IMG/VR virus record: IMGVR_UViG_3300027692_000009
Span: 1 to 26,827 of that record
DNA from: a virus
Direction: 5' to 3' (one strand)
DNA: 26,827 bases
In this document: in pieces, positions 1-26,827 of the stretch
Position numbering within the stretch: position 1 is the first letter of the stretch
Layout of the letters: each line of letters begins with the position of its first letter
Notes under the pieces: generated by a model
The model's input: the letters and a program-made list of their open reading frames with translations, nothing else
Told to the model about the DNA's origin: nothing
The model's database searches: none
Position numbers and translations under genes: made by a program

Positions 1-270
1 TTTGTTAGTTCTATGACTATGTTCGACGCACCAATCGCGACCGTCCGTTTTATCCGTACGGCAAATGGCACAACGACGCCCTTGCGCGTTAAACATGTCT
101 TCATACTGTTGTTCCGACAAGCCGTAGCGGGTTTGTCGTTTGCTCACACGCTCGCATTCCATACAGCGAACGTCGCCATTAGGACGGTACACAATGTTTC
201 CATCTCGATCATGACCTTTTCGACATTGTGTCGCAGAATTTTTGTAAGCATCACGTACCCGTCTTGGCAT
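1..270 (-). CDS. Recombination endonuclease VII-like (HNH/His-Me finger) endonuclease, 3' part beyond the window
   Basis: Read from the ATG at 270 down to base 1, this frame is open for 90 codons and runs off the window. It begins MPRRVRDAYKNSATQCRKGH and contains two zinc-type knuckles (C16-H20 with CMEC, then CAIC at 67-70), followed by VEHSH at 82-86. This matches the start of the phage T4 endonuclease VII family, where the Asp/Glu-His-x-His segment is catalytic and a second Cys pair should follow. A good Shine-Dalgarno (AGGAG) lies 8 bases upstream, and a separate promoter sits at 290-318. Genes of this family in phages are either Holliday-junction resolvases or free-standing homing-type nucleases. 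Its own promoter and its position at the end of the virion cluster favour the latter, but this is inference. Confidence 0.75.
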   Translation of the reverse strand, partial: MPRRVRDAYKNSATQCRKGHDRDGNIVYRPNGDVRCMECERVSKRQTRYGLSEQQYEDMFNAQGRRCAICRTDKTDGRDWCVEHSHRTNK

Positions 271-289
271 AGTAGTCTCCTAATCGAAT

Positions 290-318
290 AGGATAACCCA
301 AAATACCCTGTGTGTCAA
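290..318 (-). promoter_or_regulatory. Promoter of the endonuclease VII-like gene
   Basis: On the minus strand there is a perfect -35 TTGACA (313-318), a 17-base spacer, and a -10 TATCCT (290-295). The gene start is 20 bases downstream at 270. The same -35 and spacing recur at the other endonuclease genes of the window. Confidence 0.6.
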
Positions 319-348
319 GGGAGATCGTAAGTCGTTGATTCTAAAGGA

Positions 349-1422
349 CTAATAGTTCCAGGGGCCGTACGGTTGCGCTGGGCTTATCGGATTGTAGGAA
401 TATCCGCTATCCATGACATTCGTCTGGGGCACGAAACCCCAATCGTCTTCCTGGTTCGCGCCGAACATCATGGCGTTGGTCAAAGCCTTCTGCCAGAGTT
501 GGTATTCCATCTCGAACTTCGCTCGTACTTCTTTGAGCGGGCTGCGGCGATAGCACTGCGCGAAAAATCCCTGTTTGAAGAATGTGTAAAAGTCGTCAGG
601 GATCGGGTCAAGGTAAGTCGACAATGACTTGATGAACGGAACTCTCATCTGGCCGACAGGCTGGATCAGCCACACAGGACCTGTCTGGCACGGCAGCGGG
701 TTAATTCTGTACCCTTGGCCGAACGGGTTGACTGCGGTCCATACGACGCTGCCATCTGTCACTGTTGTCGACACAATAGTCGGATCCTGGACAGTTGGAA
801 ATGTCGGATTCAAATTTGTCAGGAACGGGTTTGTATTTCCGCACGTTCCATAAGTCGTCAGGACCCAAAGGTTTCCGAATGAGTCTTTGATGCAAGTAGT
901 CGGGTTAATCGGTTGCGCGATCGCGGTCGAAGGGTCTGTATATACGACGCCAGGACCAGGTTGTGATTGGCCAGTCGGTGTCAACTGTGTCGTTGCGCCC
1001 CACGTACCTGCCTGCATCGTGTTATTCTGCATCCAACAGATTCGCGCATCATTATTCGTCGACAGGTTGAATGTAATCAAGAGGTCGCGTTTGACAATGA
1101 CGGGGTAAACAGGCTTCGGGAATTGTGTACAGCTATAGTTGACAGCGGTGCAGCTTTCCAGCCAACCGAGAGAGACTTGATTAGGGATGAAATAATCTTG
1201 CTGCCAACTGTTGATGAAGAACGGCGTTTCGACTGCTCGGTTCCATTTCCAGTTGAACGGCTGGCCGTTTGGGCCGCCCGCGATCATGTTCTGTAATACG
1301 TCGTTCGCGATAGAGAGCGCGGGAGCGTCAGAGAATCCGCCTGCGGGGATCGCGGGTGCGAGTTCTGCGTTACTGCGGGCGTCGTCGACTAGGTCCTGTA
1401 ATTGGATGCTGCTGTTTCCCAT
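349..1422 (-). CDS. Probable virion neck/head-tail connector protein
   Basis: 357 residues with no domain that I can name with certainty. The N-terminus (LQDLVDDARSNAEL) is predicted helical, like the first helix of head-tail adaptors. The middle is rich in Thr/Asn/Gly/Pro and probably beta-structured. The C-terminal third has a conserved-looking block (LDPIPDDFYTFFKQGFF near 270, then an acidic/aromatic helix) ending in a Tyr/Pro tail. It lies in the same orientation as the capsid and portal genes, and a start with GGGAG upstream is visible. A structural role in the head-tail joining region is inferred from position and composition only. A tail-fibre or baseplate component cannot be excluded. 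Confidence 0.4.
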   Translation of the reverse strand: MGNSSIQLQDLVDDARSNAELAPAIPAGGFSDAPALSIANDVLQNMIAGGPNGQPFNWKWNRAVETPFFINSWQQDYFIPNQVSLGWLESCTAVNYSCTQFPKPVYPVIVKRDLLITFNLSTNNDARICWMQNNTMQAGTWGATTQLTPTGQSQPGPGVVYTDPSTAIAQPINPTTCIKDSFGNLWVLTTYGTCGNTNPFLTNLNPTFPTVQDPTIVSTTVTDGSVVWTAVNPFGQGYRINPLPCQTGPVWLIQPVGQMRVPFIKSLSTYLDPIPDDFYTFFKQGFFAQCYRRSPLKEVRAKFEMEYQLWQKALTNAMMFGANQEDDWGFVPQTNVMDSGYSYNPISPAQPYGPWNY

Positions 1423-1561
1423 AAATCTCCCTTAAACACAAAAAGACGAGCATTGCCCGACCACCCGTGAAGGTAGATCGGGCCACGAACCGTGCTCTGC
1501 GGCGATGAGTGTTCCTGGGTGTCATCTCCAGGCCGACATCCGCACTCTGCGGTAATTCGAA
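1423..1561 (-). other. Structured 139-nt spacer with two tandem two-tier hairpins
   Basis: No ORF fits here. Hairpin 1 has outer stem GAGCA (1448-1452)/TGCTC (1493-1497) and inner stem GCCCGA (1455-1460)/TCGGGC (1478-1483). Hairpin 2 has outer stem GAGTG (1507-1511)/CACTC (1543-1547) and inner stem CCTGG (1514-1518)/CCAGG (1528-1532). Each is followed by the same CTCTGCGG or CACTCTGCGG-like tail (1495-1502, 1543-1552). It sits in the leader of the gene starting at 1422, so it may be a cis-regulatory RNA, processing site or small RNA. Confidence 0.4.
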
Positions 1562-1792
1562 TTATCGTTGACGCGGCGGACGAGTCGCTTCAAGTTCGTT
1601 GACTCGTATCACAAACGCGGGATTGGTCTGGACATGCACTCTATAGACGTCGGATGACATGTTGTCAATATCCCGAAGAGTCAATAGATACACATCATTG
1701 ATCGGCTGCTTGGCGGCAGCAGTTGCAGCAGTTGCTGCGGCTTGATCGGCGCGATACTTGGCTTGGGCTTCGATCTGAGATTGATTCATCAT
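1562..1792 (-). CDS. Small protein sharing the C-terminal domain of the scaffold-like protein
   Basis: 76 residues. The N-terminal half is an Ala/Gln-rich helix. The C-terminal half from about residue 37 (LTLRDIDNMSSDVYR, then NELEATRPP near the end) is clearly related to the last 40 residues of the scaffold-like protein encoded at 6605-7600 (LTLKQIDDMPSDKYR, NELEAARPP). Both end in an Arg/Pro-rich tail. A GGAGGAA ribosome site precedes the ATG, and the upstream gene stops 6 bases away. If the shared tail is a coat- or portal-binding element, this short protein would carry the binding module without the long scaffold body. That function is inference. Confidence 0.65.
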   Translation of the reverse strand: MMNQSQIEAQAKYRADQAAATAATAAAKQPINDVYLLTLRDIDNMSSDVYRVHVQTNPAFVIRVNELEATRPPRQR

Positions 1793-1797
1793 TCCTC

Positions 1798-2442
1798 CTA
1801 GCGCAAGTTTGAATTCTTGACGTGAGTCCTGTAGTCATTGGTCGCGTCAACCCATTGCTCTGACCGCTCATCCCACTTGCTAAACTTACAGATGACGGAT
1901 CCAGAAGTCGTGTTATTCGTTTCGAACCCGACCGCTTCGCGATACGCCTTCTCTGCGGCAGTGAACTTCTCGACGGAGAATTCTCCGTCAACGGGGGCAA
2001 CTTGCTTACCCTTCGCGTTGAAGTAGTAATTGTCCTTGACGGGCGGGAGCCACGTCTTTCCGCAACGGAGACAACGAACCCAGATATCGCCATTGATCAT
2101 CTGGTGCTTGATGACCGCGTACTGCGGACTGTTACCACCTGTGCTGAGAACCTGCAGGTTGCGCTGGGACACGACTCCACCCTTTTTGTGGGTGCAAGCA
2201 GACTGCTTCGCATCGTCTTCACGCCGCTGGGCGGTGAAAACTTTGCCTTGCTGCTCTCGGTCCATGTCCTTCTGTTTCTGTTTTGTAAGTCGGTCAGCGA
2301 TTGTGCCGCGCTTTTCCTGGATGCTCAACTCACGTTCTTGTTTCTGGAGTTCAAGGTCCGCTAACTGCGCCCGCTTGATACTCAGTTCAATCGCTTCGAT
2401 TTCCTCGGCAGCGTTTGCATAAACTCGTTTTTCGTCACTCAT
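1798..2442 (-). CDS. Unknown protein: N-terminal coiled coil plus zinc-ribbon
   Basis: 214 residues. Residues about 8-80 are a highly charged Glu/Gln/Lys/Arg helix likely to form a coiled coil. Residues about 83-132 hold a probable zinc site: C-x-H (CTHKKGG) and, after a linker with an Ile-Lys-His, CLRCGKTW. The remainder is a mixed domain with several aromatic residues. The start at 2442 has an excellent GGAGGAA site 2-8 bases upstream. The stop lies 5 bases before the next gene, so it is translated in the same leftward transcript as its neighbours. Function unknown. A virion-associated or assembly protein is plausible from location only. Confidence 0.65.
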   Translation of the reverse strand: MSDEKRVYANAAEEIEAIELSIKRAQLADLELQKQERELSIQEKRGTIADRLTKQKQKDMDREQQGKVFTAQRREDDAKQSACTHKKGGVVSQRNLQVLSTGGNSPQYAVIKHQMINGDIWVRCLRCGKTWLPPVKDNYYFNAKGKQVAPVDGEFSVEKFTAAEKAYREAVGFETNNTTSGSVICKFSKWDERSEQWVDATNDYRTHVKNSNLR

Positions 2443-2458
2443 ACTTCCTCCTTAGTAT

Positions 2459-3163
2459 TTACGCTTTATGATCACGATTTCTATACGAGTGCAGAATAGA
2501 GTTGTACCTCTCCGCACACGGCAGATTTGCCTCCCCGAAGACTTTGTGAGCCTTCTCGATCGTGATGATGTCTTTCAAAATCATTTGCAGTAACACCGTT
2601 CGCCAGCCACGGTATTTCTCAGCTAGTGGGACACCGTGCTCGTCGAACCCCATGACCGTGTACTCTGGCATCCAGCCACGTTGGACCCAACAGACGATCT
2701 CGGGTTTCTTATTGCTGTATTCGTCGCTCAACAGAAGCGTAATCTTGTCAGCGTGCGGGTGCTCGCGATAAAACACTTTCAACTTGCACTCTTTCCGCAA
2801 TTTGTTGATCAGTTGATCATGACTCATGATCGTGCCGAAGCGCTGTTGAATGTCTGCGTACTCTTCGGGAGTACACCACTGGTACTCCTTGGCGACTTCT
2901 TCGTTACCCTCTTGCCAACGATGCAGTTCTTCTTTCGTCTGATTAGAACTGTCATCATGGACGTTCTCTGCGTATGCGGCGACAGCGGCCTCCATCTCGG
3001 GGGACAGTTGCTCGGCCATGTAATTTTCCCAGGGTGCGGATTTATCGAGCCTGGTTCCTTGGTATGCGGCGATTTGTTCGGGAGTCCAATTTGTATTAAC
3101 GGCTTTAGGAGCAGCCGCTTCCCATCTCTCGTAATACTCTTCATTAGATACGAATGCACTCAT
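2459..3163 (-). CDS. Unknown phage protein, 234 aa
   Basis: The sequence is acidic and rich in Glu, Trp and Tyr (YYERWEAAAPK at the start, EYQWCTPEEYADIQQRFG in the middle). The second half looks like a compact alpha/beta domain (KITLLLSDEYSNKKPEIVCW, RGWRTVLLQMILKDIIT). I do not recognise the family. A strong ribosome site (GGAGGAA) precedes the ATG at 3163. The short frame upstream ends with a TGA that overlaps this ATG as ATGA, which suggests translational coupling. It lies between the decoration-protein gene and the zinc-ribbon gene, all leftward. Confidence 0.6.
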   Translation of the reverse strand: MSAFVSNEEYYERWEAAAPKAVNTNWTPEQIAAYQGTRLDKSAPWENYMAEQLSPEMEAAVAAYAENVHDDSSNQTKEELHRWQEGNEEVAKEYQWCTPEEYADIQQRFGTIMSHDQLINKLRKECKLKVFYREHPHADKITLLLSDEYSNKKPEIVCWVQRGWMPEYTVMGFDEHGVPLAEKYRGWRTVLLQMILKDIITIEKAHKVFGEANLPCAERYNSILHSYRNRDHKA

Positions 3164-3288
3164 GGGCCTTCCTCCTTTGGCTCAGGCAAACCGTCAAAGG
3201 AAAGCCCGTCATGCAATGAACAGAACCAACGTCCGCCGCGAGGATCAGTCGCGGTAACTATTGACGCCTCGCTGATGTTGTACACCAC
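3160..3288 (-). CDS. Possible small coupled ORF, 42 aa (uncertain)
   Basis: The frame opens after a TAG and could start at GTG 3288 or 3285. It encodes VVYNISEASIVTATDPRGG, then WFCSLHDGL, ending in TGA overlapping the next start (ATGA). The peptide looks like the C-terminal part of a small zinc-type protein, but no convincing ribosome site is seen. Just upstream, another frame is open (see the finding on 3160-3530). It may therefore be the tail of a frameshifted gene rather than a gene of its own. Confidence 0.3.
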   Translation of the reverse strand: MVYNISEASIVTATDPRGGRWFCSLHDGLSFDGLPEPKEEGP

Positions 3289-3344
3289 CAGTCCGACTAG
3301 GATCTACCAAAGGTCCAATAACGGCTCTGGTAAATTCACGTCTG

Positions 3345-3530
3345 TTACAATTCTTCTTGACACATGCTGCGAAATCTTTCGTCGTTCTGACTCTGAATTC
3401 TTTGTAGTCCGCGCAAGTAGCGAAGTTGTTTTCGCAGTCTCCCGATTAACTTGCGTTGTCTCGTATGTTCGCCGCGCAGAAGTTCAATTGACTCGCGCAA
3501 GGCTTTAACGATACTGATCTCCTCACTCAT
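3345..3530 (-). CDS. Small basic helical protein, 61 aa
   Basis: The ATG at 3530 has a strong GGGAGG site upstream. The peptide starts MSEEISIVKALRESIELLRG and continues as an Arg/Gln/Leu-rich helix. The second half overlaps another frame (open from 3445 to 3245) that also looks like protein, with four regularly placed Cys. The true product may therefore involve a frame change. No function can be assigned. Confidence 0.45.
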   Translation of the reverse strand: MSEEISIVKALRESIELLRGEHTRQRKLIGRLRKQLRYLRGLQRIQSQNDERFRSMCQEEL

Positions 3531-3549
3531 AATCCCTCCCAGGAAGAGA

Positions 3550-3575
3550 AGGGGTTGTACTCAACCTACAACCCC
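3550..3575 (-). terminator. Hairpin downstream of the decoration-protein gene
   Basis: A perfect 9-bp stem, GGGGTTGTA (3551-3559)/TACAACCCC (3567-3575), with a 7-base loop. On the minus strand it is followed by a pyrimidine stretch (TTCTCTTCC). It starts 8 bases after the stop of the gene at 3583. The U-run is imperfect, so it may be a partial terminator or an mRNA-stabilising end that sets a high capsid/decoration expression level. Confidence 0.5.
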
Positions 3576-3582
3576 AACTTGA

Positions 3583-4200
3583 TTACGCGATAACGGTGAC
3601 CACGATCTGGCAATAGACCATCATGATCGGCTCTGCAGCCAGACCATCCGAAACCTGCGGCCCGTTGCCGAGCGTATTGTCAAAGGTCGGGAAAGCGACC
3701 TCAATGATCGTCTGACCAAGGTGACGACCAGTGATCAACCCAGACGAGCTAACAGACGCTACGTTCGGATTGTAGGTAGAGGTTGAGCTGCCCGTTGCTG
3801 ACCCGTTACTCGGCCTGTACCAGGATGGTGCGGAACCTGCGGAATTTGCAGGATCGCCGTAAGAGCGATACGTCACGTTCCCTGTATTCGACGTGGTATA
3901 GACATTGTTCTTCGCGTCAGCGAGAACAGTGGTCAACTGGCACGTATCTGCATACGTGACACCGTTGACGGTCGCAGCCGAAAGGCTGAGAGTCAAAGCG
4001 TACTGACCAACTGGGTACACACCTGTGCCGCCGACTTGAGCGCCAGAGCCAATGCCCTGTCCGAGTTGTCCTACGCCTGTGGTCCCTTGGGTCTTCGCGG
4101 AGCCGCCCGATGTGTTGACAATGTTAGTTCCTGTCACTTGCACATAAGCTGCAACACCGAGTCCGTCCGTGGGGTTGTGCTGTGGATTTGGATTTGCCAT
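3583..4200 (-). CDS. Putative capsid decoration protein with Ig-like (Big2-type) fold
   Basis: 205 residues with almost no charged residues, rich in Gly, Ser, Thr and Asn. The C-terminal half has a bacterial Ig-like group 2 signature: NPNVASVSSSGLITG followed by a Gly-x-x-x-Ile-x-Val strand, near residues 145-170. The N-terminus is a flexible Gly/Thr/Gln linker. In leftward order it follows the major capsid gene (interrupted only by the HNH gene), which is the usual place for a decoration/head-fibre protein. A hairpin terminator lies just after the stop. The role on the capsid surface is inferred from position and fold. Confidence 0.55.
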   Translation of the reverse strand: MANPNPQHNPTDGLGVAAYVQVTGTNIVNTSGGSAKTQGTTGVGQLGQGIGSGAQVGGTGVYPVGQYALTLSLSAATVNGVTYADTCQLTTVLADAKNNVYTTSNTGNVTYRSYGDPANSAGSAPSWYRPSNGSATGSSTSTYNPNVASVSSSGLITGRHLGQTIIEVAFPTFDNTLGNGPQVSDGLAAEPIMMVYCQIVVTVIA

Positions 4201-4253
4201 AAACTTCTTTCTGAAAGAGCGACCGTTGTATCTTGTCGATCTCTGTCAATATT

Positions 4254-4820
4254 TCAGTGAAACGTGGTCACGGGCTCAACGGCAAACCCGCTTTGTACAA
4301 TCTTTTCTAGTTCCGCGATGCGGGCGAGAAGAATCTCACAATTATCACATCGTCGGTTTCGAGCTTGCTGTACTTTTGTGGCCCAACGAATATTTCCTTT
4401 TTCGTAGTGACCATTATTGTCATTACGCTCAAGGGAATAAGCAAACTTAGGTTCAGGGCGAGGGCCAATTTCCGCGAAGAACTCTTCAAAACTCTGAAAT
4501 CGAAACTCGATTCCACGACCACCATAATCCGCAAATTGTTTAGTCTTCGGATTAGTACACCGCTTCTTGGCTGCGTGAAAGGAAGTCCATTCAGGTGTAA
4601 AAGACATGCCGTGGGTAGTGTTTCGAGATTTTGCTAACTCCCGTTGGACGCATCCACAACTAGTGGATTCCCCCGTTCGCATCTTATGACCTAGCACGGG
4701 TTTGATCGTGCCGCAATCGCAAGTACATAGCCAGATGGAATTTCCCCACTTATCTTTTTCCTTAAAACCAGTCACCACCCAACGACCAAAACGCTGCTTT
4801 GACAAATCAATAAATTTCAT
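4254..4820 (-). CDS. Free-standing HNH homing-type endonuclease with zinc/AP2-like N-domain
   Basis: 188 residues. N-terminal part (about 1-60): LSKQRFGRWVV, then CTCDCG and SCGC, the four-cysteine domain common in phage HNH/AP2 nucleases. The middle has PEWTSFHAAKKRC and YGGRGIEF. The catalytic-looking block is YSLERNDNNGHYEKGNIRW near 130-150, followed by an Arg/Asn-rich DNA-binding stretch. A short coiled C-terminus follows. It sits between the capsid gene and the decoration gene with its own promoter (4841-4869) and an AGGAG-like site, which is typical of a mobile free-standing endonuclease invading a structural operon. The target is unknown. The neighbouring capsid gene, with its introns, is the obvious candidate. 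Confidence 0.85.
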   Translation of the reverse strand: MKFIDLSKQRFGRWVVTGFKEKDKWGNSIWLCTCDCGTIKPVLGHKMRTGESTSCGCVQRELAKSRNTTHGMSFTPEWTSFHAAKKRCTNPKTKQFADYGGRGIEFRFQSFEEFFAEIGPRPEPKFAYSLERNDNNGHYEKGNIRWATKVQQARNRRCDNCEILLARIAELEKIVQSGFAVEPVTTFH

Positions 4821-4840
4821 AAAGGGTTTCTCCTATTTCT

Positions 4841-4869
4841 AAGATACGCCCCTTATGAGGATTTGTCAA
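4841..4869 (-). promoter_or_regulatory. Promoter of the HNH endonuclease gene
   Basis: Minus strand: -35 TTGACA (4864-4869), 17 bases, -10 TATCTT (4841-4846). It lies in the 77-nt gap between the capsid stop and the endonuclease ATG at 4820. Confidence 0.65.
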
Positions 4870-4897
4870 GACCTATTTGCAACTCGTTGAAAACAAA

Positions 4898-5661
4898 TTA
4901 GGAAATCGCAGAAGCTGCGTCAATTTGTCTCTGGCGAATTGTAGTGTCGGGTCCTAGCGACGTGGTGAAATGCACGCGATAGGATGTCCATCCAGGGATC
5001 AACCCTTCAGGATCGGCAACAGTGGGCTCTGCGTTCTGCACAATGTTGCACTCGATGTTACGCCACTCGCCGTCACCAAAGCCCGTGTCGCCCTTGGCTC
5101 CGAGGTTGATGGAGAACACACCATCGCGCCCGAAGATGTAGGTGCGGAGAGCGGTGAGACCAGTGATTCCGCCGTAGTTGGCGGTCTGTGTCACCAGGTT
5201 GGTCTGGTAGAAGTCGACGCCCGTAGAAGGCAGCGTGATGACTTCAGTCAGATCGACCGAGACAAGACTTTCCATCTTCATCTGACCCACGGGGGTGTGC
5301 TTCAGAATGTCGATAGGCGAATCGTTGCTGTTGTCAGCCAACACATCACCCAGAGCGAACGGATGGATTACGCCCGCGAAGCTCTTAGAAGCTTCGTCGA
5401 ACGGACGTACACTGCGGCCCGCCAGCGACTGGACGCTGTTACGGATCTGCGACAAGGACAGAGCGGTGAAGCTCGTAGTCGTTGAAGCAGCCAGAGTGGT
5501 CAGAACAGACGCGTCAATACTGGATGCGCCGTCGCAAGTCGCACGGACGAGAGCAGACAAAGACTCGCCAAGGCGATACGACATTTCGCGAGCAACGTTC
5601 TCAACAGTGTTGTCAATCGCGGTAGCGAGAGACAGCGAAGAGAAGTTTGCGTAATCGGCAT
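4898..5661 (-). CDS. Major capsid protein, exon 3 (C-terminal 254 residues)
   Basis: The frame runs from the intron's 3' splice site at 5661 to the stop at 4898. The first codon (TAT, Tyr) is completed by the last base of exon 2 at 6279. The joined junction reads ATIGEYADYANFSSLSLATA, which restores a continuous coat-protein core. The segment holds the long helix (NTVENVAREMSYRLGESL), the domain around IHPFALGDVLA, and the C-terminal beta-rich region (TYIFGRDGVFSINLG). Together with exons 1 and 2 the product is about 343 residues, which suits an HK97-fold coat of the N4-gp56/P22-like sort. The ATG at 5584 inside exon 3 is only an internal Met. Confidence in family is from pattern and gene order. 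Confidence 0.75.
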
Positions 5662-5763
5662 CAAATGTGTTTAGGAGACCTAGATCACCCTAGGCTCACT
5701 CTGCATGTCGCCATGCAGTTCAGACTCTATCTTTACGGCACGGGAGTGCCGATGCTTGACATA

Positions 5764-6198
5764 TTAGTCGTTGGGGATTTTGCCCGAATTGAGAGCCATA
5801 CACGCCGCATGAAGTTCCGCTCGTCGGGGTGGATTTTCTTGTCCACGCATACGAACCCATTCAAGGGCGATTAACGCCTGCTCTCGCTTGATGATATGAT
5901 AAGGAAGTGTACTAAGAAGAATTTTTTCTATCTTCTCATAGCCGCCAGTGATGAACCATTCATAACACTGTTCCACACTCAGCTTGCCCCTTTGTTTTGG
6001 CCTGAATTCGCCCCCGAAGTACCGCACTAACCAGCGCATTAATTTCATGCTCGTATTAGCAACCGATACTTTTAGGTCGTAACCAAAATAATTTTTGCCC
6101 GTGCTGGTTTTTAAGGTCGTACGTGAAATGCCTATACAGCCCTCAGCGTCTATCGCCATAGCCAAACGTGCCCACTTCGTTTTATCATTAGTCATCAT
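5764..6198 (-). CDS. Intron-encoded LAGLIDADG homing endonuclease
   Basis: 144 residues with one LAGLIDADG-type motif, LAMAIDAEGCIGIS, at about 12-25. The acidic catalytic residue is the Asp/Glu pair, and Gly follows. Downstream are a basic saddle-like strand region (FGYDLKVSVANTS) and helices. A single motif implies a homodimeric enzyme that would cut a near-palindromic site, presumably the intronless capsid junction. It has two adjacent ATGs (6198, 6195), a GGAGGAAA site upstream and its own promoter at 6225-6254. Its last codons lie in the ribozyme core, a common compact arrangement. Confidence 0.85.
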   Translation of the reverse strand: MMTNDKTKWARLAMAIDAEGCIGISRTTLKTSTGKNYFGYDLKVSVANTSMKLMRWLVRYFGGEFRPKQRGKLSVEQCYEWFITGGYEKIEKILLSTLPYHIIKREQALIALEWVRMRGQENPPRRAELHAACMALNSGKIPND

Positions 6199-6224
6199 CT
6201 CAGGTCTTTCCTCCGTCTCTTCTG

Positions 6225-6254
6225 ATACTATCAGACTTTGACGGATATAGTCAA
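6225..6254 (-). promoter_or_regulatory. Promoter of the intron endonuclease
   Basis: Minus strand -35 TTGACT (6249-6254), 18-base spacer, -10 TAGTAT (6225-6230), inside the intron just after P1. It would allow the endonuclease to be made independently of late capsid transcription. Confidence 0.5.
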
Positions 6255-6278
6255 GTTTTTACGGTGAACTAGCAATTA

Positions 6279-6390
6279 ATTCACCGATAGTGGCAGTGGT
6301 TGTCAGTACGCTAACCGACAGAGAAGAACCAACAGTTCCTTCAGTCGTCTGGGTGGTGTTAGCCGCCAGAGGCACGTACATGAACATCTC
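6279..6390 (-). CDS. Major capsid protein, exon 2 (37 codons plus one base)
   Basis: The frame starts GAG ATG TTC ATG and gives EMFMYVPLAANTTQTTEG followed by a Val/Ser/Thr-rich strand to ATIGE, then a single T at 6279 completed by exon 3. Its frame differs from exon 1 by one base and is preceded by an in-frame TAA at 6396-6394, so it cannot simply be a continuation. The sequence is the beta-strand/loop portion expected between the coat N-arm (exon 1) and the helical core (exon 3). An internal start at the Met codons could in theory be used but has no ribosome site. Confidence 0.75.
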
Positions 6391-6433
6391 CAATTAAGTC
6401 AACAACCGCCTATCCAGTACAAGATGTTTATAG
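6391..6433 (-). mobile_element. 43-nt group I intron remnant or minimal intron with intact guide sequence
   Basis: The insertion separates capsid exons 1 and 2 and introduces TAA at 6430-6428. Positions 6420-6414 (GTACTGG) pair with exon end CCAGTAT (6440-6434), with U.G at the boundary: a P1. The adjoining 6428-6421 (AACATCTT) pair with the first 8 bases of exon 2, GAGATGTT (6390-6383): a P10. The insertion ends in G (6391). Removing it joins Tyr52 to Glu in frame. These are exactly the guide features of a group I intron, yet no P3-P8 core fits in 43 nt. Confidence 0.7.
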
Positions 6434-6589
6434 ATACTGGTTACCAGAGTTCACTGGCAGATCAAGCCGCTCGGAGCATGCAACGAACGGGGTTTGTGCC
6501 TTCAAGTTCTCACGGAACTTCTTGTCGTAAAACTTCACCGTGGACTGAGGCAGGTTAGATAACTGGTTACCCGCTGGGGAGAAAGCCAT
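6434..6589 (-). CDS. Major capsid protein, exon 1 (52 residues)
   Basis: The ATG at 6589 is preceded by AGGAAAA. The product starts MAFSPAGNQLSNLPQSTVKF and continues to NSGNQY (residue 52). Unspliced, translation would add one Leu and stop at TAA 6430-6428. The N-arm pattern (SNLPQ, a tyrosine-basic stretch, then an Ala-Gln-Thr-Pro segment) is characteristic of coat proteins with an N4-gp56-like layout. The scaffold-like gene stops 15 bases upstream. The track-independent reading of exons 1-2-3 gives one uninterrupted coat protein only after both insertions are removed. Confidence 0.75.
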
Positions 6590-6604
6590 ATTAGTTTTCC
6601 TGTG

Positions 6605-7600
6605 TTATCGACGCGGACGTGGGGGACGGGCTGCTTCCAACTCGTTGACACGTTTGGCAAACGCTGGGTTTGTCATGATCTGCTCTCGGTATTTATCCGA
6701 GGGCATGTCGTCGATTTGTTTCAGAGTCAACTGCGCCAATTCTGCTACGGGCAATGCACCACCGACTGGGGCGATACGATTGTTTAGACCCGAGGGAACT
6801 GGGGATGACGTCTGTCGCTTTTCTTGCGGCAATGGAGTCTCGTTAATTCGAACGGGTTCCACTGCTACTGCCTGCGGTTCTGGCAGTATTTCTACCACGG
6901 GAGCCACAACTTGCGGTTGCGGTGTCTCTGGTAGAACCTCACGCACGATAGGAGAGGAAAGGAGCAATCCAGCTTCTTCCATCTTTGCTTGGGCTAATTC
7001 AAAATTACGAACGGACGGGTCTAACCCAACTTTACGCATCCATTCACAGACCGTGTTAATATTCTCGTTGCACGCATAGAATTCAGGGTGCCTTTCGAGC
7101 CACACTTGCGAGTTCTGACGCGCCATAATCTGTAACGTCATTTGCTGCTGTGTGTTTAATGTTTCGCGCAGTTGCGCGGGCTGGACACCGACGGCGGACT
7201 CAAAGAGTCGGTCGCGGGCTGATTCGAACTTCGTCGGATCGTTGAGATCCTGAGAGATTCCGTAACGTTCTTCGGTTGTCAGCGGTTTCTCTTTGAACTG
7301 TACGAAGGGCATCGACTGGTCTGCGTCAGCAGGTAGCGCATCTGTCTCAGGAGTACTCAACCTGGCTTGACGCTTCGCATTCCGCATCCCTTTGATAGAT
7401 TCAACGTGATTATTCGTCAATTTCTGGATCAGCTCTGCTTCTGTCGTATACAGAATAACTTGCTCGCCGCCAATCGGACGATTAAATTCGTCAGTCGGTT
7501 GATATCTGTGCTTTTTCACTTCGGGTTGAGGCGGCACGGGGGTTTCAGGTGTCACAGGTACTTCAGGTGTCGCTTCAGGTGTCGCTGGGGTATATCCCAT
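6605..7600 (-). CDS. Putative scaffolding protein
   Basis: 331 residues, immediately upstream of the capsid gene in the transcription order, which is the canonical place for a scaffold. The N-terminus is a Pro/Glu/Thr repeat region (TPEATPEVPVTPETPVPPQP). Then comes a charged segment (HRYQPTDEFNRPIGG), a helical middle rich in Gln/Glu/Arg, a second Pro/Val-rich linker (about 215-265), and a conserved C-terminal domain (LTLKQIDDMPSDKYR, NELEAARPP). Low complexity, high charge and absence of Cys-rich or enzymatic motifs fit a scaffold. The last 40 residues recur in the 76-residue protein at 1562-1792. An ATG with GGAGGAAA upstream defines the start. Confidence 0.55.
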   Translation of the reverse strand: MGYTPATPEATPEVPVTPETPVPPQPEVKKHRYQPTDEFNRPIGGEQVILYTTEAELIQKLTNNHVESIKGMRNAKRQARLSTPETDALPADADQSMPFVQFKEKPLTTEERYGISQDLNDPTKFESARDRLFESAVGVQPAQLRETLNTQQQMTLQIMARQNSQVWLERHPEFYACNENINTVCEWMRKVGLDPSVRNFELAQAKMEEAGLLLSSPIVREVLPETPQPQVVAPVVEILPEPQAVAVEPVRINETPLPQEKRQTSSPVPSGLNNRIAPVGGALPVAELAQLTLKQIDDMPSDKYREQIMTNPAFAKRVNELEAARPPRPRR

Positions 7601-7621
7601 ATTTCCTCCTCCAAGGTTGAC

Positions 7622-7954
7622 TTATTGAAAATCTGGCATCTCGGTCGCGTTCTCTACTTGAGGCTTACGATTGCCCCATGCGACTATCTGGCATTCCTGC
7701 TCAATCTTTTCGATGAGCGCCGTGTAAAACTGTGCAACGCCCTTCGCGATGAAATGCGCTGCGAGAACTTCGTCTTGCTTCGCGGGGTTAGTGTCCAGTA
7801 ATTTGAAATTGAACCTGCGAACTTGGTCTTCCATGACTCGCTGTAGGATTTCAAAACCACGCTGCTTCACACTCGCGGCCAGGATTCCACGCTCGTCATC
7901 AGTCAGGCCGAGTTCAATATCCAACCCTCGCAACTCATTAGTCACCTTTAACAT
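7622..7954 (-). CDS. Unknown conserved-looking helical protein, 110 aa
   Basis: Nearly all helical: ELGLTDDERGILAASVKQRG, then a Gln/Arg/Phe-rich helix, then HFIAKGVAQFYTALIEKIEQE. It begins at an ATG with GGGAGGGG directly upstream. It lies between the trypsin-like protease and the scaffold-like gene, with 21 bases to the latter and 15 to the former. Such small helical proteins in the portal-scaffold interval are often assembly or internal head proteins. No specific function can be given. Confidence 0.55.
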   Translation of the reverse strand: MLKVTNELRGLDIELGLTDDERGILAASVKQRGFEILQRVMEDQVRRFNFKLLDTNPAKQDEVLAAHFIAKGVAQFYTALIEKIEQECQIVAWGNRKPQVENATEMPDFQ

Positions 7955-7969
7955 ATCCCCTCCCAGAGA

Positions 7970-8722
7970 TCAGTGTCCAAAAATACGTCCGAAGATGTCA
8001 TCCTCTGTTGTGAGTTTAAGAGCGGGCTTCGGGGAATCTTTTTTGATGCCGTCAAAAGTCGCGGCGTCATTCAATTGCTTCGACGTGAAATTCAATGCGA
8101 AGTCCCTCGAACCTGTCGGATAGGTTCCTTCTTCGGCGTAAGTCGTAATACCTACGATCTCGCCCTTTGTGTTGAAAACTGCGGATCCACTGTCGCCAGG
8201 AGTTGCATGAATCGTGCTGCAGAACTGGCCTGCGGCTGCGTCCATGTCGCTCGGATCTTCACAATCAATGACCGTTCCGTACTTCGGCACGGGCGGGTAT
8301 GCTGCCCCCCCACCATAAAGCGTGACAGTTTGGCCGATTACCGCGATTCCTGGCGTCACGATTTCAATATTCTTGAAAGGTGTGCCGTCAAGAAGAATGA
8401 TAGAATGGTCCCGACCGTCGTCGACCGAATTGAGAATCTCATGCGTCTCTGTTGCGAAATCAATCGAGGCACCCTTCGGTTTGCTTTCAAGGCAGTGTGT
8501 CGCGAACATGACTGCGTGCGGGCCGATTGCTGTACCCGTACACAGACCTTCGTCACGATCACGGTCGTCTTTCAACCAGATTGCGTGCTGCGTCTTTTGC
8601 TCTTTCTGGGTGACGACAGACTTCTGCATGCCGTGTTTGGGTTGGGGGATAGGGAGCTTGCCGAGAGCGAACATCAGTAGGCCCAAGGTCAAGAAGTAGT
8701 AAAAAGAAAGAAGACGTTTCAT
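7970..8722 (-). CDS. Secreted trypsin-like (S1/chymotrypsin-fold) serine protease
   Basis: 250 residues. Residues 1-24 are a basic-start hydrophobic signal peptide or anchor (MKRLLSFYYFLTLGLLMFAL). The complete catalytic triad is visible: H76 in FATHC, D105 in DGRDHSIILLD, and S178 in TPGDSGSAVF (oxyanion GDSG). C61 and C77 bracket the histidine loop as in the conserved chymotrypsin disulfide, and C154/C168 could form a second. Disulfides and a signal sequence suggest action outside the cytoplasm. Yet the gene lies between portal and scaffold/capsid, where many phages encode the prohead protease. It could be a virion or envelope-acting protease, or an unusual maturation enzyme. The start at 8722 follows AAGGG. 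Confidence 0.8.
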   Translation of the reverse strand: MKRLLSFYYFLTLGLLMFALGKLPIPQPKHGMQKSVVTQKEQKTQHAIWLKDDRDRDEGLCTGTAIGPHAVMFATHCLESKPKGASIDFATETHEILNSVDDGRDHSIILLDGTPFKNIEIVTPGIAVIGQTVTLYGGGAAYPPVPKYGTVIDCEDPSDMDAAAGQFCSTIHATPGDSGSAVFNTKGEIVGITTYAEEGTYPTGSRDFALNFTSKQLNDAATFDGIKKDSPKPALKLTTEDDIFGRIFGH

Positions 8723-8798
8723 AAAGCCCTTCTTGTCCAGAGCATACTTTAACGTGGTGTCTGTTCAGACCCCTCTGTTCCACGGCGTACCTATACAT

Positions 8799-8823
8799 GG
8801 GTCGTTAATGATCTTAACGACCC
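8799..8823. other. Perfect 10-bp inverted repeat between portal and protease genes
   Basis: GGGTCGTTAA (8799-8808), a 5-base loop, then TTAACGACCC (8814-8823), lying 13 bases past the portal stop. There is no U-run on either strand, so it is better read as an mRNA processing or stability hairpin, or an operator, than as a classical terminator. Confidence 0.45.
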
Positions 8824-8835
8824 CTATATGGGTTC

Positions 8836-10770
8836 TTATTGTACTTGCGGCATCTGGCCTTCCAACCCGCCCGTACTCGGTTCACCCTCGACCGCTTCCG
8901 AAAGTCCTGATGCTTTCGCGGATGCGATCACGAGATCACGTTTGATACGGTTGTTAGAAGACTGATCTTCCATCTCTTGTTTTTGTGCGAACTTCTGTTG
9001 GTCGCCTTGCTGCTTGGCTTGCATCGCCTGTTGCTGGAGTGCGGCCTTCGAATTCGCTTTCGCCTCTTGAATCTCTTCAGGAGTCATGTTGACGACGATG
9101 TCATTACCGTTCTTCCACTCCGACGCTTCCATCCACATTTTGAAGATGGTCAGGAAGTCAATCTTCTTGCCCTGCTTCTGGAGTGAGTCCGCCAACTGCG
9201 GGTTGTCGAGGAACTGTGTCAACATTGTCATTGACTGCGCCATGGTCCTCTTCGCAGACATTGCAGCGCCCGCGAGAACCTCGAAGTCCATGACGGCATC
9301 CCAATAATCCTGCATGCCGATTGACTTCGCTAATGGCTTGCCAAGCACGTCACCCAGGATATGTAGGATGGTCGCGTCTGACATTTTCGTGAAAACGAGT
9401 TCGTCCATGATGTACAACCATGGCTTGAATACTTGCTCGATAAAGTTGTCGAGCGGGCCATCCAACCGTGTCGCGGAAGCGGACGCTTGAATCGCTGCTC
9501 CACCAGAGGTTCGACCCATGCTCGAACGTGGGCCTGCTGAACTACCCTGGACCAACTGTTGATCTGCACCTGAAGATGACTCTGTCGCTGTCTCTGACTC
9601 GCGCAATGCTTGCCAAGTGTCAGCGGGTACCTTCGGAGTCTCCATCAACTGGAATGCTTCCTTCGGTGCGCCATCGACAGTCATGACTTTACCAACGCTC
9701 GTCTTGACCATCTGGGTGAAATTATTACCGTCTCGACGTTTGAGATAAATAGGGTTTACGCCATATGACAAAATTTTCAGAATCGCATTGATCGTACCCT
9801 GATCGACGCGCTGGTTCTGTCCGACAATGAGCCCGAGCCCCATTCCGTAAAACGATCTCGGCCTGTTCCACCAGTTTGCGGACAGGAAGGGAAGACGTTT
9901 GAATTCGTTCTCACCCCTGTACAAAACTTTTTCGCCCTTGAGTACAACGATCTTCTGTCGGCCATCCCAGTATTCTAGGACTTCCAACTTAGTCATCAGC
10001 GGGTTTGGGGTAATACCGATGTTCGGATCTTGCGAGTGATGAACCGCGCCTTTCATGTACACTGCCTGGTCAATCATCTGATTCGGCGCGGAGGGCGACT
10101 GATTCGCCCACATGTCTTTGAGGTTCGTCGGGAAGGTCCATCCCTCCATTACTTCTGGGTGGAGGATCGCTTCTTTTTCCAACGCCTCTTTAATCGCGTT
10201 GACTTCGTAAAAGTCCATGCTGCGAACGTCAATAGCCCAACGTGCCTCACGAATGTCTGGGACACTCAGTTTAGGATCGAGGAGTACCGCGTCCAGCGGG
10301 CGATGCTCGAAGAACGGCATCGGAACAACTTTCGTTGTCGTCGTAATATGTGGCGGCAGGTCCGTCGGAATCGTGATGGTTGTTTGCTGTCCGTCAGGTC
10401 CGACTTTGTCTGCGATCGCGGCGGCTTTACGTTTCCGAGTCGTTATCTCGGTCCAATCATATCCCCACTTCCAAATACCTGTGCCAAGGTGAGCCATTGT
10501 TTCTAGGCCCCACTTTGTCTCTGTCTTGAACTTGCTCTTGTCAAGTATATAAGAAAACAGAGCCGTCTTTGCGTCAACAATTTCTTGCTTCACGCCTGGG
10601 CGCGGGCGAAGAACCATTGGAGGATCGTCATAAAACATCCCCTTGTAGAGCTGAGGGACGACTGAGTTACAGATTTTTGCAACAGTGTATCTGACGACGT
10701 TCGGTTCGAGTACGTAGGTATTCTCGTAAACCGTCATTGGTCTCGGGGCTTGAAATAGAAGGTCGGCATC
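8836..10770 (-). CDS. Portal protein, exon 2 (residues 66-709)
   Basis: The exon begins GAT GCC GAC at 10770. After splicing the junction reads QWNLLWR-DADLLFQAPRP. The segment contains the typical portal features of a large P22/N4-like portal: a conserved PRPMTVYENTYVLEPNVVRY block, a helical wing, YWDGRQKIVVLKGEKVLYRG in the barrel, RSFYGMGLGLIVGQNQRVDQ in the stem-clip region, and a long Gln/Lys-rich C-terminal helix (about 590-660) ending in an acidic tail. It is upstream of scaffold and capsid and downstream of terminase, the classical order. A GTG at 10791 lies inside the intron and is not the start of the gene. Confidence 0.85.
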   Translation of the reverse strand, partial: DADLLFQAPRPMTVYENTYVLEPNVVRYTVAKICNSVVPQLYKGMFYDDPPMVLRPRPGVKQEIVDAKTALFSYILDKSKFKTETKWGLETMAHLGTGIWKWGYDWTEITTRKRKAAAIADKVGPDGQQTTITIPTDLPPHITTTTKVVPMPFFEHRPLDAVLLDPKLSVPDIREARWAIDVRSMDFYEVNAIKEALEKEAILHPEVMEGWTFPTNLKDMWANQSPSAPNQMIDQAVYMKGAVHHSQDPNIGITPNPLMTKLEVLEYWDGRQKIVVLKGEKVLYRGENEFKRLPFLSANWWNRPRSFYGMGLGLIVGQNQRVDQGTINAILKILSYGVNPIYLKRRDGNNFTQMVKTSVGKVMTVDGAPKEAFQLMETPKVPADTWQALRESETATESSSGADQQLVQGSSAGPRSSMGRTSGGAAIQASASATRLDGPLDNFIEQVFKPWLYIMDELVFTKMSDATILHILGDVLGKPLAKSIGMQDYWDAVMDFEVLAGAAMSAKRTMAQSMTMLTQFLDNPQLADSLQKQGKKIDFLTIFKMWMEASEWKNGNDIVVNMTPEEIQEAKANSKAALQQQAMQAKQQGDQQKFAQKQEMEDQSSNNRIKRDLVIASAKASGLSEAVEGEPSTGGLEGQMPQVQ

Positions 10771-10974
10771 CACCGTTGTTACTGTTAGCACCTAACAGGA
10801 TAAGTCATTTCTGCTTATCTCATGCGGTTGGGTTCCCGCATGGTCGGACTATCGCATCATGATTTTTCATCATGCCCGCTCACTTAGTCTCTCAGCGTCC
10901 CTTTCGGGTTCGCCCTTGTTGGCATTTCAGCGTTCAAGTCAATCAGAGTGGGTTTTACTGGCGCAATACTCTTA
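10771..10974 (-). other. ORF-less group I intron (204 nt) in the portal gene
   Basis: Exon end TGGCGT (10980-10975) pairs with intron GCGCCA, giving a six-pair P1 with U.G at the splice site. The bases just 5' of that guide (ATT) can pair with the first bases of exon 2 (GAT) as a short P10. Conserved core strings are present: GAGACTAAG (R-like) and GCGATAGTCCG (S-like, P7). The intron ends in G at 10771. Its first codon in the exon frame is TAA, so splicing is needed for portal synthesis. At 204 nt it is near the lower size limit for an active group I intron. Confidence 0.85.
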
Positions 10975-11169
10975 ACGCCAGAGGAGATTCCATTGCTTAT
11001 TCAGAATGAAATCACGTGCTGCTTGTGCAGATTGAACAACGATTCCCAAATGTGTAGAAAGGTCACCGTTAATTTCTTTTATCTCGCCAGATTTATTTAA
11101 ATTCTCGCCCGTTATACTGGCGTTAGGGTTACCATCCGCGACTAGTTGATCGTCGATTAACTCTGGCAT
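10975..11169 (-). CDS. Portal protein, exon 1 (65 residues)
   Basis: The ATG at 11169 has GGGAG upstream, inside the end of the GIY-YIG gene. The product starts MPELIDDQLVADGNPNASIT and ends with a helix finishing QWNLLWR at the intron boundary. Unspliced it would stop immediately after Arg65. The segment is the N-terminal helical region of the portal. Joined to exon 2 it gives about 709 residues, within the range of large portals. The 13-base overlap with the endonuclease gene indicates that the endonuclease is inserted exactly in front of this exon. Confidence 0.8.
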
Positions 11170-11729
11170 GCGTTCTCCCGTTCTAGCTTTCGACGAGCGT
11201 GAGCAGCTTTTGCTGCTTTACTCATGTTGCTGCGATGTTCATCGGAAAATGGTCCCATTTTAATCCCCATCTTTGCTCTACTCAACTTCTCTCGGTGCTC
11301 GATAGATTTTGGTTTACCTAATCCAGCCAACCGCATCTTCATTTTGGTCTCTTCGGAATGTTTTCTACCTGCCCATATTGCCGCCAACTTAGCACGATGT
11401 TCCTCGGTAAAAACCCGTTCATACCCGAATGACCCACCGCCCCCCGAAGCGATATTGTACCCGATTTCTTTATTTTGGGTTTCTAGGGTTCGAATAAAGA
11501 ACTGTTCTAATTTATCAGCCTGTTCTTTATCCAACGCTTCGACAAGTAATCGAATTACGAAAGCGTCAGCGCCATACTTCCTAATAGCGTTATAGAGTCG
11601 TGGTTTTCGATCCTCTCCCTTTAACAATGCACGGGTCACGTCGGAGCGAAGATACCTGTCTAAATCTTGACAGGTTTGCCCGATATAAATCTTATCGTTT
11701 TTCAAGTTCGTGACCACGTAGATGTGCAT
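11157..11729 (-). CDS. Free-standing GIY-YIG homing endonuclease with NUMOD3 repeats
   Basis: 190 residues. The catalytic GIY-YIG domain is at 1-90: IYVVTN at 3-8 and IYIGQT at 14-19 form the two signature halves, followed by an Arg (27-31) and an acidic helix. The C-terminal part has three or four NUMOD3-type DNA-binding repeats (TEEHRAKLAAIWAGRKHSEE, SIEHREKLSRAKMG, SDEHRSNMSKAAKAA) in a basic context. The gene lies between terminase and portal exon 1, with its own promoter but a weak ribosome site. Its neighbour carries an ORF-less group I intron, so the pair looks like a collaborative homing unit. Confidence 0.85.
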   Translation of the reverse strand: MHIYVVTNLKNDKIYIGQTCQDLDRYLRSDVTRALLKGEDRKPRLYNAIRKYGADAFVIRLLVEALDKEQADKLEQFFIRTLETQNKEIGYNIASGGGGSFGYERVFTEEHRAKLAAIWAGRKHSEETKMKMRLAGLGKPKSIEHREKLSRAKMGIKMGPFSDEHRSNMSKAAKAAHARRKLERENACQS

Positions 11730-11734
11730 GATTT

Positions 11735-11763
11735 ATCCTATCACATTCGCTGGAATTTGTCAG
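11735..11763 (-). promoter_or_regulatory. Promoter of the GIY-YIG endonuclease
   Basis: Minus strand -35 CTGACA (11758-11763), 17-base spacer, -10 TAGGAT (11735-11740). The -35 overlaps the 3' end of the terminase gene, and the -10 ends only 5 bases before the ATG at 11729. The transcript would therefore be almost leaderless. Confidence 0.5.
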
Positions 11764-13775
11764 TACAACCCTGCGTCGGCAAACGGGTCAACGTAGCTTC
11801 CAGCATCGTTCTGCTGGGCTTTGACCGCGTCTTGGATCGACATATCAGGGTTCGCGAGAGCCACGTTGAGCGCATGCTGTTTGAAGCATTTCTCGTACGT
11901 CCCCTTGCCGTAAATGTGATCATATTGCTGTTTGTGCTGCGAACTGATTACGAAGTCAGGCGAAGATTCTGTCTTCTTACCTTCCATGTCCGCGTACGAT
12001 GAGAACTGGTCTACAAGGATCGAAAGTGCGCTGACGATATCGTCGTGGGTCCCTGCGGCTGTGCCGAAGTTTGCTAACTCAACATACAACTCTTCGAGGC
12101 CGACCATCTGGTTTGCGAACAACAGACGCTCGTCACCCAAGTATCGTAGAACAGGTTTTGCCTTCTGGTCTTTCGCAGTAGCCTTGCTGCCTTTACCCAG
12201 GGGCACGAATTCTATCGGTACACGTACATGCAGCTTGTCCATCTCGCGGTAAATTTCTTTACCGAGCCACTTGACGCCAACCGACTCTTCAATACAGATG
12301 CGCGTCGGTCTCCATTGATTGGCGACGGTCGCGATCTTTACAGGGAGTTCGAATTCGTTCCACTTGCCACGAGCCATGTCAATAATGTAAAACCTGCCGC
12401 CGTAAATCATGGCGGTGATCATGACCGTGTAGTCCGCCCAACTCTTCGTAGAGTAGGCAGTGTCAATACAGGTCACGACGAGACCTGACGACGGGAGTAA
12501 ATTAGAATGAATGGTCCGCCGTTCTAAAAGTTCACGCGGAAATTTTACCGTGTGTGCCTTCGTCGGGTCGTTCAAATACTTGACCGCGAAACCTTCCGCG
12601 TCATGCATCTTCGAACGAAGAAACTGATAAGTCAATTGGCCAGGGACGTTGAACCAAAGTTCGTAGTCCGTCTCAACCATCTCGCTCTCAACCTTGCCCG
12701 CTTTGATCGCAGCGGCATTCGGCCACCAACAAGGACGCAGGTAAACCTTCATCGTGATAGGGTCACCAGATTTCTCGCATGCCTTGATATGCTTCATGTC
12801 CTGGCCGTAAGTATCTTCGGAGTCATACCACGTTCCGATTTTGTCGTAAAAACCGTACGGGTGCAACATGGCCTGGTTGATGCTGACTTGTTTATTGATG
12901 TTGATAATTCTGTCGACCGTCCTACTATTCTCGTTGGTCACGACGTCATCTAGTTTCATGACTCCGACGTGCCAACCTGAGAGGTTCTGGTCAATAGATG
13001 CCGCCCATACCGTACATTCCTTTTCGGTCTGTGAAACGGCGGGCGTTTGATATGCTTGGAGCGTGCCTGACTCTTTGTCGATGCAATGCTCCGCGAATAA
13101 CACCTGGAACATGAAAGTCGTGTCATCATCCAAGGTCTTCGGCTTAATTGCTTTCTTCGTTTCAAAGAGGTTGACGTTTTCCAATGTCCCGTCTTCGAGT
13201 TTGAAGAAGCTTTTGATTTCACCGACGAAGTCATTGGCCAATTTCAACACACCCGTCAGAATCATGATAGTGACTTCTGGCCAGCATAGGATGTATTGGA
13301 CGCAATCCGCCATGTCCATCGAACTTTTAAACCCACCACGGGGGACTAGGAGCAGACGCTCTTTATGGTCCACATAATCCGTCGCAAATTTCTTAAACGT
13401 CGTTTTTGTCGGATCCTTTCGAGTAAAGAAAGAATTGCAGATCTCCTGGTGCGTGTCATGAATGGTGCCATCCATCCAAACATACGTCTGGTCGGACATG
13501 TCCTTGTACTTCTCTAGCAAATGACAGAGCGCGAATAAATTCGTCTGGGCCATGAACCTATATCGAAGCATGCGACGAAAAGTTTCTGGTTCATCGTCGA
13601 TAACAACTTTATACGCTCGGCACACTGACATCACACGTTGCTGGTTGACTTCTTTCAACCGCATGAAACTTTGTTCCGCCCTGGCGTCCATTTCAGCCAA
13701 AGGCATTTCACGGTGTTGGTAATCCTTGTCCTGATAGTGCTTCTGAAACCAAATCTCCAACTGATCGACTGTCAT
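11760..13775 (-). CDS. terL: Terminase large subunit (DNA-packaging ATPase/nuclease)
   Basis: 671 residues. ATPase domain: the Walker A-like LLLVPRGGFKSS at 141-152, and the Walker B region GVMKLDDV at 271-278 ending in the acidic pair. RNase H-type nuclease domain: CIDTAYSTKSWADYTV at 436-451 (Asp438 and Asp448), CIEESVG at 494-500, and HDDIVSALS at 577-585 provide the metal-binding acidic residues. It would translocate DNA into the prohead at the portal vertex and cut concatemers. A GGAGAGG site precedes the ATG. It lies upstream of portal in the leftward block, separated only by the GIY-YIG gene. No obvious small subunit is recognised nearby. Confidence 0.92.
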   Translation of the reverse strand: MTVDQLEIWFQKHYQDKDYQHREMPLAEMDARAEQSFMRLKEVNQQRVMSVCRAYKVVIDDEPETFRRMLRYRFMAQTNLFALCHLLEKYKDMSDQTYVWMDGTIHDTHQEICNSFFTRKDPTKTTFKKFATDYVDHKERLLLVPRGGFKSSMDMADCVQYILCWPEVTIMILTGVLKLANDFVGEIKSFFKLEDGTLENVNLFETKKAIKPKTLDDDTTFMFQVLFAEHCIDKESGTLQAYQTPAVSQTEKECTVWAASIDQNLSGWHVGVMKLDDVVTNENSRTVDRIININKQVSINQAMLHPYGFYDKIGTWYDSEDTYGQDMKHIKACEKSGDPITMKVYLRPCWWPNAAAIKAGKVESEMVETDYELWFNVPGQLTYQFLRSKMHDAEGFAVKYLNDPTKAHTVKFPRELLERRTIHSNLLPSSGLVVTCIDTAYSTKSWADYTVMITAMIYGGRFYIIDMARGKWNEFELPVKIATVANQWRPTRICIEESVGVKWLGKEIYREMDKLHVRVPIEFVPLGKGSKATAKDQKAKPVLRYLGDERLLFANQMVGLEELYVELANFGTAAGTHDDIVSALSILVDQFSSYADMEGKKTESSPDFVISSQHKQQYDHIYGKGTYEKCFKQHALNVALANPDMSIQDAVKAQQNDAGSYVDPFADAGLY

Positions 13776-13805
13776 GAACCCCTCTCCAGTTGGGACGCGG
13801 CCTAA

Positions 13806-14051
13806 CTATTTCGTACAGGGACACTCGCCCGCTGCGCCTGGCTTACCTGTCGCTTGGACTAGGTTGTCGCCGTTACGCTTGGTGCCTTCAGAAACTTTCT
13901 TGCTGACACCGACGTGCTTTGCTTCGTAGTCTGCAATCATCGGGTTACCTGATCGCGCAGTTCCTACTTGATTGAACGGGGTGTGCGGCGAAGAATGTAC
14001 GTTCGTCTGCGGCCCACTGACATGTTTCTCTGCTGTTTTCGCTTTTGCCAT
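13806..14051 (-). CDS. Small basic unknown protein, 81 aa
   Basis: MAKAKTAEKHVSGPQTNVHS at the start and GECPCTK at the end. Rich in Lys, Gly, Asn and His, probably mostly disordered, with a C-x-C at the terminus. AGGAGA precedes the ATG. It sits between the terminase and the 109-residue basic protein. It could be a small DNA- or head-associated protein, but nothing specific is visible. Confidence 0.6.
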   Translation of the reverse strand: MAKAKTAEKHVSGPQTNVHSSPHTPFNQVGTARSGNPMIADYEAKHVGVSKKVSEGTKRNGDNLVQATGKPGAAGECPCTK

Positions 14052-14058
14052 AAATCTC

Positions 14059-14388
14059 CTAGTGTGTTACCCACTTCTTAGAAGATCCATCGATCTCCCA
14101 ATGGCCAGTATGCACGGCGGGCGAAGCCGTTACTTTCTCGCCCTTCTGCAACTGGTACGGACCGTCTGCTCCGACAGTTCCACCGCCATGCATCTTTCCC
14201 ATGGTCGGGTATTTCGCATGCACCTTAGCTCGGACTGTCGCTTTCTCTGCGGGTGATCCGTTCGCTGATACGCGAGACAACGCGTTGGCGGCATGACTTC
14301 TATCCTCAATTGGATAGGCTTTCTTTCCTGGTAATGCAAAATTGCCTGGCGAGATTTTCTTTCTCGCTGCGGCTGTTAGTTTTGCCAT
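14059..14388 (-). CDS. Small protein with an FALPG-KxYPI-D motif (DUF6582-like)
   Basis: 109 residues from the ATG at 14388, preferred over the farther upstream start because AGGAG lies directly in front and the upstream gene ends 2 bases away. The N-terminal 50 residues follow the pattern FALPGKKAYPIEDRSHAANA, then Ser-Arg-Val, then a Glu-Lys-Ala-x-Val helix and KYP. This pattern is found in many phage and actinobacterial small proteins of unknown function (DUF6582-type). The rest is Gly/His/Lys-rich. Role unknown. The genomic position among head-packaging accessory genes suggests a virion component. Confidence 0.6.
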   Translation of the reverse strand: MAKLTAAARKKISPGNFALPGKKAYPIEDRSHAANALSRVSANGSPAEKATVRAKVHAKYPTMGKMHGGGTVGADGPYQLQKGEKVTASPAVHTGHWEIDGSSKKWVTH

Positions 14389-14389
14389 A

Positions 14390-15037
14390 TTACTCTCCTG
14401 CGGCTGCGGGCGGTGCGCCTGCGGCGGGTGCGGCGGGTGCGGCTTGTGTGCCTGATGTGTCTGGGTTTGCGGAGCCTGCGTCTGACATGACGTCGCTCGC
14501 GCTCGAACCATCACCCATGTGATCATTCAAGTGGGTCATAGCAGACTTCATGTTTGGAGAAGTGTGCTCTTCCATTTTGTGATGTTCGGGGTGTGTGTGG
14601 TGGTGCTCGTGAATGAATCCGCCTGATTTTGCTTTACGGGTCCGAATTTCATGCACTTCTTTCTTCGGCTTGTCTTCAGTACGTCCTGGTACATGCGCGA
14701 ATGCGTCCAACTTATTTTCCTCTTTGGTCTTGACGGCTTCGCCCTTATGCAGCAAAGCTAGCCCCGTTTTCGGCACGTAATCCGTTCCGTTCTTATAGGA
14801 GGGCACCGCGCCCAACGGCTTTGACCATTGGTCAACAGGGAGATTGCGATCCTCGCCTTTGTGGGTCCCGTACTTCCCCTTCTTGTTGATCTTGTCGACC
14901 TCTTGCGGCGGGGCGGCAGCAGGCGCTTTGCCTGTTGTCTGTGGCGCGACTGCGCCAATTACCGCATTCGTTTCTCGGGTCCGCTGCCGTAGCCCAGGCC
15001 CTTCATTCATGATGTCTTGTCCTGCTGGTGTTGGCAT
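14390..15037 (-). CDS. Low-complexity protein with His-rich stretch, 215 aa
   Basis: The N-terminal half has many Pro/Ala/Lys/Gly and a conserved-looking GTDYVPKTGLALLHKGEAV at about 84-102, a short motif seen in phage tail and tape-measure-like proteins. The central region has a histidine cluster (HEHHHTHPEHH at 144-154). The C-terminus is a Gly/Ala/Pro linker (AAPAAPAAGAPPAAAGE). The protein is probably largely disordered. The His cluster could bind metal. It begins at an ATG with AAAGGG upstream and ends 2 bases before the next gene. No function can be assigned. Confidence 0.6.
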   Translation of the reverse strand: MPTPAGQDIMNEGPGLRQRTRETNAVIGAVAPQTTGKAPAAAPPQEVDKINKKGKYGTHKGEDRNLPVDQWSKPLGAVPSYKNGTDYVPKTGLALLHKGEAVKTKEENKLDAFAHVPGRTEDKPKKEVHEIRTRKAKSGGFIHEHHHTHPEHHKMEEHTSPNMKSAMTHLNDHMGDGSSASDVMSDAGSANPDTSGTQAAPAAPAAGAPPAAAGE

Positions 15038-15038
15038 G

Positions 15039-15539
15039 TTACCCTTTCGCTATGACTCTGTTATCAATTTCATCCCACATTTTCATGGCGACATATGTCA
15101 TGCCGTGTCCAGGATTATAAGGTGGGTACAGGGTCTTGAAAATTTTCACCGCTCGATGGAACGGTTGGGGAAGTTCACCGATCGACCGCATGAACAGTAG
15201 GGCTGTCGTAGGTCCTCTGCTATGGCCAGCGTTGCAGTGTATCAGTATCTTTTTCCCCTCGCGCCACATTTGTTGTGCGAACGCGAGTCCTTCTAAAATC
15301 ATCTTCTCAGGGATCATCTCGTGATCATCGACATCAAGCAAGTTCATCGCGGCGTGATCACCTTCTTGGGCAAATAAGTAGTTCGGTCCTTTTGGTGCGC
15401 CCCGTGTCGTATATCCGAGAATTGCTCGGTGGCCGTCAGGCCCGTCTTTCGCTGCGGTCAGCCTGGCGTATCCACGCTTCTTCGCTTCTGCTACATCTTT
15501 ATCGCCGCCGACGAACAGCCGTGGAATTACTTCTTCCAT
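15039..15539 (-). CDS. Dual-specificity / tyrosine-type protein phosphatase
   Basis: 166 residues, the size of a minimal DSP domain. The signature C-x5-R loop is HCNAGHSRGPT with Cys102 and Arg108, preceded by a hydrophobic strand (KKILI) as in all Cys-based phosphatases. N-terminal strands start EVIPRLFVGG, the usual DSP beginning (I-x-x-x-L-F-V-G). An Asp-rich loop at 69-72 (DVDD) supplies a candidate general acid. It would remove phosphate from Tyr/Ser/Thr or another phosphoester. The substrate may be a host protein, nucleotide or sugar. The gene overlaps the preceding one by 13 bases and has GAGGAG upstream, so it belongs to the late cluster. Confidence 0.8.
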   Translation of the reverse strand: MEEVIPRLFVGGDKDVAEAKKRGYARLTAAKDGPDGHRAILGYTTRGAPKGPNYLFAQEGDHAAMNLLDVDDHEMIPEKMILEGLAFAQQMWREGKKILIHCNAGHSRGPTTALLFMRSIGELPQPFHRAVKIFKTLYPPYNPGHGMTYVAMKMWDEIDNRVIAKG

Positions 15540-15871
15540 ACGTTCTCCTCAAACAGCGATAGACCGAGAACCGCAAACGCTTCTGAGACGTGCTCGCGGA
15601 AGTGATTGAAATCCTCGCGTGTGCTGTACATTTTTCTGCGGCGTGCGGCCAACTTCTTACTGTCCTTGCCGAAGACGCTGCGATCCTCGCACGGTCGCGA
15701 CGGAAAAGCCGCGCTACGGACAAGAGCTGTCGTTGCGTATTTCAACTTTCTGTTACGAGAATCAGGCCCTCTTAACGCGGTCAAAACATCCCAGAGATCG
15801 CCTGAGTATGACTGCTTCGTGAGCATCTTCTCAATTTGTTTGAGAGCGCCACGAAGAGTCTTAGGTGTCAT
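15527..15871 (-). CDS. Unknown phage protein with LWDVLTALRGPD motif, 114 aa
   Basis: The central part DLWDVLTALRGPDSRNRKL, then KYATTALVRSAAFP, is a pattern I recognise from unannotated phage proteins but cannot link to a function. The rest is basic and helical. The start ATG at 15871 overlaps the previous gene's stop as TAATG, and its end overlaps the phosphatase gene, indicating translational coupling with both. Likely a small accessory of packaging or late regulation, from context only. Confidence 0.6.
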   Translation of the reverse strand: MTPKTLRGALKQIEKMLTKQSYSGDLWDVLTALRGPDSRNRKLKYATTALVRSAAFPSRPCEDRSVFGKDSKKLAARRRKMYSTREDFNHFREHVSEAFAVLGLSLFEENVWKK

Positions 15872-16017
15872 TGCTTATTCAACCTCGCGTACGCCTTCGC
15901 GCCGTGCTTCTCGATGAATTCTTCTTTTGACAGGAACGCGTAATCCCATGTCAGCTCATCCGTGTTATAGCTTGCTGGTGCCGAAAATTTCGGTAAATGA
16001 TATTGCATGCCGTTCAT
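15868..16017 (-). CDS. Small protein, 49 aa
   Basis: Starts MNGMQYHLPKFSAPASYN and ends in AKAYARLNKQ, with the middle TWDYAFLSKEEFIEKHG. The ATG at 16017 has GGGAGGG 6 bases upstream and overlaps the previous stop as ATGA. A longer frame upstream (to 16143) lacks a ribosome site and overlaps the previous gene heavily, so the short start is preferred. Function unknown. Confidence 0.6.
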   Translation of the reverse strand: MNGMQYHLPKFSAPASYNTDELTWDYAFLSKEEFIEKHGAKAYARLNKQ

Positions 16018-16232
16018 TCGATACCCTCCCGTATCATCATGTCCAGTGTCTCTTGTAAACTGGCGATAATGGCCCGCATCGCCCTTTGATTCATGCCTGG
16101 TCTGGTATGCAAGTTGAATGCGCCGTAGACGCCACCAGTCCATCTATTCTGTTCGTCGCGCACGGGGAATAGCCCGTTCTGTTGAACCGTCAATTGGTGT
16201 TTCTCGATTTCGTCATCAATCCACGCCATCAT
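16014..16232 (-). CDS. Small acidic/aromatic protein, 72 aa
   Basis: MMAWIDDEIEKHQLTVQQNG start, a central GVYGAFNLHTRPGMNQRAMR, and a C-terminal amphipathic helix. It begins at the ATGATG that overlaps the preceding stop and ends in a TGA overlapping the next ATG, so it is part of a chain of coupled short genes. Not recognised. Confidence 0.55.
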   Translation of the reverse strand: MMAWIDDEIEKHQLTVQQNGLFPVRDEQNRWTGGVYGAFNLHTRPGMNQRAMRAIIASLQETLDMMIREGIE

Positions 16233-16435
16233 GCCTCCGTCAAAACTATCTTCGGAGCAGCGGCGGCTTTCGCCTTGGCCATCTGCGCTTCGACAAAGGA
16301 GGTCAAAATCATATTCGCGAAATCGGCTGCGAAGGTCGCATGAACTTCATCGACGAGGATATGAATATTTCTATGTTTCCACTCTTTCGCAAAAGCAGAT
16401 GCCTGTTCTTTGGTTGCGACTTTAAGTAGTTGCAT
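16229..16435 (-). CDS. Small helical protein, 68 aa
   Basis: MQLLKVATKEQASAFAKEWK start, then a VDEVHATFAADFANMIL helix and an Ala/Lys-rich end. Overlaps both neighbours by a few bases (14 with the previous gene, 4 with the next). Nothing in it identifies a function. Confidence 0.55.
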   Translation of the reverse strand: MQLLKVATKEQASAFAKEWKHRNIHILVDEVHATFAADFANMILTSFVEAQMAKAKAAAAPKIVLTEA

Positions 16436-16694
16436 TGTCCCCTCCCTGGGCGGCGTGTCTGGCTTTCAAAGATTCGAGCAGCGGATCTACCGTCGGCTGT
16501 GCTGGCGCGGGGGAGGGGGGTTGGCCTGAGTTGCCTGGCAACCCTGGAATGCCATCTAGAGCCGCCAGCAACTTTGCTGCTTCCAGCATAATCGCTAACG
16601 TCTTATCCGAATAGCCTTCCTTATTTCTCATTATTGACTTCAACGCACCTGCATAATGATCGATGCCCTGATGCGTTTGTCTTTTGCTTGGCAT
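16422..16694 (-). CDS. Small protein with Pro-rich linker, 90 aa
   Basis: MPSKRQTHQGIDHYAGALKS start and a helical core (TLAIMLEAAKLLAALDGIPG), then a Pro/Gln/Ala linker (PPSPAPAQP), then a second short helix (PLLESLKARHAAQGG). GGAGGGG lies upstream of the ATG. It is the first gene after the terminator at 16816-16871, so it may be transcribed by read-through or from an unseen promoter. Unknown function. Confidence 0.55.
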   Translation of the reverse strand: MPSKRQTHQGIDHYAGALKSIMRNKEGYSDKTLAIMLEAAKLLAALDGIPGLPGNSGQPPSPAPAQPTVDPLLESLKARHAAQGGDNATT

Positions 16695-16815
16695 AGTGTC
16701 CCCTCCGAAACCCTATCGACTCTTCTGGTGATTTTACTTCTTCGTCAATGTCTGATGCATGGTACGGATCACACAGTACATCTACAAACATACGCTTCTT
16801 TTCTGCCTGAAGAAG

Positions 16816-16871
16816 AAAAAAAATCTTTGGGGTTCGAGCAAGTGGCCAAAGGCGCTATTTCGAACCCCAAA
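16816..16871 (-). terminator. Rho-independent terminator
   Basis: A perfect 12-bp stem, TTTGGGGTTCGA (16826-16837)/TCGAACCCCAAA (16860-16871), with a 22-base loop. On the minus strand it is followed within two bases by a run of eight T (16823-16816). It lies 3 bases past the stop of the gene at 16875 and would end transcripts coming through the sugar cassette. Confidence 0.8.
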
Positions 16872-16874
16872 ATG

Positions 16875-17222
16875 TTATTCGTGTTCTGGTGCGAGAGACA
16901 GACCATCGCTCGCGTGCGAACCTGCGGGCGGAATTGGGTCTCCAAGATGAGTCGGCTGTGATGTACAAACCAACGCGTTACCTACGACGCCTTCAGTCGC
17001 ATCACACTTCAATGCGGTCGAGCGTTGTATTGTGCCATTGACCAGCTTCAACCCTGCTTTGCCTGGGGGTGTAGTGCCGAGGATTGTTCCTGTGTCGCGC
17101 GGTGTAATCGCGGTACTCGTGTCAGTGTTTGAGTGAGTGGCCGACAACTGATATTGCTGTACGATTCCTTTTGGCTGGACTCCTGCTACACCAGAGCCAG
17201 CGGGTTCAAGAACTGCTGCCAT
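16875..17222 (-). CDS. Unknown Gly/Thr/Pro-rich protein, 115 aa
   Basis: No long helices. Many Gly, Thr, Ser and Pro residues (TSTAITPRDTGTILGTTPPG) and two Cys (CDATEGVVGNALVC) suggest a beta-rich, possibly exposed virion protein. AAGGAAA precedes the ATG. The glycosyltransferase gene stops 1 base upstream and a strong terminator follows. It is thus the last gene of the sugar operon and could be a substrate or surface component, but that is speculation. Confidence 0.5.
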   Translation of the reverse strand: MAAVLEPAGSGVAGVQPKGIVQQYQLSATHSNTDTSTAITPRDTGTILGTTPPGKAGLKLVNGTIQRSTALKCDATEGVVGNALVCTSQPTHLGDPIPPAGSHASDGLSLAPEHE

Positions 17223-17223
17223 A

Positions 17224-18156
17224 TTATTTTCCTTCTGGGTGGAGATCCCACCAGTCTACTACTAAGCCCGTTCGGTCGTATCTATAAGTGCCCGCCGCGC
17301 TTACGCTTGGCATTTGCACTGACGCATTCAAAGGCTCTTTCTCGGGAATGTTTGGACTCGGGGCGTTTGAAAACGGCCTGTGACAAGCGTACATCCGTGC
17401 CTTGTCATAATTCCCTGCGGACATTTCCGCTGAAATGATATTGTTATTCGGTGTCGGGACGCGTGGCGCGATTGCGTATCGCGACGTATTAATGGGTGCA
17501 TCGTTCCGCGAAATTTCGCCGCGTCTAACTGCGGGAGCCAGCGCAAGGCCGACCCACCAATCTTCACACCAGTATGTCACTTTCGTATCGACGATGATTT
17601 GCGCTGCTTTCGCACTCAACCAGTACCCACCGCCGAAGACGTAACTTTCAGGTAAGAAGTTGTCTTGGCCTTTGAAACCGATGTTACCGCACATCATTCC
17701 GTGATAATCGTACTTCTGAAAATCGCTCGCGACTAGTCTCTCTGGCCTGACATAGACGTCGTTCGAGAGACAAAAGATGTAGTCATACCCCCGCTCCAAA
17801 GCCCAGCGCAGTGATTCTTTCCGCTTGTAGGACATGTAGTGGTATCCGTCAGGGCACGGTACGAGGACTTCGTCGTCTTGCGGCACGTAACCCTGAACAG
17901 GGAACGACATGCCAAGTTTCGTCATAGTCCCTGCATGGCCTGTGTTGCCTCTATTTGTATTCGCCCATGACTGAAAACCTGCGTTGATTTTCTGGTCTTC
18001 GTCAGGGTCGACAGGGGAACCGTCGCCAATGAAGAAACGGTAATCAATGTTCTGCTCGGGTGTGATATCTTTGAGCCACGTATCGCGGAGTGCTTGGTGA
18101 TCGCCACGTTTCGCACCACCTACCCAGCCGAGGAATGCCAGCAAAATTTTTGGCAT
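17224..18156 (-). CDS. Glycosyltransferase, GT31-like (galactosyltransferase-type)
   Basis: 310 residues. The N-terminal region has the GT31-type beginning: a hydrophobic strand, then HQALRDTWLKD and DYRFFIGDG. The donor-binding acidic motif is in YDYIFCLSNDVYV (131-133 SND in place of the usual DDD). The acceptor-side motif is FGGGYWLSAKAA at 174-185 and CEDWWVG at 197-203 (catalytic Glu-Asp type). It would move a sugar from a nucleotide donor. The degenerate DxD is odd and may alter donor or metal dependence. The start overlaps the methyltransferase stop (TAATG). It is paralogous in architecture to the protein at 19315-20025. Confidence 0.7.
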   Translation of the reverse strand: MPKILLAFLGWVGGAKRGDHQALRDTWLKDITPEQNIDYRFFIGDGSPVDPDEDQKINAGFQSWANTNRGNTGHAGTMTKLGMSFPVQGYVPQDDEVLVPCPDGYHYMSYKRKESLRWALERGYDYIFCLSNDVYVRPERLVASDFQKYDYHGMMCGNIGFKGQDNFLPESYVFGGGYWLSAKAAQIIVDTKVTYWCEDWWVGLALAPAVRRGEISRNDAPINTSRYAIAPRVPTPNNNIISAEMSAGNYDKARMYACHRPFSNAPSPNIPEKEPLNASVQMPSVSAAGTYRYDRTGLVVDWWDLHPEGK

Positions 18157-19346
18157 TATCGTCTCCCCTTATGGATGACAGGCATGAAAGAAGTAATCAA
18201 CTCTCCGTAATATTTGAACTGGAACTTCTGCGCGATGACCTGCGCGTAATTCCAGGTAAAGATCACTGTATAATCGGGGGCGGCCTTCAGCCACTCTTCC
18301 GAGGATCGAACCTGGACTTTAGTACCTGGGATGTACCTCCCTTGTTTCGCAGGCGTGTCATCAGCGACAGCGTCAATAAGGCTGTCGTCGATCCCCGCGA
18401 AATTCATGAAGACCGTCGCTTTTGCGGCGGCACCGAATCCCCAGATTGTTTTGCCTGCGGCTTTTAATTCCAGGAGCACGTGCTTCAAATCCTCTGCGTA
18501 AAACCTCGCACGATCCTGCAAACCCGTTACCTGGTCGAGGCCATGTTCTGGCATTGTGCAAGTCCACTCGTGTGATTGGCTGCGTCCCACGGTCACACGG
18601 ATTGATCCGCCGAGAACCTGCGGTAAATGCTCGACGTCTCTTATGTCGAGTCCGTGTCGCGCAAAAAGAATCGCGAGTGACTTAATTGAGAAGTAAAAAA
18701 CATGCTCGTGATAAATCGTGTCAAAGTGGCAACCGCGAAGTAAGTCTCCGAGATAGGGGACTTCAATGATCGCTCGGCCCTCTGGTTTCAAACATTCCGC
18801 GATGCCTGCGACAAAGTCGTTGATCGTCGGTACGTGTGCCAGAACATTATTCGCATGTATGACGTCCGCTTTGGGCAGCGTCTTCGCGAGAGAATGTGTG
18901 AAAAATTCCTGGATTGTCGGAACGCCTTTTGCGATCGCGGCGTCTGCAGGCCCGCGTGCGGGATCAATACCGAGTACTGAGATGCCTTTCTGTTTGTAGA
19001 AATCCAGAAGGTATCCGTCATTGCTGGCAATCTCGATGATCTGTGCGTCAGCAGGGAGCCCGTCTTTTGTGATTTTGTCGACTAAATTTTTTGCGGCTTC
19101 AACGACGGGGGACATGACTGACGAGTAAAATAGATACTCGCTAAACATGATCTCGGGTGGAACCGTATCTCTCAATTGGGCAAGCGCACAGTCGTCGCAA
19201 ATTATGACATCAAGCGGAAACGCCGTGAAAGGTGTCTCAGGTGAATCTAACAATTCATTGACGAGCGGGATATCACCGAGCGAGATGACTGGTTTGAGAT
19301 TGCTTGACCCACAACTACGACACTGAGTTATGCTCGTTACGCTCAT
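18156..19346 (-). CDS. Sugar C-methyltransferase (NovU/TylCIII-like, three-domain)
   Basis: 396 residues, the family's usual length. An N-terminal zinc-binding domain carries C9, C12, C50 and C53 (CRSCG and CDDC) and the GDIPLVNELL loop. The central Rossmann SAM-binding domain has EIASNDGYLLDF (105-116) and GIDPA (126-130). The catalytic segment is GCHFDTIYHEHVFYFS (205-220). The C-terminal sugar-binding domain starts WGFGAAAKATVFMNFAG at about 304. Enzymes of this type add a methyl group to C-3 or C-5 of a nucleotide keto-deoxysugar. Between two glycosyltransferases it points to synthesis of a branched methylated surface sugar. Overlap of 32 bases with the upstream gene indicates one operon. 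Confidence 0.85.
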   Translation of the reverse strand: MSVTSITQCRSCGSSNLKPVISLGDIPLVNELLDSPETPFTAFPLDVIICDDCALAQLRDTVPPEIMFSEYLFYSSVMSPVVEAAKNLVDKITKDGLPADAQIIEIASNDGYLLDFYKQKGISVLGIDPARGPADAAIAKGVPTIQEFFTHSLAKTLPKADVIHANNVLAHVPTINDFVAGIAECLKPEGRAIIEVPYLGDLLRGCHFDTIYHEHVFYFSIKSLAILFARHGLDIRDVEHLPQVLGGSIRVTVGRSQSHEWTCTMPEHGLDQVTGLQDRARFYAEDLKHVLLELKAAGKTIWGFGAAAKATVFMNFAGIDDSLIDAVADDTPAKQGRYIPGTKVQVRSSEEWLKAAPDYTVIFTWNYAQVIAQKFQFKYYGELITSFMPVIHKGRR

Positions 19347-20025
19347 ATAGGACCCTCATGACCTCTGGCGTACAACTGTGGAGGGCACTACGACCAGGCT
19401 TGACTGTGTCAGGATTTACGCGATAGCCTTCTCCAAATTCGTTATGAATGCTCGGAAGAAAATTCATCGGCACTCTGTGTTTCTGCATGACGGAACCAAT
19501 CCATACGTCGTCGGCCCAGTTCGTAATTGACGCGTCAATAATGAACCCCATAGCCCGTCTGCTGAGAACCATGCACCCGCCAGGGTGAAAATTCTCACGT
19601 CCTGATCCTGAGTAATCATGTCCGAGCCAATTTTCAAGCAGGAGATGGTTTGGATATACGAAGGTATCGTCATCGACTCGGATGAGATAGTCGTACCCTT
19701 CGTTGCCTGCATACTTGCACATTTCTTTCATCTTTGCGGGGTTTGACGTGTAATTATCGCCGCAGTTTAAATAGACCTCGTCAGCCAAAGGTTCACGCAG
19801 CGTGATTGGCGTTTGACCTTTTCGTGCCTCAGGTGGGCGAAGCTTGTTACCGTAGAAAAATTTATAATCGACAGGCAGATCTTTCAGCCATGTCTCTCGC
19901 ATCGTGTTGACACGTTTTTGTTGGTCTGTCGACCGCCAACCGCGAATGCTGAGATAGTCCTGCGTCAATTCGTTGACGTAGTAGTCCAGCTTGTGGCACG
20001 TTAAAACACCTATCAGAACTCGCAT
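19315..20025 (-). CDS. Glycosyltransferase, GT31-like
   Basis: 236 residues. KRVNTMRETWLKDLPVDYKF at 37-56 is the GT31 signature region. YDYLIRVDDDTFVYPNHL contains the metal-binding DDD at 118-120. GGCMVLSRRAM begins at 149, and ADDVWIG at 171-177 supplies the catalytic acidic residues. It lacks the transmembrane anchor of eukaryotic GT31 enzymes. It is the first gene of the sugar cassette and begins with an excellent GGAGGG site. Expected action: transfer of a hexose (Gal/GlcNAc-type) to a glycan or to a phage/host surface target. The acceptor is unknown. Confidence 0.8.
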   Translation of the reverse strand: MRVLIGVLTCHKLDYYVNELTQDYLSIRGWRSTDQQKRVNTMRETWLKDLPVDYKFFYGNKLRPPEARKGQTPITLREPLADEVYLNCGDNYTSNPAKMKEMCKYAGNEGYDYLIRVDDDTFVYPNHLLLENWLGHDYSGSGRENFHPGGCMVLSRRAMGFIIDASITNWADDVWIGSVMQKHRVPMNFLPSIHNEFGEGYRVNPDTVKPGRSALHSCTPEVMRVLYERNEHNSVS

Positions 20026-20044
20026 GATCCCTCCAGATCATTTC

Positions 20045-20079
20045 GCACGTTCCTATATTGTTTGGTTCCAGGAACGTGC
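20045..20079 (-). promoter_or_regulatory. Inverted repeat and candidate promoter for the leftward late block
   Basis: A perfect 9-bp inverted repeat, GCACGTTCC (20045-20053)/GGAACGTGC (20071-20079), separated by 17 bases. On the minus strand a weak -35 TTGCAC and a -10 TATAGG with 18-base spacing overlap the arms. It lies between a terminator (20085-20119) and the first gene of the sugar/structural block (20025). Some promoter or antitermination device is expected here, but the match to the TTGACA pattern is poor, so a phage-specific factor may be needed. Confidence 0.4.
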
Positions 20080-20084
20080 AAATG

Positions 20085-20119
20085 AAAAACGCTCCCATAG
20101 GCTGGCACCTTGGGAGCGT
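20085..20119 (-). terminator. Rho-independent terminator ending the sigma-like transcript
   Basis: A perfect 9-bp stem, ACGCTCCCA (20089-20097)/TGGGAGCGT (20111-20119), with a 13-base loop. On the minus strand it is followed directly by a T-run (20089-20085). It separates the 20399-20913 genes from the structural block. Confidence 0.7.
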
Positions 20120-20398
20120 CGGTCGGCCACAGGGTGACCTGATTTCGACGCGGGCGAGGCTTTTGGCCCCGAGGAGGGTCCGCGTCGTTTATCGAACCAT
20201 GTCGGGCGGCGGCTTATGCGAAATTCTCCGCTACCGTCCGCCCCTCTGGTTTCTCGTGGTACTAAAGTGTGCCGTTTTCTGGTTGTTTGAGTCTCACGCA
20301 ATGCGAAGTCTCACGGGCAACGGCGAACCCGAAGTCAAAAATTTATTTCCTCGCTAATAAGATAACGCGCCAGGGGAGGGGTTTTACATATTTATTTT
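20120..20398. other. Gene-free stretch with RNA-like inverted repeats
   Basis: No frame here has a start with a ribosome site or protein-like composition. Seen: an 8-bp stem CGACGCGG (20146-20153)/CCGCGTCG (20180-20187), a further GGGCGG/CCGCCC pair about 40 bases apart, and a direct repeat AGTCTCACG (two copies 17 bases apart). On the minus strand it would form the 3' trailer of the sigma-like gene and end at the terminator 20085-20119. It could contain a small RNA or a packaging/cos-type site. I cannot identify it. Confidence 0.35.
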
Positions 20399-20755
20399 TT
20401 ACCCTTCGAGGAGGTCGTTCTGGTCTGGTTCATCCTTCCTATCGGTAAGTAACTGAGAAGAGGGGACTTCCCGCGCATCACGCAGGTGATCCTTGGTCAA
20501 ATTTCGGGCTGACTTCATGACTAGATTCATAAAGTCTTTCTTGCTTGATTCCATGGCCCTTTCGAAACGTCCGCCCCTATCTACCAGTATTTTCAACAAC
20601 ATAGACTGGGTTATCTCATCAATGTAGTCGCAACCATTGTAAAGTCGCCCGCGTCGATCCTTATGGGTCATTATGGCTTTATGGCCTAGAATCCCCCTCG
20701 CGGCGTAAGAAATGGCATTTTGCAATTCCTTTACCAGTTCATCTGTCAGTCGCAC
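20399..20755 (-). CDS. Possible sigma-factor region-2-like protein, 118 aa
   Basis: From GTG 20755 the product is basic and helical. The part DEITQSMLLKILVDRGGRFE, followed by FMNLVMKSARNLTKDHLRDA and REVPSSQL, resembles sigma-70 region 2, where an acidic-hydrophobic helix is followed by an aromatic stretch and x-ARNLxxDHLR. No region 4 is present, and at 118 residues it is shorter than a normal ECF sigma. It could be an early phage factor that redirects RNA polymerase to late promoters, but a purely structural resemblance is possible. It overlaps the zinc-ribbon gene by 10 bases and shares its promoter. Confidence 0.5.
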   Translation of the reverse strand: MRLTDELVKELQNAISYAARGILGHKAIMTHKDRRGRLYNGCDYIDEITQSMLLKILVDRGGRFERAMESSKKDFMNLVMKSARNLTKDHLRDAREVPSSQLLTDRKDEPDQNDLLEG

Positions 20756-20913
20756 AGAGGGTCAGTCTCCAAGCCAACCCCATCGTTCGGGGCAAGGCAG
20801 ATAGCTTGGGGATTACCACAATCAGGGCATATGCGGCTCTGTTTAGGGCGCGACTTCCGCTTCAACTCCCCGCATTCAGGGCAGTGTATCTCGTACCACC
20901 ATACTTCGTTCAT
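20746..20913 (-). CDS. Zinc-ribbon protein, 55 aa
   Basis: Starts MNEVWWYEIHCPECGELKRK and has a second pair CPDCG. The two CxxC pairs are about 17 residues apart, a small zinc ribbon, in a basic context, followed by an acidic tail. The ATG at 20913 is chosen because AAAGGA lies before it and because the promoter -10 (20962-20967) lies downstream of the farther in-frame ATG at 21009. It is the first gene of the leftward early transcript, coupled with the sigma-like gene. It probably binds nucleic acid or RNA polymerase. Confidence 0.6.
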   Translation of the reverse strand: MNEVWWYEIHCPECGELKRKSRPKQSRICPDCGNPQAICLAPNDGVGLETDPLCD

Positions 20914-20961
20914 GATATCCTTTCTGTTAATTCCTGCTAAGCCACCAGGTCCACCCAAGTA

Positions 20962-20990
20962 ATAGTACCATCGGTCAACCGTGTTGTCAA
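20962..20990 (-). promoter_or_regulatory. Leftward early promoter
   Basis: Minus strand -35 TTGACA (20985-20990), 17 bases, -10 TACTAT (20962-20967). It points to the zinc-ribbon and sigma-like genes, 48 bases before the ATG at 20913. It is back to back with the rightward promoter whose -35 starts at 21003. Confidence 0.65.
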
Positions 20991-21002
20991 CTGTTATTTG
21001 GG

Positions 21003-21031
21003 TTGACATGCTTTCGAGAGTATGTTATCGT
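21003..21031 (+). promoter_or_regulatory. Rightward early promoter 1
   Basis: -35 TTGACA (21003-21008), 17 bases, -10 TATCGT (21026-21031). A perfect 6-bp hairpin GTGCTC/GAGCAC with a 4-base loop (21039-21054) covers the expected start of the transcript and could be an operator or a leader hairpin. Confidence 0.6.
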
Positions 21032-21101
21032 CCATAAAGTGCTCATCCGAGCACAGGAACTTCCTCGCATATAAATAAGAACACTCAACGAAATGTGCTT
21101 A

Positions 21102-21130
21102 TTGACAGTCACACGTTACCGTGGTAACAT
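21102..21130 (+). promoter_or_regulatory. Rightward early promoter 2 with overlapping palindrome
   Basis: -35 TTGACA (21102-21107), 17 bases, -10 TAACAT (21125-21130). The -10 is embedded in a perfect palindrome GTTACC-GT-GGTAAC (21115-21128), a good candidate repressor-binding site. The transcript would start at about 21137 and serve the gene at 21173. Confidence 0.65.
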
Positions 21131-21172
21131 CGGACAGTGGCAAATCACGGCCACAGAAAAGGACAAACGAAA

Positions 21173-21574
21173 ATGATTATCGAAAAAAAGGTGTACGAAC
21201 TGCCTAGCGATACGATGCATAAGTTTGAAATCGTGGAAATTGGCGAACTGAAAGACTACAACACGGCTCGCGGCGTGGTCAAGAAGTTCACCATCAAGAT
21301 TCTGGTGACTGACCAGAAGGCCCAGGACGGGTCGGATCTGTACGTGTTTATCACCGCGACTCCTAGCATCGGAGTCAAGGCGACACTCGGAAAGTTCCTG
21401 CGCCGTCTCAAGATCAATGTCGACAAACCCGTTGACATGGATGAACTCGTCGGATTCAAGTTCGAAGGGTTGATCATCTACAACGAGGGAGAGGGTGCCC
21501 ACGCTGGGACAACTTTCGCGAACATATCGACGGAGTCTGTCAAGCCGTTGGTCAAAAGAGTCGAGCAAGTCTAG
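21173..21574 (+). CDS. Small beta-rich protein, possibly OB-fold/single-strand-binding type
   Basis: 133 residues from ATG 21173. The farther upstream ATG at 21137 is rejected because it coincides with the transcript start of promoter 2, while AAAAGGAC precedes 21173. The sequence alternates short strands (KFEIVEIGELKDY, VVKKFTIKILVTD, LYVFITATPSIGV), a helix (TLGKFLRRLKI), and ends with a Gly-Thr-Thr-Phe-Ala-Asn-Ile strand, as seen in phage proteins that sit next to replication genes. A DNA-binding or replication accessory role is inferred from position and fold guess. First gene of the rightward block. Confidence 0.5.
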   Translation: MIIEKKVYELPSDTMHKFEIVEIGELKDYNTARGVVKKFTIKILVTDQKAQDGSDLYVFITATPSIGVKATLGKFLRRLKINVDKPVDMDELVGFKFEGLIIYNEGEGAHAGTTFANISTESVKPLVKRVEQV

Positions 21575-21597
21575 TCAAGCACGTCAAGAAAGGGCTC

Positions 21598-21629
21598 AAG
21601 AAGGGGTGCCACCCACAGGACCCCTTCTT
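21598..21629 (+). terminator. Hairpin after the first replication gene (weak terminator)
   Basis: A perfect 10-bp stem, AAGAAGGGGT (21598-21607)/ACCCCTTCTT (21620-21629), with a 12-base loop. Only a mixed pyrimidine tail follows (CACGTTCTTCACG), so it may attenuate rather than terminate. It starts 23 bases after the stop of the 133-residue protein. Confidence 0.4.
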
Positions 21630-21743
21630 CACGTTCTTCACGTTCTTGGGCGTCCCGCTAAGTCATAGCAAACACACAAGGACGTGAAGAACGTGTATAT
21701 TCTAGTATTTATATACTGTGCAGAACCGAGTTCACGTTCTTGG
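21628..21743. repeat. Iteron-like repeats before the primase-helicase gene
   Basis: TTCACGTTCTT occurs at 21628-21638 and 21637-21647 (overlapping) and as TTCACGTTCTTGG at 21731-21743, matching the extended second copy. CACGTTCTTCACGT (21630-21643) has an exact 14-base inverted copy ACGTGAAGAACGTG (21682-21695). An AT-rich stretch (21696-21717, TATATTCTAGTATTTATATA) lies between. Such repeats plus an AT-rich block fit a replication origin or an autoregulatory site. Confidence 0.5.
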
Positions 21744-21756
21744 AGAAAGGAAAAAG

Positions 21757-23907
21757 ATGAACTTAACAGAAGAAATCAGGAAAGGCGTCGAGGCGTTGTT
21801 TCCTGAGGGATCCCTGGTCGAGGTCCGCATCCCCAACACTTCCTCAGGAGTCATCATCGGATTCTTCCGAGACAGGGATAAACTAATCCAGGCGATCGAG
21901 AGCTACTCTGGCAAGGTCCCCGCTGTCTATTACACTTTGAATGCCCCCGCGCCCGAACTGTACGAAAACTCCCTGGCGAAGGATTCAATGATCGTAGGAG
22001 CCCACGGCTGCAAAGATGGCGAAGTCATGGTCCGCAACTGGCTGCTGATTGACTGTGACCCGATCCGTATCGATGCTGACGGCAAACCCTTGGCCGACCA
22101 AAAAGTTTCTTCTACAGATACAGAAAAGGCCGCTGCGTTGGCGACATGCAAAGAAGTCAATGCGTACCTCCAGGAAAAGAATTGGCCCGCACCGATAGCG
22201 GCGGACTCTGGCAACGGTTATCATCTCCTGTACAACCTCGGAGGGATGCCTTCGACAAAAGAGTTGACTACGACGATTGAAGAGACGTTGAAACATCTCG
22301 CGGAGAAGTTCAACACAGAGGCCGTCAAGATTGACACGGTCGTATCCAATCCGTCGCGTATTACGAAAGCTTATGGCAGCTTCGCGGGTAAGGGTGTTGC
22401 GACAGAAGAACGCCCTCACAGATTTTCACGAATTAGAATGGTGGGCGGCCTGGCCCCCGTCACTGTCATGCAGTTGGCTGCGCTCAAGCCGACACCGCTG
22501 ATCGCAAAGAAAAGTTCGATCGTCATCAAAGCCCTCGCCGCCGAAAAAATTGCGACGACTGACGGCCCCGAGAAGATGGAAGAATTCTTAGAATGGTATG
22601 AGATCTCTCATAAAGTCGGGGTCAGGGAAAAGAACGGATGGAAGTGGCAGATCATTCCCTGTCCTTTTAACGCGGAACATAATCTGGGAGAAGTCGCGGT
22701 CTTCGTCAATGATGACGGTGGGTACGGATTTAAGTGCTTCCATAACTCTTGCTCAGGAAATCATTGGCAGGAATTCAAGGCGCATCTCGAATCTATTTCA
22801 GGAAAAAAGTTTTTCTGGAAATCGAATTTGCCGACGGCTGCGGCACCTGACGCGAAGCCGACGTCTAAAATTAATTTGAAGAGAGCGAGCAGTATCGCCC
22901 CTGAGATTTTGAACTGGTTGTGGCCCGATCGAATCCCGCTCGGCAAGTTGACAATGTTCGCAGGCCATCCTGGTGTCGGCAAAGGTATGGCGACGATGTA
23001 CATCGCGGCCTGTGCAACCAAAGGCGAAGGTTGGTACGACAAGAAGAATACGAATGCACCTGTCGAAGTCATCATCGTGTCATCTGAAGATGCGGCGGGT
23101 GACACTCTCGTGCCACGACTTATGGCAGCGGGCGCGGACATGGATAAGGTCATGATTCTTGACAGCGTATCTGTACCGACGAAGGGTGATAAAGTTTTCA
23201 CCCTTGACACAGATATCCCTGCGATGCGTGAAGCGTTAGAAGCGAATCCTGATGTCAAGGTCATCATCATTGACCCGATCATGAACCATCTCGGCGTCCT
23301 CAAGGGGAATTCCGAACAAGAAGTTCGTACAGCTATGTCCCCTCTGGCAAAACTCGCGGAGACATATGGCGTTGCTATCATCCTTGTCACGCACTTTAAC
23401 AAGAGCACGAATAGTGAGAGCATCCAACGTCTCGGTGGGGCGATGGCGATGGTCGGTTCTGTTCGCATGGCGTGGGCATTTGGCGAGGACAAAGAAGACG
23501 GCCAGATGAAGATGACTCCACTGAAGGCGAATATCTCCAAGAACAAAGGTGGGCTGATTTATCACGTCGTACCGACAAAGGTATTCGTCAACGGCCAGGA
23601 TAGTGATCAGGGGAAACTTGAATGGTTAGGGGTGACCCACTCTTCTGTTGACTCTGCGATCAAGTTCAAATCCAAAGATGAAAAGCCTCATGCCTGGCAG
23701 TTGGCGATGACCTGGCTGGCAGAACATCTAGCTGACGGCGAGAAACATCCTGCCATCGAAGTCCAGACTTCCGCAGAGTATGCGGGTTTCAAAGAAGGTA
23801 CGTTGGAGACAGCCTCGAAGAAGTTGGGCGTCAAGAAGACGCGTGAAGAGATTCCAGGACCGTGGTTCTGGTCGTTACCGAAAGGAAATGATGAAACGAC
23901 TCTGTGA
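21757..23907 (+). CDS. Primase-helicase (AEP-like primase domain, zinc knuckle, RecA-type helicase)
   Basis: 716 residues from ATG 21757 (AAAGG 6 bases upstream; the GTG at 21718 has none). N-terminal domain about 50-210: LLIDCDP at 96-102 and DSGNGYHLLYNL at 150-161 are the metal and nucleotide motifs seen in archaeo-eukaryotic-type phage primases. Middle: CPFNAEH with CFHNSC, a zinc knuckle near 302-332. C-terminal RecA-like ATPase: Walker A GHPGVGKG at 403-410, Walker B VIIIDP at 502-507, and the sensor-like ILVTHFNKS at 542-550. It would unwind the fork and lay primers for the polymerase gene downstream. The repeats at 21628-21743 lie directly in front. Confidence 0.8.
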   Translation: MNLTEEIRKGVEALFPEGSLVEVRIPNTSSGVIIGFFRDRDKLIQAIESYSGKVPAVYYTLNAPAPELYENSLAKDSMIVGAHGCKDGEVMVRNWLLIDCDPIRIDADGKPLADQKVSSTDTEKAAALATCKEVNAYLQEKNWPAPIAADSGNGYHLLYNLGGMPSTKELTTTIEETLKHLAEKFNTEAVKIDTVVSNPSRITKAYGSFAGKGVATEERPHRFSRIRMVGGLAPVTVMQLAALKPTPLIAKKSSIVIKALAAEKIATTDGPEKMEEFLEWYEISHKVGVREKNGWKWQIIPCPFNAEHNLGEVAVFVNDDGGYGFKCFHNSCSGNHWQEFKAHLESISGKKFFWKSNLPTAAAPDAKPTSKINLKRASSIAPEILNWLWPDRIPLGKLTMFAGHPGVGKGMATMYIAACATKGEGWYDKKNTNAPVEVIIVSSEDAAGDTLVPRLMAAGADMDKVMILDSVSVPTKGDKVFTLDTDIPAMREALEANPDVKVIIIDPIMNHLGVLKGNSEQEVRTAMSPLAKLAETYGVAIILVTHFNKSTNSESIQRLGGAMAMVGSVRMAWAFGEDKEDGQMKMTPLKANISKNKGGLIYHVVPTKVFVNGQDSDQGKLEWLGVTHSSVDSAIKFKSKDEKPHAWQLAMTWLAEHLADGEKHPAIEVQTSAEYAGFKEGTLETASKKLGVKKTREEIPGPWFWSLPKGNDETTL

Positions 23908-24451
23908 ATGTGGCAGTCCTATCAAAGCCTGTGGATTATGTAATAGTTGTTATATGAAGCGATGGCATGAACAGACGGGATGGTATAGAAAAAATCGAAC
24001 GTATATACTACGAAAGTCTAAAGCCCGTGGCTACTCTCATCTACAAGAACAACGTAAGGATCGTGTACGAGACAGGTTGTGTACCTATTCGTTATGTTCA
24101 AAAAAGATAGTGGCAGGAAATAAGATGTGCCAAAAACACGCGGATGAAACCGCTGTTCGAAATCGGCGGTCCCACTACCATTATACGGAAGCAGATGAAT
24201 GCAGGTTTCAACGAGCATTAGTTTGTGATTGGTGTAGTCTTTCCCTAAACGGAGAAACGCCTACCCAAGACCACGATCATTCGTGCTGTCCGAAAAAAGG
24301 TTTTAGTTGTGGAAAATGTCTGCGTGGGCTAGTTCATAGGGTTTGTAATCTGCACGCTATCATGTGGTTTGAGTGGTACGAAGAAAGCACGGGGATCACT
24401 CTGCCTATGTTGGAAAAATATAGAGCCAACTTTCCTAGGAGAACTGTATGA
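23891..24451 (+). CDS. Recombination endonuclease VII-like endonuclease between helicase and polymerase
   Basis: 186 residues, starting MKRLCECGSPIKACGLCNSC at ATG 23891. AGGA lies 4 bases before it, and the longer frame from 23780 lies inside the helicase gene in another frame. N-terminal zinc knuckles (CECG, CGLCNSC), a basic middle, then the endonuclease VII core: CDWC, the catalytic DHDHSCC, CGKC, LRGLVHRVCN and a C-terminal helix. The start overlaps the helicase stop by 17 bases, and the TGA overlaps the polymerase ATG as ATGA. More A+T-rich than its neighbours. It is probably a mobile free-standing nuclease, though a true resolvase role is possible. Confidence 0.8.
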   Translation: MKRLCECGSPIKACGLCNSCYMKRWHEQTGWYRKNRTYILRKSKARGYSHLQEQRKDRVRDRLCTYSLCSKKIVAGNKMCQKHADETAVRNRRSHYHYTEADECRFQRALVCDWCSLSLNGETPTQDHDHSCCPKKGFSCGKCLRGLVHRVCNLHAIMWFEWYEESTGITLPMLEKYRANFPRRTV

Positions 24452-26460
24452 TTCGAACAGTGTGGGTGGACTTCGAGACGCGCAGCCAGATTAATATAAA
24501 AAATTCTGGGCTGGATCGTTATTCTAAAGACGCTTCAACGGAAGTGTTGATGCTGGCATATGCGTTCGATATGGATCAACCTAAACTTTGGCAACCGCGA
24601 CTCGAACCAATGCCACAGGAGTTGAAGGAGGCATTATTAAATCCAGCAGTTAAGAAGGCCGCATGGAATTATGGGTTCGAACGTGCTATTTTTCGTGAAG
24701 TATTAGGAATTGATATACCGCAAGAGGAGTGGTATGATCCCTCCGTATTGATGGCGTATATGTCACTACCTATTGGGTTGGGTCGCGCCAGCGATGCTTT
24801 GAGTGTCGCAGGCAAGAAGATCCATTTACCGCCCGACGAAGGAGTTAAACTTTTTTCCGTACCAAAGAAATCGACGAAGAAAATGTTGGCCAACGGTGCG
24901 CCGACTCACTACTTCAAAGATTGGGATTCAAACCCTGAGCAGTGGGAAAAATTCTGCGAGTACTGTAAGCAGGACGTGCGTGCCGAAAGAGATGTCCACT
25001 TCGCTGCGACTGCTGTCAACTCGCCTATGACACCAGGGGAATATGACGCGTGGCAGTTAGACCAGCGCATGAATTCAACAGGCGTCTATGTTGATCTTGA
25101 CTTCGTCATCAAAGCACAGAAACTCGCGAAAGACGAATCCGATCAATTGTTAGACCAGATGAAGGCTATCACGGGCTGTGAGAACCCGAACAGCGGCCAG
25201 CAGTTGAAAGCATGGTTGAAGCCACGTAAATATCCTTTTGACTCTTTGGATGTTGAGCACATTGAAGAAGCTTTGAAATTGGACTTTCTTGAACATGAAG
25301 TCCGCGAGATTTTGGAGCTGAAACAAAAACTCGGTGGATCTGCGTACAAAAAGTTCCAGAGCATTCTTGACAGGATAAGTGCGGACAATCGACTGAGGGA
25401 TCAATTTGTCTATCACGGCGCTCACACAGGGAGATGGAGTGGTCGCGGTGTCCAACTACAAAATCTTTACAAGCCAGACAAAGCCGCGTCAAAAGTAGCG
25501 AAGGCTATCATTGAAGCGATCCGAGCGGAGACACTTGTGTCAGGCATGTTCCCTGGCATTGACGTCATGACAGCGATTGCGTCTGTCATTCGGACTTCAT
25601 TCTGTGCGGCACCTGGCCACAAGTTAGTTGTCGGTGATCTGGCTCAGATTGAATCTCGCGTGTTGGCGGGGCTCGCGGGTTGCCAGTCGATGATCGAAGC
25701 TTACAAGAGCGGCCACGATCTCTACATTGAGTTCATGTCGTGGCTCTTGAATAAGCCGTTGACAAAAGAAGATAACCCCGACGAACGTGCATATGGTAAG
25801 GTCGTAATCTTAGGCAGCGGTTTCGGAATGGGCGTTGACAAGTTCGTCGACTACTGCGCGACATTCGGTCTGAAAATGCCGCTCGGCCCGTCAGATGATC
25901 CTGACGAGATTACGTCACATAAATGTATTTACGGCTTCCGCGAGAAGTACAAAGAGATTCCTGAATACTGGAAGGCGTTGGAGAACGGCTGTAAAGATGC
26001 CGTCAAGTACGCGAAGTGTATTTACGTCAAGGGAGTTGTCATTGACGGGCGAAATCCACGCGTCCTGAAAATTAAATTACCATCAGGCAGGTACATCCAT
26101 TACTTCAATGCCCGAATGGTTCGAAAACAAAAGTTCGGCAAGATGCAGGATTGTCTGTGTTACACTGCGTACGATTCGAAAGGAGCGCAGGACAAGGATT
26201 TATACGGCGGATTGATCTGTGAGAACGTTGTCCAGGCCGTCGCCCGCGATCTGATGTTGGAGGGTATGCTAGCGGCGGAACGAGAGGGGGCTCGCGTAAT
26301 TGCCACGATCCATGATGAGATTGTATGCGAGGTCCCTCTTGACAGCACGTTCACTCTTGAGGTATTATTGAAATGTATGACGGAGATTCCCGAATGGGCA
26401 GAAGGTAGGGGGTTTGTTTTGGCCGCAGAAGGGTATCAGGGGGCCTATTACAAGAAGTGA
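24448..26460 (+). CDS. polA: DNA polymerase, family A (PolA-type) with 3'-5' exonuclease domain
   Basis: 670 residues. Exonuclease: VDFETRS with Asp8 and Glu10, AWNYGFERAI near 72-81, and YCKQDVRAERDV near 172-183. Polymerase: the GRWSGRGVQLQNL fingers/palm block at 328-340, motif A VVGDLAQIESRVLA at 394-407 (Asp397), motif B RAYGKVVILGSGFGMG at 447-462, and motif C TIHDEIV at 620-626 (Asp623-Glu624). There is no 5' nuclease domain, so it is T7-like in layout. The residue equivalent to E. coli Pol I Phe762 is Leu455, and Tyr766 is Phe459. It replicates the phage DNA with the primase-helicase upstream. The ATG overlaps the nuclease stop. Confidence 0.93.
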   Translation: MIRTVWVDFETRSQINIKNSGLDRYSKDASTEVLMLAYAFDMDQPKLWQPRLEPMPQELKEALLNPAVKKAAWNYGFERAIFREVLGIDIPQEEWYDPSVLMAYMSLPIGLGRASDALSVAGKKIHLPPDEGVKLFSVPKKSTKKMLANGAPTHYFKDWDSNPEQWEKFCEYCKQDVRAERDVHFAATAVNSPMTPGEYDAWQLDQRMNSTGVYVDLDFVIKAQKLAKDESDQLLDQMKAITGCENPNSGQQLKAWLKPRKYPFDSLDVEHIEEALKLDFLEHEVREILELKQKLGGSAYKKFQSILDRISADNRLRDQFVYHGAHTGRWSGRGVQLQNLYKPDKAASKVAKAIIEAIRAETLVSGMFPGIDVMTAIASVIRTSFCAAPGHKLVVGDLAQIESRVLAGLAGCQSMIEAYKSGHDLYIEFMSWLLNKPLTKEDNPDERAYGKVVILGSGFGMGVDKFVDYCATFGLKMPLGPSDDPDEITSHKCIYGFREKYKEIPEYWKALENGCKDAVKYAKCIYVKGVVIDGRNPRVLKIKLPSGRYIHYFNARMVRKQKFGKMQDCLCYTAYDSKGAQDKDLYGGLICENVVQAVARDLMLEGMLAAEREGARVIATIHDEIVCEVPLDSTFTLEVLLKCMTEIPEWAEGRGFVLAAEGYQGAYYKK

Positions 26461-26473
26461 GGCAAGATTTGAC

Positions 26474-26502
26474 TTGACAAGCTCTACGGCGTTTGGTAGG
26501 GT
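26474..26502 (+). promoter_or_regulatory. Promoter for the small membrane protein gene
   Basis: -35 TTGACA (26474-26479), 17-base spacer, -10 TAGGGT (26497-26502, weak). It lies in the 67-base gap after the polymerase stop, and the next ATG is at 26528. Confidence 0.5.
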
Positions 26503-26527
26503 GTACGTGTACCACCTAGGAGGAAAC

Positions 26528-26758
26528 ATGATCGTTGAAATTCTAGTACTCGCGTCTGCGGGCGCTGCTTACTTGGCCTATCGTAATCGGACCAAACTGG
26601 CCGCTACCATCAAGACCGACGAAGCGAAGATCACAGCTTTTGCCAAGACGGCGGAAATCGAAGGCAAGTTGATTGCCCTTCGGGCCGTCGCTGCGGTCAA
26701 GGCCGAGGAAGCAAAGATTGTACACGCGCTTCTGGACGACGTCAACAAGGTTCTGTAG
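26528..26758 (+). CDS. Small membrane-anchored helical protein, 76 aa
   Basis: MIVEILVLASAGAAYLAYRN: one N-terminal transmembrane segment (about residues 3-17) followed by basic residues, then a long Ala/Lys/Glu amphipathic helix or coiled coil (TDEAKITAFAKTAE, AVAAVKAEEAKIV). The AGGAGGA site just before ATG 26528 fixes the start, and a dedicated promoter is present. The layout resembles small phage-encoded inner-membrane proteins (spanin-, holin- or exclusion-like), but no specific assignment is justified. Confidence 0.6.
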   Translation: MIVEILVLASAGAAYLAYRNRTKLAATIKTDEAKITAFAKTAEIEGKLIALRAVAAVKAEEAKIVHALLDDVNKVL

Positions 26759-26772
26759 CCTGATTCTACAGA

Positions 26773-26796
26773 TGGTGGAGGGTATTACGTCCACCA
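26773..26796. other. Hairpin after the small membrane protein gene
   Basis: TGGTGGA (26773-26779)/TCCACCA (26790-26796) with a 10-base loop, 14 bases past the stop. No U-run is visible before the window ends. Possible terminator or RNA leader of the next gene. Confidence 0.3.
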
Positions 26797-26827
26797 GGGT
26801 ACTCAAGACGGGTGATCCCTCGAAACT

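What the first reader, a model, noticed from the sequence alone, without database searches (positions are those of the whole stretch)
5662..6279. Precisely placed group I intron with a LAGLIDADG endonuclease inside the coat gene
Seen: GGTGAAT/GTTCACC P1 with U.G, terminal G, restored ATIGEYADY frame, LAGLIDADG motif and core-like strings. Known: introns in phage capsid genes are much rarer than in polymerase, nucleotide-metabolism or terminase genes. Having two insertion sites in one short coat gene, about 110 coding bases apart, is unusual.
Basis: partly seen in the sequence, partly recalled or inferred. Interest (0 to 1): 0.7.

Follow-up and report, generated by a model that had tools for sequence, protein, structure and literature searches.

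The report
Ribozyme-less mini-introns beside phage introns

Summary
The reported intron is real. It is 617 nt long (6278..5662, minus strand), splits codon 90 of a conserved major head protein, has P1 with U.G, a terminal G and a group I core with compensatory changes in P3, P4 and P9, and carries an ORF just under Pfam's LAGLIDADG cut-off. Rfam scores it far below threshold. On its own it is ordinary.

The second insertion is the surprise. It is 43 nt (6433..6391), has no catalytic core, yet shows a 7-bp P1 ending in U.G, an adjoining 8-bp P10 and a terminal G. In 46 distinct intron-bearing coat genes of related contigs I mapped 41 such mini-introns (37 distinct, 32-98 nt, 12 sites) and 83 full introns (180-1202 nt), with nothing in between. 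All minis have a contiguous P1 (5 bp or more) and P10 (4 bp or more); none has a P7 motif. Every mini is followed, 26-120 coding nt downstream, by a full intron. None is last in its gene.

Best explanation: group I introns that lost their ribozyme and are spliced by the core of the next intron. No RNA evidence was available; splicing is inferred. Translational bypassing fits poorly.

The parts
6434..6589 (-). coat gene exon 1 (codons 1-52); its last 7 nt, 6440..6434 CCAGTAT, are the exon strand of the mini-intron's P1
   Evidence: spliced alignment to intronless homologue L001
6391..6433 (-). 43-nt core-less mini-intron; P10 strand AACATCTT 6428..6421, guide strand of P1 GTACTGG 6420..6414, tail 6413..6391, terminal G 6391
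   Evidence: junctions set by protein alignment; P1 7 bp + P10 8 bp, 0 of 4000 shuffles as good
6279..6390 (-). coat gene exon 2, 112 nt; its first 8 nt, 6390..6383 GAGATGTT, pair as P10 of the mini-intron
5662..6278 (-). 617-nt group I intron: P1 exon CGGTGAAT 6286..6279 with guide GTTCACCG 6269..6262; P3 CTTGAC 6255..6250 with GTCAAG 5760..5755; P7 GACTA 5769..5765 with TAGAGTC 5729..5723; P8 CGGCAC 5751..5746 with GTGCCG 5741..5736; P9 CTGCAT 5718..5713 with ATGCAG 5706..5701; terminal G 5662
5764..6198 (-). LAGLIDADG-type homing endonuclease ORF (144 aa), in the P6 loop; its stop codon overlaps P7
   Evidence: Pfam PF00961 E=1.9e-4, 22.7 bits against cut-off 23.1
4898..5661 (-). coat gene exon 3, to the stop codon

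Best explanation
The coat transcript contains two group I splicing units but only one ribozyme. The 617-nt intron is a normal group I intron (ribozyme plus LAGLIDADG-type ORF). The 43-nt element upstream is a group I intron reduced to its substrate half: an internal guide sequence that pairs with both exons (P1 and P10), a short linker and the terminal G. The core of the intron 112 nt downstream takes the mini-intron's P1 helix in cis: GTP attacks after the U of U.G, then exon 1 attacks after the terminal G, positioned by P10. The core then excises itself. Shown from sequence: both junctions, P1 and P10 in the minis, absence of core motifs in the minis, purifying selection on the joined coat protein, and the fact that minis lie only just upstream of full introns. 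Inferred: that splicing occurs, and that the neighbour's core does it. Likely origin (inferred): full introns at the same sites that lost their core once another intron stood downstream. Possible benefit (speculative): the mini keeps a homing-endonuclease target interrupted at minimal length.
For: 37 distinct minis, 12 sites: all begin after T, all end in G, contiguous P1 5-10 bp and P10 4-12 bp; for the 18 tested, 0-21 of 4000 shuffles reach the observed pairing, sum of log10 p -56. P7 motif in 0 of 41 minis and 74 of 83 full introns; lengths fall in two groups, 32-98 and 180-1202 nt. All 41 minis are followed as next insertion by a full intron 26-120 nt downstream; order probability about 2e-12 under label shuffling within genes. 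Compensatory changes in P1 and P10 of minis at codons 20, 52 and 314. Mini sites at codons 20, 22, 31, 52 and 54 also hold full introns in relatives. Coat genes with minis are under purifying selection, e.g. window/L079 143 synonymous and 12 nonsynonymous codon differences. Minis recur in independent assemblies (L202/L203, L208/L211, L212/L213).
Against: No RNA data. A group I core splicing a second, core-less intron in nature was not found described in the papers searched. No extra pairing between mini tail and partner intron. The order probability assumes independent genes, which they are not. Full introns at codons 54 and 90 were never seen without an upstream mini, which core borrowing alone does not explain.
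Confidence: 0.62

Rival explanations
1. The minis are not removed from RNA; the ribosome hops over them (translational bypassing, as for the 50-nt insert of T4 gene 60 or mitochondrial byps).
For: Similar length; an early in-frame stop in most minis; [quoted passage not shown]
Against: No matched take-off and landing codon in any of 20 phase-0 minis; 17 of 37 minis split a codon, which hopping cannot rejoin. P10 with the downstream exon and the terminal G have no role in bypassing. T4's insert shows no P1/P10 at its junctions by the same test.
Confidence: 0.08
2. The minis are spliced in trans by a group I ribozyme elsewhere (an excised intron or another transcript), not by the next intron in cis.
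For: Group I cores can be engineered to act in trans (PMC6155759); the minis carry no core of their own.
Against: A free ribozyme would not care about order, yet all 41 minis lie within 120 nt upstream of a full intron and none is last in its gene.
Confidence: 0.17
3. The minis are recent dead remnants of introns; these phage genomes are defective or express coat from another copy.
For: Minis share sites with full introns and unspliced genes cannot give coat protein.
Against: Guide pairings are kept while tails diverge; strong purifying selection downstream of the minis; the same minis recur in independent assemblies; dead remnants would not occur only next to full introns.
Confidence: 0.1
4. 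The minis are removed by a protein pathway: endonuclease cuts followed by RNA ligase.
For: The cultured relative Tunturi_3 is annotated with two RNA ligases and an RNA 2'-phosphotransferase.
Against: Tunturi_3 has an intronless coat gene. Such a pathway would not select P10, U.G and a terminal G, nor require a neighbouring group I intron.
Confidence: 0.03

Closest known systems
Group I introns of phage structural genes (Lactococcus phage Tuc2009, mycobacteriophage LittleE capsid genes; PMC3706429)
   Same: A full group I intron inside a capsid gene; the LittleE intron also carries a putative homing endonuclease.
   Different: Those have one complete intron. Here up to six insertions sit in one coat gene and many of them have no ribozyme core.
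Group III introns of euglenoid chloroplasts (degenerate group II introns; PMC8393795)
   Same: Short introns that lost most of the catalytic domains and must be spliced with help from elsewhere.
   Different: Derived from group II introns; here the remnants are of group I type, keep only the guide and terminal G, and sit next to the presumed helper.
T4 gene 60 coding gap, a 50-nt translational bypass (PMC5009743)
   Same: Short insert in a phage gene, possibly derived from a group I intron and possibly protective against a homing endonuclease.
   Different: T4's insert is hopped over with matched GGA codons and shows no P1/P10 at its junctions; the minis show P1/P10 and no matched codons.
Engineered trans-splicing group I ribozymes (PMC6155759)
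   Same: Show that a group I core can act on a separate RNA substrate.
   Different: Designed, and guided by the ribozyme's own guide sequence; here each mini carries its own guide.

Membership tests
Group I intron (617-nt element) | P1 with U.G at the 5' splice site and terminal G | tested here: met
   8-bp P1 CGGUGAAU/GUUCACCG, intron ends in G
Group I intron (617-nt element) | Core helices P3, P4, P7 (plus P8, P9) | tested here: met
   Paired cells P3 121/132, P4 100/100, P9 132/132 with compensatory changes; P7 motif AGTCTGA present, P7 nearly invariant so not informative by covariation; P8 read by eye
Group I intron (617-nt element) | Rfam RF00028 above gathering score | tested here: not met
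   23.8 bits against 50; related introns reach 40.8 bits, E=5e-7, so the general model is simply weak for this group
Group I intron (617-nt element) | Self-splicing | not testable with these tools
   needs RNA
LAGLIDADG homing endonuclease | Pfam LAGLIDADG_1 above the curated cut-off | tested here: inconclusive
   22.7 bits against 23.1, E=1.9e-4
Group I intron (43-nt element and other minis) | Guide sequence forming P1 (U.G) and P10, terminal G | tested here: met
   37 of 37 distinct minis
Group I intron (43-nt element and other minis) | Catalytic core P3-P8 with the P7 guanosine site | tested here: not met
   32-98 nt long, P7 motif in 0 of 41; no Rfam hit at the minis. Hence not a self-splicing group I intron, though it looks like a group I substrate
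[quoted passage not shown]
   0 of 20 phase-0 minis matched; 17 of 37 split a codon
Group III (degenerate group II) intron | Group II type domain VI with bulged A near the 3' end | not tested
   P1/P10 and terminal G are of group I type; no group II domain was looked for

The most novel reading that the evidence does not exclude
Non-autonomous group I introns exist in nature: guide-only introns of 32-98 nt, each dependent in cis on the ribozyme of the next intron downstream, so that one core splices two introns. In these phages mini plus full form a recurrent unit, and the mini may also keep a homing-endonuclease target interrupted.
Probability: 0.55. Interest if true: 0.92.

Novelty: new variant of a known kind. 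Interest (0 to 1): 0.84.

Why it matters
Group I introns are taken to carry their own ribozyme. A set of natural introns reduced to the guide would be the group I counterpart of the degenerate group II ('group III') introns and would show how self-splicing introns can come to depend on another RNA, a step often invoked for the origin of spliceosomal introns. It is easy to test: one transcript of about 1 kb with GTP. It would also give a naturally minimal group I substrate, and it warns gene callers that coat genes of soil phages can be cut into up to seven exons by inserts too short to be recognised.

Tried and rejected
Exon/tail helix: pairing of exon sequence upstream of P1 with the mini tail looked convincing in L077, L208 and L214 (8-9 bp) but is not general. 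Recruiting helix between mini tail and partner intron: none above chance. First reading of the window mini as 46 nt (ending GGAG): corrected to 43 nt, because intronless relatives read NQYEMFMY. Loss of P10 in partner introns: strong when introns are counted singly (p=1.4e-7) but only p=0.06 when insertion sites are the units, and several partners seem to have P10 shifted by 2-3 nt; not used as support. Broad DNA pattern: mostly unrelated DNA. Genome collection scan: one relative only. Spurious alignment rows (L206, L207, L340, L369, L326 at codon 184) and L081 (a copy of the window) were dropped before counting; the choice was made by hand. Other genes compared between these phages showed full introns but no minis. 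A pattern search for codon-54 full introns lacking a mini found only contigs that carry one. Paper searches found no description of core-less group I introns, in a library that lacks most subscription journals.

Full report
Check of the observation. The minus strand of the window holds a coat gene from 6589 to 4898, broken twice. A spliced protein-to-DNA alignment against an intronless relative gives two insertions, 6433..6391 (43 nt, after codon 52) and 6278..5662 (617 nt, within codon 90), and a complete 343-aa protein. The product built from the first junction estimate (342 aa, one residue short) is 82% identical to the 'major head protein' of Tunturiibacter phage Tunturi_3, a podovirus of an acidobacterium (PMC11924767).

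The 617-nt intron. Rfam's general group I model matches weakly (23.8 bits) and puts its 5' half inside the ORF. Better evidence comes from 20-22 related introns in coat genes: P3 varies as CTTGAC/GTCAAG, TCTTGC/GCAAGA, TTCGAC/GTCGAA, TTTAGC/GCTAAA; P4 as TCCGT/ACGGA, TCGGT/ACCGA, TCAGT/ACTGA; P9 pairs in 132 of 132 cells in many forms (segments were cut out by conserved anchor motifs, not by a free alignment). The ORF 6198..5764 is a LAGLIDADG-type endonuclease just under Pfam's cut-off. Introns in capsid genes are uncommon but known (PMC3706429).

The second insertion. It is too short for any group I core. Its junctions were set by the protein alignment, with a small bonus for T at the donor and G at the intron end but none for P1 or P10. 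They give CCAGUAU/GUACUGG (7 bp, U.G at the splice site), directly adjoined by P10 GAGAUGUU/AACAUCUU (8 bp), and a terminal G; none of 4000 shuffles does as well. Intronless relatives read NQYEMFMY, which fixes the 3' junction.

Relatives. Scans with the coat protein, with an exon segment chosen to be neutral to introns and with gapped DNA patterns gave 46 distinct intron-bearing coat genes. Some have six insertions (L164: codons 20, 29, 52, 90, 314, 327; L234: 18, 54, 187, 297, 314, 340). Lengths fall in two groups, 32-98 nt (41 insertions) and 180-1202 nt (83), with nothing between. The P7 motif is in 74 of 83 long ones and in none of the short ones.

Anatomy of the minis. All 37 distinct minis start after T; 34 end in TG and all end in G; P1 is 5-10 bp and P10 4-12 bp, contiguous with each other. 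T at the donor and G at the end were slightly favoured by the aligner, so these two features alone are weaker evidence than the pairings. The tail between the guide and the 3' end is 15-80 nt. Full introns often have weaker contiguous P10 (median 3 against 6). Changes on the exon side are matched in the guide: P1 at codon 20 AAGUAU/GUACUU and AAGUUU/GAACUU, P1 at codon 314 CCUGGAU/GUCCAGG and CCCGGAU/GUCCGGG, P10 at codon 52 GAGAUGUU/AACAUCUU and GAAAUGUUU/AAACAUUUU. Minis sit at 12 sites; those at codons 20, 22, 31, 52 and 54 are also used by full introns in other phages, so deletion of the core is a natural origin.

Order. Every one of the 41 minis is followed, as the next insertion, by a full intron 26-120 coding nt downstream; no mini is last and no two minis are adjacent. 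If labels were shuffled within genes this would have a probability of about 2e-12, an overstatement because genes are related. Distances from one full intron to the next full intron reach 789 nt. This is the main argument that the helper is the downstream intron and acts in cis, perhaps while the transcript is being made.

What the genes say about function. Coat genes with minis are under purifying selection on the joined frame: window against L079, 143 synonymous and 12 nonsynonymous codon differences; L077 against L208, which share the codon-20 mini, 123 and 12. 36 of 37 minis contain an in-frame stop and the other shifts the frame, so an unspliced gene would give no coat protein.

Alternatives. 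[quoted passage not shown] neither is seen, and T4's insert lacks P1/P10 by the same test. A trans-acting ribozyme is possible but does not predict the order rule. Dead remnants do not predict conserved guides and selection. A ligase pathway does not predict group I guides.

Open point. Full introns at codons 54 and 90 never occur without an upstream mini in this set, although five different mini sites (18, 20, 22, 27, 31) go with codon 54. Core borrowing alone does not ask for that. One guess is that minis also plug the endonuclease target of the downstream intron, as was suggested for T4 gene 60. This is untested.

What is shown and what is inferred. Shown from sequence: positions, pairings, lengths, lack of core motifs, order, selection. 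Inferred: splicing, the donor of the core, the origin and the benefit. No RNA evidence was available. I found no earlier description in the papers that could be searched, but that library misses many journals.

Noticed in passing
window 10974..10771 (-): Portal protein gene carries its own 204-nt full-length intron (7-bp P1, 5-bp P10, ends in G); the listed ORF starting at 10791 misses the first exon.
   Followed up: partly
window 11729..11157 (-): GIY-YIG endonuclease ORF with NUMOD3 repeats between terminase and portal genes, apparently free-standing.
   Followed up: no
window 4820..4254 (-): 188-aa ORF downstream of the coat gene that looks by eye like a free-standing homing endonuclease; no Pfam match.
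   Followed up: no
L164 and L234 (coat genes): Six insertions in one coat gene of 343 codons, mini and full mixed.
   Followed up: yes
coat genes with full introns at codons 54 and 90 (e.g. L300, L372, L377, L330): Full introns at these sites were never seen without a mini 96-120 nt or so upstream, although the mini's own site varies (codons 18, 20, 22, 27, 31 for codon 54).
   Followed up: partly
L291 and L048: Coat coding sequences 99.6% identical, one with a 567-nt intron at codon 22 and one without: a recent gain or loss, or a spliced transcript in the collection.
   Followed up: no
L218 (Tunturi_3): This relative with an intronless coat gene is annotated with two RNA ligases and an RNA 2'-phosphotransferase.
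   Followed up: no
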